The translations under genes and the position numbers were made by a program. DNA of 64,000 nucleotides from Chloroflexota bacterium (GTDB lineage Bacteria > Chloroflexota > Limnocylindria > Limnocylindrales > CSP1-4): contig CAKKPP010000003.1 in the NCBI GenBank assembly GCA_919901745.1, positions 211,742 to 275,741 on the forward strand. Direction: 5' to 3'. Position 1 is the stretch's first letter, and each line of letters begins with the position of its first letter. Below are positions 1 through 64,000 of the stretch, piece by piece. The notes below the pieces were generated by a model. That model made no database searches, was not told the DNA's origin, and was given only the letters and a program-made list of their open reading frames with translations.

Positions 1-42
1 CGTCGGCTCTGATGACGCGAGCCGCGGCCGCCGAACCCTCGC

Positions 43-873
43 TCAGGCGGATGCGCCGGAGTAATGGCGCAGACCGAACCGCCAGAACCACCGGGTGACC
101 ACGACCAGCACCGTCGCGAATCCCGCGGCAAGGGCCAGGGTCTCGGGCGTGAGCCGCCCGGTCAAACCCTCGGCCGGAACCGTCACGGCGAACGCGATGG
201 GGACCAGGAAGGTGAGGCTGATGCGCAGCCACCCGGGATAGATCGTGACCGGCCAGCGACCCGACTGGTAGAGACCACTGAACAGTTCGACGATCTGATC
301 CATGCGGACAACCCAGAACGCGACGACCGTGAGGATCAGCCAGAAGCAATAGATCATCGTGGCCCCGAGGACGAGGGCCGCCAGGAACGCCACCACGTCG
401 AGAGGCCCGATCGGCCCGAGGCGATCCACCGCGACACCGAGGACGACGAGCCCGACCCCGACATCGACGAGCTGCCAGATCCGCACCTGCCGGACACTGA
501 CAAGGAGCTGCGCGTCCTCCGGCTTGGTCAGGACGAAGTCGAGCGTGCCTTCGCGGATATCGGCCATCAGGCGCTCCATCCCGGGCTGGATCGTCGCCTG
601 GATGATCCCGCCCATCAGGATGTGAACGCCCATCACGGCGAGAAGCTCCGCCTGCGTCCAGCCGTGGAGATTCGTCGTCTGCGAGAAGACGATGGCCAGT
701 ACGGCCAGCCCGGTGACGAGGGCGATCGCGGACTGGAATACCTGCACCACGAAGTTCGCCCGGTACTGAAGCTCGTTCATGGCCCCAACCCGAAGGAACA
801 CGCCGGCCAGGGTCACCGGGCCCAGGGGGCCGCGCCGTCGCCCGGGTTCGCCGGGAGAGGTCACGTGCGCCAT
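43..873 (-). CDS. ABC-2 family transporter permease
   Basis: C-terminal part of ORF 43..1419(-); likely start MAHVTSPGEPG (CAT 871-873) overlaps the TGA of the next permease (ATGA). Hydrophobic multi-TM; adjacent ABC ATPase. Confidence 0.8.
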   Translation of the reverse strand: MAHVTSPGEPGRRRGPLGPVTLAGVFLRVGAMNELQYRANFVVQVFQSAIALVTGLAVLAIVFSQTTNLHGWTQAELLAVMGVHILMGGIIQATIQPGMERLMADIREGTLDFVLTKPEDAQLLVSVRQVRIWQLVDVGVGLVVLGVAVDRLGPIGPLDVVAFLAALVLGATMIYCFWLILTVVAFWVVRMDQIVELFSGLYQSGRWPVTIYPGWLRISLTFLVPIAFAVTVPAEGLTGRLTPETLALAAGFATVLVVVTRWFWRFGLRHYSGASA

Positions 874-1697
874 CAGTTCCCGACCGCGCTGTAGCGCCGG
901 ACGGCGATCGGCCAGACGAGTCGGATCGCGACCGCCCCGATCGTGATCCACAGCGCCTGCATCGCCAGGCCGCCGAGCAGTCGATCTGGCGGGAGCCCGC
1001 CGACGAGCGCCTCGATCGGGAATCCGAACGTCCACTGGAATGGCAGGAAGTCCGCGATGGTCTGCACCCATTCCGGCATGAGTCCGAGCGGGACGAGGCG
1101 GCCGGAGAGGAGCAGTTCCGCCGTGAAGATGATCTCGAAGAGTGGCCCGACCCGGGTGGTCCAGAACGAGATCATCCCGAGCAGCCAGTACAGGACCGAT
1201 CGGATGAGGTACGCGCCCCAGATCGCGATCGCGAACACGATGACGTCGAGGACCGTCGGTGCGAGCTCCGGCCGGAAGATGAGCGCCAGAACGGCCGCGA
1301 GCGGCAACCACAGCACGATGACGACGAACTTCCAACCGGCGAAATAGCCGAGGTCCCAGTGGATGGGGTGCAGTGGGCGAAGGAGCATCCCCGACAGCTC
1401 GCCATCGCGGATGCGCCACTCCCAGCCGTACGGCGTAAAGATGATGTTCATGTTGCGGACCAGGGTCCAGACGATGTAGTAGGCCGCGAACCGGCCCGCG
1501 GTGTAGCCGCCCACGTCGCCGCCCTGCTGCGCCGCGATCGTCGACCAGACGACGAGGTAGATGACCGGCTCAACGATCATGCCGATCATGTAGAAGTAGT
1601 TGGCGACGCGGTACTGGAACTGCTCGGCGATCGCGATCCGGATGGCGGTCAGGTAGACGTCCAGGAGGGCCCGGGCATCGGCCGCCGCGGCGCTCAT
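873..1697 (-). CDS. ABC-2 family transporter permease
   Basis: 274 aa multi-TM ORF, translationally coupled to the neighbouring permease and the ATPase. Confidence 0.85.
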   Translation of the reverse strand: MSAAAADARALLDVYLTAIRIAIAEQFQYRVANYFYMIGMIVEPVIYLVVWSTIAAQQGGDVGGYTAGRFAAYYIVWTLVRNMNIIFTPYGWEWRIRDGELSGMLLRPLHPIHWDLGYFAGWKFVVIVLWLPLAAVLALIFRPELAPTVLDVIVFAIAIWGAYLIRSVLYWLLGMISFWTTRVGPLFEIIFTAELLLSGRLVPLGLMPEWVQTIADFLPFQWTFGFPIEALVGGLPPDRLLGGLAMQALWITIGAVAIRLVWPIAVRRYSAVGN

Positions 1698-2746
1698 GAC
1701 GCCGGATCCACGGCTTCCGCCGACGGCAGCGAGGACGCTCCCGCGAACACCTGCTCGATGACGTCCTCGATCGGTGGATCCTCGATCGTGAGGTCGACCA
1801 CGGGCAGGTTGCGCAGGAGGAGCGTGGTCGTCTCGGCGGCGGCGGCGCGCGGCACGCGCAGGGAGATCCGGCCCTCGTCCTCGCCGATGACCTCCCCGTA
1901 GGCCGAGAGATCGGCCGAGCCGTCGCGCAGGGACACCGAGATCGTCTTTGTCGCCCCGAAGTCGGCGGCCAGCGCCGCGAGCGCCCCGTCGAACAGGATC
2001 CGTCCGTGGTGGATGACCACGACCCGCTTGCAGAGCGCCTGCACGTCCGCCATGTAGTGGCTCGTCAGCAGGACCGTCGCGCCCGTTCGGCGGTTGTACT
2101 CCGCGACGAACGTGCGGATCCGCTTCTGCATCGTCACGTCGAGGCCGATCGTCGGCTCGTCGAGGAACAGCACGGTCGGCTGGTGGAGCAGTGCGCCGAT
2201 GATCTCCATCTTCATGCGCTCGCCGAGCGACAGGTTGCGGACCGGCTTTCGGACGAGATCACCGACCTCGAGAAGCTCCACGAACTCGTCGCGTGTGCGC
2301 CGGAACTCGTCGCGCGGCAGGCGGTAGATCGCGCGCATCAACTCGAACGAGTCGAGAGCCGGCAGATCCCACTGGAGCTGGTTGCGGTTGCCCATGACCA
2401 TCGTGATCCGGCGCAGCAAGGCGGATTCCCGCCGCGATGGCACGTGCCCGAGGACGGTCGCCTCGCCGCCCGTCGGGTGGAGCAGCCCGGCAAGCATCTT
2501 GAGGGTCGTCGTCTTGCCGGCCCCATTCGGCCCCAGGAATCCAACCACCTCGCCCGGCGCGATCTCGAACGAGACCCCGGCAACCGCGTCGACATCGCGG
2601 GTCTCGCGTCGGACGAGGCTGGCGGCGGCCGCCCGGAGCCCTTCGCCGCGCACCGGGACACGGAACGTCTTGCGCAGCTCGGCAACGCGGATCGCCGGAC
2701 CGGATGCGCCTTCGGGCGGCGGGTTGGGGATGGACGCGTTCGGCAT
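1694..2746 (-). CDS. ABC transporter ATP-binding protein (ABC-2 exporter type)
   Basis: Walker A GPNGAGKTT, signature LSLGERMKMEI, Walker B VLFLDEPTIGLD; start MPNASIPNPPPEG more plausible than the upstream ORF start. Confidence 0.9.
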   Translation of the reverse strand: MPNASIPNPPPEGASGPAIRVAELRKTFRVPVRGEGLRAAAASLVRRETRDVDAVAGVSFEIAPGEVVGFLGPNGAGKTTTLKMLAGLLHPTGGEATVLGHVPSRRESALLRRITMVMGNRNQLQWDLPALDSFELMRAIYRLPRDEFRRTRDEFVELLEVGDLVRKPVRNLSLGERMKMEIIGALLHQPTVLFLDEPTIGLDVTMQKRIRTFVAEYNRRTGATVLLTSHYMADVQALCKRVVVIHHGRILFDGALAALAADFGATKTISVSLRDGSADLSAYGEVIGEDEGRISLRVPRAAAAETTTLLLRNLPVVDLTIEDPPIEDVIEQVFAGASSLPSAEAVDPAS

Positions 2747-2804
2747 GGACGGCGCGATCGTAGCGCGTCGCGGCCCCCGGATCGCGGAGTACCATCGCTC
2801 CGCC

Positions 2805-5453
2805 ATGCCCTTGCCCGTCGGGACCGTGACCTTCCTGTTCAGTGACATCGAGGGCTCCACGCGTCTCGAGCAGGGCGTCGGCACCGACACGTACGCCCGG
2901 ATCATCGAGACGCACGACCACCTGGCCCGCGCCGCGATCGAGGCCCGCGGCGGAAGCCTCGTCAAGACCGAGGGCGATGCCATGTTCGCGGCGTTTCCCG
3001 ATGCTGGTGCGGCAGTGGAGGCGGCGGCCGACGTCCAGCGGGCCTTCGCCGCCGAGCCGTGGCCCGACGGCGCGACGATCCGTGTGCGGATGGGCCTGCA
3101 CACCGGAGAGGGGCGGCTGCGAGAACGCCGCTCGGAGGCGGATCCCGAGGACTACGTGGGGATCGACGTCAACTACGCCTCGCGCATCGCCGCGGCGGGC
3201 AACGGTGGGCAGGTGGTCCTCTCAGATACGCTGTTCTCCCTCGTCCGTGGCCGCCTCTCCGACGGCCTCGACCTCGTGGACGAGGGCCCCCGTCGCGTCA
3301 AGGACTTCGACGAACCGCGCCGGGTCCATCGGCTGACGATCCGCGGTCTCCCAGCCGATGCCCGCCCACTGCGGACCCTGGACGCGCTGACCAACCTGCC
3401 CGCGCAGGTCACGAGCTTCATCGGCCGAGAGCGCGAGGTCGAAGCCGTGAAGGGACTCCTCGCTGAGGCGCGCCTCGTCACTCTGACCGGCCCCGGCGGG
3501 ACCGGCAAGACGCGCCTGAGCCTCGGGGTCGCCGAGGCGATGGCCGGCTCCATCCAGGGCGGGGCGTGGTTCGTCGAGCTCGCGCCGATCCGCGAGCCGG
3601 AACTGGTCGCCGGCGCCATCGCGGCCGCTCTCGGCCTCGTCGAGGAGCCCGATCGCCCGATCGACCAGACCCTTGCCGACCACCTGCGCGACCGCGAACT
3701 CCTGGTGGTCCTCGACAACTTCGAGCAGATCGTCGCGGCTGCCCCGCTCATCGCCGAGCTCCTGCGCAACGCGAAGGGACTCCGTTGCCTGGCATCGAGC
3801 CGCGAGGCCCTGCGTATCAGCGGAGAGCAGGAGTACCGGGTCCCGCCGCTCGGTGGCAACGACGCGGTGGGCCTGTTCGTCGCCCGCGCCCGGAACGTCC
3901 GTCCCGACTTTGCCCTCACCGACGAGAACGCGGCGGCGATCCGCGAGATCTGTACCCGGCTCGATGCACTCCCGCTGGCGATCGAACTCGCGGCCGCGAG
4001 GATCAGGCTGTTCTCGCCTGAAGCGATCCTCGCGCGCCTCGACAAGAGCCTGAACCTGCTCACGGCCGGCCCGCGCGACCGAACCGGGCGTCAGCAGACG
4101 CTGCGCGGCGCGATCGCCTGGAGCTACGACCTCCTCGACGAGCCCGAGCGGGCCCTGTTCCGACGCATCGGGCCGCTGATCGGCGGTTTCACGATCGAGG
4201 CGACCCAGGCCGTGGCCGATCCGGACGGGGACCTCGGGATCGATCTCGTCGACGGCCTGACTTCACTCGTCGACAAGAGCCTGATCATCGAGGAGCCCGA
4301 GCATCATGGCGAGCCCCGGTTCGGGCGCCTGGTGACGATCCGCGAGTATGCCCTCGAGTGCCTCGCCGAAGCCGGGGAGGCCGACGTGGCAGAACGTCGC
4401 CACGCGGAGTTTTTCGTCGCCTTCGCAGAGGAGGCCGAGCCGCACCTGGTCGCAGCCGACGCCGACGTCTGGCTGGATCGGGTCGGCCACGAGATCCATA
4501 ACCTGCGGGCGGCATCGGCGTGGTCGATGCGGGTCGGCGAACCGCTCCTCGGCGTCCGGGTCGCAGCCTCCATCTGGCGCTACTTCCAGCAGCGCAACAT
4601 GCTCCACGGGGGTCGCGACTGGCTCGCGACGCTTCTCGCGCACCCTGCCGCGCAGGGCGATTCGCGTGAGCGGATCCGCGGTCTCTCGGCCCTCGGGGGC
4701 GTGGAATACTGGATGCGCGACTACCCGGACTCCCGTGGCCACTACGAGGAGCGTCTGGCCATCGCGGAGCGCTTCGGAGGCGACGACCTCCTCGCGGACG
4801 CTCATTTCGACCTGAGCTTCGACGCGCTGATCGAGCAGGACATCGAGCGCCTCAAGGCGCACAGCTCGATCGCCTACGATCTCTACGAGCGGCTCGGCGA
4901 CATCGACAAGCTGGTCCTCGCCCGGCAGGCGATGATCCTCGGCAGGTACGTCGAGGGCGACTTCCTCGAAGCGGCGCGACTCGAGGAAGAGAACCTCGAA
5001 CACTGGAGCCGGGTGGGTTCGGCGTTCCGGATGACCGACAGCTCCATCCTGATGAGCGCGATGCTGTTCCGCGCCGGCGATCTCGGGGGGAGCTTCCGGA
5101 GGGCCATGGACGGCTTCCGGCTGATGGCTGAACTCGAGATATCGAGCGGGCTCGTGGGCGCGCTGGGGGTCTTCGCCCCGATCGCCTCGGCCCTGGGCGA
5201 TCACGTCACTGCCGCGCGGCTGACCGGTGCGCTTGACGCGATCCGCGAGTCGACGGGGCTGAGCCTTCCGTCGGTGGATGTGCTCCATATGGACGAGCCG
5301 GGTGCGGCCGCACGGGAAGCGCTCGGCCGTGCGGCGTACGATGCCGCGCACCGTGAAGGTGCCGCCATGACGAAGGCCGATACCATGGCTCTGGCGATGT
5401 CGCTCGGCGACCGCATCGAGGAGGGGACCCGTGTGGCAGCCAGTCACGACTGA
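2805..5453 (+). CDS. class III adenylate/guanylate cyclase domain fused to NB-ARC/AfsR-like ATPase and TPR-like C-terminus
   Basis: MPLPVGTVTFLFSDIEGSTRLE (cyclase start), RMGLHTGEG, then GPGGTGKTRL P-loop, LLVVLDNFEQ Walker B, SSREALRISGEQEYRVPPL, DALPLAIELAAAR. Confidence 0.9.
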   Translation: MPLPVGTVTFLFSDIEGSTRLEQGVGTDTYARIIETHDHLARAAIEARGGSLVKTEGDAMFAAFPDAGAAVEAAADVQRAFAAEPWPDGATIRVRMGLHTGEGRLRERRSEADPEDYVGIDVNYASRIAAAGNGGQVVLSDTLFSLVRGRLSDGLDLVDEGPRRVKDFDEPRRVHRLTIRGLPADARPLRTLDALTNLPAQVTSFIGREREVEAVKGLLAEARLVTLTGPGGTGKTRLSLGVAEAMAGSIQGGAWFVELAPIREPELVAGAIAAALGLVEEPDRPIDQTLADHLRDRELLVVLDNFEQIVAAAPLIAELLRNAKGLRCLASSREALRISGEQEYRVPPLGGNDAVGLFVARARNVRPDFALTDENAAAIREICTRLDALPLAIELAAARIRLFSPEAILARLDKSLNLLTAGPRDRTGRQQTLRGAIAWSYDLLDEPERALFRRIGPLIGGFTIEATQAVADPDGDLGIDLVDGLTSLVDKSLIIEEPEHHGEPRFGRLVTIREYALECLAEAGEADVAERRHAEFFVAFAEEAEPHLVAADADVWLDRVGHEIHNLRAASAWSMRVGEPLLGVRVAASIWRYFQQRNMLHGGRDWLATLLAHPAAQGDSRERIRGLSALGGVEYWMRDYPDSRGHYEERLAIAERFGGDDLLADAHFDLSFDALIEQDIERLKAHSSIAYDLYERLGDIDKLVLARQAMILGRYVEGDFLEAARLEEENLEHWSRVGSAFRMTDSSILMSAMLFRAGDLGGSFRRAMDGFRLMAELEISSGLVGALGVFAPIASALGDHVTAARLTGALDAIRESTGLSLPSVDVLHMDEPGAAAREALGRAAYDAAHREGAAMTKADTMALAMSLGDRIEEGTRVAASHD

Positions 5454-5973
5454 CGCCGGGGCGCCACGCCCGGCACAATTCCTGCCCGCGGCGGTGGGCA
5501 TCCTGATTGCCCTTGCTCCCCTGGGTCTCGTGCCCCTGCTCGAGCTGGATCCGCTCGACGCCACGACAGATTCTCGCCTCGCGATGCTCCTGATCGCCCT
5601 CATCTATCCAGGCTGGGTTGCCGCAACGGCCGTCCGGTCTCGGTCCGTTGGGCCGGTCATCGTCGTCGCGGCGCTCGTGCCCGCACTCGCGCTCGCGGCC
5701 GCTCTGCTCGGCCAGGATCGGACGGCGGCCACGGTTGCAGGGGATCTCGACGCCTTCCTGGCGCTCGCTCTTCCACCGGCGATCCTCGGGGCCGCGGCGT
5801 ACGGACTCATCGAGCTGGCAGTGGCCGTGATCCAGCGGATCGATCCCGCCGGAGGCGGAGGAGCGGCTCGTTCGGTGGCGGCGGCGCTTGCCGGGCTCGT
5901 CGTGTCGGGCGCGCTTGTCGGGGTCATCGGCTGGCTGGCATTCGGGGTCGTCGGATTCCAGCTCGCGAGCTGA
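5431..5973 (+). CDS. hypothetical integral membrane protein
   Basis: 180 aa hydrophobic ORF, GTG start overlapping the upstream stop. Confidence 0.55.
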   Translation: MWQPVTTDAGAPRPAQFLPAAVGILIALAPLGLVPLLELDPLDATTDSRLAMLLIALIYPGWVAATAVRSRSVGPVIVVAALVPALALAAALLGQDRTAATVAGDLDAFLALALPPAILGAAAYGLIELAVAVIQRIDPAGGGGAARSVAAALAGLVVSGALVGVIGWLAFGVVGFQLAS

Positions 5974-5995
5974 GGATCGTCGCCCCGGGAGGGTC

Positions 5996-6012
5996 TTAAC
6001 GCCCCGTTAACG
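5996..6012 (+). promoter_or_regulatory. candidate PhoP/PhoB box (TTAACG-N5-TTAACG)
   Basis: Direct repeat TTAACG 5996-6001 and 6007-6012, 11-bp period, upstream of the phoB-type regulator. Confidence 0.55.
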
Positions 6013-6234
6013 GTATCGAAAGCCGTCCATCACGTTCGTCGACGAGTCTCCACTCGACAACTGGAAGGACGGGCCCGCCGTACGAGCGGGTCGATGCGGA
6101 GGACCCGACAGGTGCATCCAGGGAACACAGCCACAACGTTACTGATCGCTGCCACGTCGACAGCGGTTCGCTCAGCGCCCCCGTCAGCGTCACCCGATCG
6201 ACCGCTGCAGGCTCCAAGGTCGGGAGGAAATGAG

Positions 6235-6330
6235 ATGAACGAACTCGACCTCCCGCAGCCATGGCTTGGCTACGTCCTCCTGGCCTCCGTCTTCGTGGCC
6301 GGGATGGTGATCGGCATGATGCTCATCTGA
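6235..6330 (+). CDS. putative 31-aa single-TM microprotein
   Basis: MNELDLPQPWLGYVLLASVFVAGMVIGMMLI; strong SD (GGGAGGAAATGAG-ATG); between the Pho box and phoB. Confidence 0.5.
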   Translation: MNELDLPQPWLGYVLLASVFVAGMVIGMMLI

Positions 6331-6465
6331 CAGGTTTCCGACGACCGGGTCGCCGCCTCCGTGGATGCGGGTGGAATGCGCGGGGACGCCGCACCGCGCA
6401 CCGCGCGCGTCGTGCGTCGTGCGTTGAAACGCCTCGGTAACGTCGGTCCGTATCATGACCGGCAC

Positions 6466-7161
6466 ATGGCCCGAACGATCCTCGTCGTGGACGACGAACT
6501 GAACCTGCGCGAAGCCCTGGTCGAGGCCCTCGAGGCGGACGGCTTCCGAGTCGTCTCGGCCTCTGACGGCCGCGAGGCCCTCACGCGATTTCGGGCCGAG
6601 CGCCCGGATCTCGTCCTGCTCGATCTGATGCTTCCGGAGCTCTCCGGCATCGAGGTCTGCCGGATCATCCGCGCCGAGTCGGGCGTGCCGATCATCATGC
6701 TCACGGCCAAGGACTCGGAGCTGGACAAGGTGGTCGGCCTGGAGCTGGGCGCCGACGACTACGTGACGAAACCCTTCAGCCTGCGTGAGCTGTCCGCGCG
6801 GGTGCGTGCCCAGCTGAGGCGCTCCGAGCAGGCCCTCGCGGTTGACGCGCCTCCGGCCATGGTGGCCCTCGGCGACGTCCAGATGGACATTGGCGGCCAT
6901 CGCCTTCTGCGGGACGGCGCGGTCCTGCCCGTCAAGCCCAAGGCGTTCGAACTCCTGGCGTTCCTCGTCCGCCACCCAGGCCAGGCGTTCTCCCGGGACC
7001 AACTCCTCGAGAAGGTCTGGGGATACGACTTCGCGGGCGAGACGCGGACCGTTGACGTCCACGTCCATTGGCTGAGGAGCCAGATTGAGCCGGAGCCCGG
7101 GCACCCCGTGTTCATCCACACGGTACGCGGCGTGGGGTACGTCTTCCGACGTCCGTCCTGA
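6466..7161 (+). CDS. phoB: OmpR-family phosphate-regulon response regulator (PhoB/PhoP-like)
   Basis: MARTILVVDDELNLREAL receiver, LVLLDLMLP phosphosite, TAKDSELDKVVGLELGADDYVTKPFS, winged-helix C-terminus; next to phoR and pst. Confidence 0.9.
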   Translation: MARTILVVDDELNLREALVEALEADGFRVVSASDGREALTRFRAERPDLVLLDLMLPELSGIEVCRIIRAESGVPIIMLTAKDSELDKVVGLELGADDYVTKPFSLRELSARVRAQLRRSEQALAVDAPPAMVALGDVQMDIGGHRLLRDGAVLPVKPKAFELLAFLVRHPGQAFSRDQLLEKVWGYDFAGETRTVDVHVHWLRSQIEPEPGHPVFIHTVRGVGYVFRRPS

Positions 7162-7260
7162 CGGCCTCGACGCCCGACGGCCCGACGGCCCGAGGGCCCC
7201 GTAACGAGACGTTGACCCGCCGATGTCGTCCCGCTCATCCGGGTCGTCCAGACTGTCGAC

Positions 7261-7731
7261 ATGTCGATCGAGCCTCGTCAGTGCGGATCGGACCGAAGAG
7301 CACGGTCACGAAGCGGCGCTGAGGTACTGATCGGCGGCTCTCGCTCGCCCGAGGCACTCCTCCCCGACGGCGGCGACGCTCCCACTCCCGCGCCGGCACC
7401 CCTCCAGGTGGTGGCGCGGGAGACCTTCCCTTGGGCGCCCCTGCCCCGTCCGATCGCCGGCGCCGCGCCCGCGTCACGCCAGTCACTCGCGTCACGCGCG
7501 TTGCACGCGTCACCGGACCCGAAGGCCACGTTCGATGCCGAGATCGAGGCCATCCTCCGCCAGCTCGATCCCATCCGGAGCTCGAGGCGAGCTACCGCCG
7601 CGAGGCCTTCCACTGCGGTCACGCCGTCGTCGACGCTGCCCGAGCGACCGCCGTTCGCCTTGCCTACGCGAGCCGGTGGGCCCAACTGGGCCCTGATCGT
7701 CGTCGGCGGTAGCATCCGAGACGTGCGCTGA
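7261..7731 (+). CDS. doubtful hypothetical protein
   Basis: 156 aa ORF, low complexity, overlaps other open frames; only weakly supported. Confidence 0.2.
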   Translation: MSIEPRQCGSDRRARSRSGAEVLIGGSRSPEALLPDGGDAPTPAPAPLQVVARETFPWAPLPRPIAGAAPASRQSLASRALHASPDPKATFDAEIEAILRQLDPIRSSRRATAARPSTAVTPSSTLPERPPFALPTRAGGPNWALIVVGGSIRDVR

Positions 7732-7957
7732 CCCGACGGCCTGGTCCCGGTCGGCACCGACGCGGGCCGGCGCGCCAGGCCACGCGACCGGGACGACCGC
7801 GAGCGACGGCGCGCATCCGGCGATGCACGCACCGGCGCGTGCGGTTCCCGGCGGCGCCCGCATCGCCCGCCCCGCCTGAGGCGACCGGGGCGGTCGCGGG
7901 ACCTGCGCTGACACGACCGGCCGCTCGCCCTGACGACGACTGTGCCATGCTCGGTTG

Positions 7958-9127
7958 ATGGATCCGTGGGCCGTCGCCTTCGCCGTCGCGGTGGTCGTGG
8001 CGATCGTGGCCGTGGTCGAGATCGGCCGCACTCGTGACCGACTGCGACGCGCGCTCATCGAAGCGGAGCAGCGTAGGGCGAGCTTCGAGGTCGCTCGGGC
8101 GGAGCGGCGGCAGTCTCGCGACGCCCTGGCAGACCAGCTCGACGACGGGCTCCTGGATGTCGACGCAACGCTCCACATCCGGCGCGCCAATCCGGCGGCG
8201 CACCGACTGCTTGGACGGCCCGTCAATGGCCTGGCCGGTCGCAGCGTCATCGAGGCCTTCCTTGACGCCGATGCCGAGACGATCACGGCAAAGGCCATCG
8301 CCGACGGCGCTGGGGTGGGCGAGGTGCGCTCGGCCCGGGCCGACGGCCGTGCGCTCTCGATCCAGGCCAGACGGACGCCTGGCGGCGGCGCCACGCTGGT
8401 TCTCCGAGACGTGTCGGAGCTCCGGCGGCTTCAGCGCATCCGCACGGAGTTCATCGATAACCTGTCGCACGAGCTTCGGACGCCGGTCACCACCGTGAGT
8501 CTGCTGGCTGAGACCCTCACCCGCGAAGCCGCGGCGCTTGGCGAGACGCTGCCGGCCAGGATGCGTGACCGGATCGGCAAGATCGAGGTGGAGACCGGCC
8601 ACCTTGTCCAGATGGTCAGCGAGCTGCTGGACCTCTCGCGGATCGAGAGTGGAACGAGCCTCGGCCCGCTGGACGATGTCGACCTCGGCCGGCTCGTGCA
8701 TGACACCGCCGAGCGACTTCGGTTGCACGCCGACCGGCAGGGGATCGCCATCGACGTGAACGTCCCCGCGCCCCTGCCGCCGGTGCGCGGCGATCCCGAC
8801 CGGCTGGGCCAGGTCCTGATCAACCTCATCCATAACAGCATCAAGTTCAGCCCGGACGGTGGAGACGTCGCGATCTCGGTGCGGCAGGACGGCTCCACGC
8901 TGGTCGTGTCGGTGGCGGACCAAGGGGTCGGCATCCCGCGCGCCGCCCAGGAGCGCGTCTTCGAGCGGTTCTACAAGGTCGACCGTGCCCGGGTGCGTGG
9001 CGAGGCGGGCGGGACGGGCCTCGGCCTCGCGATCGCCCGCCACGTGATCGAGCAGCACGGCGGGCGGATCTGGGTGGAATCGGCCGAGGGCTCCGGTTCT
9101 ACCTTCTCGTTCTCGTTGCCGATCTGA
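7958..9127 (+). CDS. phoR: phosphate-regulon sensor histidine kinase (PAS + HisKA + HATPase)
   Basis: FIDNLSHELRTPVTTVSLLAETL H-box, LINLIHNSIKFSPDGG N-box, GVGIPRAAQERVFERFYKVD, GGTGLGLAIARHV. Confidence 0.9.
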   Translation: MDPWAVAFAVAVVVAIVAVVEIGRTRDRLRRALIEAEQRRASFEVARAERRQSRDALADQLDDGLLDVDATLHIRRANPAAHRLLGRPVNGLAGRSVIEAFLDADAETITAKAIADGAGVGEVRSARADGRALSIQARRTPGGGATLVLRDVSELRRLQRIRTEFIDNLSHELRTPVTTVSLLAETLTREAAALGETLPARMRDRIGKIEVETGHLVQMVSELLDLSRIESGTSLGPLDDVDLGRLVHDTAERLRLHADRQGIAIDVNVPAPLPPVRGDPDRLGQVLINLIHNSIKFSPDGGDVAISVRQDGSTLVVSVADQGVGIPRAAQERVFERFYKVDRARVRGEAGGTGLGLAIARHVIEQHGGRIWVESAEGSGSTFSFSLPI

Positions 9128-9144
9128 CCCCGTCCCTCGATCGG

Positions 9145-9900
9145 TTACGGATTCAGGTCCTCCACATCACCGGTCACCAGATAGACGATGTCCTCTGCGA
9201 TGTTCGTCCCTCGATCCCCGATGCGTTCGAGATAGTGGGACGCGATGATAATTCGGGTGCCGCGTTCCACGTTGGCCGGATCACGGCGCATGATTTCCAC
9301 CCCCTTGTCGAAGGTCGAGTGGTACAGGCGGTCGATCTCATCGTCTTCGACCGCCACCTCGCGCGCCTGCGCTGCATCCGAATCGACCAAAGCCCGGAGG
9401 ACCCCATGGATGAGGACGGCGGCCCGCTCGGTCATCTCCGGGAGGTGGACGTAGCCTTCGAGCGGCGGTTCAGGGGCGAGCTTCAACACCTGTTTCGCCA
9501 CCGAGGCCGCGTGGTCCCCGATTCGCTCCAGTTCGTACGTCACGTGGTCCAGCGTGAGCAGGTAGCGAAGATCGCGGGCCACGGGCTGCTGCGTGGCGAT
9601 CGCCTCGACGATGAGACGCGAGACGGCACGCTGCGCGTCGTTGATCGTGGTGTCGCCCCCGATGACTTCCATGGCCAGCGCGGAGTCATGCAACTCGAGG
9701 GATCGACCGGCCTGGCGGATGGCGCTCTCCACGAGCATGCCCATCCGAAGGACGGAGTCGCGGATCGCGCTCTCCCGGGTGTCGAGGGCATCGCGCGCCG
9801 CCTGGAGGCCGGGCCGGGCGCCCTCGATCGGTGCCTCGCCGGCGAGTTCGTCGATCTCTTCGTCCAAGGCCGTCTCCCGCGTGCGAGGGTCGTCGCTCAT
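9145..9900 (-). CDS. phoU: phosphate signalling complex protein PhoU
   Basis: AIRQAGRSLELHDSALAMEVIGGDTTIND, RDLRYLLTLDHVTYELERIGDHAASVAKQ, IIIASHYLERIGDRGTNIAEDIVYLVTG. Confidence 0.93.
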   Translation of the reverse strand: MSDDPRTRETALDEEIDELAGEAPIEGARPGLQAARDALDTRESAIRDSVLRMGMLVESAIRQAGRSLELHDSALAMEVIGGDTTINDAQRAVSRLIVEAIATQQPVARDLRYLLTLDHVTYELERIGDHAASVAKQVLKLAPEPPLEGYVHLPEMTERAAVLIHGVLRALVDSDAAQAREVAVEDDEIDRLYHSTFDKGVEIMRRDPANVERGTRIIIASHYLERIGDRGTNIAEDIVYLVTGDVEDLNP

Positions 9901-9914
9901 CGTGACGTCCCGAC

Positions 9915-10811
9915 TCAGCCGAACCGACCGGACACATAGTCCTCGGTCAGCTGGTTCCTGGGATTGGTGAAGATCTCCACGGTCTCACCCTCCTCCACGA
10001 CGTAGCCGGCGCGATCCTCGCCCATCGTCATGAAGATCGTCGTGTCGGATGCGCGGGCCGCCTGCTGCATATTGTGGGTGACGATGACGATCGTGTAATC
10101 CTTCTTGAGTTCCGCCATCAGCTCCTCGATCTGGAGGGTCGAGCGGGGGTCGAGGGCCGAGCACGGCTCGTCCATCAGGATGACCTCGGGATCGACCGCG
10201 ATCGTGCGCGCGATGCACAGGCGCTGCTGCTGGCCGCCGGACAGCGCCATGCCCGACTGCTGGAGTTTGTCCTTGACGTCGTCCCAGAGTGCCGCCCGCC
10301 GCAGGCTTCTCTCGACGAGCTCGTCGAGATCGCCCTTGTAGCCGTTGATCTTCGGACCGAACGCCACGTTCTCCCAGACCGTCTTGGGAAACGGATTCGG
10401 CTTCTGGAAGACCATCCCGACTCGGCGGCGGATCGCCACCGGATCCACGCCTCGGGCGAACAGATCCTGGCCGTCGAGGAGGACCGTGCCCTCGGCGCGG
10501 TAGCTCGGAACCAGGTCGTTCATCCGGTTCATCGTGCGCAGGAGCGTGGACTTGCCGCATCCGGACGGGCCGATGAGGGCGGTGATGCGTTGCCTGGCGA
10601 CCTTGATGTCCACGTTCCTGACGGCCCGGAACGAGCCGTAGAAGCACGATACGTCCTTCAGCTCGACGACGGTCCCGGTTTCGGCTGCAGGCTGCGTCGC
10701 GCCACGCTCCGACGCGGCCGAGATGCGGATGGATGGGCCCGCGCCACGTGTCGACGATTCGTGGACGGGGGCCTCCGAGAGCTGGGTGTTCAGGGAGTTC
10801 TCCTCTACCAC
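9915..10811 (-). CDS. pstB: phosphate ABC transporter ATP-binding protein
   Basis: [79 protein letters not shown]. Confidence 0.95.
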
Positions 10812-11707
10812 TGGATGTGCCTCGACAGGCGGGCTCGGACGACGAGGGCAAGGGCGTTGAGCGCCAACATGAGGACGAGGATGACCACGATCGCGGCGGC
10901 GGCCAGGCCGTGGAAGTCGGCCTGGGGACGCGTCGCCCAGTCGTAGACCTGGATCGGCAGGACCGTGTAGCCGCCCGAGAAGGGCTGCGGGATGAACGTC
11001 ACGAAGGTGAACGCACCGACCAGGATGAGCGGTGCCGTCTCGCCGATGGCTCGGGCCATGGCCAGGATGATCCCGGTCATGATTCCGGGAGCGGCGGCCG
11101 GTAGGACGGCCTGCCGGACCATCTGCCAGCGGCTCGCGCCCAGGGCGTAGGCGCCTTCACGCTGGGCGTCGGGCACGGCCTTGATCGCCTCGATCGAGGC
11201 GATGATGACGACGGGCAGAATGAGCAGCGTCAGCGTCAACGCGGCGGAGATGACCGTGAAGCCGAATCCGGCGATGCGCACGAAGAGAGCCAGACCCAGG
11301 ATTCCGTAGATGACCGACGGCACGCCGGACAGGTTGGAGATGTTCGTCCGCAGGATGCTGGTCAGCCGGCTCGAGCCCGTGTATTCGGCCAGGTAGACCG
11401 CCGCCGCGACGCCGGTCGGGAAGGCCATGATGCCAACCAGGATGGAGATCTCGAACGACCCGATCAGCGCCGGGAAGATGCCCGCGATTTCGACCTTGCG
11501 CGAGGGGCCACGAGTCAGGAAGCCCGTGTCGAGCCAGGGCAGGCCCTGCGAGAAGACATCCCAGAGCAGAAGAATGAGCGTCAGCAGGAGCAGGCCGATC
11601 GCCGCCAGGCAGGCACCGTAGAAGAGCGTCCCGCTCAGGCGTCGCCGCATGAGCGCCGGCTCCCATCGACCGCCCTCGACGGCTGGGGTGACGGTGGCCC
11701 GCGTCAT
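10805..11707 (-). CDS. pstA: phosphate ABC transporter permease
   Basis: [83 protein letters not shown]. Confidence 0.94.
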
Positions 11708-12642
11708 CAGTAGCCCGTCCGGAACCGGCGCACGACCCGGTTGCTGATGAGGTTCAGGGCGAGCGTCATCGCGAACAGGGTCGCCGCCACCGCAAAGAGC
11801 GCCTTGAACTGGATCGAGTCCTGCGGCGTATCCCCGAGGCTGATCTGGATGATGAATGCCGTCATCGACTGGACGGACTCCAGGGGGTTCAGGGTGAATT
11901 GGGGCTGTGTGCCGCCGGCAAGCACGACCGCCATGGTCTCCCCGATGGCCCGAGATGCGGCGAGGATGATGGAGGCCATGATCCCCGACAGCGCCGCCGG
12001 GAAGACCACCTTGCGGACGACCTCGAACTTCGTGGCGCCCATCGCGTAGGCCCCTTCCCGGAGACCGCGCGGCACGGCGCGCATGGCGTCCTCCGAGATC
12101 GAGGCGATGAGCGGCGTGATCAGGACGCCGACCACGATCCCTGCGGACAGTGCGGAGAACGTCCCGATGCCGTCACCGAAGATCGGCTTGAGGACGTTCG
12201 GTGTCAGGAAGTACAGCCCGAAGAAGCCGAGCACGATGGTCGGGATCCCGGCGATCGTCTCCAGGGTCGGCTTGATCACATTTCGGACCCGCGGCCCGGC
12301 GTACTCGCTCAGAAGGAATGCGCCAAGCAGACCCAGTGGGACGGCGATGATGATGGCGATTCCCGCGACGAGGAGCGTCCCCGACATCAATGCCAGGACG
12401 CCGAAGGTATACGGTTTGATCGATGCCGACCAATGCGTGCCGGTGAAGAAGTCGATCGGGCTGACCTCCAGGAAGAACTCGACGGTCTGGACGGCCAGCA
12501 CGCTGACGATCCCGACGGTCGTCACCACGCCGAGTGCAGCCGCCAGGAACAGGAGCGGTTCGATGATCCGCTCGCTCGTCGCCCTGGATCGAGTGAACGA
12601 CGTGGAGGTGCTTGGGCCGTTCATTCGCTCGTCTGGCTCCAT
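11707..12642 (-). CDS. pstC: phosphate ABC transporter permease
   Basis: FLLSEYAGPRVRNVIKPTLETIAGIPTIVLGFFGLYFLTP, REGAYAMGATKFEVVRKVVFPAALSGIMASIILAASRAIGETMAV; start MEPDERMNGPS chosen within ORF 11707..12702. Confidence 0.93.
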   Translation of the reverse strand: MEPDERMNGPSTSTSFTRSRATSERIIEPLLFLAAALGVVTTVGIVSVLAVQTVEFFLEVSPIDFFTGTHWSASIKPYTFGVLALMSGTLLVAGIAIIIAVPLGLLGAFLLSEYAGPRVRNVIKPTLETIAGIPTIVLGFFGLYFLTPNVLKPIFGDGIGTFSALSAGIVVGVLITPLIASISEDAMRAVPRGLREGAYAMGATKFEVVRKVVFPAALSGIMASIILAASRAIGETMAVVLAGGTQPQFTLNPLESVQSMTAFIIQISLGDTPQDSIQFKALFAVAATLFAMTLALNLISNRVVRRFRTGY

Positions 12643-12738
12643 GCTTGGGTCACCCAGTATGAACGGATGCGCCAACCCGATCCGAGTCTCGGGCCGGCGC
12701 ATCCGGTGGGAGTGACGAGGCGGCCGAGCCGCCCCGGG

Positions 12739-13752
12739 TCAGCCGCCGACGGCGGCCGCCCAGGCGTCCTTCTGGTCCTGCAGGAGCGCCTCAGGGAGGG
12801 CGACGTAGCCGACCTCGGCGGAGAGGGCAGTCGCGTTCTCCAGGTAGAAGTCTACGAACGCCTTGAACTCGGGTCGCGTCTTCGCCTTGGTGACGTCCGG
12901 GTAGATGAAGAGCGGGCGTGAGAGGGGCGCGTAGCTGTTGTCGTTGATCGTCGCGTCGGTCGGGGCCACGCAGCCGCCGCCCTCACCGGCGTCGATCTCG
13001 AGCGCGCTGAGCTTGTCCGTGTTCTCGACAAAGTAGGCGTAGCCGAAGAACCCGATCGCATAGGTGCTGCCGGCGACACCCGTCACCAGCGTGTTGTCGT
13101 CCTCGGACTGCGTCGCGAACTGTGTCGCGGCGTCCGTCTCGCCGTTGATCTCCTCGGTGAAGTAGTCGAAGGTGCCGGAGTCGGCGCCGGGCATGTAGCG
13201 TTCGACCTTCTCCGCCGGGAAGCCGGCACGGACCTGGCTCCACAACAGCTCCTCGGGCGAGTCTGGACCGTAGATCGTCGCGAGTTCCGCGATGCTGAGA
13301 CAGGTTGCGAAGTCATTGGCGGGGTTGACCACGACGGTCAGTCCGTCGATGGCGACCTGGAGCTGGATCCACTCGATGCCGGCGGCTGTGCAGGCGAGGC
13401 CCTCGCCTTCGTCCGCCTCCTTGATGGGGCGGGACGCGTCGTTGAGGTCCGTCTCACCCTTGCAGAACTTCTTGAATCCACCACCGGTTCCGGAGAACGC
13501 CACCGGGACCTGGACCCCGGGGTTCGCGATCTGAAAGTCCTCGGCGACGGCCTGCGTGATCGGGAAGACGGTGCTCGAACCGTCGATCGTGATCGTGCCG
13601 GAAAGGGTCGGCGCGTCCGAGACGGCCGGCGACGCACTCGCACCGCCCGTCGCCGGTGCGTTCGTCGCGTCGCCACCGCTGGTACAGGCAGCGATTGCGA
13701 ACGCCGCCACCAGGGTCAGCGTCACGAGACGCTTCGGGTTCGTGATGGACAC
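12739..13752 (-). CDS. pstS: phosphate-binding lipoprotein
   Basis: Lipobox LVAAFAIAACTSG; GTITIDGSSTVFPITQAVAEDFQ, VAFSGTGGGFKKFCKGETDLNDASRPIK; GTG start with GGAGG SD. Confidence 0.93.
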   Translation of the reverse strand: MSITNPKRLVTLTLVAAFAIAACTSGGDATNAPATGGASASPAVSDAPTLSGTITIDGSSTVFPITQAVAEDFQIANPGVQVPVAFSGTGGGFKKFCKGETDLNDASRPIKEADEGEGLACTAAGIEWIQLQVAIDGLTVVVNPANDFATCLSIAELATIYGPDSPEELLWSQVRAGFPAEKVERYMPGADSGTFDYFTEEINGETDAATQFATQSEDDNTLVTGVAGSTYAIGFFGYAYFVENTDKLSALEIDAGEGGGCVAPTDATINDNSYAPLSRPLFIYPDVTKAKTRPEFKAFVDFYLENATALSAEVGYVALPEALLQDQKDAWAAAVGG

Positions 13753-13870
13753 TCGATGGTTCCTCCAGTATGGCCGGGCGACTCGGGCGCACGGTCGGAA
13801 TCGGACGTAGGTCCTTGTCGTGACGTTGGGTACCGTCCGATCGGGCCATCAACGGCCGATGCCGCCGTCG

Positions 13871-13887
13871 TTAACAGATGGTTAAAA
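13871..13887 (+). promoter_or_regulatory. candidate PhoP box (TTAACA-N5-TTAAAA)
   Basis: TTAACA 13871-13876, GATGG, TTAAAA 13882-13887; divergent region between pstS(-) and the ppx operon(+). Confidence 0.6.
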
Positions 13888-13983
13888 CGCCATCGCGGTG
13901 CCCCCCAACGGGGCAATCCAGTGGCAGACTTGCTGAGCCCGGGTCGATCTCGACCGGGAGAAATGCATCGTCGGAGGCAAGCG

Positions 13984-14427
13984 GTGGCGAAGTCCGGAAA
14001 GCAGCGCAAACGATCGGCAACGTCGGAGTCGGTCGAGGCCATCGCGGTGGCCGTCGACACCGTGCGACAACTCGAGGATCGCCTCGCAGCCGCTCGCAAG
14101 GAGCATGCCCGGCGTTTGGACAAACTCGCGTCGGCGAAGGCGGCCAAGGATCGGCAGAAGGTCGCCAAGCGACGCCGCCAGGTGGACGAGGCCATGAAGG
14201 AGGTCGCCGCGATCTCGGACCGCCTCGCCCAGCTCGCAGGTTCCGTCGCCGCCACGCCGACGATCGTTCCGCCAGACGCGACTGACGCTTCCAACGCGAC
14301 TGACGCAGCTGCAGCTTCCAAGGCGACGGCTGCCACCTCAGCCGCGACGGACGCTCCTGCGCGATCGGCGCGGCGCAGGCGGGTGTCCGGTCGAACCGCC
14401 GAGACCGCCCCCGACGAGGCCGGATGA
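13984..14427 (+). CDS. hypothetical coiled-coil, Ala/Thr-rich basic protein
   Basis: GTG start; VRQLEDRLAAARKEHARRLDKLASAKAAKDRQKVAKRRRQVDEAMKEV coiled coil, then DATDASNATDAAAASKATAATSAATDA; stop overlaps the Ppx start. Confidence 0.65.
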   Translation: MAKSGKQRKRSATSESVEAIAVAVDTVRQLEDRLAAARKEHARRLDKLASAKAAKDRQKVAKRRRQVDEAMKEVAAISDRLAQLAGSVAATPTIVPPDATDASNATDAAAASKATAATSAATDAPARSARRRRVSGRTAETAPDEAG

Positions 14428-15398
14428 GCTCGGGTCCGCCATCGGGGGACACGGCAGCGTTTCCTGTCTCCGGGGCCGCCGTCGACCTCGGCTCGAACTC
14501 GGTCCATCTCCTCATCGCCGGAATCGGGTCTGATCAGTCCCTGGATCCCCTCGTGGACGAATCGGTCTTCCTGGGTCTCGGAGACAAGGTGGCGGCGGAC
14601 AGTCGACTGGGTGGCACCGTCCGCGCGGCAGTGGTCGACACGCTCATCGATTACGCAAGAATCGCGCGTGATCTCGGCGCGGCGTCGACCACCTTCGTCG
14701 GGACCGAACCGATCCGCCGAGCCGGGGACGCTGCGACGCTCGCTCGCGACGTCGAGGCGGCAACCGGGCTCGCGTTGCATGTCCTGAACCACGAGGAGGA
14801 GGCCTACCTCACGGTCATCGGCGTGACTTCGGGGCGCCGCATCGGCCGCGAGACGCTGATCGTGGACATCGGCGGTGGAAGCTCCGAGTTCTGCATCGTT
14901 GGTCCCACGAAGCCGCCGCATGCCGTCGGTCTCAGGCTCGGAGGCGCCAGCTTGACGGCCCGTCACGTCAGCGCCGACCCGCCGACCCGCGACGAGGTGG
15001 AGGCAATGGTCGTCGAGGCCCGCACCAGCCTTGACGCGGCCCCGGAGTCAGCGACGCTCGAGATCGTGGCGGTCGGCGGCACCGCGTCGAACCTGCTCAA
15101 GCTCGTCCCCGAGGCGATGAGCGGCATCCTGACCACCGAGACCGTCGCCGAGGCGCGGCGAATCCTGGAGCGCGAGACCGCTGCACAGGTTGCTGCGCGG
15201 TACTCGATGAAGCCGGTCCGGGCGCGCCTCCTCCCGGCTGGCGTGGCGATCATGGAGGCCCTGCTCACGCGCTACGGCGTCGAGGAGATCCGAGTCTCTG
15301 AGGCAGGGATCCGGGAAGGCGCGATCCTGGCGGTCGATCAAGCCGGGGGTGCGTGGCGGGATCTGCTTCTGGAACTCGCCCACGGCTGGCGTGCGTGA
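14424..15398 (+). CDS. Ppx/GppA phosphatase family protein (exopolyphosphatase-like)
   Basis: AAVDLGSNSVHLLIAG, TTFVGTEPIRRAGDA, HEEEAYLTVIGV, LIVDIGGGSSEFCIV, EIVAVGGTASNLLKL. Confidence 0.9.
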   Translation: MSSGPPSGDTAAFPVSGAAVDLGSNSVHLLIAGIGSDQSLDPLVDESVFLGLGDKVAADSRLGGTVRAAVVDTLIDYARIARDLGAASTTFVGTEPIRRAGDAATLARDVEAATGLALHVLNHEEEAYLTVIGVTSGRRIGRETLIVDIGGGSSEFCIVGPTKPPHAVGLRLGGASLTARHVSADPPTRDEVEAMVVEARTSLDAAPESATLEIVAVGGTASNLLKLVPEAMSGILTTETVAEARRILERETAAQVAARYSMKPVRARLLPAGVAIMEALLTRYGVEEIRVSEAGIREGAILAVDQAGGAWRDLLLELAHGWRA

Positions 15399-15513
15399 AC
15401 GCGAGCGCGCGTCGGTGGGCCCGGCCTGGCATGCGGTCGTGGAGGCCGCCAGCTAGGCGCGCGAAGGCCGTTCGGCACTGGCCCGGGAGCCCACCGGCGC
15501 CCAGACTCGTGAT

Positions 15514-16203
15514 GTGACCGCCTTGAACTCGTCGCTCCCGTACGGGCCTCGGATGGTCCGCCTGCTCCGACCGCTACAGCGGGCGTTCCTCGTCGTCAAC
15601 CGCTGGTTCATGGTCCCTGCACTGAAGGCCGGCCTCGGGCGCCTCATTGGCAACCCATGCACCGGCCACCTCATGGTGCTTGCGACCCATGGACGGAACA
15701 CCGGGCAGCTCCGCGAGGCGCCGCTCGGCTACGTCATCCTCGACGGGGCCGTCTACTGCGTCGCCGGCTACGGACGGACGACTCCCTGGTATCGCAACCT
15801 GTGCGCCGACCCGGCAGTGGACGTTACCCTGCCCGACCGGACGTTCCACGGCATGGCCGAGCCGGTCGAGGATCCCGCGGAGTGGCTCCGAGCCTACCGG
15901 GCCCTCGTGTCGAGCTTCGGGATGATCGGACGGGCGATCGTCGAAGATGTCTCGAAGCTGGACGATGTGACCCTGATCGAGCGGCATCGCAGCCTGCCGG
16001 TCGTCCGGATCCGGCCGAAGGACCCGAACGGCACGATCGTCTCGGGGCCATGGGATCCGGGTGGCAACGGCTGGGTGGCGGCGAACGCCGCCACGCTCTC
16101 GATCGGAGCCATGGTTTGGTACCTGTTCCGCCGCCACGAGGCCCGTCGATTGACGGGGCAGTTGCGGCGAGGCCCGCAGCGAGGGCTGCAAGAGGCACTG
16201 TAA
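15514..16203 (+). CDS. nitroreductase / deazaflavin(F420)-dependent oxidoreductase-like
   Basis: GHLMVLATHGRNTGQLREAPLGYVILDGAVYCVAGYGRTTPWYRNLCADPAVDVTLP. Confidence 0.75.
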   Translation: MTALNSSLPYGPRMVRLLRPLQRAFLVVNRWFMVPALKAGLGRLIGNPCTGHLMVLATHGRNTGQLREAPLGYVILDGAVYCVAGYGRTTPWYRNLCADPAVDVTLPDRTFHGMAEPVEDPAEWLRAYRALVSSFGMIGRAIVEDVSKLDDVTLIERHRSLPVVRIRPKDPNGTIVSGPWDPGGNGWVAANAATLSIGAMVWYLFRRHEARRLTGQLRRGPQRGLQEAL

Positions 16204-16305
16204 CAACCCACCCAAACAGCGCTCGATCGAGCTTCAGCGGGCCCACGACCACGCTGCTGACCCGCGACGTTGCAACGGGCCATCTGTTCGACGACACTCC
16301 CCAGC

Positions 16306-17274
16306 ATGGAGCCGTCCGAGGAGATTCGCCGGATCGTCGACCGCTGGCTTCGCTCGAACGCCGAGGGCGACGCCGACGCCGTCATCGGGCGGATCTCGGA
16401 GCATCCCGGCCTGCTCGCGATCGGGACCGACAGCGATGAGTGGTGGCATGGACAGGAGCGCCTGGTCTGGAAACGCCAGGTCGAGGAGTCGGGGGGTTTC
16501 CCCATCACCTGGGATGAGATCGAAGCCTGGGAGGAAGGGACGGTCGGCTGGGCCGGTGCGCGAATGACCCTGCACGTGCCCGAGAGGACGTTCGAGGCGC
16601 GCGGGACGTTCGTGCTCCGCCTCGAGCGTGGCGAGTGGAAGATCGTCCAGGCGCACTGGTCGATCCCCAGGGCGAACCTCGAGGTCCTGGGGAGGGAGTT
16701 GACCGTCAGTCTCGAGCAGCTCGAGAGCTCGATCCAGCGCGAGCAGCCAGATCTGTCGAAGACGCTCGCCGCCGACGGCACGGTGACCATCGCCTTTACG
16801 GACATCGTGGATTCGACCGTCCTCACCGCACGACTCGGTGACCACGCCTGGCTCGGGATCGTCCAGCGCCACAACGCGGTGATCGAGGGGGTCACCGCGA
16901 CGCACGGCGGCACGGTGGTCGAGACCCAGGGCGATGGATCCATGCTCGCCTTCGCGAGCGCCCGGCGGGCAGTCGCCTGCGCCCAGGCGATCCAGCACGA
17001 GATCGCCAGCACCTTCGCCGATGCCTCGCCGCCGATCCGAGTCAGGATCGGCCTTCACACGGGCGACGCGCTGCACGAGGCCGACCACTTCTTCGGCACC
17101 ACGGTGAACTACGCAGCGCGCGTCGCGAGCCATGCGCTGGGGGGCGAGGTGCTCGTCTCAAACCTGGTCCGCGAACTCGTCGCCGGCCCAGGCATCGAGT
17201 TCCTCCAGAGCCGCGATGTCGAACTGAAGGGTCTCGACGGTTTGCATCGGCTCTTCGCCGTCGACCTCAACTGA
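16306..17274 (+). CDS. SnoaL-like domain fused to class III adenylate/guanylate cyclase
   Basis: N-terminal IRRIVDRWLRSNAEGDADAVIGRISEHPGLLAIGTD (SnoaL-like); VTIAFTDIVDSTVLTARLGD, GGTVVETQGDGSMLAF, VRIGLHTGDA. Confidence 0.85.
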   Translation: MEPSEEIRRIVDRWLRSNAEGDADAVIGRISEHPGLLAIGTDSDEWWHGQERLVWKRQVEESGGFPITWDEIEAWEEGTVGWAGARMTLHVPERTFEARGTFVLRLERGEWKIVQAHWSIPRANLEVLGRELTVSLEQLESSIQREQPDLSKTLAADGTVTIAFTDIVDSTVLTARLGDHAWLGIVQRHNAVIEGVTATHGGTVVETQGDGSMLAFASARRAVACAQAIQHEIASTFADASPPIRVRIGLHTGDALHEADHFFGTTVNYAARVASHALGGEVLVSNLVRELVAGPGIEFLQSRDVELKGLDGLHRLFAVDLN

Positions 17275-17635
17275 CTCGGATCCCGCCCCCGTGACTCCCC
17301 GTCAACATCGAGGGCGTCAGGGGGAGCGGCCAGCCGGTCGCGTCCTCCTTGAGACATGGCACGGGCGTGCCCCGGCGCAGGTCGTTGACTCAGGGACACA
17401 GAATCTCGTCGAGACGGGGATCGGACGCGCCAGCCTGGTGTCGTCACGGGCCACAGCCCGTCGGTGCTGACTGGCAGTCACGGCCGGCCGCGATAGGCCG
17501 TGCCGCGACACGGGGCCATCAGGCACCCAGTAGCGCCGAAGCCCGGCGGGGCCGTGGTGGCTCACGGCCTATGGGCGAGGGCGCCCGTCGGGTGCGGCAA
17601 CTTCGGAGCGCTCTACCTGCTTCCCCATCCGTCGA

Positions 17636-17665
17636 TTGACGCCTCGCGAGTTCGCCGCGTAGACT
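17636..17665 (+). promoter_or_regulatory. candidate sigma70-like promoter of the suf regulator operon
   Basis: TTGACG (17636-17641)-N18-TAGACT (17660-17665) immediately upstream of the palindrome. Confidence 0.5.
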
Positions 17666-17666
17666 T

Positions 17667-17691
17667 AATCCCGACGAAATCACTCGGGATT
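17667..17691. promoter_or_regulatory. 25-bp inverted repeat AATCCCGA-N9-TCGGGATT, candidate Rrf2/IscR-type operator
   Basis: Perfect 8-bp arms; the same motif recurs at 22874-22898 before sufU. Confidence 0.7.
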
Positions 17692-17703
17692 GAGGACCGT
17701 TCG

Positions 17704-18207
17704 CTGAGCCATCGACCACAGTTCCACGGCAGCGGCGCCATCGCCTTCTCCACGAAGGGCGAGTACGGCGTGCGCCTCATGGTCCAGCTCGGGCGTCACT
17801 TCGGGACCGGGCCGGCCAGCCTGGCCGAGATCGCCACCGACGAGGACCTGCCGCGGGCCTATCTCGAGCAGCTCGTCGTCAGCCTCCGCGAGGCGGGCCT
17901 CGTGGCCAGCACCCGCGGCGCACATGGCGGCTACGAGCTGACCCGTCACCCGCGCGAGATCCGGATGGGCCAGGTCCTCCGCGCCCTGGAGGGCCCGATC
18001 GTCCCGATGATCTGCGCCAGCGACGATCCCGAACACGCGACGATCTGCGATCGGACCGCCTCGTGCACGGTGAACGTGCTCTGGGTCCGGGTTCGCGACG
18101 CGATCACCGGCGCGCTCGATGGGCTGACCCTCGCCGATCTCGTCCCCGCGCTGTTCACCCCCATCGAAGCCATCACCCCCAAGCAGGGAGCGCTGACCCA
18201 CTCGTGA
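17704..18207 (+). CDS. Rrf2-family (IscR/SufR-like) transcriptional regulator; start codon uncertain
   Basis: FSTKGEYGVRLMVQLGRHFGTGPASLAEIATDEDLPRAYLEQLVVSLREAGLVASTRGAHGGYEL; three Cys in MICASDDPEHATICDRTASC. ORF opens at 17500 but promoter and operator lie at 17636-17691; a CTG at 17704 is a candidate start. Confidence 0.85.
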   Translation: MSHRPQFHGSGAIAFSTKGEYGVRLMVQLGRHFGTGPASLAEIATDEDLPRAYLEQLVVSLREAGLVASTRGAHGGYELTRHPREIRMGQVLRALEGPIVPMICASDDPEHATICDRTASCTVNVLWVRVRDAITGALDGLTLADLVPALFTPIEAITPKQGALTHS

Positions 18208-19121
18208 GCACCGACAGCACCAACGGCACCGGCCCCGCCGGCCACGCCTCGGACAACGACCTCGTCATCCGCGGCCTGCGCGTCGCCCCCGTCGCCAACC
18301 GCGAGACCGAGATCCTCCAGGGGATCGATCTGACCGTCCGCCAGGGCGAGGTTCACGCGATCATGGGCCCGAACGGGTCGGGCAAGACGACGCTCGCCTA
18401 CGCGCTCCTCGGCCATCCGGCCTACGTGGTCACCGGAGGCGAGGTCCACTGGCAGGGTCGCGACATCCTCGCCCTGTCCCCGGACAAGCGTGCGCGCCTC
18501 GGGCTGTTCCTCGCGTTCCAGTACCCCACCGCGATCCCCGGCCTGTCGGTCGCCAGCTTCATCCGGAGCGCGCTCAACGCGAAGCTCCAGGGCATCGACA
18601 AGAACGACGACGTCGACCCGACCGACCCCATGAAGGGCGGCATCTCGATGCGCGACTTCCGCAACAAGATGCGCGAGAAGATGGCGATGCTGAAGATGGA
18701 CGAGAGCTTCGCCGTTCGCTACGTGAACGACGGCTTCTCGGGCGGGGAGAAGAAGCGCCTCGAGATGCTCCAGATGGCCGTCATCGAGCCGCAGATGGCG
18801 ATCCTCGACGAGACCGACTCGGGGCTCGACATCGATGCCCTGCGGATCGTCGCCGAGGGCGTCAACGCGATGCTCAACCCGAACCTCGGCGTCCTGCTGA
18901 TCACGCACTACCAGCGCCTGCTCAACTACATCACGCCCGATCATGTGCATGTCCTGGCCCAGGGCCGGATCGTCAAGAGCGGCGGCAAGGACCTCGCGCT
19001 GCGCCTGGAAGAGGAGGGCTACGGCCCGATCCTTCGTGAGGCCGGCCTCGAGATCAATGTTTCCGACGAGGCCCTCCTGGTGCCCCAGGCGCCCGGCGAG
19101 GATCTGCAGGCGGTGCACTGA
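18204..19121 (+). CDS. sufC: Fe-S cluster assembly ATPase
   Basis: GPNGSGKTTLAYALLGHP, FLAFQYPTAIPGLSVASFIRSALNAK, NDGFSGGEKKRLEMLQMAVIEPQMAILDETDSGLDIDALRIVAEGVN. GTG start overlaps the Rrf2 stop. Confidence 0.94.
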   Translation: MSTDSTNGTGPAGHASDNDLVIRGLRVAPVANRETEILQGIDLTVRQGEVHAIMGPNGSGKTTLAYALLGHPAYVVTGGEVHWQGRDILALSPDKRARLGLFLAFQYPTAIPGLSVASFIRSALNAKLQGIDKNDDVDPTDPMKGGISMRDFRNKMREKMAMLKMDESFAVRYVNDGFSGGEKKRLEMLQMAVIEPQMAILDETDSGLDIDALRIVAEGVNAMLNPNLGVLLITHYQRLLNYITPDHVHVLAQGRIVKSGGKDLALRLEEEGYGPILREAGLEINVSDEALLVPQAPGEDLQAVH

Positions 19122-19123
19122 CC

Positions 19124-20449
19124 GTGGCGATCGCGTCCGACCGACCGCCGACCGACGGGGCGGCTCAGGCTGCTGCCGGGACCCCGGCCGCCCCAGCCTC
19201 GCCGTCTTCGACCGTCGACCGCGGGCCGCTCGACGCGCATGCACTCCGCGCGGAGTTCCCGATCCTCGGCACGACCGCTCACGGCAAGCCGCTCGTCTAT
19301 CTCGATTCCGCGGCCACCAGCCAGAAGCCGCTCGCCGTGATCGAGGCGATGGACACCTACTACCGCGAGTACAACGCGAACGTCCATCGCGGGATCTACC
19401 AGATCGGCGAGCGAGCCACGGCCGGCTATGAAGCCGCGCGGGCAAGCGTCGCCCGGTTCATCAACGCCCCGTCGCCGCGCGAGATCGTCTTCACGCGCAA
19501 CGCGACCGAGGCGATCAACCTCGTCGCGGCGAGCTGGGGTCGCAAGAACATCGGCCGCGGCGACGCGATCATCCTCACCGAGATGGAGCACCACGCGAAC
19601 CTCGTCCCGTGGCAGATCCTCGTCCAGGAGAGGGACGCCGACCTCGAGTTCATCCCGATCACCGACGACGGGATCCTCCGGCTCGACGTGTTCGAGGTGC
19701 TCCTCCGCCTGAAACCGAAGCTCGTCGCGTTCACCCACGTCAGCAACACCCTCGGCACGATCAACCCGGTCGCCGAGATGACCGCGCTGGCCCACGCGGC
19801 GGGAGCGCTCGTGCTCGTCGACGGTGCCCAGGCCGTGCCCCACGTGCCCGTCGACGTCGCGGCGATTGGTGCCGACTTCTACGTCTTCAGCGGCCACAAG
19901 ATGCTCGGGCCCACCGGCTCCGGCGCCCTGTGGGGTCGCCGCGAGCTGCTCGACGCGATGCCCCCGTACATGGCCGGCGGCGAGATGATCCGCGAGGTCC
20001 ACCTCCGCCGGAGCGAGTTCAACGAGGTCCCCTGGAAGTTCGAGGCGGGGACGCCGGACATCGCGGCGGCGATCGGCTTTGGAGCGGCGGCCGAGTACCT
20101 CATGGCCCTCGGCATGGGCCGCGTCCAGGCCCACGAACACGAGCTCATCGTCTACGCCATGGACGCCCTCCGGCGCGAGTTCCCGAACCTGGACCTGTAC
20201 GGCCCACCGGCCGACGCCCGTGGCGGGGTCATCCCGTTCAACGTCCCGGGCGTCCACCCCCACGACGTGGCCCAGGTCCTCGATCGCTCCGGCGTCGCCG
20301 TCCGCGCCGGCCACCACTGCACGATGCCGCTCCACGAGCGGCTCGACCTCGTGGCCACCGCCCGGGCCAGCTTCAACGTCTACTCGACCCGCGAGGACGT
20401 GGACCAGCTCATCGTCGGCCTGCGCGAGGTGTACCGACTCTTCGCGTAG
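19124..20449 (+). CDS. sufS: SufS-type cysteine desulfurase
   Basis: YLDSAATSQKPLAVIEAMDTYYREYNANVHRGIY, VDGAQAVPHVPVDVAAIGADFYVFSGHKMLGPTGSGALWG, VAVRAGHHCTMPLHERL. Confidence 0.95.
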   Translation: MAIASDRPPTDGAAQAAAGTPAAPASPSSTVDRGPLDAHALRAEFPILGTTAHGKPLVYLDSAATSQKPLAVIEAMDTYYREYNANVHRGIYQIGERATAGYEAARASVARFINAPSPREIVFTRNATEAINLVAASWGRKNIGRGDAIILTEMEHHANLVPWQILVQERDADLEFIPITDDGILRLDVFEVLLRLKPKLVAFTHVSNTLGTINPVAEMTALAHAAGALVLVDGAQAVPHVPVDVAAIGADFYVFSGHKMLGPTGSGALWGRRELLDAMPPYMAGGEMIREVHLRRSEFNEVPWKFEAGTPDIAAAIGFGAAAEYLMALGMGRVQAHEHELIVYAMDALRREFPNLDLYGPPADARGGVIPFNVPGVHPHDVAQVLDRSGVAVRAGHHCTMPLHERLDLVATARASFNVYSTREDVDQLIVGLREVYRLFA

Positions 20450-20506
20450 GCAGGAGGGCCGAACCGGGCGACGCGTCCCGGTGGTAGTCACTGATGCGGT
20501 AGAGTT

Positions 20507-20520
20507 GCATTACACAATGC
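20507..20520. promoter_or_regulatory. small palindrome GCATT-ACAC-AATGC in the promoter of the DUF4143 ATPase
   Basis: Perfect 5-bp arms; followed by TGGTATTCT (extended -10-like), 6 nt before the ATG at 20543. Confidence 0.4.
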
Positions 20521-20542
20521 GTGAAAGTGGTATTCTCGCACC

Positions 20543-21775
20543 ATGGATGCCTATCGCCCCAGGCTGGTCGATCGCCTGATCGACACGCTGCTGACGGAAC
20601 TGCCGGCGATCTTCCTCACGGGTCCGCGCGCCACCGGCAAGACGACCACGGCCGCTCGCCGCGCCCGCACCGTCGTTCGCCTCGACCGCGAGGCCGATGC
20701 CGTCGCATTCCGAGCCGACCCCGATGCCGCGATGCGGGGCCTGCCTGAGCCGCTCCTGCTCGATGAATGGCAGCTGGTCCCAGGAGTGCTTGGAGCGGTC
20801 AAGCGCGCCGTCGATGCCGAGTCCCGGCCGGGGCGGTTTCTCATCACCGGGTCCGTGCGCGGCGACATGGATGGTGATCTCTGGCCGGGGACCGGACGAC
20901 TCACGCGGGTACCCCTGTTCGGCATGACCGTCCGCGAGCAGGCGGGCAACGGTCCTGGGTCAACCTTCCTCGACCGGGTCGCGGCAGCGGCCGACCTTGT
21001 CCCTGCGACAGATACACCGGACCTCCGCGGCTACGTGGAACTGGCCCTCCGCGGGGGCTTTCCGGAGCCCGCCCTGCGATTGGGCGAAAACGCACGGCGC
21101 CATTGGCTCGAGAGCTACATCGATCACCTGCTCACCCGTGACGCCGAGCAGCTTGACGGCGGCCGGGATCCTGCTCGACTGCGCCGATACCTCGAGGCCT
21201 ACGCGCTCAATACGGCGGGGATCGTCGACGAAGGGACACTGTTCGAGGCGGCCGGAATCAACCGCAGGACGGCCCAGGCGTACGAGCGCCTGTTGACGAA
21301 TCTCCTGGTGGTCGAAGCGCTGCCGGCGTGGACCTCGAACCGGCTGAAGCGCCTCGTCCTCAGGCCCAAGCGCCATCTTGTCGATCCGTCGCTCGCCGGT
21401 GCCATCCTCGGTCTCGACACCAATCTCGTGTTCCGCAGCGGCGACCTCCTGGGCCGGCTGCTCGACTCATTCGTTGTCGCGCAGATCCGCGCGGAGATCG
21501 CCGTCTCGGCCGTTCGGCCTCGGCTGTATCACGCTCGCCAGCAACAGGGCAGGCTCGAGATCGACATGATCGCCGAGCTCGCCGGGGGCCGCCTGATCGC
21601 GATCGAGGTGAAGGCCGACGCCGCCCCATCGTTCGATGCCGCGCGCCACCTCGCGACATTGCGCGATCTGCACACCGACACGTTCGTGGCAGGCATCGTG
21701 CTCCATACCGGTCCGCGGACCTACGGTCTCGGCGACCGCCTCATCGCGGCGCCGATCTCGACGCTCTGGGGGTGA
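20543..21775 (+). CDS. AAA (AAA_14) ATPase with DUF4143
   Basis: LPAIFLTGPRATGKTTTAARRARTVVRLD, PLLLDEWQLVPGVLGAVKRAVD, RFLITGSVRGD, ENARRHWLESYIDHLLTRD, LEIDMIAELAGGRLIAIEVKADAAPS (nuclease-like C-terminal motif). Confidence 0.88.
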   Translation: MDAYRPRLVDRLIDTLLTELPAIFLTGPRATGKTTTAARRARTVVRLDREADAVAFRADPDAAMRGLPEPLLLDEWQLVPGVLGAVKRAVDAESRPGRFLITGSVRGDMDGDLWPGTGRLTRVPLFGMTVREQAGNGPGSTFLDRVAAAADLVPATDTPDLRGYVELALRGGFPEPALRLGENARRHWLESYIDHLLTRDAEQLDGGRDPARLRRYLEAYALNTAGIVDEGTLFEAAGINRRTAQAYERLLTNLLVVEALPAWTSNRLKRLVLRPKRHLVDPSLAGAILGLDTNLVFRSGDLLGRLLDSFVVAQIRAEIAVSAVRPRLYHARQQQGRLEIDMIAELAGGRLIAIEVKADAAPSFDAARHLATLRDLHTDTFVAGIVLHTGPRTYGLGDRLIAAPISTLWG

Positions 21776-21945
21776 ACGCCACGCGCGGGCCACTCGGGCT
21801 CTGAGCCCACCGAGGCCACCCCGAGGTGCTGATCCGGTCGGGATCGTCCTCAGAGAGCCGCTTGGTGGAAGAGTGCTGCTCGACGGCGGTCAGTTCCCGC
21901 CACGCGCGGTGGATCCGTAGCCGGGGGATCGGCCAGGCGGCCGCC

Positions 21946-22278
21946 TTACCTGTCGCGCCGGGACGCGATGGCGAAGCCCATGAAGTAGCGCTCGAGCGTT
22001 TTGGCCGTCGAGCCGTACTCGTTGTCGCCCACCAGGAAGTCGCACACGACCTCGCGCGTGCGGGCGATCTCGCGGAGGCGTGGGCCCGCCCAGCGGGGAT
22101 CGGCCATCGTCAGATCGAGGAGCTCGAGCGCGCGATCCAGTGCCGCGTCGAAGCGCGCCGGGTTGCCAGTGGCCTTGGCGCGGATAGCGCGTCCGACATC
22201 GGCGCCAGCGTTCGCAAGTTGTTCCGCGAGCGTCATCGTGTGCCATCGGCCGCTGGCGAGGTCGGTGTGGAGGGTCAT
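21946..22278 (-). CDS. hypothetical protein, presumed partner of the DUF5674 gene
   Basis: MTLHTDLASGRWHTMTLAEQLANAGADVGRAIRAKATGNPARFDAALDRALELLDLTMADPRW; overlaps the DUF5674 stop, helix-rich. Confidence 0.65.
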   Translation of the reverse strand: MTLHTDLASGRWHTMTLAEQLANAGADVGRAIRAKATGNPARFDAALDRALELLDLTMADPRWAGPRLREIARTREVVCDFLVGDNEYGSTAKTLERYFMGFAIASRRDR

Positions 22279-22619
22279 CGTGCGACCAAGCGGTTGACGA
22301 TCGCCGCGATCCGCGCACGCACATCCGGATCTTCAACCGATCGCGTTCGATTGCCCTGGCTCGGGCGGATGTTGATCACCGAGTCGAACTCGATGAACTC
22401 GGGCGTCCCGAAGTCCTTGGGGTAGAGGTTGATTCCCCACAGGTCGCCCTGCCGCGAGCCCTCGCTCAGGAGCAGTGCCTCCTCGTCGGCATGCATCTCG
22501 GCGTCGATCGCCATGATGCCCTGCTCGACATCGACGACCGCCTTCACGAGGTTCCCGAACATGCGCTGGGACATCTCGTCGAGGGTCGCAGTGAGGATCG
22601 GCTCTCGAATGACGTGCAC
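22275..22619 (-). CDS. DUF5674 family protein
   Basis: HVIREPILTATLDEMSQRMFGNLVKAVVDVEQGIMAIDAEMHADEEALLLSEGSRQGDLWGINLYP...INIRPSQGNRTRSVEDP; GTG start chosen within ORF 22275..22655. Confidence 0.7.
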   Translation of the reverse strand: MHVIREPILTATLDEMSQRMFGNLVKAVVDVEQGIMAIDAEMHADEEALLLSEGSRQGDLWGINLYPKDFGTPEFIEFDSVINIRPSQGNRTRSVEDPDVRARIAAIVNRLVAR

Positions 22620-22660
22620 GACTGGGTGCCATCTCCTGGGGAGGACTAGCATCACACATC

Positions 22661-22900
22661 ATGCCGCGAACGACGCTCGACCTCGATCCCGCGGTTCTGC
22701 GCGATTTGCGGCGTCTTGGTGCCCGGGAAGGCAAGAGCGTGGGCCAGGTCGCTTCCGAGCTGCTGGCGCATGCCATCGCAGAGCGGGTCGCGCCGCCGCT
22801 GTCCGAGTTCAACTGGACGAGCGCGGATCTCGGTGTGCCTCTGATCGACCTCCAGGACGCCGAGGCGGTCCATAATCCCGACGGATGCACTCGGGATTGA
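22661..22900 (+). CDS. small RHH/VapB-type antitoxin-like protein without a downstream toxin
   Basis: MPRTTLDLDPAVLRDLRRLGAREGKSVGQVASELLAHAIAE...VPLIDLQDAEAVHNPDGCTRD; the next gene is sufU rather than a PIN toxin. Confidence 0.6.
   Translation: MPRTTLDLDPAVLRDLRRLGAREGKSVGQVASELLAHAIAERVAPPLSEFNWTSADLGVPLIDLQDAEAVHNPDGCTRD
22874..22898. promoter_or_regulatory. 25-bp inverted repeat AATCCCGA-N9-TCGGGATT before sufU
   Basis: Identical arms and spacing to 17667-17691; lies inside the last codons of the antitoxin ORF. Confidence 0.7.
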
Positions 22901-22923
22901 GGGGAGGTACACTCGGCGGCGAG

Positions 22924-23322
22924 ATGGACGATCTGTACCGGGACTACATCCTCGAGCACTACCGGCGGCCGCACAACTTCGGGCCGCTGCAGGCCCCGAC
23001 GGTCAGCCGCGAGGGCGCCAATCCGCTGTGCGGCGACCGGATCACCATCGAGCTCGGGATCCGCAACGGGGTCGTCGACCAGGTCGGGTTCACCGGCCGC
23101 GGTTGCGCGATCAGCCAGGCGTCCGCGTCGCTCCTGACGGACGAGATCAAGGGCAAGACCGTGGAGCAAGTTGTGGCTTTCCGCGCCGACGACCTGCTGG
23201 ATCTCCTCGGCATCGAGATCAGCCCGGCCCGCCTGAAGTGCGCGATGCTCTCGCTCGAGACGGTCGGAGGGGCGCTGGGCGACCTCGATCCAAAGCCGAC
23301 CCCCGCGGCGAACGCCTCATGA
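22924..23322 (+). CDS. sufU: SUF/NifU-like Fe-S scaffold or sulfurtransferase
   Basis: MDDLYRDYILEHYRRPHNFGPL, NPLCGDRITIEL, GFTGRGCAISQASASLLTDEIKGKT, RLKCAMLSLETV. Confidence 0.93.
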   Translation: MDDLYRDYILEHYRRPHNFGPLQAPTVSREGANPLCGDRITIELGIRNGVVDQVGFTGRGCAISQASASLLTDEIKGKTVEQVVAFRADDLLDLLGIEISPARLKCAMLSLETVGGALGDLDPKPTPAANAS

Positions 23323-23480
23323 CGCTCGCCGCACTCAGCCACGAAACCCAGGGTCGCTGCAGGTGTCGGCGGCCGGCCTGACGCCGGCGAGCCAACCTGA
23401 CCCTCGCGCCCACGGGCGCGACTCGCCCTGCCGAGCAAGCCACCGGCAGCCCGTCGACGATCGGAGCTACCCAGACCCAG

Positions 23481-24707
23481 ATGCCCAAGTCCTACAGCGA
23501 CCTCCTCCGCGAGGCCCGCGCCGCCGTCCCGGAGATCGCGCCGCGCGAAGCCAACGACCGCCGCGCGGCCGGAACCCTGACGATCATCGACGTCCGCGAA
23601 GTCGAGGAGTGGGAGCAGGGCTTCGTGCCCGATGCCCTGCACATCGGCCGCGGCTACCTCGAGATGAACATCGAGGCGTTCATCCCAGAACGCGATCGTC
23701 CCATGGCGCTCTACTGCTCCAGCGAGATCCGCTCATATTTCGCGGCACGCGATCTGAAGGCGATGGGCTACCAGGATGTTTCCGTCATCAGCGGCGGATT
23801 CAACGCGTGGAAGTCGGCCGGGCTCCCGTGGTCGATGCCCGTCGCCCTGACCAGCGAGCAGAAGATCCGCTATTCCCGCCACCTGCTGATGCCCGAGGTG
23901 GGCGCCGAGGGCCAGGCCAAGCTGCTCGGCTCGAAGGTGCTGCTCATCGGGGCCGGCGGGTTGGGCTCATCGGCGGCGCTCTATCTCGCGGCCGCCGGGG
24001 TGGGCACCATCGGGATCATCGACTTCGACGTGGTCGATCTGTCCAACCTGCAGCGCCAGGTCATCCACGCCAACGACCGGATCGGCGAGCGCAAGACCGA
24101 GTCGGCCAGGCGCACGATCAACGCCCTGAACCCCGACGTGAACGTGCTGCTCCACGACGAGATGCTCATCGCCGCGAACGTCGAGCGGGTCATCGCCGGC
24201 TACGACGTGATCGTCGATGGCACCGACACGTTCGAGACCCGCTACCTGCTCAACGATGCCGCGATCGCCCTGCGCATCCCGGTGGTCCACGCCAGTGTCT
24301 TCCGGTTCGAGGGCCAGCTGACCGCGTTCGTGCCCTACGAGGGTCCCTGCTATCGCTGCCTCTATCCCACCCCGCCACCACCGGAGATGGCCCCCGGCTG
24401 CTCCGTCGCCGGCGTCCTCGGGGTGGTCCCCGGGATCATGGGTCTGCTCCAGGCCAACGAGGCGATCAAGCTCCTCCTCGGGATCGGTGACAGCCTCGCC
24501 GGGCGACTCGTCCTGTTCGATGCCCTCGATGCCTCGTTCACCGAGCTCCGCCTGCGCCGCGATCCCGACTGCCCGGTCTGCTCCGATGCCGCCGTCGCGG
24601 CCCGCGCAGCCGGCACCCCGCTGGCCGTCCCCGCGTTCGGTGCCGATGCGCCGTTCGTCCTCGGCGGCGGTCTCGGGGCCGGAGCCGTGGCGGGGGGCGG
24701 CGCATGA
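23481..24707 (+). CDS. rhodanese-E1 fusion (N-terminal sulfurtransferase + MoeB/ThiF adenylyltransferase), copy 1
   Basis: Rhodanese loop YCSSEIRS; E1: LLIGAGGLGSSAALYLAAAGVGTIGIIDFDVVDLSNLQRQVIH, GPCYRCLYPTPPPPEMAPGCSVAGVLG, DPDCPVCSD. Confidence 0.93.
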   Translation: MPKSYSDLLREARAAVPEIAPREANDRRAAGTLTIIDVREVEEWEQGFVPDALHIGRGYLEMNIEAFIPERDRPMALYCSSEIRSYFAARDLKAMGYQDVSVISGGFNAWKSAGLPWSMPVALTSEQKIRYSRHLLMPEVGAEGQAKLLGSKVLLIGAGGLGSSAALYLAAAGVGTIGIIDFDVVDLSNLQRQVIHANDRIGERKTESARRTINALNPDVNVLLHDEMLIAANVERVIAGYDVIVDGTDTFETRYLLNDAAIALRIPVVHASVFRFEGQLTAFVPYEGPCYRCLYPTPPPPEMAPGCSVAGVLGVVPGIMGLLQANEAIKLLLGIGDSLAGRLVLFDALDASFTELRLRRDPDCPVCSDAAVAARAAGTPLAVPAFGADAPFVLGGGLGAGAVAGGGA

Positions 24708-24709
24708 GC
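23833..24709 (+). repeat. 877-bp direct repeat, copy 1 (E1 coding region)
   Basis: Line-by-line comparison with 26772-27648 shows no difference; constant offset of 2939 bp; diverges at both edges. Confidence 0.95.
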
Positions 24710-25009
24710 CGCGTCTGGATTCCCCATGTCCTGCGTGCCGCGGCCGGCGGGATCAAGCAGCTCGAGCTCGAGGGGGAGACGGTCGGTGAGCTCGTCCGGG
24801 CCCTCGCCGACGCCCACCCGTCGGTCGGTGCCCAGCTCTTCACCGAAGCGGGCGAGCTGAACCGCTTCGTCAATGTGTACGTCAACGGACAGGACGTCCG
24901 CTATCTCGATGGGCTTGACACCCCGGTAAGCGCCCACGACGAGGTCCGCCTGTTGCCGGCGATGGCCGGAGGCCGCGACGAAGGCATGCGGGACCGCGAT
25001 GTGCGATAG
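24704..25009 (+). CDS. MoaD/ThiS-family sulfur-carrier protein with C-terminal extension past GG
   Basis: Beta-grasp-like 101 aa; VNGQDVRYLDGLDTPVSAHDEVRLLPAMAGG followed by RDEGMRDRDVR; start overlaps the E1 stop (ATGA). Confidence 0.85.
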   Translation: MSRVWIPHVLRAAAGGIKQLELEGETVGELVRALADAHPSVGAQLFTEAGELNRFVNVYVNGQDVRYLDGLDTPVSAHDEVRLLPAMAGGRDEGMRDRDVR

Positions 25010-25191
25010 TCCCGTCGTGTTGGATGTCATCGAGTTGGGCAGTTGCGTGTGTACGGGGCGGGTCCCGGACGGGTTCTGCGCGCGTACCCCACTGCGGCGG
25101 GGTGCCTCGAAGGCGTAGGACCAAGCCACGAATCGGGCCCGCCATCGCCGCCGTCGACCACACGTCCCAGTCGCTCGACGGAGATCCTTCG

Positions 25192-25698
25192 ATGACCATT
25201 CAATCGCACACCACCGAGTACGCTCGCGCGCTCGCGGAGAACGAGCGCTACGCCGCCCAGATCGATCGTTCGGTCCTTCCGCTCCCACCCGGTCGCAAGC
25301 TCGCGGTGCTCGCATGCATGGACGCGCGACTCACCGTCGAGGACGTCCTCGGCCTGCGCACCGGCGATGCCCACATCATCCGGAACGCCGGAGGGCTTGC
25401 CACCGACGACGCCATCCGCTCGCTCGTGATCAGCCAGCAACTTCTCGGGACCGAGGAGATCATCGTGATCGAGCACACCGGCTGCGGCATGCTGACGTTC
25501 CATGACGACGCGGTGCACAGTGACCTCGTGGAGCGCACCGGCCAGGATGTCGACCTCGCCTTCCACGCCTTCCCCGACCTCGAGGAGAACCTGCGCCTCC
25601 AGCTCGATCGGATTCGCTCGCACCCGTGGATCAAGGACGTGCCCACGCACGGTTTGATCTACGAGGTCGAGACCGGCAGATTGCGCGAGGTCTTGTGA
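25192..25698 (+). CDS. beta-class carbonic anhydrase
   Basis: LAVLACMDARLTVEDVLGLRTGDAHIIRNAGGLATDDAIRSLVISQQLLGTEEIIVIEHTGCGM. Confidence 0.92.
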   Translation: MTIQSHTTEYARALAENERYAAQIDRSVLPLPPGRKLAVLACMDARLTVEDVLGLRTGDAHIIRNAGGLATDDAIRSLVISQQLLGTEEIIVIEHTGCGMLTFHDDAVHSDLVERTGQDVDLAFHAFPDLEENLRLQLDRIRSHPWIKDVPTHGLIYEVETGRLREVL

Positions 25699-25776
25699 GC
25701 GCCTCGACCGATTCCCTTCACGGACGAGAACATGACGAACCAACGATCATTCACTGCACGACACGGGAGGCCTGAC

Positions 25777-26412
25777 ATGGCGATTCGCCTGGGCGATACG
25801 GCGCCGGACTTCACCGCTTCATCCACCCAGGGCGAGATCCGATTTCACGAGTGGATCGGCGACGACTGGGCGATCCTGTTCTCACATCCCAAGGACTTCA
25901 CGCCGGTGTGTACGACCGAACTGGGCGCCGTCGCGAAGCTCAAGCCCGAGTTCGCGAAGCGCGGCGTCAAGGTCCTGGGGTTGAGCGTCGACGGCGTCGC
26001 GGACCACGAGGGCTGGTCGCGGGACATCGAGGAGACCCAGGGCGTCAAGCTCAACTTCCCGCTTGTCGCCGACAAGGATCGCGTCGTGGCCCACGCCTAC
26101 GACATGATCCATCCGGAGGCCGACAACACGGCGACCGTCCGCTCGGTCTTCGTCATCGACAACAGCAAGAAGGTCCGCCTGACGCTGACCTACCCAGCGA
26201 GCACCGGCCGCAACTTCGACGAGATCCTGCGCACGGTCGACTCGCTCAAGCTCACGTCGCAGCACTCGGTGGCCACGCCGGCCAACTGGGCGCACGGCGA
26301 CGACGTGATCATCCTCGCCACGCTCAGCGACGAGCAGGCGAAGGAGAAGTTCCCCGAGGGCTGGCGCGCGGAGAAGCCGTATCTCCGTTACGTGCCGGAC
26401 CCGACCAGGTAG
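25777..26412 (+). CDS. peroxiredoxin (1-Cys Prx6-like)
   Basis: MAIRLGDTAPDFTASSTQGEIRFHEWIGDDWAILFSHPKDFTPVCTTELG; SD GGGAGG upstream. Confidence 0.93.
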   Translation: MAIRLGDTAPDFTASSTQGEIRFHEWIGDDWAILFSHPKDFTPVCTTELGAVAKLKPEFAKRGVKVLGLSVDGVADHEGWSRDIEETQGVKLNFPLVADKDRVVAHAYDMIHPEADNTATVRSVFVIDNSKKVRLTLTYPASTGRNFDEILRTVDSLKLTSQHSVATPANWAHGDDVIILATLSDEQAKEKFPEGWRAEKPYLRYVPDPTR

Positions 26413-26419
26413 GCGACGC

Positions 26420-27646
26420 ATGGCGAAGTCCTACGCCGATCTCCTGCGCGAGGCGCGGGAGCAGATCCCGGAGGTCACCCCGGCCGCTGCCGATGGCCTC
26501 CGGGACGGCCGCGGTGCGTTGATCGTCGACGTCCGCGAGGACGAGGAGTGGGACGCCGGGCACGTGCCCGGCGCCGCCCACATCTCGAAGAGCTACATCG
26601 AACAGCGGATCGAGGACGCGGCCCCCGGCCGTGATCGCCCGATCGTCCTGTACTGTGCCGGAGGCGTCCGCTCGCTGTTCGCGGCGCAGACGCTCGCAGC
26701 GATGGGCTACACCGACGTCACGTCGATGCTCGGGGGCTTCCAGCGCTGGAAGGCCGAGGGGCGCGAGATCGCGATGCCCGTCGCCCTGACCAGCGAGCAG
26801 AAGATCCGCTATTCCCGCCACCTGCTGATGCCCGAGGTGGGCGCCGAGGGCCAGGCCAAGCTGCTCGGCTCGAAGGTGCTGCTCATCGGGGCCGGCGGGT
26901 TGGGCTCATCGGCGGCGCTCTATCTCGCGGCCGCCGGGGTGGGCACCATCGGGATCATCGACTTCGACGTGGTCGATCTGTCCAACCTGCAGCGCCAGGT
27001 CATCCACGCCAACGACCGGATCGGCGAGCGCAAGACCGAGTCGGCCAGGCGCACGATCAACGCCCTGAACCCCGACGTGAACGTGCTGCTCCACGACGAG
27101 ATGCTCATCGCCGCGAACGTCGAGCGGGTCATCGCCGGCTACGACGTGATCGTCGATGGCACCGACACGTTCGAGACCCGCTACCTGCTCAACGATGCCG
27201 CGATCGCCCTGCGCATCCCGGTGGTCCACGCCAGTGTCTTCCGGTTCGAGGGCCAGCTGACCGCGTTCGTGCCCTACGAGGGTCCCTGCTATCGCTGCCT
27301 CTATCCCACCCCGCCACCACCGGAGATGGCCCCCGGCTGCTCCGTCGCCGGCGTCCTCGGGGTGGTCCCCGGGATCATGGGTCTGCTCCAGGCCAACGAG
27401 GCGATCAAGCTCCTCCTCGGGATCGGTGACAGCCTCGCCGGGCGACTCGTCCTGTTCGATGCCCTCGATGCCTCGTTCACCGAGCTCCGCCTGCGCCGCG
27501 ATCCCGACTGCCCGGTCTGCTCCGATGCCGCCGTCGCGGCCCGCGCAGCCGGCACCCCGCTGGCCGTCCCCGCGTTCGGTGCCGATGCGCCGTTCGTCCT
27601 CGGCGGCGGTCTCGGGGCCGGAGCCGTGGCGGGGGGCGGCGCATGA
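26420..27646 (+). CDS. rhodanese-E1 fusion (N-terminal sulfurtransferase + MoeB/ThiF adenylyltransferase), copy 2
   Basis: Rhodanese loop YCAGGVRS; E1 half identical to copy 1. Confidence 0.93.
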   Translation: MAKSYADLLREAREQIPEVTPAAADGLRDGRGALIVDVREDEEWDAGHVPGAAHISKSYIEQRIEDAAPGRDRPIVLYCAGGVRSLFAAQTLAAMGYTDVTSMLGGFQRWKAEGREIAMPVALTSEQKIRYSRHLLMPEVGAEGQAKLLGSKVLLIGAGGLGSSAALYLAAAGVGTIGIIDFDVVDLSNLQRQVIHANDRIGERKTESARRTINALNPDVNVLLHDEMLIAANVERVIAGYDVIVDGTDTFETRYLLNDAAIALRIPVVHASVFRFEGQLTAFVPYEGPCYRCLYPTPPPPEMAPGCSVAGVLGVVPGIMGLLQANEAIKLLLGIGDSLAGRLVLFDALDASFTELRLRRDPDCPVCSDAAVAARAAGTPLAVPAFGADAPFVLGGGLGAGAVAGGGA

Positions 27647-27648
27647 GC
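26772..27648 (+). repeat. 877-bp direct repeat, copy 2 (E1 coding region)
   Basis: See copy 1 at 23833-24709. Confidence 0.95.
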
Positions 27649-28665
27649 AAGGCGGCGGGGACCAAGGAGGCGCTCGGGGCGCACCCGAGTCATCGGCATG
27701 CCCACGACGACCTTGCCCCTCACGGCGGTCGGTACGACGACATCCTCGACGCGATCGGCCACACGCCGCTCGTGGAGATCCCCCGGATGTCGCCGAACCC
27801 CGAGGTGCGGATCTTCGCCAAGCTCGAGTTCATGAACCCGACCGGTTCGGTGAAGGACCGCGTCGCGAAATATCTCGTCGAGGATCTCGAGGCACGCGGC
27901 CTGCTCCACGAGGACTCGATCATCCTCGAGCCGACGTCCGGCAACACCGGCATCGCGCTGGCGATGATCGGGCGTCGCAAGGGCTACCGCGTCGCTCTCG
28001 TCATGCCCGACAACATCACGATGGAGCGGCGCCAGATGGCGGCGCTGTTCGGGGCGGAGGTCATCGATTCTCCCGGGGAGCAGGGTTCGAACGGAGCGAT
28101 CGCGCTGGCCAAGCACCTCGTGGCGAAGGATCCGCGCTTCGTGATGCCCTATCAGTACGGCAACGCCGCGAATCCCCTGGCGCACTACGAGACCACGGGG
28201 CCCGAGATCCTCGCCGACTGCCCCGAGATCGACGTGTTCGTGGCCGGCCTCGGGACCGGCGGCACGCTGATGGGCGTGTCGCGCTACCTGCGCGAACACA
28301 AGCCGGGCGTCCGGATCGTGGCCGTCGAGCCGTTGCCCGGCGAGAACGTCCAGGGGCTGCGTTCGCTCGACGAGGGTTTCGTGCCGGAGATCATCGACCC
28401 GTCGCTGCTCGACGCGAAGTTCCTCGTTTCCAATCGCGATTCGATCGCAGCATTGCGCGAGCTCGTCTTTCGCGAGGGGATCTTCGCCGGTCCGTCCTGC
28501 GGGGCCGTGCTGGTGACGGCGGCGAGAGTTGCGAGCACGATGGAGCACGGAACGATCGTCGCGCTGTTGCCCGACGGCGGCTGGAAATACCTGTCCGCGG
28601 GCACGTTCAGCCGTGACCTTGACGACATGGACGACGACCTCGAGGGCGGGGTCAGTTGGTGGTGA
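27643..28665 (+). CDS. PLP-dependent cysteine synthase (CysM/CysK type)
   Basis: ILDAIGHTPLVEIPRM, KLEFMNPTGSVKDRVAKYLVED, EPTSGNTGIALAMIG, VAGLGTGGTLMGVSRYLREHKP, AGPSCGAVLVTA. Confidence 0.93.
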   Translation: MSKAAGTKEALGAHPSHRHAHDDLAPHGGRYDDILDAIGHTPLVEIPRMSPNPEVRIFAKLEFMNPTGSVKDRVAKYLVEDLEARGLLHEDSIILEPTSGNTGIALAMIGRRKGYRVALVMPDNITMERRQMAALFGAEVIDSPGEQGSNGAIALAKHLVAKDPRFVMPYQYGNAANPLAHYETTGPEILADCPEIDVFVAGLGTGGTLMGVSRYLREHKPGVRIVAVEPLPGENVQGLRSLDEGFVPEIIDPSLLDAKFLVSNRDSIAALRELVFREGIFAGPSCGAVLVTAARVASTMEHGTIVALLPDGGWKYLSAGTFSRDLDDMDDDLEGGVSWW

Positions 28666-29117
28666 GCCGCCATCCCGGCCCTGCGTCCGTGACGATCCCG
28701 GGCACGATCAGAGCGGCGATCGTGGTCCAGGCTCGCGCCGAGGACCCGAACGAATCATGCGGGCTGATCATCGGCGACCGATCCGCCGCCGATGGAGGCG
28801 CGGCGCTGCGCTACGAGCCGCTCCGGAACCTCGCCGCGTCTCCCTACCTGTACGAGATTCACCCGGACGACCTGTACCGCCTGACGATCGGGACGGATGA
28901 GGCCGACGAGGTCTTCTGGGGGATCGTCCACTCCCACACGCACACGCCGGCCCGCCCATCGCCGACCGACATCCACCAGGCGTTTTACCCGGACGCGCTG
29001 TACATCCTGGTCTCGCTGGACCCGAGCGAGGCCGACCCATCGGACGGCAACGAGAGCCTCCGGGCGTGGCGAATCATCGACGGTGACGTGCACGAAGTCG
29101 AGGTCGCCCGAGGCTGA
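28662..29117 (+). CDS. M67/JAMM (Mov34/MPN) metallopeptidase, Mec-like
   Basis: AEDPNESCGLIIGDRSA, EVFWGIVHSHTHTPARPSPTDIHQAFYPDALYILVSLDP (HxH-x7-S-x2-D JAMM motif); GTG start overlaps the cysM stop. Confidence 0.9.
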   Translation: MSRHPGPASVTIPGTIRAAIVVQARAEDPNESCGLIIGDRSAADGGAALRYEPLRNLAASPYLYEIHPDDLYRLTIGTDEADEVFWGIVHSHTHTPARPSPTDIHQAFYPDALYILVSLDPSEADPSDGNESLRAWRIIDGDVHEVEVARG

Positions 29118-29167
29118 CGCAAGGGCCCCAGCTGACGCGAGGGGCCCCAGCTGACGCGATGGGCCCA
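29113..29167 (+). repeat. three imperfect tandem units of about 19 bp (GCTGACGCGAGGGGCCCCA)
   Basis: Units start at 29113, 29131 and 29150, between convergent genes. Confidence 0.75.
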
Positions 29168-29176
29168 GGGGCTGTC

Positions 29177-30064
29177 TCAGCGAACGATCATCACCGAGCA
29201 GTCGGCGTGGAGCAGCACATTCCGGGCCACTGATCCCAACATGGCCCGCACGATCCCGGTCCGACCCCGCGAGCCGAGGACGATGAGCCCCGATCCCCGG
29301 GCCTTGGCCGCCTCGAGGATCCGATGGGCAGCATCGCCCTCGGCCGTGATCGCCTCCGCGCGGAACCCGGCCTTTCGCAGGCGTTCGGCGCCGGCGCTCG
29401 CGATCGCGGTCGCCTGCTCACGGGCTGCCTCGACGTCGGCCGCATGAGCGGCCAGCACGTCGTCATACATGGTGGGTGCGACGCCCACGATCCACGGTCC
29501 TGCAACTTCCGCTACCGAGAGAACGCCGCACGGTTCGTCGGCGAACGGGGACCACGATTCGAGCAGCTGCATCGCCCGCTCGGAAACGGGTGACCCGTCG
29601 TCGGCAATGAGAATCGGCCCGATGGCCGCTCGCCGGGCGACGAGGACGGGGCATGGGGCGTGATCGACGACCTCAGACGATGTCGATCCGATGAGCATCG
29701 ACGCGATCGGGCCATGCCCGCGGCTGCCGAGGATCACCAGATCGGCTCCGAAGGCGCGCGCCTCGTCCACGATGCCGGTCGCGGCACGACCCTCACGGCG
29801 GACGGAATCGACGGTGACGCCTTGGCGGCGCAGGTCCCGCTCGACCGCCTCCAGCGCCGCCGTGATGCTCCGGACGAGGTCGTCGTAGAGCTCGCCGAGA
29901 TTGGCCGGTCCGGGCGCAAGCCACGGTGTCGGGATGACGCCGACGGGGCGCTCGACGACCGCAACGACGCGGATCGCCGATCCGTCCGGCCACGGCAGCG
30001 ACGCCGTCAGGTCTCGCGCAACCGCCGCGCTCTCCGATCCGTCGGTTGCCAGCAGGATCCGCAT
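29177..30064 (-). CDS. universal stress protein, tandem UspA domains
   Basis: MRILLATDGSESAAVARDL, DLVILGSRGHGPIASMLIGSTSSEVVDHAPCPVLVAR, GLIVLGSRGRTGIVRAMLGSVARNVLLHADCSVMIVR. Confidence 0.93.
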   Translation of the reverse strand: MRILLATDGSESAAVARDLTASLPWPDGSAIRVVAVVERPVGVIPTPWLAPGPANLGELYDDLVRSITAALEAVERDLRRQGVTVDSVRREGRAATGIVDEARAFGADLVILGSRGHGPIASMLIGSTSSEVVDHAPCPVLVARRAAIGPILIADDGSPVSERAMQLLESWSPFADEPCGVLSVAEVAGPWIVGVAPTMYDDVLAAHAADVEAAREQATAIASAGAERLRKAGFRAEAITAEGDAAHRILEAAKARGSGLIVLGSRGRTGIVRAMLGSVARNVLLHADCSVMIVR

Positions 30065-30162
30065 CGGGCACCTCCTCGTGCCGACTGATCATCGCTTCAA
30101 GACGGGTCGCTCACACCGGGCGAAGGCACCTTCCCGAGGGGCCATCCGGCCCGATCGGTGCC

Positions 30163-30969
30163 CTAGCCGGCCCGCGCAGCGAGGGCCTCGATCAGGCTCA
30201 CTTCAGTCGCCGTTGCGCCGAGATCGAGACGAGCGCCAACGCGCGCGGCAAGCGGCGGCTCGAGATAGGTGGTGGCCAGCGTTGGCCACCCCGCCTCGGC
30301 GAAGACGTTGGCCGGTGGTCCATCGAGGAGAACGCGGCCGGCCCCCATCACCACGACGCGCTCGAACGAATCGGCGACGAAGCGCATATCGTGACTGATG
30401 GCGATGACCGTTCGTCCGGCCGCCCCGAGGTCGCTCACGATCCGCCTGACCCGATCGACGCCGTCGGCGTCCTGGCCGGTCGTCGGTTCGTCCAGGATCA
30501 CGACCCGTGTGTCCATCGCGAGGATGGAGGCGAGGGCGAGGAGCTTCCGCCGGGAGTAGCCGAGGTCGTACGGGTTCTGGTCGGCCACCCCGTCGAGACC
30601 AACCGCGACGAGCGCCGCGTCCACGGCTGCCGCCAGCTCCCCTCCGCGCCGGCCAAGGTTGCGCGGCCCGAATGCCACCTCGGTCCGCACCTTGCCGGCG
30701 AAGATCTGGCGATCGGGATCCTGGAACGCGAGCCCGACGCGGGCCGCGAGGTGGGCGACTCGGATTCCCGCCGTGGGCGCACCGTCGAGGAAGACCTCGC
30801 CCATCGTCGGCCGCAGGAGGCCGTTGAGGTGCTTGACGAGCGTGGACTTGCCCGAGCCGTTCTGGCCGATGATGGCCACCCGCTCGCCGTCCTGGATCGT
30901 GAGATCGATGCCATCGAGAGCACGCGATCCGCCCGGATAATCGAAAACGAGACCGCGAATCTCGATCAT
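30163..30969 (-). CDS. energy-coupling factor transporter ATPase
   Basis: ABC ATPase: GQNGSGKSTLVKHLNGLLRPTMGEV, VGLAFQDPDRQIFAGKVRTEVAFGPRNLG, VVILDEPTTGQD. Confidence 0.9.
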   Translation of the reverse strand: MIEIRGLVFDYPGGSRALDGIDLTIQDGERVAIIGQNGSGKSTLVKHLNGLLRPTMGEVFLDGAPTAGIRVAHLAARVGLAFQDPDRQIFAGKVRTEVAFGPRNLGRRGGELAAAVDAALVAVGLDGVADQNPYDLGYSRRKLLALASILAMDTRVVILDEPTTGQDADGVDRVRRIVSDLGAAGRTVIAISHDMRFVADSFERVVVMGAGRVLLDGPPANVFAEAGWPTLATTYLEPPLAARVGARLDLGATATEVSLIEALAARAG

Positions 30970-31769
30970 CGGGCGAACGCGCCGGCGGGGATCGTCAGTC
31001 CGCGCTCCGTGGCCGCGCGCGCGAGCCGAACCCGCGCCGGCGACTCCACGCCGATCGCGGCCAGTGCCGGGTCCTCGAGCACCGACGCAGCCGGTCCGTC
31101 GAGCGCGATCCGGCCGCCGTCGAGGGCGATGATCCGGCTGCAGAGGCCGTCGAGCAGGTCCGTCTTGTGCTCGGCGATGAGCAGCGCGGTCCCCGTCGCC
31201 GCAAGATCGCGCAATGCGGCCCCGACGAGGCGCGTCCCCTCGGGATCCAGTTGCGCCGTGGGCTCGTCGAGGACGAGCAACCGCGGCCCCATGGCGAGGA
31301 TCGACGCGACGGCCACAAGCTGCGCCTGGCCGCCGGACAGCCGGGCCGGATCGCGGTCCGCCAGCGCCTCGATCCGCAGCGTCGCCATGGCGTCGCGCGT
31401 TCGTCGGACCGTCTCCGCGACCGACCGCCCGAGATTGACCGAGCCGAGTGCCACCTCCTCGAAGACCGTCGCCGTCACGCCCGAACGCTGGGTGTTCGAG
31501 TCCTGGAAGACAAGGCCGACACTGGCGGCAAGCTCATGGGTGGGGCGGCCGACCGTCGAGATGCCGTCCACGCGCACCTCGCCCGTCAGGGTCCCGCCGA
31601 TCGAGGCCGGGGCAAGGCCGGCGGCCACCAGGCACAGCGTCGACTTGCCGGCATCGTTGCGACCGACGAGACCCACGATGTCTCCGGGGGCGATCTCGAG
31701 ATCCAGGTCCTGGAGGACCTGCCGGGCGTAGCCGGGATAGCGGTACGAGACTCCGCGCATCGACAGCAT
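30966..31769 (-). CDS. energy-coupling factor transporter ATPase
   Basis: GRNDAGKSTLCLVAAGLAP, VGLVFQDSNTQRSGVTATVFEEVALGSVNLG, LSGGQAQLVAVASILAMGPRLLVLDEPTAQLDPEG. Confidence 0.9.
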   Translation of the reverse strand: MLSMRGVSYRYPGYARQVLQDLDLEIAPGDIVGLVGRNDAGKSTLCLVAAGLAPASIGGTLTGEVRVDGISTVGRPTHELAASVGLVFQDSNTQRSGVTATVFEEVALGSVNLGRSVAETVRRTRDAMATLRIEALADRDPARLSGGQAQLVAVASILAMGPRLLVLDEPTAQLDPEGTRLVGAALRDLAATGTALLIAEHKTDLLDGLCSRIIALDGGRIALDGPAASVLEDPALAAIGVESPARVRLARAATERGLTIPAGAFAR

Positions 31770-31775
31770 GGCGGT

Positions 31776-32660
31776 CTACAGCGGCGCGGGCAGCGAGCCG
31801 CTGACCCGGCCGACGGCCACGGCAAGAAACAGCCCGACGAGCAGCCAGCGAACGAGCCGCTGCCGCCCCGAGTCGGGGAGCGTCCACAGCAGGTGCCTCC
31901 GCCCCGGCCGCCCGAAGGCCCGGACCTCGAGCGCGAGGCTCCGCTCCTCGACCTCGGTGAGCGATGACAGGATCACCGGCCCGACCAACGGCATGACGCC
32001 GCGAACCCGGGCGCCGAGGCTGCCCTCCGTGTCGAGGCCGCGGGCCCGCTGCGCGGCCTGGATCGTCTGGGCCCGCTCGATCATCGCGGGGATCGTCTCG
32101 AGGGTCGCCGCGGCCGCGAACGCGACTCTGGGCGGCACACCGCGTCGCTCGAGGTCAACGACGAGGGCCCGTGGGTCCGTGGTCAGTCCGAACAGCCCGA
32201 GGGCCATCGCGATGACGAAGAGGCGCACGATGATCTGGGCCGCGAAGTCCACGCCTTCGAGCGTCGCGTCGAACGGTCCGATCACGAACAGCACCGTCTC
32301 GCCGGCCCGCGTGAACACCGACACGAGCGCCACCGATACGGCGATCGGCAGGCTGATGAGCGCGGCGAGCCGCACCAGCCGTCCCAGGAGTCCGGCGACG
32401 ATCGCGCCGGGGACGACGCCGAGGACGAGGATCGCGAGCGGTCCGACGTATCCGCCGAGGACGAACGCGCCGAGTGTGGCCATCGTCGCGGCGGTGGCCT
32501 TCGTCAACGGATTCTGCCGGTGATACGCGGTCGGCGTGGCCGGGGCGAGCCCGGCGAGGTACGCCGCATCCGCCTCCGAGAGCTGGTCGGCCCCCGGCGG
32601 CGGAGCGGTCGTCGCGTCGTCGATGCCGTCAGCCCTCCGCCGTGCCGACCGCTCGCTCAC
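31776..32660 (-). CDS. energy-coupling factor transporter transmembrane protein EcfT
   Basis: Multi-TM; ERAQTIQAAQRARGLDTEGSLGARVRGVMPLVGPVILSSLTEVEERSLALEVRAFG (EcfT coupling motifs). Confidence 0.88.
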   Translation of the reverse strand: MSERSARRRADGIDDATTAPPPGADQLSEADAAYLAGLAPATPTAYHRQNPLTKATAATMATLGAFVLGGYVGPLAILVLGVVPGAIVAGLLGRLVRLAALISLPIAVSVALVSVFTRAGETVLFVIGPFDATLEGVDFAAQIIVRLFVIAMALGLFGLTTDPRALVVDLERRGVPPRVAFAAAATLETIPAMIERAQTIQAAQRARGLDTEGSLGARVRGVMPLVGPVILSSLTEVEERSLALEVRAFGRPGRRHLLWTLPDSGRQRLVRWLLVGLFLAVAVGRVSGSLPAPL

Positions 32661-33696
32661 CCTGCGGGAACCGGGCGGTGAATCGCCGCGAGAGTGTCCC
32701 GAGCAGCGCGAACACGACGATGTACGTCAGCGTCTTGTCGATCGGATCGGAGATGAGGCCCTGTTGCAGTACGGCGGTCTGGAGGTCGGCGCCCGCCTGC
32801 TGGAACGAGGCCACGAGGATGTCGGTCCCGGATCCCGTGACTCCGCCGAACACGACTGCTGAGATGGGCGCCGAGATGAGCGCCGAGACGACCCCGCAGA
32901 TTGCCCCTCCCACCACGATGTAGGCCACGCCCAGGTCACGGCGCAGGAAGAGGTACACGACCAGCAGGATCGCCGTCAGGACGACGGCAATGCCGATGAT
33001 GACGGCGATGGCGATGAAGAACGGCTCGACGGTCGCCAAGTCGCTGCCGATCAGGGCACCCTTCAGGTAGGCAGGCAGGATCCCGAAGTAAGCGAGCGAC
33101 GCAAGTACCCCGATCGCCACGGCGGCACCGAGGACGAGCGGCACAGTCGGGGTGTTCGGTCGGCTGCGGAAGAAGCCGTAGTAGCCGAAGATCCCGGCAA
33201 GGAGCCCGATCTCTGCAGCGACGATCGCAAATGGCCAGGCGTACGGGCTGCCGAACGGGGTGCCCGACAGCACGAATGTCCAGATGAGATTGGCAAGCAG
33301 GCCGGTGAGGGCGCCGGGGATGGGCCCGGCGAGGACTCCCACGAGGATCGTCCCGATCGAGTCCATGTAGACCGGCATCTTGAGTGCCGTGCCCACGGTC
33401 TGGCCGAGGACGATGTTGATCGCGATGGCGATCGGGATCAGGACGATCGTCCGCGTATCGAACTGACGGGTGATCGAGTCCAGACGGCGGGTCTGGAGGT
33501 ACTCCACGAGCGCGTAGGCGACGAACCCGACCAGCAGGGCGATCGCCACGATGAGCGCGAATTGATTGGAACCGGCGATCAGGAACGTGTCCGGGTCGAC
33601 CGTGGGGTCCAGCGCCCCGACAGAAGCAAGCCCCAAAACGATCACCGCCAGCGCCGCGACGACGCCGATCAGGACCCGAATGAAGCTCCCTGACAT
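32629..33696 (-). CDS. ECF transporter substrate-binding (S) component-like membrane protein
   Basis: Multi-TM; IAINIVLGQTVGTALKMPVYMDSIGTILVGVLAGPIPGALTGLLANLIW; overlaps EcfT start. Confidence 0.8.
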   Translation of the reverse strand: MSGSFIRVLIGVVAALAVIVLGLASVGALDPTVDPDTFLIAGSNQFALIVAIALLVGFVAYALVEYLQTRRLDSITRQFDTRTIVLIPIAIAINIVLGQTVGTALKMPVYMDSIGTILVGVLAGPIPGALTGLLANLIWTFVLSGTPFGSPYAWPFAIVAAEIGLLAGIFGYYGFFRSRPNTPTVPLVLGAAVAIGVLASLAYFGILPAYLKGALIGSDLATVEPFFIAIAVIIGIAVVLTAILLVVYLFLRRDLGVAYIVVGGAICGVVSALISAPISAVVFGGVTGSGTDILVASFQQAGADLQTAVLQQGLISDPIDKTLTYIVVFALLGTLSRRFTARFPQGERAVGTAEG

Positions 33697-33752
33697 ACCG
33701 CCCTCCTCCTCGTGGTTGTCCGGCTGTCGACCGGCCAGCATCCCTCCACCGT

Positions 33753-34757
33753 TCAGAGTGCCATGCCGGACCGGGCCACGGCTAGTCCCCCAATTCGATC
33801 GATGAGTCGATCGAGGAAGGTCGAAGCATCCGCTTCGACGGCGACGTCGAGGTTCGGGGCCTGCCCCGTGAGGTGGCGCCAGTCCGCGACGGTCATCCCT
33901 GCGGTCAGGTCGCCGCTCGTCTCGACATCCACGTGAACGGCCTCGGTGCGCACCAGCGTCCGATCCAGCGTTGCGGCCACGGCCATTGGATCGTGCACGA
34001 AGGCGCCGTAGAAGCCGTCATAGCGCTCATGGAACTCCATGTAGAAGCGGAGGGCGTCGGTCATGTAACGAACAATGGGGTTGGCTGCGCCGGCACGAAC
34101 CGTGAGGCGTTCGAGATGCGAAGGCAGAAAGATGCCCTGTTCGGTGACGTCGAGGCCAAGGGCCAGGGGACGTGACACGGCCGGGTTCGTGGCTGCGGCC
34201 GCGCCCCATGCCCGGAACACGGCCCGGGCCGCGTCCGGGTCGCAATGAATGTTCCATTCGGTCGTCGGCGTCGTGTTGCCGGATGCGCGGTAGGCGCCGC
34301 CCATGAGTGCGTAGCCGCCGAGCAGTCGGGGCAGGTCCGGCTCACGTTCGAGCGCGACGGCAAGGTTCGTCAGCGGCCCGAGGGTGATGAGGGTGATCTC
34401 GCCCGGCCGGCTGCGCGCCTCAGCGACGATCAGGTCCGGGCCAGACCGTGGACTGAGCGAGCCGCGCGGGGCCGGCAGCTCGGCGTGTCCGAGCCCGAGC
34501 GGGCCGTGCGTTTCCGGCGCGGTGCGGAGTGGACGGTGGAGCAGTTGCTCGCATCCGAGGGCCACCTCCACGTCGCCGCGACCGGCAAGCTCCAGGATCA
34601 TCTGTGTGTTGCGCGCGGCGGTCGCGGCCTCGGTGTTGCCGAAGACGCACGTCGCGGCAACGAGCTCCGCATCCTCGGACCCGGCCGCGTACAGGAGGGC
34701 CAGCGAATCGTCGATCCCCGTGTCGACGTCGAGGATGATCGGCGTGCGCTGGGGCAT
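33753..34757 (-). CDS. inosine-uridine-preferring nucleoside hydrolase family protein
   Basis: MPQRTPIILDVDTGIDDSLALLYAAGSEDAELVAATCVFGNTEAATAARNTQMILELAGRGDVEVALG. Confidence 0.92.
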   Translation of the reverse strand: MPQRTPIILDVDTGIDDSLALLYAAGSEDAELVAATCVFGNTEAATAARNTQMILELAGRGDVEVALGCEQLLHRPLRTAPETHGPLGLGHAELPAPRGSLSPRSGPDLIVAEARSRPGEITLITLGPLTNLAVALEREPDLPRLLGGYALMGGAYRASGNTTPTTEWNIHCDPDAARAVFRAWGAAAATNPAVSRPLALGLDVTEQGIFLPSHLERLTVRAGAANPIVRYMTDALRFYMEFHERYDGFYGAFVHDPMAVAATLDRTLVRTEAVHVDVETSGDLTAGMTVADWRHLTGQAPNLDVAVEADASTFLDRLIDRIGGLAVARSGMAL

Positions 34758-34794
34758 CCCGCAATGCTACGTCGTCGGGCTGGCCGAAACCGGC

Positions 34795-35607
34795 CTACCG
34801 GGCGACCAGACCCTCACGCGGCGCTGCGATCGGGCTGAACGGCAGGACGAGAACGTACTTGCCCCGCAAACCGCCCCATCCCGTGCTGACCCCGTTGTTG
34901 GCGGCGGCCGGGTCGGACGTGGGGGGCAATGTCGCGGCCGGCTCGCCGGGAGGCGTCCTCCCGCTGCCGCGCGGGACGAACTGCCTGCCGACCTCTGTCG
35001 GGGTCAGCGCCGCACGCGGCTTTGGGCTCGGCCCCCAGGTCTGCGACCCGTACGGATAGAGCGGGTCCATGATCACGGCCGCGGTGACGTCGAATTCGTC
35101 GGTGATCAGCGGATCGGCTGTGGCATGGAAGCCGCTCATCACCCAGGCGTGGCGGCCGCGCCAGACGAGGAGTCCAACCGGGTGACCGGTCTCACGGATC
35201 GCCGCCGCGGCGACGTGCAGCGCCTCCTCGAGGGTCTCCGTGCCAACCAGGCGATACGGGCCTGCGCCGAGGAGGTTCAGTCCGGCCGACCAGCCGCGCA
35301 CGCTCGCCCCCTGCCGCTCGCGACCGTCGGGCCGGGATCCGCTCAGGTCGCGGGCCAGGTCCTGGAGCGACAGCTGGGTTGCCGCCGTCCGATCATCGGT
35401 CGGCTGCACCATGTTGAGCATCATCTGCATGCTGGCGCCGACGCACTGGACGAAGTTGGTCTGGGCAACGTAGTCGCGCGGCGTCGAGAGGTCGTAGGCG
35501 TAGGCAGGCCCGGCGGAACGTACCGTGAAGGCGCCGGCGGATACCGCGAGGAGCAGTCCCGAGAGAGCCAGCGACAGGGAGCGGCGGCTGAGAATCCGGG
35601 CGGACAT
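34795..35607 (-). CDS. secreted protein with possible papain-like/C39-type peptidase fold
   Basis: Signal peptide [25 protein letters not shown]; candidate Cys ([14 protein letters not shown]), His ([11 protein letters not shown]), Asp (VIMDPLYP). Confidence 0.6.
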
Positions 35608-35662
35608 CGTTCCGGCATGCTACCCCGCATCGTCCAGCCTGTCCGTCACGGCGGCGTTCCAT

Positions 35663-35700
35663 CACGCGACCCTCGTGACCGACCACGCGACCCTCGTGAC
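35663..35700 (+). repeat. 17-bp direct repeat CACGCGACCCTCGTGAC x2, 21-bp period, upstream of purK
   Basis: 35663-35679 and 35684-35700, just before TACACT (35705-35710). Confidence 0.8.
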
Positions 35701-35720
35701 GACCTACACTTGGCCGACCG

Positions 35721-36890
35721 ATGAATGCAGGCGCGCCGATCCTTCCGCCGGCCACGATCGGCATCCTGGGTGGTGGGCAGCTCGGTCGGATGCTGGGACT
35801 CGCCGCGCGCGAGCTGGGCTACCGTGTCGCCGTTCTCGATCCGGATCCGGACTGCCCCGCGGCGGCGATCGCGGATCGTGTCGAAATCGGCGCGTACGAC
35901 GATACGGCGGCGGCCCTCCGGCTCGCGGCCGACGTCGATGTCCTGACCTACGAACTCGAGCATGTCTCGGCAGCCATGGTCGCGACCGTTGCCGAGATCC
36001 GTCCCGTCCGCCCCGGGATCCGTTCCCTCCAGGTGACCCAGGATCGGCTGGCCGAGCGGGCGTTCTTGGGGGAAGCAGGCGCGGCAGTCGTGCCCTGGCG
36101 AGCCGTCCACACCGTCGACGACCTCCGGGTCGCTGCCTCCGAACTCGGCTTTCCGCTGCGGCTGAAGGCATCGACCGGTGGCTACGACGGACGGAGCCAG
36201 TTCCGAATCGCCGACAACACCGCGATGGTCGGGGCCATCGCCCGATTGAACGCACACCACGGTCAATCGCTCCTCGCCGAGCACGAGGTCGAGTTCACGG
36301 CCGAGTTGAGCGTCGTCGTCGCGCGCGGCGCCGACGGTTCGCTGGCCACGTATCCTGTCGGCCGCAACCGTCACGACGAAGGGATCCTCGTCGAGTCGGT
36401 GGCTCCGGCACCCATCGACCCGGACGTCGCCGCCGCCGCGACCGCCCTCGCCCGTCGGCTGGCCGACGCCGTGGATCTCGTCGGCGTCATGACGGTCGAG
36501 CTGTTCCTGATGCCCGGCGGAGGGCTCGTCGTGAACGAGCTGGCGCCGCGCGTCCACAACAGCGGACATTGGACGATCGAGGCGGCCATCACGAGCCAGT
36601 TCGAGCAGCACGTCCGGGCGATGTGCGGACTTCCCCTCGGGAGCACGGTGCTGCGCGCGGCGGCGGCGACGGTGAACCTGCTCGGCACCGGGGCTCGGCG
36701 TCCGGCGCGCCTCGCGGGGCTCGAGGACGCCCTGGCGCTCGAGGACGTCCATCTCCACGTGTACGACAAGCGCGAGGTCTTCGAGCGCCGGAAGATGGGT
36801 CACGTCACGGCCACGGCCGCGACGATCGAGCTCGCGCTGGGGCGGGCGATGGCCGCCCATGCGATGCTGCGCTGGTCCGAGGAGGGTTGA
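35721..36890 (+). CDS. purK: 5-(carboxyamino)imidazole ribonucleotide synthase
   Basis: [72 protein letters not shown]. Confidence 0.95.
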
Positions 36891-36892
36891 CG

Positions 36893-37393
36893 ATGGCGGA
36901 TCCGAAGCCGCTGGTCGGCGTGGTCGGCGGCAGCCGATCCGACTTCCCTGTCCTCGAGCAGGCATCCGCGCTCCTGGAGATGTTCGAAGTGCCGTGCGAG
37001 ATGCGCGTCGTGTCTGCGCATCGGACGCCCGATCACCTCGCGCGGTACGCGGGAGAGGCGGCAGGCCGAGGCATCCGCGTCATCGTGGCCGGAGCCGGTG
37101 GAGCAGCGCACCTCCCCGGGATGATCGCCGCGCACACGCAGCTCCCGGTCATCGGCGTGCCGATCCCCACGCAGCACCTGGGCGGCCTTGACTCACTGCT
37201 GTCGATCGTCCAGATGCCCCGCGGTATCCCCGTCGCAACCGTGGCGATCGGCAATGCCGAGAACGCCGCCCTGCTGGCGATTGCGATCCTCGCCCTGTCG
37301 GACCCGGCGCTGGCCGACCGGTTGGCCGCGTACCGCGCCGCTCAGACGCAGGCGGTCATGGACGACCCGTCGAATCGCCTGATTCGCGACTGA
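36893..37393 (+). CDS. purE: 5-(carboxyamino)imidazole ribonucleotide mutase
   Basis: [69 protein letters not shown]. Confidence 0.95.
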
Positions 37394-37451
37394 TCGACGT
37401 CACCGACGAAACGGGATCGAACACCGGGCCTCTGACGCGACCTCCGTGCCT

Positions 37452-38351
37452 TCAGTCATCGGCGGCCTCTGACGCGAACTCGGCCACGCTGACCAGCACG
37501 TCGTCGGTTCCGCGTACGAGCTCCACCGCCACGGGGAGCGTGGCTGCGGCCAGCGCGTCAATGAGGTCGTCCGCATCGGTGACGGCTCGCCCGCCGATGG
37601 ACACGATCAGATCCCCCTCGCGGATGTCGGCTCCGGCCGCTGGACCATCAGAATCGACGCCGCGAACCAGGACGCCCTCCCGATCCGGCAGGCCGACCGA
37701 ACGACGGAGTCGACGCGCCACGCGCGACGGCACGATCGCGATCCCGAGCCGTCGTCGGCGAGCGGATTCCCCGCGACCGAGTGCGTCCACGCGGGTTCGC
37801 AACGCGTCATCAGCCGGTAGCGCCAGGTAGAAGCCCTCGCCGATCCGGTTCGTGTTGAGGCCCACGAGCCGGCCCTCGGCATCGAGCAGCGGTCCGCCCG
37901 ACGATCCCGGGGCGAGGGGAGCCGTGTGTTCCAGCGAACCGGCGATGCGTCGACCCCCGGGGCCGCGGAACGCCCGCGAGACAGCACTGATCGTGCCGAC
38001 CGTGACGCGCGTGCCGCCGCCTGCTACCGCCGCGGCACCGAACACGACCGCCCCGACGCCCACGGCCGCGCCGTCGGCCCACGCCACGGCCGCCGCCTCG
38101 CCGGTGCCCACCTGGACCACCGCAAGATCGCCGTCGAGATCCGCGCCGGCCACGCGACCCCGCTCCGTCCGGCCGTCGGCGAAGGTGATCGTGACCTCGC
38201 CACCGCGCAGATTGTGGGCATTCGTGAGGACGAGCCCGTCGCCGATCACAACGCCGGCGCCGCGCAACCGCGAGCCGACCCCGACCACCGATGGACCGAC
38301 GGCCGCTGCGACGGATTCGATTGCCGTCTGGAGTTCCCGGATGAGTGTCAC
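37452..38351 (-). CDS. trypsin-like serine protease with PDZ domain (HtrA/DegP-like)
   Basis: GDGLVLTNAHNL, GDLAVVQV, TAPLAPGSSGGPLLDAEGRLVGLNTNRI, C-terminal PDZ GVDSDGPAAGADIREGDLIVSIGGRAV; GTG start chosen. Confidence 0.88.
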   Translation of the reverse strand: MTLIRELQTAIESVAAAVGPSVVGVGSRLRGAGVVIGDGLVLTNAHNLRGGEVTITFADGRTERGRVAGADLDGDLAVVQVGTGEAAAVAWADGAAVGVGAVVFGAAAVAGGGTRVTVGTISAVSRAFRGPGGRRIAGSLEHTAPLAPGSSGGPLLDAEGRLVGLNTNRIGEGFYLALPADDALRTRVDALGRGESARRRRLGIAIVPSRVARRLRRSVGLPDREGVLVRGVDSDGPAAGADIREGDLIVSIGGRAVTDADDLIDALAAATLPVAVELVRGTDDVLVSVAEFASEAADD

Positions 38352-38381
38352 TTCGGTCGCGCCCTTTCGCTTCTGGTAGTC

Positions 38382-38398
38382 ACTTGCAAGGTGCAAGT
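38382..38398. promoter_or_regulatory. palindrome ACTTGCA-AGG-TGCAAGT between htrA-like and hxlR-like genes
   Basis: Perfect 7-bp arms, extendable to GTnACTTGCA...TGCAAGTnAC. Confidence 0.7.
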
Positions 38399-38410
38399 TA
38401 CTATGTCGAG

Positions 38411-38911
38411 ATGGCGCGCGCAACCCCATCGTTCATCGGCTCGGGCGCCTCGACTACCATCGGCGCAATGGCCGACCCGAGCTCGCCGCTCGCGACCGCC
38501 CTCGAAGACGTCGGGGATCGCTGGAGCCTGCTCCTCGTCGAATCGCTGCTCGAAGGGCCGCGTCGCTTCGGGGAGCTGCTCGAACGTGTCGACGGCATCG
38601 CGCCGAACATCCTCACCGATCGGCTGCGTCGGCTGGAGCGCGACGGCATCCTGGTTCCACGCGCCTACCAGGAGCGCCCGCCGCGCTTCGAATATCGCCT
38701 CACCGCCGAGGGCCGGGATCTTGCTTCGGCGCTCCGACTGCTGGCCGACTGGGGTACCCGTCGGCACGACCCGACCGACACCGGCGGTTCCTCCGGCCCG
38801 ATGCCGGCCCATCACGACCGATGCGGGACGACACTCGAGACCCGCTGGTTCTGCCCGACCTGCGCCGTCGTGGTCGACGAGCCGTCCGATCCGGAGGTCC
38901 GCCGCGTCTGA
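38411..38911 (+). CDS. HxlR-family transcriptional regulator with C-terminal zinc-ribbon-like motif
   Basis: LATALEDVGDRWSLLLVESLLEGPRRFGELLERVDGIAPNILTDRLRRLERDGILVPRAYQERPPRFEYRLTAEGRDL; CGTTLETRWFCPTC. Confidence 0.9.
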   Translation: MARATPSFIGSGASTTIGAMADPSSPLATALEDVGDRWSLLLVESLLEGPRRFGELLERVDGIAPNILTDRLRRLERDGILVPRAYQERPPRFEYRLTAEGRDLASALRLLADWGTRRHDPTDTGGSSGPMPAHHDRCGTTLETRWFCPTCAVVVDEPSDPEVRRV

Positions 38912-38953
38912 CCCGCGGGTCGGCCGGAAGCCGTCGGGCGTACACTCGGACGC

Positions 38954-39376
38954 ATGGACGACGAACGCTGGCAGCCCGGGATGCCCGCCCTTGACCGGCA
39001 GGCGGTCCGCACCCCAGGCCTGCCGCCAAGTCTGGCTGCGCTCCCTGCGCGCTCGGTGCCCGAGACTGCCCCGACGCCGCTGCAGAAGCAGTACATCAAC
39101 GTGTCGGCTGTCGCTCTCGTCGCCGGCGCGGTCGCCATCACCGCACTGGAGCTCGGGACCCCGCTGGACAGTCCGTTCATCAAGGTGTGTGTCCTGATTT
39201 CCGCGCCGCTGATCATCCTGGTCAACGGCGACGCCGTCGTGCGCATCTGGCGATCGGCGTGGGCCTGGATGCCCGTCAACAGGGGACGCGGGCTCTTCCG
39301 GCTCATCTGGGTCGCGGCCGGGATCAGCGGCTTGCTGGCGATCGCCGCCGCGGCCACGGCCGTCCTGCTGGCATGA
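38954..39376 (+). CDS. hypothetical membrane protein
   Basis: 140 aa, three hydrophobic segments. Confidence 0.6.
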   Translation: MDDERWQPGMPALDRQAVRTPGLPPSLAALPARSVPETAPTPLQKQYINVSAVALVAGAVAITALELGTPLDSPFIKVCVLISAPLIILVNGDAVVRIWRSAWAWMPVNRGRGLFRLIWVAAGISGLLAIAAAATAVLLA

Positions 39377-39386
39377 GGGTGCTCCA

Positions 39387-40031
39387 ATGAGCGACTGGGA
39401 GGTGAACCTGGCGGCGCTCGGGCGCGGTCCCGACGGTCGCTCGACCGACGTCCCGTCCGGCCGCGGGGTGCCAGACTGGCTGGCCGCCACCCTGAACTAC
39501 TGCACGCGCTGCGGGGGCGATCTTCGCCTCGGCCCCGTCGAAGGCGAGGACCGCGACCGGTTGGCCTGTGCGTCCTGCGGCCACGTCGCGTACGTCAACC
39601 CGCGCCTCGTGGTCACGACGATTCCGCTGCTCGGTACCGGGGAGGTGGTCCTCCTTCGGCGGGGGATCGAACCCGGTCGCGGCTGGTGGGCCCAGCCGGG
39701 TGGGTTCCTCGAGGTGGACGAGACCGTCACCGAGGCGGCGATCCGTGAGACCCATGAGGAAACCGGGCTGATCGTCGAGCCGGGCGAGATCATCGGTCTC
39801 TACTCACGGATCGAGGCCGCCGTCGTGGTCCTCGCCATGGAGGCGCGTGTCGTCGGAGGCGAATCCCGCCTCAATCCCGAGGCGCTTGAGATCACGCCGT
39901 TCGCACCGGAGCGCATCCCATGGTCGGGGATCGCGTTCAAGACGACGCACTGGGCGCTGCGCGACTGGATCGGGCGGCGCCATCCGGAACTGCATCCTCG
40001 TCTCGACGATCGAGCCCGCCCGGAGGAGTAG
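39387..40031 (+). CDS. NUDIX hydrolase with N-terminal zinc ribbon
   Basis: NYCTRCGGDLRLG...ACASCGHVAYVNP; GGFLEVDETVTEAAIRETHEETGLIVE Nudix box. Confidence 0.9.
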   Translation: MSDWEVNLAALGRGPDGRSTDVPSGRGVPDWLAATLNYCTRCGGDLRLGPVEGEDRDRLACASCGHVAYVNPRLVVTTIPLLGTGEVVLLRRGIEPGRGWWAQPGGFLEVDETVTEAAIRETHEETGLIVEPGEIIGLYSRIEAAVVVLAMEARVVGGESRLNPEALEITPFAPERIPWSGIAFKTTHWALRDWIGRRHPELHPRLDDRARPEE

Positions 40032-40056
40032 CTGGCGAGCTCCGGAGATCGCGACG

Positions 40057-40680
40057 TCAGATTGCGAATCCGGCCGTCGGCCGCGACGGTCGGACGCCGG
40101 GGCCGGGCGTCGGAGCGGGCACCGGCCCCACCAGCTCGCCGATGTCGATCCGTCGCCGGGTGGCATCGACCGGGATCCCGCGATCGTTGTAGCCGACGAC
40201 AAAGATCCACATCGTGCCGTTCGGGCGCAGGGCCGGCAGGTCGAACTCCGTCGCGAAGGCCACCGGCCGCCCGGCACTGGGTGCGGCGTTGGGTCGGAAG
40301 TCGAACCGCTCGAGTGTGTGCTGCCCGCGCGACTCGAGACGAACATCGACGTAGCGGACTGGAGCGGCCAGGTAGCCGCTCACGATCAGGCGCTGTGTCG
40401 TGATCATCGTCCTCGACGCGGACGGCTCGAGGATGGCGACGGAAATGGGCCGAGGCGAACGTGCCGGCTCATCGGTCGGTGTGGATGTGGCCGGCGGTCG
40501 ATCGCGCTGCGCGGCCTCCGGGTCGCCGGCTGTGGACCCCCGTGGACCTGCAAGCCCAACGACGACGACGGAGGTGATGACGACCACCCAACCCGTCAGC
40601 GCGATCCTGCCGCGTTGGCGCGGTCCGCGGCCTCCCCCAGGATCGAGCGGCCGGATCTCCTGGACGAGCTCATCGTCCAT
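40057..40680 (-). CDS. hypothetical single-TM protein
   Basis: TM segment TGWVVVITSVVVVGLAG, extracytoplasmic beta-rich C-terminus. Confidence 0.5.
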   Translation of the reverse strand: MDDELVQEIRPLDPGGGRGPRQRGRIALTGWVVVITSVVVVGLAGPRGSTAGDPEAAQRDRPPATSTPTDEPARSPRPISVAILEPSASRTMITTQRLIVSGYLAAPVRYVDVRLESRGQHTLERFDFRPNAAPSAGRPVAFATEFDLPALRPNGTMWIFVVGYNDRGIPVDATRRRIDIGELVGPVPAPTPGPGVRPSRPTAGFAI

Positions 40681-40708
40681 CTCGCGGCCCTCCCCGGTTC
40701 GACCCCGT

Positions 40709-42202
40709 TCAGCTGAGGTCGATGTAGACGTTCTTGACTTCGGTATAGAGATCGAGCGCGGACATCCCGAGTTCGCGCCCGATGCCCGACATCTTGTAGC
40801 CGCCGAACGGTGCCTCGGTGTGAACCGAGCTGTTCGAGTTCACGCTGATCACGCCGGCCTGCAGCGCGCGGGCGGAGCGCAGAGCGCGTCCGATGTCGCG
40901 GCTCCACACCGAACCCGACAGTCCGTACGGCGTCGCGTTCGCGAGGCGGAGCGCCTCTTCCTCCGTGTCGAACGGGATGATCGACACGACCGGCCCGAAG
41001 ATCTCCTCACGGGCGATCCGCATGTCGTTCGTCACGCCGTCGAAGATCGCCGGCATCAGGAATGCCCCGTCGGCGAGGCCCGCTGCCGTTGGCACACGAC
41101 CGCCGGCGACAAGGTTGGCGCCCTCGGCGATGCCGGCTTCGACGTAGTCCATGACCCGTTCTCGCTGCTTGAAGCTGACCAGCGAGCCGACCTCGGTGGC
41201 GTCGTCGAGCGGATCGCCGACCTTGACCTTCTCGGTCGCCGCGGCGAACAGCGCGACCACCTGGTCGTGCACCGAACGCTCCACGATGATCCGGCTCCGT
41301 GCACAGCAATCCTGGCCGCAGTTGTCGAACACGGAATACGGCGATTCCCTGGCGAACTTCTCGAGATCAGCGTCGCCGAAGACGATGCTCGGGCTCTTGC
41401 CACCGAGCTCCAGGCTGATCTTCTTCACGTTGCCCGAGGCGAGGCGCATGATCTCCTGGCCCGTGGTGGTCTCGCCGGTGAACGCGATCTTGCCGACACC
41501 GTCGTGGGCCGCGATCGCTGCGCCGGCGCTGCCACCCGGTCCGGTGACCACGTTGAGGACGCCCCCCGGAATGCCGGCTTCGAGGGCCAGTTCACCGAGC
41601 CGGATCGCCGTGAGCGGCGAAAGGCTCGCCGGCTTCAGGATGCACGTGTTGCCCGCGGCCAGGGCTGGCCCCAGCTTCCAGCTGGCCATGAGGATCGGGA
41701 AGTTCCAGGGCACGATGAGCCCCACCACGCCGATCGGCTCGCGCAGGGTCATGTCGAGGCCCGGTTTCGACACGGGGATCGTCTGGCCGAAGATCTTGTT
41801 CGCGGCGCCCGCGTAGTAGTCGAAGACGAGGCTCGCCCCGATCACTTCGCCGCGGGAGCCCGAGATCGGCTTGCCGACATTCCGCGTCTCCAGCTGCGCC
41901 AGTTCCTCGCTGTTCTGCTTGACGAGGGCAGCGAACTTCGAGAGCGTGCGCCCGCGCTTGCCCGCGGCCCAATTCGCCCAGCCCTTCGGGTCGTCGAACG
42001 CCTTTCGAGCGGCTGCAACCGCACGATCGACGTCGGTTTTCCCGCCGAGGGGAGCCGTGGCGATCACCTTGCCGGTCGCCGGGTTGACGACCTCGAAGGT
42101 CTGGCCATCGGCGGCGGCGACCTGCTCCCCACCGATGACCATCGTGGTGCGGATGATCTCCGCCGTGGCGGCTGAGGTTGTGACCTGCTGTTCGATCGTC
42201 AT
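40709..42202 (-). CDS. NAD(P)-dependent aldehyde dehydrogenase
   Basis: EPIGVVGLIVPWNFPILMASWKLGPALAAGNTCILKPA, FTGETTTGQEIMRLASGNVKKISLELGGKSPSIVF, NCGQDCCARSRIIVE. Confidence 0.95.
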   Translation of the reverse strand: MTIEQQVTTSAATAEIIRTTMVIGGEQVAAADGQTFEVVNPATGKVIATAPLGGKTDVDRAVAAARKAFDDPKGWANWAAGKRGRTLSKFAALVKQNSEELAQLETRNVGKPISGSRGEVIGASLVFDYYAGAANKIFGQTIPVSKPGLDMTLREPIGVVGLIVPWNFPILMASWKLGPALAAGNTCILKPASLSPLTAIRLGELALEAGIPGGVLNVVTGPGGSAGAAIAAHDGVGKIAFTGETTTGQEIMRLASGNVKKISLELGGKSPSIVFGDADLEKFARESPYSVFDNCGQDCCARSRIIVERSVHDQVVALFAAATEKVKVGDPLDDATEVGSLVSFKQRERVMDYVEAGIAEGANLVAGGRVPTAAGLADGAFLMPAIFDGVTNDMRIAREEIFGPVVSIIPFDTEEEALRLANATPYGLSGSVWSRDIGRALRSARALQAGVISVNSNSSVHTEAPFGGYKMSGIGRELGMSALDLYTEVKNVYIDLS

Positions 42203-42300
42203 CGGGTGGTCCTCACGGGTAGGTCTCGCGGCCGTCGCTCAGGGTGCGGCCGCCGTACAGGGTGCGGGTGGTCCGGGATGCGTGTCCCGATGATACGCCC

Positions 42301-42324
42301 CGGGTCGCCGGGTGGCCGGGTGGC
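42301..42324 (+). repeat. 8-bp tandem repeat (CGGGTSGC)x3
   Basis: cgggtcgc cgggtggc cgggtggc. Confidence 0.7.
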
Positions 42325-42512
42325 CGAACCTGCGCTACTCGTCATGGGCGTCGCCTGACGCGCGAAGCCCCGGAGTCGGTTCGCGGCACGCGGCACACGC
42401 GTGAAATGGCACAGATCGGGGCTCGGAAGCCCCTTCCCGCTACGGATCACTCCTCTGTGGTGTGCGCTGGGGTCGACCTGACGCGATCTTGCAGCGGCAC
42501 TCCCTACGGTTG

Positions 42513-42544
42513 TGCCCGGTTGCCCGGTCGCCCGGTCGCCCGGT
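42513..42544 (+). repeat. 8-bp tandem repeat (YGCCCGGT)x4
   Basis: tgcccggt tgcccggt cgcccggt cgcccggt. Confidence 0.75.
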
Positions 42545-42559
42545 GCGTCCGGGCACAGT

Positions 42560-44377
42560 TCAGACCCGATCGCGCCCGTAGACGTCGCGCCGCAGGCCGG
42601 TGACGATCGCCGTCAGTTCGGGCCCGGAGACACCCATCCGCTGGAGCGCGTGGCGGGCGAGTTCGAACGCGGCCTCGGCATCGGGGTCGGCGATCCGGCG
42701 CGCGCCGACATCCCGGAGGTCCACCACCGAGTGTTGCCCGCGCGCCCGGGCCGCGATCATCAGGCGCGGGTTGATCCGCAGCGCGCGCTCCGTCGCAAGC
42801 CGGGCCGATAGCGGGTCGCCGACCGCGATCACGAGGACATTCGCATGGTCGAGCCCGCAGCGGGCGAGAATCGCCGGGTTCGCGGCATCGCCGAACAGCG
42901 TGGCGGCCCCGGTCTTCGACAGCTCCTCGAGCCGACGCGGGTCGCGATCGACGACCACGACGCGGAAGCCGCGGTTTCGGACGGCCTTCACGACGACGCC
43001 GCCGACGTGCCCACCGCCGAGGACAACGACCGCCGGCCGGTGCGCGTCGGCCTCCTGGGTGAGGAGCTGTTCGGTGCGCGAGGTGCCGGCCATGCCGGGA
43101 CGTGGAGGCTGGACCTGGGGGCCGGTATCGGGATCGGGCGCGTACCTCCCATCGTGCCCTTGGGCTTGGTGGTCGCGCCGCGCCTCCAGGCGAGTTGCAA
43201 GGTGCGTCGCCGCACCCTGCGCAAGTGGGCTGACCAGGATGCTGACCACCGCCGTGCCCAGGATCAGGTTGTAGGCCTGGGCGGACAGGATCCCCAGGTC
43301 AAGGCCGTTCTCGGCAAGGATGAAGCTGAACTCACCCACCTGCGACATCCCGGCCCCCAGCAGCAGTGCGGAGCGGACCGGGAGCCGTCTCCACCAGCCC
43401 AGGAGTGCGATGACCGCGCCCTTGCCGACCACCGCGAGGCCGACCAGAAGAGCGATCGTCGGCAGGTCGTCGAGAAGCGCCACAGGGTCGAGCAGCATTC
43501 CTACCGACACGAAGAACAGCACCGCGAAGAGGTCGCGGAACGGGATGACCTCTGCGGCGGCCTGGTACGACAGGTCGGATTCAGAGACGAGCAGTCCCGC
43601 CACGAACGCCCCCAGCGCAAGTGACAGCCCGAACAGCGCGCTCGATGCGAATGCCGTCAGCAGGGCCGTCGCGACCACGGCGAGCAGGAACAGCTCGTTC
43701 GATCCGAGCCGGGCGACATAAGCGAACCCGAGCGGGAGCAACCGGGTCCCCAGCACGTATGCCAGGACGAGGAAGATTGCTGCCTTCACGAGTGCGATGA
43801 CGAGGGGACCGATGAAGTCGGCGCCGGCCAGCGGGGGCAGGGCGACGATGAACAGGATCGTCGCAATGTCCTGGACGATCGACCAGCCGATCGCCGCTCG
43901 ACCGTGGAGGCTATCGGTCTCCCCCCGGTCGAGGAGCGTCTTGATGACGACGAGGGTCGACGAGATGGACAGGCACGCGCCGATCACCAGCGCCTCGCGC
44001 AGTTCGTGCCCGAGTACCACCATGACGATGGCGCCGACGCCGAGCACGATCGCGATCTGGACGACCCCGCCCGGCAGCGCCACGTGACGGATCTCGCGCA
44101 GCTCGCGGATCGAGAACTCGACGCCGAGAGCGAAGAGCAGGAGCACGACGCCGACGTCGGCGAGAACGGCGATCCGGTTCTCCTCGCCGGCGTTCTCAGG
44201 CGACAGCGCCCCGATGGCGATGCCGGCGAGCAAGTAGCCCACGATGGCCGGCTGGCGCAGGCGCAGCAAGATCGCCCCGCTGACGAGCGCCGCGGCCACC
44301 GTCCCACCGAGCTGCAGGATGAAGCGGAGCTGCTCGGTCAACTCGAGATCGAACGCGTAGGCCGAGAGATCAGGCAT
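42560..44377 (-). CDS. CPA2-type cation:proton antiporter (Kef-like) with TrkA-N domain
   Basis: IVGYLLAGIAIGALSPENAG, GRAAIGWSIVQDIATILFIVALPPLAG; C-terminal VVVLGGGHVGGVVVKAVRNRGFRVVVVDRDPRRLEEL. Confidence 0.92.
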   Translation of the reverse strand: MPDLSAYAFDLELTEQLRFILQLGGTVAAALVSGAILLRLRQPAIVGYLLAGIAIGALSPENAGEENRIAVLADVGVVLLLFALGVEFSIRELREIRHVALPGGVVQIAIVLGVGAIVMVVLGHELREALVIGACLSISSTLVVIKTLLDRGETDSLHGRAAIGWSIVQDIATILFIVALPPLAGADFIGPLVIALVKAAIFLVLAYVLGTRLLPLGFAYVARLGSNELFLLAVVATALLTAFASSALFGLSLALGAFVAGLLVSESDLSYQAAAEVIPFRDLFAVLFFVSVGMLLDPVALLDDLPTIALLVGLAVVGKGAVIALLGWWRRLPVRSALLLGAGMSQVGEFSFILAENGLDLGILSAQAYNLILGTAVVSILVSPLAQGAATHLATRLEARRDHQAQGHDGRYAPDPDTGPQVQPPRPGMAGTSRTEQLLTQEADAHRPAVVVLGGGHVGGVVVKAVRNRGFRVVVVDRDPRRLEELSKTGAATLFGDAANPAILARCGLDHANVLVIAVGDPLSARLATERALRINPRLMIAARARGQHSVVDLRDVGARRIADPDAEAAFELARHALQRMGVSGPELTAIVTGLRRDVYGRDRV

Positions 44378-44407
44378 CGGCGACCCAGAACTCGGGTCGC
44401 ATCGCGA

Positions 44408-45310
44408 TCAGCTGCCCGCGCGGCCGCCGCGCTCGACTGCGGCCATCGCAGCCCCCACGATCCCTGCGTCGTTGCGGAGCCGCGCCGCGACCACCGGTAC
44501 CTGAACGGTGAGCCGACCGATGAACCTCTCGGCGCTCTTGCTGATGCCTCCGCCGACGATGATCAGCTTCGGCGAGAACAGCTTCTCGATCGCCAGGAGA
44601 TGCTCGTCGAGATCCTGGGCCCAGGCCTTCCACGACAGCCCGCGCCGGACCTTGGCGGAGGAAGCGGAGCGACGCTCTGCGTCCCTGCCGCGAATCTCCA
44701 TGTGGCCCAGCTCCGTGTTCGGGACGAGCTTCCCGTCGCTGAACATTCCGGATCCAACGCCGGTGCCAAGAGTCAGGACGAGGACCACGCCGTCGCGGCC
44801 CACGCCGGCCCCGAAGCGCATCTCCGCGAGGCCAGCCGCGTCGGCGTCGTTGATCATGACCACGGTCCGTCCGAGGGCCTTCGTCAGCGCCGCGTCGGCG
44901 TCATAGGCCACCCAGCCCGCGTCGATGTTGGCCGCGCTGCGCGTCACCCCGTCGATGACGACGGACGGGATGCCGATCCCGACCGGTACCCCGGCCAGTG
45001 CCGCCGCAAGGATCGGCGGTCGGGCGGACGTCGGCGGGTCGCTCGAACCGGCCGGCTTCCCCGCGACCGCCGCGTCCAGGGTCCGCTTGACGAGCCGTCC
45101 GATCGTGCGACCGACGGCCCCCGGCGTCGACGGATCGGGCGTCGGCACGCGGATGCGGTCCGTGAGCAGGAGACCCGTGTTCGCGTCGACGAGGGCCGCC
45201 TTGATGCCGCTGCCACCGACGTCCACGCCGATCGCCAGGCGACGCTCGCGCGTCTTCGCGCCACGCCGGGTGGGCGGCGTCGCGGTCCGGATGGTGGTGG
45301 GCTCGGCCAT
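44408..45310 (-). CDS. ROK-family polyphosphate glucokinase-like protein
   Basis: LAIGVDVGGSGIKAALVDANTG, VGIGIPSVVIDGVTRSAANIDAGW, VLTLGTGVGSGMFSDGKLVPNTELGH. Confidence 0.88.
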   Translation of the reverse strand: MAEPTTIRTATPPTRRGAKTRERRLAIGVDVGGSGIKAALVDANTGLLLTDRIRVPTPDPSTPGAVGRTIGRLVKRTLDAAVAGKPAGSSDPPTSARPPILAAALAGVPVGIGIPSVVIDGVTRSAANIDAGWVAYDADAALTKALGRTVVMINDADAAGLAEMRFGAGVGRDGVVLVLTLGTGVGSGMFSDGKLVPNTELGHMEIRGRDAERRSASSAKVRRGLSWKAWAQDLDEHLLAIEKLFSPKLIIVGGGISKSAERFIGRLTVQVPVVAARLRNDAGIVGAAMAAVERGGRAGS

Positions 45311-45312
45311 CG

Positions 45313-46080
45313 TCAGAAGTAGTTCACGGAGATGCCGCCATCGACCACCATCTGGGCGCCGTTCGTCCAGCGAGCCTCGTCGGAGGCGAGATACAGCGCC
45401 ATGTAGACGATCTCCTCGGGCTTGCCGAAGCGCCCCGTCGGATTCCTGGCGAGGCGGATCTTCTTTGCCTCTTCGTCCTTGACCAGCCAGTCCATGAGGA
45501 GCGGCGTCTCGACCGGACCTGGGCAGATCGCGTTCGTGCGGACACCTTGCGGACCGAACTGGACGGCGAGGCTCCGGGTGAGCGCGAGGAGCGCCCCCTT
45601 TGATGCCGTGTACGCGTCCTGCGGAACGGAGCAGCCGAGCAGTGCGACGAAGCTGGCGATATTGATGATCGAGCCGCCGCCGCCCGCGATCATCGCGGGA
45701 ATGGCGTACTTGCAGCCGAGGAACACCCCGCGCACGTTGACAGCCATGACCTGATCCCAGGTCTCGACATCCGTATCGGTCACCGAGTGGTCGGCCTCGG
45801 GCATGACCCCGGCGTTGTTGTAGAGCGCGTCAACGCGGCCGTAGGTCGCCAGCGCATGATCGACCATGGCCCTGGCGTCGGCCTCCTTCGAGACATCCGT
45901 CTTGATAAAGGTGGCCTCGCCGCCGGCCTCACGAACCAGCCGGACCGTCTCCTCGCCGGCCGCCTCGCCGAACTCGGCGACGACGATCTTCGCGCCCTCC
46001 GCCGCGAACATCAGGGATGCGATCCGGCCCATGCCGCCGCCGGCGCCCGTGATGATGGTGACCTTGTCCTTGAGTCGCAC
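45313..46080 (-). CDS. short-chain dehydrogenase/reductase
   Basis: VTIITGAGGGMGRIASLMFAAEGAKIVVAEF, LYNNAGVMPEADHSV, YTASKGALLALTRSLAVQFGPQGVRTNAICPGPVETPL; GTG start VRLKDK. Confidence 0.93.
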   Translation of the reverse strand: MRLKDKVTIITGAGGGMGRIASLMFAAEGAKIVVAEFGEAAGEETVRLVREAGGEATFIKTDVSKEADARAMVDHALATYGRVDALYNNAGVMPEADHSVTDTDVETWDQVMAVNVRGVFLGCKYAIPAMIAGGGGSIINIASFVALLGCSVPQDAYTASKGALLALTRSLAVQFGPQGVRTNAICPGPVETPLLMDWLVKDEEAKKIRLARNPTGRFGKPEEIVYMALYLASDEARWTNGAQMVVDGGISVNYF

Positions 46081-46202
46081 CTGTCCGGAACCCTCCGCTC
46101 GTGTCTGTTCGATGACCTTCCCTCGTGCCGGGAAGGATAAGCGACCGCCGACGCCCGCAGGCGCCGGCGGTCCCGGATCGCACGGATTGGTGGCCGCGGC
46201 GC

Positions 46203-47597
46203 TCAGCTCCGCTCGAGATACGTCTCCCGGTCCCACGCATGCACGACCGAGTCGTATGTGTCGCGCTCGACGCGCGCGGCGTTCAGGTAGTGGTCCACGA
46301 TGTCCTGACCGAAGATCTCGACCGCCGCGCTCGACTTCTCGAGCGCCTGGATGCCCTCCCACAGTGCCCGGGGCATGCGCTCCACGCCGGTGGCGATGTA
46401 GCCGTTGCCCTTGAACTCGTCCACGAGCGGCAGCTCGTGCTCGATGCCGTAGAGACCGGCGCCGACCATGGCCGCGTAGGTCAGGTAGGCGTTCATGTCA
46501 CCGCCGGGGAAGCGGTTCTCGACATGGAGCGCGTTGCCGTGCCCGACGAGCCGGAAGCCCGTGGTGCGATTGTCGCGGCCCCAGACGATGTTCACCGGCG
46601 CCCATGACAGCGAGGCATAGCGCTTGTACGAGTTGATGTTCGGGGCGATGAACGGGGCGAGTTCACGCGACAGCGCCATCATCCCGGCGACGAAGTGGCC
46701 GAACTGCTTCGAGATGCCGTACGGGCCGCCGGCGGCCGCGTCGTGGGTGAGCGACTTCTCACCCGCCGCGTCCCAGATGCTCATGTGGAGGTGCCCGGAC
46801 GAGCCCGTCCAGCGGTGGTCCGGCTTGGCCATGAACGTGATGCCCCAGCCGTTGAGGTAGGCGATCTCCTTGGCGCCGTGCTTGAAGAGCACGCTCCGGT
46901 CGGCCGATTCGAGGACATGGTCGTAGCGGATGTTGACCTCGTGCTGGCCGGGCGCGGCCTCGCCCTTGCTGAACTCGATCGGGATCCGGGCTTCGGTCAT
47001 CTGGTTGCGCAGGAGGCGGTGGAGCGGCTCGGCCTTCGTCGCCTGCAGCAGGTGGTAGTCCTCGTTGTAGTAGCCGAACCGCTCGGGGATCGCCCAGCCC
47101 TTGTGGTGCTGGTCCTCCCACGAATCCTTGAGCACGTAGTACTCGAATTCGGAACCGGCCTTGATCGTCAGGCCCATGGCCGCGGCGCGCTCCACCTGGC
47201 CCTTGAGGATGGTCCGTGGTGAGACCGGGATCTCCTGGTGCGTCTCCTCGTCGATCGTGTCCGACAGGACGAGGGCGGTCTTTTCGAGCCACGGCAGCAC
47301 GCGCAGGGTGTCCCAGACCGGGGAGGCGATCCAGTCGCCATAGCCCGTCTCCCAGTTCATGAGCTTGTAGCCGTCGGGGGTGTTCATCTCCATGTCCGTG
47401 CCCAGGAGGTACGTACAGAAGTGGGCGCCGTGGTCGATGACGCCGTTCAGGAATGCCTCGCCCTGGACGCGCTTGCCCACGAGCCGGCCCTGCATGTCGG
47501 TGAGGGCCACGATGATCGTGTCGATGCGCCCGTCGCGGACCATCTGCTCCAGCTCGACCAGCCGGGGATGCTTGTCGTGATGCCCGTCGCTGCTCAT
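46203..47597 (-). CDS. glutamine synthetase family protein (GS-like / gamma-glutamylamine synthetase candidate)
   Basis: KAGSEFEYYVL, IPIEFSKGEAAPGQHEVNIRYDHVLESADRSVLFKHGAKEIA, FMAKPDHRWTGSSGHLHMSI, NSYKRYASLSWAPVNIVWGRDNRT. Confidence 0.9.
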   Translation of the reverse strand: MSSDGHHDKHPRLVELEQMVRDGRIDTIIVALTDMQGRLVGKRVQGEAFLNGVIDHGAHFCTYLLGTDMEMNTPDGYKLMNWETGYGDWIASPVWDTLRVLPWLEKTALVLSDTIDEETHQEIPVSPRTILKGQVERAAAMGLTIKAGSEFEYYVLKDSWEDQHHKGWAIPERFGYYNEDYHLLQATKAEPLHRLLRNQMTEARIPIEFSKGEAAPGQHEVNIRYDHVLESADRSVLFKHGAKEIAYLNGWGITFMAKPDHRWTGSSGHLHMSIWDAAGEKSLTHDAAAGGPYGISKQFGHFVAGMMALSRELAPFIAPNINSYKRYASLSWAPVNIVWGRDNRTTGFRLVGHGNALHVENRFPGGDMNAYLTYAAMVGAGLYGIEHELPLVDEFKGNGYIATGVERMPRALWEGIQALEKSSAAVEIFGQDIVDHYLNAARVERDTYDSVVHAWDRETYLERS

Positions 47598-47711
47598 CGT
47601 GCCTCTCTTCGTGTGTGTTGATGCGAGGGCCCGCCGGGGTAGCCCGGCCGGCCCTCGATCCAAGGTCCAGGTGGGCCCGGCCGCTGCCGGGCCCGTGATC
47701 CGAAGGTCGGC

Positions 47712-49418
47712 CTAGGAGACGATCTCCTCGGCCGCGTGTTCGAACTCCTTCTCGAGTTCGGTGAGGTCGGCATCGGCGCCCATCACCTTCGGGCCCTGGA
47801 AGCGCGACTTCGCCCAGGCGAAGTAGTACACCACCAGCAGGGCCACCACGATCAGCATGAACGTGATCGAGATGTTGCCCGAGGTCGGGAAGCTGAACAG
47901 GACCATCAGGACGAGCACCCAGAACACGGCGACCATCGCGACCGGCTTCGAGAACCGGCCGAGACTCCAGACGCGTTCCTTGAGCCACTCCTTGGTGGTC
48001 ATGCCGAGGTAGATCACGATCCCGTACGCGGCGTACAGGAAGATCGTGCTGATCGCGGTGACGATGACGATGGCCGTGCCGCCACCCAGGCGGAACGCGA
48101 CCAAGGTCAGGATGAACGCACCCACGACCATCCCGGTGAGGGCGTTGGCCGGCGTGCGGTACTTGTGCGAGACCTTCTTGAGCCAGCCGCTGCCGGGCAT
48201 TCCATCGTCGCGGGCGAACGCGTAGAGCATCCGACCGGCCGAGGCGACCGACGAGAGGCCGCAGAAGCTCATGGCGATGGCGATCGCGCCACCGAAGATG
48301 GCCGCCAGCCCACTGTCAAGGTTCTGCTGGAGGATGTAGACCACGGCCGCGTTGTTTCCGAAGTAGTACTGGCTGTACTTGTCCGCATCGTCGAGCTGCC
48401 CGAAGAGCGGCGTCAGATCCGGCAGGTGCAGGGTGAGCGCGACCAGGAAGACGAACCCGACGAGCGCCGAGACGGCGACCGAGAGGAAGAGTCCCCAGGC
48501 GCTGGCGACGCGGGCGCCGACGGTCTCCTCGGCCACGTGGGCCGAGGCGTCATAGCCGGTGTAGGTCCAGTTGGCCAGGAGCAGCGAGAAGAAGAAGGCG
48601 ACGAAGACCGGGGTGTACGTGCTGGCGGCCCCCATCGACAACAGGTAGAACGGCGTGGTCGTGTCGGGTGCGACCCCGGCCCACGGCGGGATGCGGATCT
48701 CCCATGAACCGAGCGTGTCCTGCGGCTGGATCGCGAAGAGCGTCAGCCCGGCGTCCCTGGCCGTGTCCTGTGTGCCCAGGATGAAGAGGGCGGCCGAGAT
48801 GAGGATGACGAACGCGATGTGCCACCACACACTGATCTGGTTGAGCAGGGCGACGACGTTGATGCCGGCGATGTTCAGCACGAGCTGGACGGCCATCAGG
48901 ATCGCCATCGTCAGCAGCTGGCCGGAGATGAGCAGGGTGCCACCGACCGTGAGGATCTCGGTCGTGTTGTTGAGCGCGCCACCGGTCAGCGGGGCAATGA
49001 TCGTCTGGTTGAGGAAGAACGCCGCGGCGAAGTTGATGCCGGCGACGATCGCGAACTGGCCGATCAGATTGAGCCAGGCGGTCCACCAGCCCCAGTTCTT
49101 GCTCTTCATCTTCGACGCCCAGTAGTACAGCCCGCCGGCCGTCGGGTACGCCGATGCGACCTCCGCCATCGAGGCGGCGATCGTGAGCACGAACACGGTG
49201 ACGAGCGGCCAGCCGATGAGCACCGCGGCGGTGCCCGCCCAGGCCAGGCCGTAGTCGTACAGGATGACCGCGCCGGTCAGGATCGAGATGATCGAGAAGC
49301 TGATCGCGAAGTTGCTGAATCCGCCCATCGTGCGGAACAGCTCCTGGGCGTAGCCCAGCTTGTGCAGGTCCTTGATGTCCTGCTGGATCACGTCTTCGCG
49401 GGACTTGCCCTGTGTCAT
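47712..49418 (-). CDS. APC-superfamily amino acid/amine permease
   Basis: FSNFAISFSIISILTGAVILYDYGLAWAGTAAVLIGWPLVTVFVLTIAASMAEVASAYPTAGGLYYWASKM; YDASAHVAEETVGA. Confidence 0.92.
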   Translation of the reverse strand: MTQGKSREDVIQQDIKDLHKLGYAQELFRTMGGFSNFAISFSIISILTGAVILYDYGLAWAGTAAVLIGWPLVTVFVLTIAASMAEVASAYPTAGGLYYWASKMKSKNWGWWTAWLNLIGQFAIVAGINFAAAFFLNQTIIAPLTGGALNNTTEILTVGGTLLISGQLLTMAILMAVQLVLNIAGINVVALLNQISVWWHIAFVILISAALFILGTQDTARDAGLTLFAIQPQDTLGSWEIRIPPWAGVAPDTTTPFYLLSMGAASTYTPVFVAFFFSLLLANWTYTGYDASAHVAEETVGARVASAWGLFLSVAVSALVGFVFLVALTLHLPDLTPLFGQLDDADKYSQYYFGNNAAVVYILQQNLDSGLAAIFGGAIAIAMSFCGLSSVASAGRMLYAFARDDGMPGSGWLKKVSHKYRTPANALTGMVVGAFILTLVAFRLGGGTAIVIVTAISTIFLYAAYGIVIYLGMTTKEWLKERVWSLGRFSKPVAMVAVFWVLVLMVLFSFPTSGNISITFMLIVVALLVVYYFAWAKSRFQGPKVMGADADLTELEKEFEHAAEEIVS

Positions 49419-49776
49419 GGGTTCCTCCATCACTCCGAACGCGGATCGCGTCCTTGGCGATCCGACTGCCGGCGCGCCCTCCACGGCCGGTCGAGACGCC
49501 GGTCCATGTTGGGCCGGACCGGCCGGATTCAGCGGGAGTCAGAGCGCGCGGGCGGCCCTCCTGCCACGCACGCGTCGATACAGCGTTCGGTCCCTCGCTG
49601 CGTCCTCCTCTCTTCCGGATCGAGGGCCTTCATTGCGCCTGGGACGCGCGTCCAACCGGTGGGCGCAGGGATCGCGAGCATCTGGGCTGCTCGCCGGCGT
49701 CAATGGGCGGACTATACGCGAGTATTCGGCCGCTGCGAAGAGAGTTTCTGCAGGCGATCCGGCAGGATCCGCGGGC

Positions 49777-50559
49777 CTAGTAGAGCGTCGCGCCGTCCGT
49801 CGGCAGCGGATCTTCGAAGACGAAGGCCGCGAGCGGTGCATCGGGTTCGAACGACACGACCTCGGCATGGCGGGTAACGCCGCCGCCGATCGTCTCGATC
49901 AACCTGAGGATGGCGCCGTCCGCCCGGTCGACTGCGATCTGGATGTGGAAGTCGGGGCGGTCGGCGGCGAGCTCCGTCGAGCGCGGGTGATCGCACTCCA
50001 CGACGATCGTCTCGCGACCGGCGACGATCTCCGTGCCCGAGATCCAGGTCCTGCCGGTGGCCAGCACGTTCTGACAGTACCCGGCCGGATGAACGAACGT
50101 GTCCGGGAGCGACTCCATCGGCAGTGCGGTCAGGGGTTCATAGACCCGCGAGGCACCAGGAAAGTCCTTGTCGGCCAGCCCCCGCGGCCGGTTCCTGATC
50201 GGTCGAGTTGTCGAGAGCCGATGGGCCGCCGAATAGGTCCTCACGACGGCGCCGTCCGACACCCAGACCTCGTAGCTGTCGGCCGGCCCGCGCGATGGAT
50301 CGGTCGTCGTCACTCGGGCGTCGCCCTCGTGACGCAGGGCGACGTCCATGACCGCGAGGTGTTCGCCGCGGGCCGTCATCGTCCGCTCCTCGATGCGCAT
50401 CCTGAGCGTCTCGAATCGGAGCTCCGCGTCGCGCATGAAGGTGAACAGCTCGGAGACGCTGGGGATGCCCGCCGTCAGGGCGACCAGCTCGGCTCGCCGC
50501 CGGCCGCTCGTCGCGACACCGAGCGCGCCGGCGCGATCCCAGCTCCGGTTTGTAGACAT
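49777..50559 (-). CDS. hypothetical protein
   Basis: About 260 aa from MSTNRSWDRAGALG; codon-consistent ORF with a TACAAT hexamer just upstream. Confidence 0.65.
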   Translation of the reverse strand: MSTNRSWDRAGALGVATSGRRRAELVALTAGIPSVSELFTFMRDAELRFETLRMRIEERTMTARGEHLAVMDVALRHEGDARVTTTDPSRGPADSYEVWVSDGAVVRTYSAAHRLSTTRPIRNRPRGLADKDFPGASRVYEPLTALPMESLPDTFVHPAGYCQNVLATGRTWISGTEIVAGRETIVVECDHPRSTELAADRPDFHIQIAVDRADGAILRLIETIGGGVTRHAEVVSFEPDAPLAAFVFEDPLPTDGATLY

Positions 50560-50650
50560 CTGGCGGATTGTAGCGGTCCGGACGGTCCGAGTTCGCCACC
50601 TATCTGCCTGGAGCGGCCATTCTCGAGGCGCTCCCGTAGACTTCCCGTCG

Positions 50651-51181
50651 ATGGAGCCGATTTCAGCCGGGTACTTCCGCCAGGTCATGGGCCACTTCGT
50701 GACCGGCGTGAGCGTGGTCACCGCCCTCGACGGCGATCGCCCCGCCGGCATCACGGTGAATGCTCTTTCCAGCGTCTCGCTGGATCCGCCGCTGGTGATG
50801 ATCGCGCTCGACCGCAGCCGCGTCATCACACCCGTTGTCCGGTCCAGCGGTCGCTACGCGGTGAACATCCTCGGCGATGGTCAGCAGGCCCTCTCCGATT
50901 GCTTCGCCAATGCGCCGGTATCGCCGGGTCGCGACGAGTTCTGCGGAGCAGCCTGGCAGCACGGGCCGACCGGCCAGCCGATCCTCGATGGCGCGATCGC
51001 GAGCCTCGAGTGCACCATCGTCGAAACGTTCTCGGCGGGCGACCACGACCTGTTCATCGGCCGCGTCGACGCCCTGACCACCGGGCCGGCCGCGCCGGAA
51101 CCACTGCTCTACTTCCGACGGCACTACGTGAGCATCGAACGCGCCGCCACGGCGCGGGTCGAGGGCAAGCCCGAGGGCTGA
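50651..51181 (+). CDS. flavin reductase family protein (FMN-binding)
   Basis: YFRQVMGHFVTGVSVVTALDGDRPAGITVNALSSVSLDPPLVMIALDRSRVI, FCGAAWQHGPTGQPILDGAIASLEC. Confidence 0.9.
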   Translation: MEPISAGYFRQVMGHFVTGVSVVTALDGDRPAGITVNALSSVSLDPPLVMIALDRSRVITPVVRSSGRYAVNILGDGQQALSDCFANAPVSPGRDEFCGAAWQHGPTGQPILDGAIASLECTIVETFSAGDHDLFIGRVDALTTGPAAPEPLLYFRRHYVSIERAATARVEGKPEG

Positions 51182-51184
51182 CCG

Positions 51185-52090
51185 ATGCCGACGGTACGCG
51201 CCAACGCGATCGATATCGGCTACGACGTGCACGGCGCCGGCCCGCCGGCCATCCTCCTCCACGGCGCTACCTCCTCGGGCCGCGAGGATTTCGCGGCGCA
51301 GATCCCGTCGTTCTCGAAGGCCTTCCTGGTTCACGTTCCGGACGCGCGTGGCCACGCCACGACAAGATGGGACGCGGCCGATGGCTTCGAATGTGCCTGG
51401 CTGGCCGACGACGTCATCGCATTCGCCGATGCTTTGGGGCTCACGACCTTTCACCTGGTCGGTTTTTCGATGGGTGCCATGACGGCGCTCCAGGTCGCCG
51501 TTCGACATCCCGAGCGACTCCGCACCCTGGCCGTCATCGGGATCACGACACAGCGCGAGCCGCGCGCCTCGATCACCCGTCGGTTGATGGATCCGGAGCG
51601 GATCGATCGAGAAGACCCTCGCTGGGCCGCGGAACTGGCCGCACGACACGATCCCGTGCAGGGACCCGGGGCATGGCGGCGCCTGCTTCCCGCGATCGCC
51701 GCCGACGTGGCCCGCCAGCCGCTTCTCACGCCGCGAGACCTGCGCCGAATCGCGCTCCCGGCGATGGTCGTGTGCGGCGACCGCGACCAGTTCTGTCCGG
51801 TCGACCATGCCTGGGGGCTGCAGCGCCAGCTGCCCGATGCGCGGCTCCTCGTCGTGCCCGACAGCAGGCACGAGGTGATGGTCCACCGACCCGGACTGTT
51901 CAACGAGGCGATGGCCGGCTTCTATCGCGCCACCGAGACGACGGCGCGGAGCCGGTCCGCCCGACAACCGGAGCGTCGAACGTCGTCCGCCCGGGCTCCC
52001 GCCCCGGAGTCCGATTCCGGGCCGACCGATCTCCTACGTGCGCCCGACCCTGGCGCCGATACAAAGGCCGAGACGGAGGTGTCCCAGTGA
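51185..52090 (+). CDS. alpha/beta hydrolase
   Basis: AILLHGATSSGREDFAAQIPSFSKAFLVHVPDARGH, FHLVGFSMGAMTALQVAVRHPERL nucleophile elbow. Confidence 0.9.
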   Translation: MPTVRANAIDIGYDVHGAGPPAILLHGATSSGREDFAAQIPSFSKAFLVHVPDARGHATTRWDAADGFECAWLADDVIAFADALGLTTFHLVGFSMGAMTALQVAVRHPERLRTLAVIGITTQREPRASITRRLMDPERIDREDPRWAAELAARHDPVQGPGAWRRLLPAIAADVARQPLLTPRDLRRIALPAMVVCGDRDQFCPVDHAWGLQRQLPDARLLVVPDSRHEVMVHRPGLFNEAMAGFYRATETTARSRSARQPERRTSSARAPAPESDSGPTDLLRAPDPGADTKAETEVSQ

Positions 52091-52434
52091 CCACGCTGCT
52101 CGTTCTGTACCGCCGTCCAGAAGGTGGCGAGGAGGCCCTGGCGACGCTGGAGCGGCGCTATCGCGATGAGCACCTGCCGCTCGTTGCCCGGACGCCGGGG
52201 CTGCGCGCCACCCGGGTCGGCCGGGTGGCCGAGGCCCTGGGCGCTGAGACCGACCTGGTTCTGGCAACGGCCATGGACTTCGACGATCGGGCGGCGCTGG
52301 ACGCGGGTCTCGGTTCCGACGCCATGCGCGCGGCCGGACGAAACCTGCGCGAGATTGCCCCCGGTCTCGCAACGTTCCTTGTCGTGGAGGATGCGCCAGA
52401 CCTGGCTTCGGCGGCCGCCCAACGCGACGGCTGA
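52087..52434 (+). CDS. EthD-domain protein
   Basis: TTLLVLYRRPEGGEEALATLERRYRDEHLPLVARTPGLRATRVGRV. Confidence 0.8.
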   Translation: MTTLLVLYRRPEGGEEALATLERRYRDEHLPLVARTPGLRATRVGRVAEALGAETDLVLATAMDFDDRAALDAGLGSDAMRAAGRNLREIAPGLATFLVVEDAPDLASAAAQRDG

Positions 52435-52522
52435 GCGTCGGTTTGGACGCCAAAGCTCCGTTTCGCGCCGTCGCACGGCGGCGGGTGGGTGATACTGTGC
52501 CGACGCATCCACGAGGAAACGC

Positions 52523-53401
52523 GTGACCGAGCGAGCTGATTCGACCACCGCGAGCGCGATGTCCAACGCGACATCCGGCTCGATGTCCAGCGGAACCGGC
52601 GACGATCCGATGACGGTCCGGCTGACGTTCCCGGCCGTGGGCGACGCGGGGCAGGTTCCCGGGGTCGCGCTCGTCACCCTGGATCGACCGCGGGCGCTCA
52701 ACGCCCTCGACTTCGCGACGATCGCCCGCCTGACCGACATGCTCGAGGCACTCGACGCGGATCCGGACTGCCGGGCAATCGTCATCACCGGGGCGGGGGA
52801 TCGGGCGTTCGCGGCCGGCGCCGACATCCGCGAGCTGGCGGTTCAGACGCCAACATCGCTCAGCCGTGACAACCACTTCCATCGATGGGAGCGGATTGCC
52901 AAGATTCGCACGCCGCTCATCGCCGCAGTCCGCGGTGCCGCGCTCGGTGGTGGCTGCGAGCTCGCGATGACCTGCGACATGATCGTAGCGGCCGACGACG
53001 CGACGTTTGGGCAACCGGAGATCCGGCTCGGGGTCATGCCCGGTGCCGGCGGAACGCAGCGGCTCACCCGCGCGATCGGCAAGGCCCGCGCGATGGAGCT
53101 GGTCCTGACCGGCCGACCGATGACGGCGCCCGAGGCGTACGCCGCGGGACTGCTGACCCGCGTGGTCCCTGGCGCCCAGGTCATCGCCGCCGCCCTTGGG
53201 CTTGCCGCCGAGGTTGCCGCCATGGCGCCCGTCGCGGTGCGCGCGGCCAAGGAGGCCGTGCTGCACGCCGCCGAGGTTTCACTCAGCGCGGGGCTGGAAT
53301 TCGAGCGCCGGAACTTCTATCTGCTCTTTGATACCGAGGACATGCACGAGGGCACGGCCGCATTCCTTGAGAAGCGGCAACCAGCCTGGAAGGGTCGCTG
53401 A
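52523..53401 (+). CDS. enoyl-CoA hydratase/isomerase family protein
   Basis: LVTLDRPRALNALDFATIARLTDMLEALDADPDCRAIVITGAGDRAFAAGADIREL, PEIRLGVMPGAGGTQRLTRAIGKARAMELVLTGRPM. Confidence 0.93.
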   Translation: MTERADSTTASAMSNATSGSMSSGTGDDPMTVRLTFPAVGDAGQVPGVALVTLDRPRALNALDFATIARLTDMLEALDADPDCRAIVITGAGDRAFAAGADIRELAVQTPTSLSRDNHFHRWERIAKIRTPLIAAVRGAALGGGCELAMTCDMIVAADDATFGQPEIRLGVMPGAGGTQRLTRAIGKARAMELVLTGRPMTAPEAYAAGLLTRVVPGAQVIAAALGLAAEVAAMAPVAVRAAKEAVLHAAEVSLSAGLEFERRNFYLLFDTEDMHEGTAAFLEKRQPAWKGR

Positions 53402-53437
53402 ACGGCGGGGGAAGCCGGTTCAGTCGAGGAGGACGGA

Positions 53438-54226
53438 ATGGAACGAGATCAGGGCGGAGGCTCGGACTACGGACGCGATCTCGAGCGTGAGCTCGGCGAC
53501 GAGCCGGCGCCGGCCTGGCGGGACTCACCTCCGGACATTCTCTCGCCGATCGATCCCAATGCGCCGGTGAGCGGCCACGTCGCACCGCGACCGGCCTCGT
53601 CGTCAGCCCCCGCGGCACCGGAGCACGACTGGGAGGCCGCCAGCGGGATGATCTTCCCGGCATTTCGGCCGGTCGGAACCGCGGGCCTTCGGGTCGAAGA
53701 GATCGATCAGGCGAGGTTGCTCGCGGAGGTCGCCAAGAGCCACGCTCAGCCGATCGTCGATGAAGGGCCGTGCGGGTTGGCGGTCGTGTACGCCCTCCAT
53801 GCGGGCGCCTACGACGTGATCGTCAACGGCGACCACCTGCTGTCGTGGAACGTCGGCCCGGAAGAGATCCAGGACGCCGCGATGCGCAACCTCGAGGCAT
53901 GGGCCGCCGGAGCCGCCTGGATCGAGGAGGCGTCGGGCGATCGACGTCTTCTTTCGAGCGACACGGGCGATGGTTGGGATGCCAGCCGGATCCTGGTTGC
54001 CGGGGCGCGCGAGCATCTCGCCGATCAGCTCGGACGCGATGGGCGGGTCCTCGTCGGACTCCCCGACCAGCACCTCCTCGTGGCCGGCACGTTGCGCCCG
54101 GACGACCCAGATTTCGCAACCCTCTTCGCCGACTTCATCGTGGAGCAATCGGGCGGCGCCGACATGCCGATCGACCGGCGAGTCTTCGAACTCGTTGACG
54201 GCCGCCTCGTCGAATTCGCCGGCTGA
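53438..54226 (+). CDS. hypothetical protein (possible DUF1444-like)
   Basis: SD GGAGGACGG; GLPDQHLLVAGTLRPDDPDFATLFADFIVEQ. Confidence 0.6.
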   Translation: MERDQGGGSDYGRDLERELGDEPAPAWRDSPPDILSPIDPNAPVSGHVAPRPASSSAPAAPEHDWEAASGMIFPAFRPVGTAGLRVEEIDQARLLAEVAKSHAQPIVDEGPCGLAVVYALHAGAYDVIVNGDHLLSWNVGPEEIQDAAMRNLEAWAAGAAWIEEASGDRRLLSSDTGDGWDASRILVAGAREHLADQLGRDGRVLVGLPDQHLLVAGTLRPDDPDFATLFADFIVEQSGGADMPIDRRVFELVDGRLVEFAG

Positions 54227-54233
54227 CCCTCCG

Positions 54234-55028
54234 GTGACGGCGGCAGGCTCGTTCGCCGGTCTTCGCTACGACGTCGACGCGGCGATCGCGACGATCGTGC
54301 TGGATCGCCCTGACGCGCTGAACGCCTTCACCGTTCCGATGAAGGAGTCGCTGCTCGTGGCGCTCGACGCGGCCGAGGCGGATGCGCGTGTCCGTGCCGT
54401 CGTCCTGACCGGTGCCGGCCGCGCGTTCAGTGCCGGTCAGGACCTCAAGGAACGCCTCGATCCCGATGCGGCGCCGCTCGATGTGGAGCTGCGCGAACGC
54501 TACAACCCGATCGTTCGGGCGATGCGTCGGTCGACGAAGCCGATCGTGGGGGCCATCAACGGCATCGCGGCCGGCGCGGGGGCATCGATCGCGTTTGCCT
54601 GCGACGTGCGGATCGCCGCCGAGAGCGCGTCCTTCCTGCTCGCCTTCGGGAGGGTGGGCCTGATCCCGGATTCGGGTGCCACGTGGCTGCTGCCTCGCCT
54701 CGTCGGGGTGGCCAAGGCCGCCGAGCTGGCGCTCCTCGTCGAGCCGCTCTCGGCGCACGATGCCGAGCGGTTCGGGCTCGTCGCGCGGGTCGTCCCCGAC
54801 GCCGATCTCGCGTCCGAGGCGCGAGCAGTGGCCCTGAAGCTCGCCCGTCTCGCCCCGCGCGCCCTCGCCTGGACCAAGCGCTCAATCAATGAGGGATCCA
54901 CGCTGTCCTTCGATGCGGCGCTCGAGCTGGAAGCGGACCTCCAGGGCGAGGCCGGTCGAACGGCCGATCACGCCGAGGGAATCAGCGCGTTCCTCGAGAA
55001 ACGCGCGCCGCTCTTTCGCGGGGAGTGA
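54234..55028 (+). CDS. enoyl-CoA hydratase/isomerase (PaaG-like)
   Basis: TIVLDRPDALNAFTVPMKESLLVALDAAEADARVRAVVLTGAGRAFSAGQDLKERL, GRVGLIPDSGATWLLPRLVGVAKAAELALL. Confidence 0.9.
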   Translation: MTAAGSFAGLRYDVDAAIATIVLDRPDALNAFTVPMKESLLVALDAAEADARVRAVVLTGAGRAFSAGQDLKERLDPDAAPLDVELRERYNPIVRAMRRSTKPIVGAINGIAAGAGASIAFACDVRIAAESASFLLAFGRVGLIPDSGATWLLPRLVGVAKAAELALLVEPLSAHDAERFGLVARVVPDADLASEARAVALKLARLAPRALAWTKRSINEGSTLSFDAALELEADLQGEAGRTADHAEGISAFLEKRAPLFRGE

Positions 55029-55029
55029 C

Positions 55030-56829
55030 CTACGGGATCGTGGCCTGCACGACGTCGGTCTGCGCGACGAGGAACTTCCCGAACGGGGTATCGCGGAATG
55101 TCTGGACACGGAACCAGTACGTGCCGGACGTCATGCCGCCCACCTCGGCCGTTCCGGCCCCAAACGTCGTCCCGACCCAGGCCGCCGGAGATCCGCCGAG
55201 GTAACTCGGCTCGGGATTGTCGGCCGAATACACGAGCTTGTCGAAGGAGTAACAGGCCGACGCGCTCGCGTACGCGGGCCAGCTGAACGATCCACCGCCG
55301 GGACCCGGCGTGATGGCGAGCGCCCCGAGCGCCTTGACCGCCTTGGAAGTGACAGACTTGATGTCGCTCGCCCCGATGACCCGGTTTTCCGCATCGAACG
55401 CCATCGCCCGGTAGTAGACGGTCGTGCCGCCATCGAGCGACGCGTCGAACGACTGCTTCTTGGTCCAGTCGGTCGTATAGGTGTTGCCGAAGTCGACCGC
55501 GCCACCCTCCGGCGGATAGGCCAGCGGGATCGTCGGTGTCGTGTTGCGCAGCGCCGTGTAGTGATTGAAGGCATCCCCCGTGAACTTCGACCAGTCGAGC
55601 ACCACGCCGCCGTCACAGCTCGTCAGGCTCAGGGTCATCGCGGCCACGGGCGGCGCCGGTGTCGGCGTGGGTGTCGGTGTCGGCTTGGGAGTGGGCTTGG
55701 GCGTGGGCTTGGGCGTGGGCGCGGCTGTCGGGGCCAGCGTCGGCAACGGCGTCGGATCGGGCGTCACGAGAGGCGCCGCGGTCGGATCTGCCGGCCGCGC
55801 GGTGGCCAGCGGACGCGGCGTCGAGGCACGGGTCTCGAGGTCCAGGTCGATCGCCGTCATCACGCCCAGTTCGTGACCGAGCGCGCGATCGATCTTCGCG
55901 TTGCGCAGGAGCCATGGATCCTGGAGGTCGTCCGGATCGATGGTGCCGATTGCGAGATCCGCGCCGCCCGCCCCAAGGCCCACGGCGACCGAACGACCCT
56001 CGACGATGGTCGCCTCGATCCCCGGCCCGTCGACCGCGACGTCGTGCTCCAGGCTGCGCTCGACGACCTGCTCACCACCGGTAACCGGTGATCGATCGAG
56101 ATCGAAGGCCGTCCCCAGCGCCCGCCAGGTGACTGTTGCCGTGGTGACTTCGTAGGTGCCGCCGTTCACCAGAACCACCCGGTGGTAGGCGCGGCCGGCG
56201 AGTTGATCGAGGACGATCCGTGTCCGTCCGAGCGTCGCGATCCGCATCTCGGCGCCGCCGGAAAGGCGCGCCTGGCTCGCCCCGAACTCGAGCGTGGCAC
56301 GACCGTCGGCGGCAACGCTGATCGCGTCGCCCGCACGCAGTTCCGTGCCGGCCGTCAGGGGCGAGGTCGTGGCATCACGCGTCAGGGTGGCGCCGACCAC
56401 GTCGGATGCGCGCGTCTCCGGGAGCCCCGGAAGGAAGAGCCCGGCCTGCAGGCCGACGATTCCGACGACGAACGCCGCCGCGACGGCGAAGACCGTCCAG
56501 CGAGGTGCCGGCAGGACGGTCGGCGTCCGCCGCACGACCCTCGGATCGCCGACGCGGGATGGGGCGTTGGTCCAGGGCGTCATCGGCCGGGATGATCGGC
56601 TCGTTGCGACGGCCGCTTCGTTCGCGACGATGTCCCATGTTGTCGTGGGAGCCGGCGCCGGCAATTCGGCCAGCAGCCGCGCCCGGAGGTCGGCGGCAAA
56701 CGTCGCTGCCGGTCGCTCGACGGCTCCCGTCGCCCGTTGTGCGCGAACGCGCGAGCCACCCGCGGCGAGCTCCAGCTCAATCGCCTCGAGATCCGTATCG
56801 ATCGCGAACATTCGATCGTCAGGCCGCAT
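55030..56829 (-). CDS. FecR-domain membrane protein with Pro/Thr-rich linker and C-terminal Fn3-like domain
   Basis: TM VFAVAAAFVVGIVGLQAG; FecR-like LTAGTELRAGDAISVAADGRATLEFGASQARLSGGAEMRIATL...TVTWRALGTAFDLD; linker PTPKPTPKPTPKPTPTPTPTP. Confidence 0.82.
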   Translation of the reverse strand: MRPDDRMFAIDTDLEAIELELAAGGSRVRAQRATGAVERPAATFAADLRARLLAELPAPAPTTTWDIVANEAAVATSRSSRPMTPWTNAPSRVGDPRVVRRTPTVLPAPRWTVFAVAAAFVVGIVGLQAGLFLPGLPETRASDVVGATLTRDATTSPLTAGTELRAGDAISVAADGRATLEFGASQARLSGGAEMRIATLGRTRIVLDQLAGRAYHRVVLVNGGTYEVTTATVTWRALGTAFDLDRSPVTGGEQVVERSLEHDVAVDGPGIEATIVEGRSVAVGLGAGGADLAIGTIDPDDLQDPWLLRNAKIDRALGHELGVMTAIDLDLETRASTPRPLATARPADPTAAPLVTPDPTPLPTLAPTAAPTPKPTPKPTPKPTPTPTPTPAPPVAAMTLSLTSCDGGVVLDWSKFTGDAFNHYTALRNTTPTIPLAYPPEGGAVDFGNTYTTDWTKKQSFDASLDGGTTVYYRAMAFDAENRVIGASDIKSVTSKAVKALGALAITPGPGGGSFSWPAYASASACYSFDKLVYSADNPEPSYLGGSPAAWVGTTFGAGTAEVGGMTSGTYWFRVQTFRDTPFGKFLVAQTDVVQATIP

Positions 56830-57433
56830 CGGTCGACTCCTGGAGGACCACGGCTCGAAGCGCGCGGAGCGCTCGATGGAGCTTGACGGCGAGCGTGGAT
56901 CGGGAGCAGCCGAGTGCGCCGCAGAGCTCGTCGAGTTCGAGCCCGTCAAAGTACTTGAGGACGATGACGCGGCGGTGCGTATCGGGCAGGCGCAGCAGGG
57001 CGCGCCGCACGACGTCGCGATCGAGGGCGGCGGCGAACGCCGCCGCAGCCGCGTCATCACCCGGCTCCGGCACACCGGCCGTGTCGGCGTCATCGCCCCA
57101 CCCGTCGGACGCGCGGACGCCGAGCGGGATCGTGCGGCGCCCGCGCCGGACGTGATCGACGACGGCGTTGGAGGCGACCCGGTAGAGCCAGCCCCCGAAG
57201 GCGTCGTTGCGGAATCCGTCGTGACGGACGGCGCTGAGAGCGCGTTCGAAGGTCATTGCGGTGAGATCCTCGGCCACGGTCCGATCGCCGACGCGGCGCA
57301 CGATGAAGCCGTAGAGCCGTGGGAGATAGAAGTCGTAGAGCTCGCCGAACGCGGACGCGTCGATCCGGGAGCGAGCCACGAGGGCCTGCTCCCGGATCGC
57401 GTCCATGCGCGTGCTGGTCGAGTCACGGGACAT
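56819..57433 (-). CDS. RNA polymerase sigma-70 family factor (ECF type)
   Basis: FGELYDFYLPRLYGFIVRRVGDRTVAEDLTAMTFERAL, GWLYRVASNAVVDHVRR, LPDTHRRVIVLKYFDGLELDELCGALGCSRSTLAVKLHRALRAL. Confidence 0.93.
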   Translation of the reverse strand: MSRDSTSTRMDAIREQALVARSRIDASAFGELYDFYLPRLYGFIVRRVGDRTVAEDLTAMTFERALSAVRHDGFRNDAFGGWLYRVASNAVVDHVRRGRRTIPLGVRASDGWGDDADTAGVPEPGDDAAAAAFAAALDRDVVRRALLRLPDTHRRVIVLKYFDGLELDELCGALGCSRSTLAVKLHRALRALRAVVLQESTDAA

Positions 57434-57549
57434 CGGACGTCAGACGGTAGGAACGGATGGGTGGGGTAACCATCGACCAGCAGTACTCCCACCGGGCGGA
57501 CCACCCGGGTCATCCATCCGTTCCCGACGTCCGTCGCCCTGCTCCTCGA

Positions 57550-58983
57550 TTACTGGACGGTCAGGGTGGCGACCGGGGTGATCCCGAGCGTCACCTTCTG
57601 GCCACCCCAGTCGCCGATCGAAAGGACCCGGTAGAACCACGTCTGTCCGACCTGCACGTTGGCATCGACGAAGCGGGTCGTCGCGGGGTCGCCGATGGCG
57701 GCGATGACCTCGGTCCCGTCGTTGGCCGGGTAGGTGGGATTCGGGTTGGTCATCGACCGGACGACCTTGTAGTACATGAACCCATCGATGCCGCGCGCCT
57801 CCCATTCGAGGACGATGCCCTCCCCGGTCTGGGTGACCGAGAACCCGAGGACGTACGGCTCCGGAGTCGGCTTCGGTTCGAAGGTCGGCGTCTCGATGGC
57901 CTTCGCCGCACTCGCGGCGACGACCACGTAGCCGGATTCCGAGGATCGAACGCAGAACACCCGGTACCAGAGCTTGGTGCCGGCCGGCGCGTCGCCGTCA
58001 TAGAACTTGGTCCCGCCGTCCCGTCCGACCACGCCCACGACCTTGTCGTTGTCGCCGGCCGGCCAGGTGACGGTGGAGTCCGTCGAGCGGACGATCTTGT
58101 AGTAGTCGAAGGTGCCCGGGCACTCGGTCCAGCGGACCTTGGGATGGCCCTCGACGATCGCCAGCTCGAGGCCGAGCGTTCCCGCGTCGGGGGTATCGGT
58201 CGGTGCCGGCTTGGTCACGATGCCGCGAAGGGGCGAGACGCACGCCGGGATGAGCTTGCCTTCGTATTCGACGACCGCGACCACCTTGTAGTAGACCTTC
58301 GTGCCGGCCGGCGCCTTGGCGTCGTACAGCACGGTCTTGCCCATGTCCTCGACGGCCCCGACCAGCGAGTCACCACTGCCCAGCGGCCAGGTGGCGGCAT
58401 CGTTCGTGGAGCGGATGACCTTGTAGTAGCGGAACCCCACGGGATCGCAGGCGCCCCAGTCGATCACGACCTTCGAGCCGTCGAGGCTGACGGTCAGGCC
58501 GATGGTCTCGAGCTCCGGCTTGGGTTCGGTGACCGGGTCGACAACCTGGTCCGGCTTGTCGGTCGGCTCATCGGTCGTCGGCTCCTCGTCACCGGGCTCG
58601 CTTGCGTCGGGGCCCTTGGAATCGATCGACTCGGAGCCGGGCTTCGCGTCGACGCCGGCGCGATCGCCGTCCGTCGCCCAGTTGTCGAAGCCGGCGTGGC
58701 CGAAGATCGTGCTGTTCGAGTTCGTGTCGGACGCTGCGGATGCTGCTTCGTCGGCTGAGCTGCTGGCCGGGTTGGTTGCCGCGCCGTCCGGTCGGACCGC
58801 CGCTCCGAACGCGAGCGCCGTGACGAGGAACGCGCCCGCGATGGCGCCCGGCATGGATACGCCTAACCGGCGGCCCGACCGGCCACCGGTGATCTTGCGG
58901 GTGTGGTCCTCGAGCAGTTCGATGTCGTCGAGCGGCTCGCCGTGACCGCGCGGGTGGCGGTCGTGCTCCGGATAGCGATCCAT
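57550..58983 (-). CDS. membrane-anchored protein with three tandem Fn3-like modules
   Basis: TM GAIAGAFLVTALAFGAAV; repeated YYKVIRSTN / YYKIVRSTD / YYKVVRSMT modules. Confidence 0.8.
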   Translation of the reverse strand: MDRYPEHDRHPRGHGEPLDDIELLEDHTRKITGGRSGRRLGVSMPGAIAGAFLVTALAFGAAVRPDGAATNPASSSADEAASAASDTNSNSTIFGHAGFDNWATDGDRAGVDAKPGSESIDSKGPDASEPGDEEPTTDEPTDKPDQVVDPVTEPKPELETIGLTVSLDGSKVVIDWGACDPVGFRYYKVIRSTNDAATWPLGSGDSLVGAVEDMGKTVLYDAKAPAGTKVYYKVVAVVEYEGKLIPACVSPLRGIVTKPAPTDTPDAGTLGLELAIVEGHPKVRWTECPGTFDYYKIVRSTDSTVTWPAGDNDKVVGVVGRDGGTKFYDGDAPAGTKLWYRVFCVRSSESGYVVVAASAAKAIETPTFEPKPTPEPYVLGFSVTQTGEGIVLEWEARGIDGFMYYKVVRSMTNPNPTYPANDGTEVIAAIGDPATTRFVDANVQVGQTWFYRVLSIGDWGGQKVTLGITPVATLTVQ

Positions 58984-59186
58984 TCTGCTGTCTCCCTTTG
59001 GTCCCCGAGACCGGTGGTGGCCGCCGCCGATCGGCGACGGGACAAGTCCGATGCAGACAGAACGCCCGGGAGGGCCTGGGATTACCAGGTCGAGCGCATC
59101 CGATGGTCATGGGGATGGGAGTACAGTCGGCAACGCTTCGTCGGGGCCGGATCGCCGGTGTCCCCGCGATCGGAGCGGGGTGAGGC

Positions 59187-59711
59187 ATGGAGGACGTCAT
59201 GACGAAACCGGACACGGCGCGGGCGATCCACGCGGCTCGCGCGCACCTGGCGGCGAACCCAGGGGATGGACGTGGTCCGGACAAGCCGGCGACGGCGGTC
59301 GTCGAGTCGGGACTGCGCTGCCGCGTCGATGGCGAATACGCCAGCCTCGTCAGTGACATGCCCCGCGCGGCCGGTGGCGCCGGTTCCGCCTCGAGCCCCG
59401 GTTGGCTCATGCGGGCCGCGCACGCTGCCTGTGACGCGACGGTCATCGCGATGCGGGCAGCCGACGTTGGGGTCGAGCTGTCGACGCTCGAGGTGACGGT
59501 AGGAAGTGAGTCCGACGACCGCGGCATGTTCGGTTCCGATGACGACGTCCCGGCCGGATCCCTGGAGACGGTCGTTCGAATCCGGATCGGCGCCGAGGGC
59601 GTGCCTGAAGGGGAGCTGCAGGACATCGTCCACTACGCGCTGGCGCACTCTCCGATCGGTAGCACGGTCTCCCGTGCGGTTCCCCTGCGCGAGGTCATCG
59701 AGATCGCCTGA
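59187..59711 (+). CDS. OsmC-family protein
   Basis: GSASSPGWLMRAAHAACDATVIAMRAADVGVELSTLEVTVGSESDDRGMFGSDDDVPAG. Confidence 0.8.
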   Translation: MEDVMTKPDTARAIHAARAHLAANPGDGRGPDKPATAVVESGLRCRVDGEYASLVSDMPRAAGGAGSASSPGWLMRAAHAACDATVIAMRAADVGVELSTLEVTVGSESDDRGMFGSDDDVPAGSLETVVRIRIGAEGVPEGELQDIVHYALAHSPIGSTVSRAVPLREVIEIA

Positions 59712-59734
59712 TATACCCTCGGTGACGAACGGCA

Positions 59735-59763
59735 TTGACATTGACGTCGGCTCCGGATAGGTT
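59735..59763 (+). promoter_or_regulatory. sigma70-like promoter TTGACA-N17-TAGGTT before the tetR-paa operon
   Basis: TTGACA 59735-59740, TAGGTT 59758-59763. Confidence 0.6.
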
Positions 59764-59764
59764 C

Positions 59765-59780
59765 CCTAACGAACGTTAGG
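59765..59780. promoter_or_regulatory. TetR-type operator candidate CCTAACG-AA-CGTTAGG
   Basis: Perfect 7-bp arms immediately downstream of the -10 and 18 bp before the tetR start. Confidence 0.75.
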
Positions 59781-59798
59781 TAGGAGTTGCGTCCCGCG

Positions 59799-60401
59799 AT
59801 GGCCATGCACGCCCAGATGCCGTCCCGGCGCCGCGAGATCGAAGACGCTGCCAGCGTCCTGTTCCGCGATCGCGGATATGCGGCGACGAGCATCCGCGAC
59901 ATCGCCCGCGAACTCGACATCCGCGGCGCCAGCCTGTACGCGCATGTGGCCTCGAAGGAGGACGTCCTGTGGGCGATCGTCGACCGGACTGCGTCGCGGT
60001 TCGAACGGGCCGCCGACGACGCGATTGCCGATCGCTCCAGGGCGCCCGATCCGATCGGGCGGATGACCGCCCTCGTGCGCGGGCACGTTCGGGTCATCAC
60101 GGAGGACGTCGGCGCGGCGAGCGTCTTCATCTCCGAGTGGCGCTCGCTCGGTGAGATGCGTCGGGCCGCCGTGCTCGTGCGGCGCGACGCGTACGAGACA
60201 CAACTTCGTGACGTGATCGCCGACGGCGTCGCGAGCGGCGACTTCACGATGACCGACGCCGCCATGACCGCGTCCTACCTCCTGACCGCCCTCAACGGCA
60301 TCGCGACCTGGTACCGCCCGGATGGGCGTCTCGGCGCGGATCGCATCGCCGATCACTACGTCGATCTCTCCCTGCGAACCCTGACGGAGGACCACCGGTG
60401 A
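59799..60401 (+). CDS. TetR-family transcriptional regulator
   Basis: RRREIEDAASVLFRDRGYAATSIRDIARELDIRGASLYAHVASKEDVLWAIVDR HTH; overlaps paaA start. Confidence 0.92.
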   Translation: MAMHAQMPSRRREIEDAASVLFRDRGYAATSIRDIARELDIRGASLYAHVASKEDVLWAIVDRTASRFERAADDAIADRSRAPDPIGRMTALVRGHVRVITEDVGAASVFISEWRSLGEMRRAAVLVRRDAYETQLRDVIADGVASGDFTMTDAAMTASYLLTALNGIATWYRPDGRLGADRIADHYVDLSLRTLTEDHR

Positions 60402-61387
60402 CCGATCCGCTGAGTCTCGACCCGGTCCTCTCGCCCCAGGAGCGCGGTCGGCTCCCGTTCAACGAGGACCTCCCGCACGACGAGCGGTTCGAGCACTTCG
60501 AGGCCCATGTCCTCGCCGGAGGCAAGGTGGAGTCCACCGACTGGATGCCCGACGAGTACCGGACCGGCGTCCTGCGCTTCGTTGAGATGCACGCGAACTC
60601 GGAGCTGATGGGCGTCCTCCCCGAGCGCGAGTGGCTCATGCGCGCGCCGACGCTCCGCCGGAAGCTTGCGCTCACCGCGAAGGTCCAGGACGAGGTCGGC
60701 CACGCCCAGCTTCTCTACCGCGTGGCGGAGGACCTGGGGAAGCCGCGCGAGGCGATGTTCGACGATCTGCTTGCGGGCAAGACGAAGTTCCACAACGTCT
60801 TCCACTACCCGACGCGGTCCTGGGCCGACATCGGGGTCATCGCCTGGCTCGTGGACGCCGCCGCGATCGTCGCCCAGCAGGCGCTCCGCGACTCTTCGTA
60901 CGCGCCGTACGCGCGAACGATGAAGAAGATCTGCTGGGAGGAGTCAGTCCACATCATGCACGGCCGCGACGTCGTCGTGACCATGGTCACCGGCACCGAC
61001 GAGCAGCGGGCGATGCTCCAGGAGGCGCTCGATCGCTGGTGGGGCCCGCTGATGCAGATGCACGGACCGCGGTCGCCGCGGGAGAAGGATCGCGACCTCC
61101 ACTGGCGGATCAAGGCGAAGACCTCCGAGGAGCTCCGCCAGGAGTTTCTGACGATCTACGTGCCGCGGATCCTCGAACTGGGCCTGACGCTGCCCGATTC
61201 CGAGCTCCGTCGCGACGACGACCTCGGCGAATGGCGCTACACGGAGCCGGACTGGCAGGAGCTTCGAACCGTGGTGACGAACCACGGACCAAAGTCCCAG
61301 GAGCGCCTCGAGTTCCGCCGGGTCAGTCGCGAAGAGACGCGCTGGGTGCGCGAGACGATCCTGCGGGCCGCGGGGGCCGCGGCATGA
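60398..61387 (+). CDS. paaA: 1,2-phenylacetyl-CoA epoxidase subunit PaaA
   Basis: DWMPDEYRTGVLRFVEMHANSELMGVLPEREWLMRAPTLRRKLALTAKVQDEVGHAQLLYRVAEDLGKPREAMFDDLLAGKTKFHNVFHYPT. Confidence 0.94.
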   Translation: MTDPLSLDPVLSPQERGRLPFNEDLPHDERFEHFEAHVLAGGKVESTDWMPDEYRTGVLRFVEMHANSELMGVLPEREWLMRAPTLRRKLALTAKVQDEVGHAQLLYRVAEDLGKPREAMFDDLLAGKTKFHNVFHYPTRSWADIGVIAWLVDAAAIVAQQALRDSSYAPYARTMKKICWEESVHIMHGRDVVVTMVTGTDEQRAMLQEALDRWWGPLMQMHGPRSPREKDRDLHWRIKAKTSEELRQEFLTIYVPRILELGLTLPDSELRRDDDLGEWRYTEPDWQELRTVVTNHGPKSQERLEFRRVSREETRWVRETILRAAGAAA

Positions 61388-61731
61388 GCGATCAGGGCGC
61401 CGCCGGCCCGGGCGAGACGGGAACGCTCGAGCCGTGGGAGGTCTTCCGCCGCGAGAAAGAGGGCGATCCGATGCGTCACGGCGGGAGCGTCATGGCGCCC
61501 GATGCCCAGCTGGCGATCCACTATGCGCGAGAGCTGTATGGCCGAAGGCAGGAGAGCGTCGCGCTGTGGGTGGTGCGGCGGGCAGATGTGCACGAACTGG
61601 AGGATCCGGACCTGCTCCAGCCGCCGCTCGATCGCTCGTTCAAGAAGCCGGGCGGCCACGTGATGCGCGACAAGCTGGCGGCCGCTCGTGAGCGGTCCGG
61701 TCAGCCGAAGCCGAAGGCGCGCGAGGGATGA
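61384..61731 (+). CDS. paaB: 1,2-phenylacetyl-CoA epoxidase subunit PaaB
   Basis: WEVFRREKEGDPMRHGGSVMAPDAQLAIHYARELYGRRQESVALWVVRR. Confidence 0.9.
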   Translation: MSDQGAAGPGETGTLEPWEVFRREKEGDPMRHGGSVMAPDAQLAIHYARELYGRRQESVALWVVRRADVHELEDPDLLQPPLDRSFKKPGGHVMRDKLAAARERSGQPKPKAREG

Positions 61732-62525
61732 ACGCCGAGCGGACGGGCGACACGGCAAACCTCGACCCGACAGCGCGGCTCGCCCTCGGTGAGCTCCTGC
61801 TGTCGATGGCCGACGACGAGTTCGTCATCGGTTTCAGCGACTCCGAATGGACGGGAATCGCGCCACTTCTTGAAGAGGACGTGGCGATGAGTTCGCTCGC
61901 CCAGGACGAGATCGGCCACGCCAAGGCGCTGTACGAGCTCCTCGCGGGGCTCCTTGACGACGGCCATGACGCCGATGCGATCGCCTACGATCGCGAACCT
62001 CCCGACTACCGCCACTGCCGGCTCCTGGACCATCCGCGCGGCGATTGGGCCGACACGATCGCCCGACGCTTCCTGTACGACACGGCCGATGCGGTGCGCC
62101 TGGAGGCCGTTGCGTCTGCGTCGTGGGCGCCGCTCGCCGAGCTCGTCGGCAAGATCCGCCGCGAGGAGCGCTACCACGTGATGCACGTCGGGGCGTGGCT
62201 GGAGCGATTGGCGCTGGCCGGCGGCGAGGCACGAGTTCGGTTGGAGGACGCGCTGGAGCGCCTCGCACCGGACGCGGCGACGGTCTTCGCGCCGCTTCGG
62301 GACGAGGCCGCGCTCGTCGCCGGTGGCATCCTGGCGGCCCCGATGAACGACCTCGAGGCCCGGTGGCGCACCATGATCGGCCCGACATTCGAGCGTCTTC
62401 GGCTCACGCCTCCTCCGCCAGCCACCGAACCGGAGCGGGGTCGTCTCGACCACACGGCAGCTTTCGAGTGGTTGCACAGCGAGTTCACCTCCGTCCGCCG
62501 TCTGGACCCGGCGGCGACGTGGTGA
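61728..62525 (+). CDS. paaC: 1,2-phenylacetyl-CoA epoxidase subunit PaaC
   Basis: LLSMADDEFVIGFSDSEWTGIAPLLEEDVAMSSLAQDEIGHAKALYELLAGL, REERYHVMHVGAWLERLA. Confidence 0.92.
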   Translation: MNAERTGDTANLDPTARLALGELLLSMADDEFVIGFSDSEWTGIAPLLEEDVAMSSLAQDEIGHAKALYELLAGLLDDGHDADAIAYDREPPDYRHCRLLDHPRGDWADTIARRFLYDTADAVRLEAVASASWAPLAELVGKIRREERYHVMHVGAWLERLALAGGEARVRLEDALERLAPDAATVFAPLRDEAALVAGGILAAPMNDLEARWRTMIGPTFERLRLTPPPPATEPERGRLDHTAAFEWLHSEFTSVRRLDPAATW

Positions 62526-63061
62526 GCCCCACCGCCTCTCCCGCGCTCGTTGAGCCTCGGCGACCGCCGACGGTCGCGGCCGTTCATTCGGCGCTGGCCG
62601 AGGTCGCCGACCCGGAGATCCCGGTGGTGTCAATTGTCGATCTCGGGCTGGTCGCACGCGCGGCCGTGGACCCGACCGACGGCAGTATCCACGTCACCTT
62701 GCTCCCGACTTTTGTGGGCTGCCCGGCCCTCGACGTCATCCGCGCTGCGGTAGAGGAGCGCCTCGCGGCATTCGACCGCCCGGTCCGTGTCGATTTCTCG
62801 TTCGCGCCGCCCTGGACGTCGGATCGGATCACAACCCGCGGTCGCGAGCGCCTTCGCCGCTCAGGCTTCGCACCACCCTCGCCGGCCCCCGCCGCCGACG
62901 CTCCGACGCTGATCCAGCTGGCCCCGCCCGCGTCCGTCTCGTGCCCGCACTGTAGCTCCCGCCGGACCGTCCTCGAGAACGCCTTCGGCCCCACCCAGTG
63001 CCGATCGATCCACCACTGCACCGGGTGTCGACAGCCCTTCGAGGCGTTCAAGCCGGTCTGA
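62522..63061 (+). CDS. paaD: 1,2-phenylacetyl-CoA epoxidase subunit PaaD (MIP18-like + zinc-ribbon)
   Basis: VHSALAEVADPEIPVVSIVDLGLV, LLPTFVGCPALDVIRAAVEERL, CPHCSSRRTVLENAFGPTQCRSIHHCTGCRQPFEAFKPV. Confidence 0.92.
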   Translation: MSPTASPALVEPRRPPTVAAVHSALAEVADPEIPVVSIVDLGLVARAAVDPTDGSIHVTLLPTFVGCPALDVIRAAVEERLAAFDRPVRVDFSFAPPWTSDRITTRGRERLRRSGFAPPSPAPAADAPTLIQLAPPASVSCPHCSSRRTVLENAFGPTQCRSIHHCTGCRQPFEAFKPV

Positions 63062-63106
63062 TCCTGGGCGTCGCCCAGCCCGGGTGGCCCCGGGCGCAGG
63101 ACGGCG

Positions 63107-64000
63107 CTACTCGGGCCCGGCCGGCTCGTAGGTCCGGTAGTAGATCAGCTGACCGGCCTCCCCGCCCCGGGCGCCCTCACTCGGCACAAAAAGGGTCACC
63201 ACGATCGCCATCTGTCCGCCGATCTCGATCCTTTCGACCGTTGGATTGGTGAACGCCGTGCTCCCGGCTTCAGTCCGGATGTCCAGTTGGTCGGCTTCGC
63301 CCGTCGCGTCGTCGTACAGGAAGACCCGCCATGTGCTCCAGTCGCCCTTGATGACCTGACCCTCGATGAGCGTGAAGTCGAACCCCCGGAAGCTGATGAT
63401 GTCGCGATCCCCGACGCCGCCCATGACCCCGAGCGTCCGTACGGACTGTTCGAGCGAAGGCCGCTCGGCTGCGGCCCATGCCGTCCAGTCCGTCGTGCCG
63501 TGCGCCTGCCGATCAAGGTCGCAGTCGTCGTAGAAGTGGAAGCCGACATCGAGGAACGTACGGCTCGCCGAGTACAGGTTGGGCGTGCCCTCGGCGCAGG
63601 TCGACAGGCTGAGCGGCGCATCGAGCGTCTTCTGGGCCGCGCCGGCGAGCAGGTCCGTCCAGGTTGGGTAGTAGGCGAACCTGAGATGGTTCGGTGGCTC
63701 CTGCTCCCAGGCCACCACGTACCCGCCATCCGAGGCCGGCTTGATCGTTGGTTGAGAGGCCTGGTCGGCAAGCCGCACCCTCCAGGTCCAGTCGAGGAGG
63801 TTGCTCGACGTTGCCAGATGCACGTCGAAGGTTCCGGCGGCTTCTCGAAACGTGTGATACACGCCGATGAAACCACCAGTCTCGCTGGCTGAAATGATCT
63901 TCACGGCGTCCAAGACCTGGCCCCGGTCGTCCGTGACGCCGTATCTGCTCGCCGTGGCCCCGGCGGCGTCCTCGACATAGCTGCGAAGTTCGGATCGAGC
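63107..64000 (-). CDS. hypothetical protein, truncated at the window edge
   Basis: The frame stays open past the listed start at 63913: RSELRSYVEDAAGATASRYGVTDDRGQVLDAVKIIS reads to the window edge. Confidence 0.65.
   Translation of the reverse strand, partial: ARSELRSYVEDAAGATASRYGVTDDRGQVLDAVKIISASETGGFIGVYHTFREAAGTFDVHLATSSNLLDWTWRVRLADQASQPTIKPASDGGYVVAWEQEPPNHLRFAYYPTWTDLLAGAAQKTLDAPLSLSTCAEGTPNLYSASRTFLDVGFHFYDDCDLDRQAHGTTDWTAWAAAERPSLEQSVRTLGVMGGVGDRDIISFRGFDFTLIEGQVIKGDWSTWRVFLYDDATGEADQLDIRTEAGSTAFTNPTVERIEIGGQMAIVVTLFVPSEGARGGEAGQLIYYRTYEPAGPE

Follow-up and report, generated by a model that had tools for sequence, protein, structure and literature searches.

The 64,000-nt stretch of Chloroflexota DNA analyzed here (the window) carries two perfect copies of a 25-bp inverted repeat, AATCCCGA-N9-TCGGGATT, at positions 17667-17691 and 22874-22898, beside SUF genes for iron-sulfur (Fe-S) cluster assembly and a gene for an Rrf2-type regulator, which raises the question of whether the repeat is an operator and, if so, which protein binds it and to what effect. 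Both copies lie exactly where the original prediction had placed them: operator 1 (AATCCCGACGAAATCACTCGGGATT, 17667..17691, + strand) spans the predicted transcription start of rrf2, and operator 2 (AATCCCGACGGATGCACTCGGGATT, 22874..22898, + strand) is upstream of sufU. The gene order is rrf2-sufC-sufS, about 2.4 kb of intervening DNA, sufU, and a rhodanese-MoeB fusion gene. Profile scores above the respective cut-offs identified sufC (18204..19121, + strand; TIGR01978, 321 bits), sufS (19124..20449, + strand; TIGR01979, 574 bits) and sufU (22924..23322, + strand; TIGR01994, 106 bits), while the fusion gene beside sufU (23481..24707, + strand) is a neighbor kept in relatives.

The DNA between sufS and sufU (20543-22655) encodes an AAA/DUF4143 ATPase and two small genes on the reverse strand, one of them DUF5674; in many relatives, unlike in the window, sufU lies directly behind sufS. 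A short reading frame at 22661-22900, with an antitoxin-like start (MPRTTLDLDPAVLRDLRR) and no Pfam match, overlaps operator 2 with its 3′ end. We also observed 877 identical bases at 23833-24709 and 26772-27648, shared by two rhodanese-MoeB fusion genes that lie 2.9 kb apart and differ in their N-terminal parts; this identity could reflect recent gene conversion, duplication or an assembly artefact.

Allowing up to three mismatches, we found three operator matches in the window compared with 0.27 expected from shuffled sequence, the third of which (19651, 3 mismatches) lies inside sufS and was dismissed. The genome searched comprised 3.04 Mb in 44 contigs and was 92% complete. With at most one mismatch, it yielded three matches, namely the two window copies and a third operator, AATTCCGATAATGGCACTCGGGATT, which has one mismatch and is located at C17:101468, 129 bp upstream of the aligned start of sufB, itself followed by a second gene with a SUFBD core (sufB-sufD). 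The genome-wide search that had been proposed for sites at sufBD thus returned a near-perfect copy directly before these genes. The original prediction of a two-site regulon is accordingly replaced by one of three sites, and the observation that there was no other copy is correct within the window and incorrect for the genome as a whole. A consensus derived from the relatives, AWWYCYGA-N9-TCRGRWWT, had exactly three exact matches in the 3.04 Mb, each at a SUF operon, and the reversed-pattern control gave 0 matches in the genome. Two 2-mismatch matches, C7:127067 and C19:1723, were set aside as apparently occupying non-promoter positions, one being within a long reading frame and the other apparently past the 3′ ends of its neighbors.

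The association of the operator with these genes is conserved. An operator was present within 350 bp of rrf2 in 26/30 members of the family, and sufB was preceded by one in 27/30 family and order members. Among 80 named loci, nearly all labelled Chloroflexi or Chloroflexota and some Candidatus Limnocylindrales, sufC was downstream of rrf2 in every case, and the operator preceded rrf2-sufC in 63 of the 76 with enough upstream DNA; because the named set overlaps the unnamed set, the 63/76 and 26/30 counts are not independent. When 300 genomes were scanned with the pattern, its reversed form gave no match in the 23 genomes that belong to the same family as the window. The situation at sufU depended on gene arrangement: an operator was present in 0/14 cases where sufS ends 90 bp or less upstream, compared with 10/16 in which sufU is detached or separated by a larger gap, and in these ten it lies about 50-60 bp 5′ of the ATG. 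A one-sided Fisher test of this contrast gave 2.7e-4, to be read as a guide figure since the 90-bp limit was set post hoc and the genomes are related. The window sufU is of the detached type.

The motif had been proposed to be possibly lineage-specific, which did not hold up: in other families of the Chloroflexota, too, this operator is found in front of rrf2-sufC or sufB, and when SufU-like genes are included, it stands before one of these genes in three further families in all. Operator-like sites also occurred elsewhere. In two relatives, single sites are found at feoA and before an FTR1 iron permease gene (L067 1005-1029 and L076 1115-1139); the regulon might therefore reach into iron uptake, which we treat as a lead only. 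Two loci (L159, L160) have an operator before an uncharacterized gene and a rhodanese-type sulfurtransferase gene. Two more distant families have sites before genes for a periplasmic iron-complex binding protein and before other genes, and one more distant Chloroflexota family has palindromes that are nearly perfect and type 1-like, matching at up to 23/25 positions, before iron-complex binding protein genes (L191, L197, L199). Such sites at iron-uptake and other genes are either isolated cases or possibly targets of a different regulator, and are likewise leads only.

The position of the operator relative to promoter elements bears on how it might work. The predicted TTGACG-N18-TAGACT promoter of rrf2-sufC-sufS can be read directly in the sequence, with a −35 box at 17636..17641 and a −10 box at 17660..17665 (both + strand, spacer 18), the latter ending one base 5′ of operator 1. 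Most relatives retain the TTGACG −35 box with its spacing to the operator unchanged, and TAxACT abuts the operator in them, such that the operator starts zero to two bases after the TTGACG/TAxACT promoter. At sufB, the operator contains a −10 GATAAT, with TTGACG 17 bases upstream. Before sufU there is a −10-like TACACT (22908..22913, + strand), and a TAxACT about 10 nt 5′ of the ATG is kept at sufU in relatives; the window operator overlaps the −35 region of this promoter. If TACACT is the sufU −10, the center of operator 2 would fall near −34, and the sufU transcript would have almost no leader. Given these positions, occlusion of RNA polymerase would be possible at all three promoters.

The same geometry speaks to the idea that the inverted repeat works in RNA, as a leader hairpin or attenuator, rather than as a DNA operator. 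Most of the repeat at rrf2 would indeed fall within the 5′ leader, as this idea requires, but the sufB copy holds the −10 and the sufU copy precedes the predicted start; neither would be transcribed as a unit, and a whole RNA element is impossible at these two genes. Conservation is, moreover, found in the operator arms and not in the loop, and we consider a role in RNA highly improbable. A second alternative concerns sufU alone, where the regulator might activate transcription, in the manner of apo-IscR at E. coli suf, and act as a repressor at the other two promoters. With the operator at the −35 region and no good −35 there, activation would be possible: the conserved TACACT 10 nt 5′ of the ATG has no TTGACA-like −35 in front of it, and several relatives have the operator in that place. 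In other relatives, however, a TTGACG/TAxxAT promoter stands ahead of the sufU operator, which is a repressor arrangement, and sufU genes inside the operon keep TAxACT without an operator. Activation at sufU is thus an unlikely reading, and we favor repression at all three promoters.

The operator also touches on where rrf2 begins. Mechanical open reading frame calling placed the start at a GTG (17500) upstream of the promoter, and from the operator up to the conserved core, the rrf2 frame of the window contains no ATG, GTG or TTG. Translation most likely begins, judging from sequence, at a CTG (17704-17706) that lies 8 nt 3′ of a GAGG (17692..17695, + strand), giving a gene for a Pfam Rrf2 protein at 17704..18207 (+ strand). 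An in-frame Shine-Dalgarno-CTG pair is present in 60/80 relatives; counted over all frames, CTG codons at Shine-Dalgarno spacing numbered 64 in frame compared with 3 to 8 for the remaining two frames combined, the figure varying with the region that was scanned, and the distance from this pair to the core varies among relatives in multiples of three. In other relatives, as in the sister family, the homologous position is occupied by ATG, GTG or TTG. For comparison, the sufB start was ATG in 26/30 and the sufU start ATG in 29/30. An ATC at 17740 was ruled out as the rrf2 start, with the FHGSGA extension and the Shine-Dalgarno sequence being common to relatives. GAGG does follow both operators, as had been noted, but it is not part of a shared motif: the frame evidence at rrf2 identifies it there as the Shine-Dalgarno sequence, whereas at sufU it is promoter spacer, too far from the ATG and not conserved. 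As the sufU operator of relatives is not followed by GAGG, we rejected it as a part of the operator.

We then compared the operator with known IscR sites. The E. coli type 1 consensus is ATASYYGACTRWWWYAGTCRRSTAT (PMC3899308), and the operator is a 25-bp near-palindrome that fits it, in line with the type 1 size and symmetry originally suggested. The rrf2 operator matched at 19/25 positions, the top score of all 25-mers in the window, and the sufU operator at 18/25, tied for second; by the same scoring, P. aeruginosa sites reached 17 and 20, and the sufU site of one relative, ATACCCGACTTCACTGGTCGGGTAT, reached 21. Because of these scores, the arms, which had been thought to set the motif apart from E. 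coli sites, are better regarded as a variant of the type 1 site. The Chloroflexota operator shares with the sites of E. coli and P. aeruginosa IscR (PMC3899308, PMC12594620) its 25-bp length, its center, the core GAC-N7-GTC and promoter overlap, and in each case the regulator gene heads an Fe-S assembly operon. The outer three bases are AAT/ATT rather than the ATA/TAT of type 1 sites, although the outer AAT of one arm is also found in P. aeruginosa site A (AATCCTGAGTAATTTGATCGGTCTT), and the operon is SUF rather than ISC. A further parallel is RisR of Myxococcus xanthus, an Rrf2 repressor of isc and suf that recognizes a GAC-N7-GTC core over promoter elements (PMC9973013). The Chloroflexota system resembles it in the Rrf2 protein, the core and the placement of the site, and differs in that RisR has both ISC and SUF targets, is probably a [4Fe-4S] protein and belongs to another phylum (PMC9973013).

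The protein encoded by rrf2 belongs to the Rrf2 superfamily (Pfam Rrf2, 125.7 bits against a cut-off of 30, E = 1.7e-36) and passes TIGR00738 (114.3 against 73.3 bits). Its score with the NCBIfam IscR equivalog TIGR02010 was 86.9 bits, below the cut-off of 207.55. The best NCBIfam score, 127.9 bits, was obtained with CymR and was also below the cut-off (195). CymR of Firmicutes is likewise close among relatives with solved structures, but in the alignment the Cys triad is missing from its solved chains, and the Chloroflexota locus has no cysteine-metabolism context. The nearest solved relative is PDB 4cic (BadM/Rrf2-family regulator, E = 2e-36), which we take to be Thermincola potens IscR; it shares the DDPEH stretch between the ligand Cys, and differs in having His at the Glu8 position and other residues at the Cys positions of the deposited chain.

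The three Cys that had been put forward as candidate Fe-S ligands were invariant, as were Glu8 and YLEQ, in all 80 loci, and a ligand role for the three Cys is predicted. E. coli and P. aeruginosa IscR also have three Cys, spaced C-x5-C-x5-C as opposed to C-x10-C-x5-C in the Chloroflexota regulator. IscR contacts DNA through Glu43, Gln44 and Arg59 (PMC9338935, PMC9973013), and in the alignment the equivalents of all three are kept in the regulator, Glu43 and Arg59 being shared with E. coli and P. aeruginosa IscR. At the position of IscR His107, however, Asn was found in 76/80 and His in 1/80, such that the regulator does not keep the IscR ligand set of three Cys plus His107; in the alignment, more distant members of the class keep both Glu8 and the His. 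In ScNsrR, Asp8 of the other subunit is the fourth cluster ligand (PMC5411485), and counting from the core start Glu8 aligns with this Asp8 in 80/80, which makes a Cys3-Glu8 cluster the natural guess for the Chloroflexota regulator. We tentatively propose, at clearly less than even odds, that the Limnocylindrales have an IscR-type SUF repressor with a type 1 operator in which sensor and dosage control have changed jointly: the fourth ligand has moved from His107 to a cross-subunit Glu8, as in NsrR/RsrR, giving a new Cys3-Glu SUF sensor, and a weak CTG start, kept across many genera although sufB and sufU mostly begin with ATG, limits the amount of the autorepressor.

It is also conceivable that another protein binds the operator, such as an Rrf2 paralogue, an ArsR-type SufR or a DtxR-type iron regulator, with the neighboring Rrf2 protein being incidental. 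The genome encodes three further Rrf2 proteins, and similar sites precede iron-uptake genes in other families and, in one, a DtxR-like gene, so that a second regulator with a similar site may act there. We nonetheless regard this as improbable: the operator stays beside rrf2 across families, none was found in the flanks of the three paralogues, and the site agrees with the IscR type 1 consensus while the Rrf2 protein retains the IscR contact residues. Binding by the neighboring Rrf2 protein, as first predicted, is thus the most likely case.

From this, we concluded that the operator is a real, conserved element of an IscR-like SUF feedback circuit whose binding and function are predicted. With a probability of roughly 85%, the neighboring IscR-like Rrf2 dimer, carrying an Fe-S cluster, binds the operator and represses the three SUF promoters; we infer the binding, the presence of a cluster as well as its type and ligands, and whether regulation is negative or positive. 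When clusters are plentiful, the cluster-bearing dimer would occupy the operator and block RNA polymerase at the rrf2-sufC-sufS, sufU-moeB and sufB-sufD promoters. Under iron or cluster shortage the cluster would be lost, and the SUF genes and the repressor gene itself would be derepressed, the outcome being negative feedback on Fe-S cluster supply.

The literature examined yielded no description of an Fe-S regulon from this uncultured Chloroflexota group, for which the three promoters would make up a compact SUF feedback circuit. Gene calling with ATG, GTG and TTG misplaces the rrf2 start and buries the promoter and operator in a false frame, as a consequence of the CTG start. The unusual ligand set and the unusual start codon make this IscR-like regulator of interest in its own right, and since sufU carries a separate operator only where it is detached, it can serve as a natural test case for operon logic. 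More broadly, the findings show that type 1 IscR-like operators extend far beyond the Proteobacteria.
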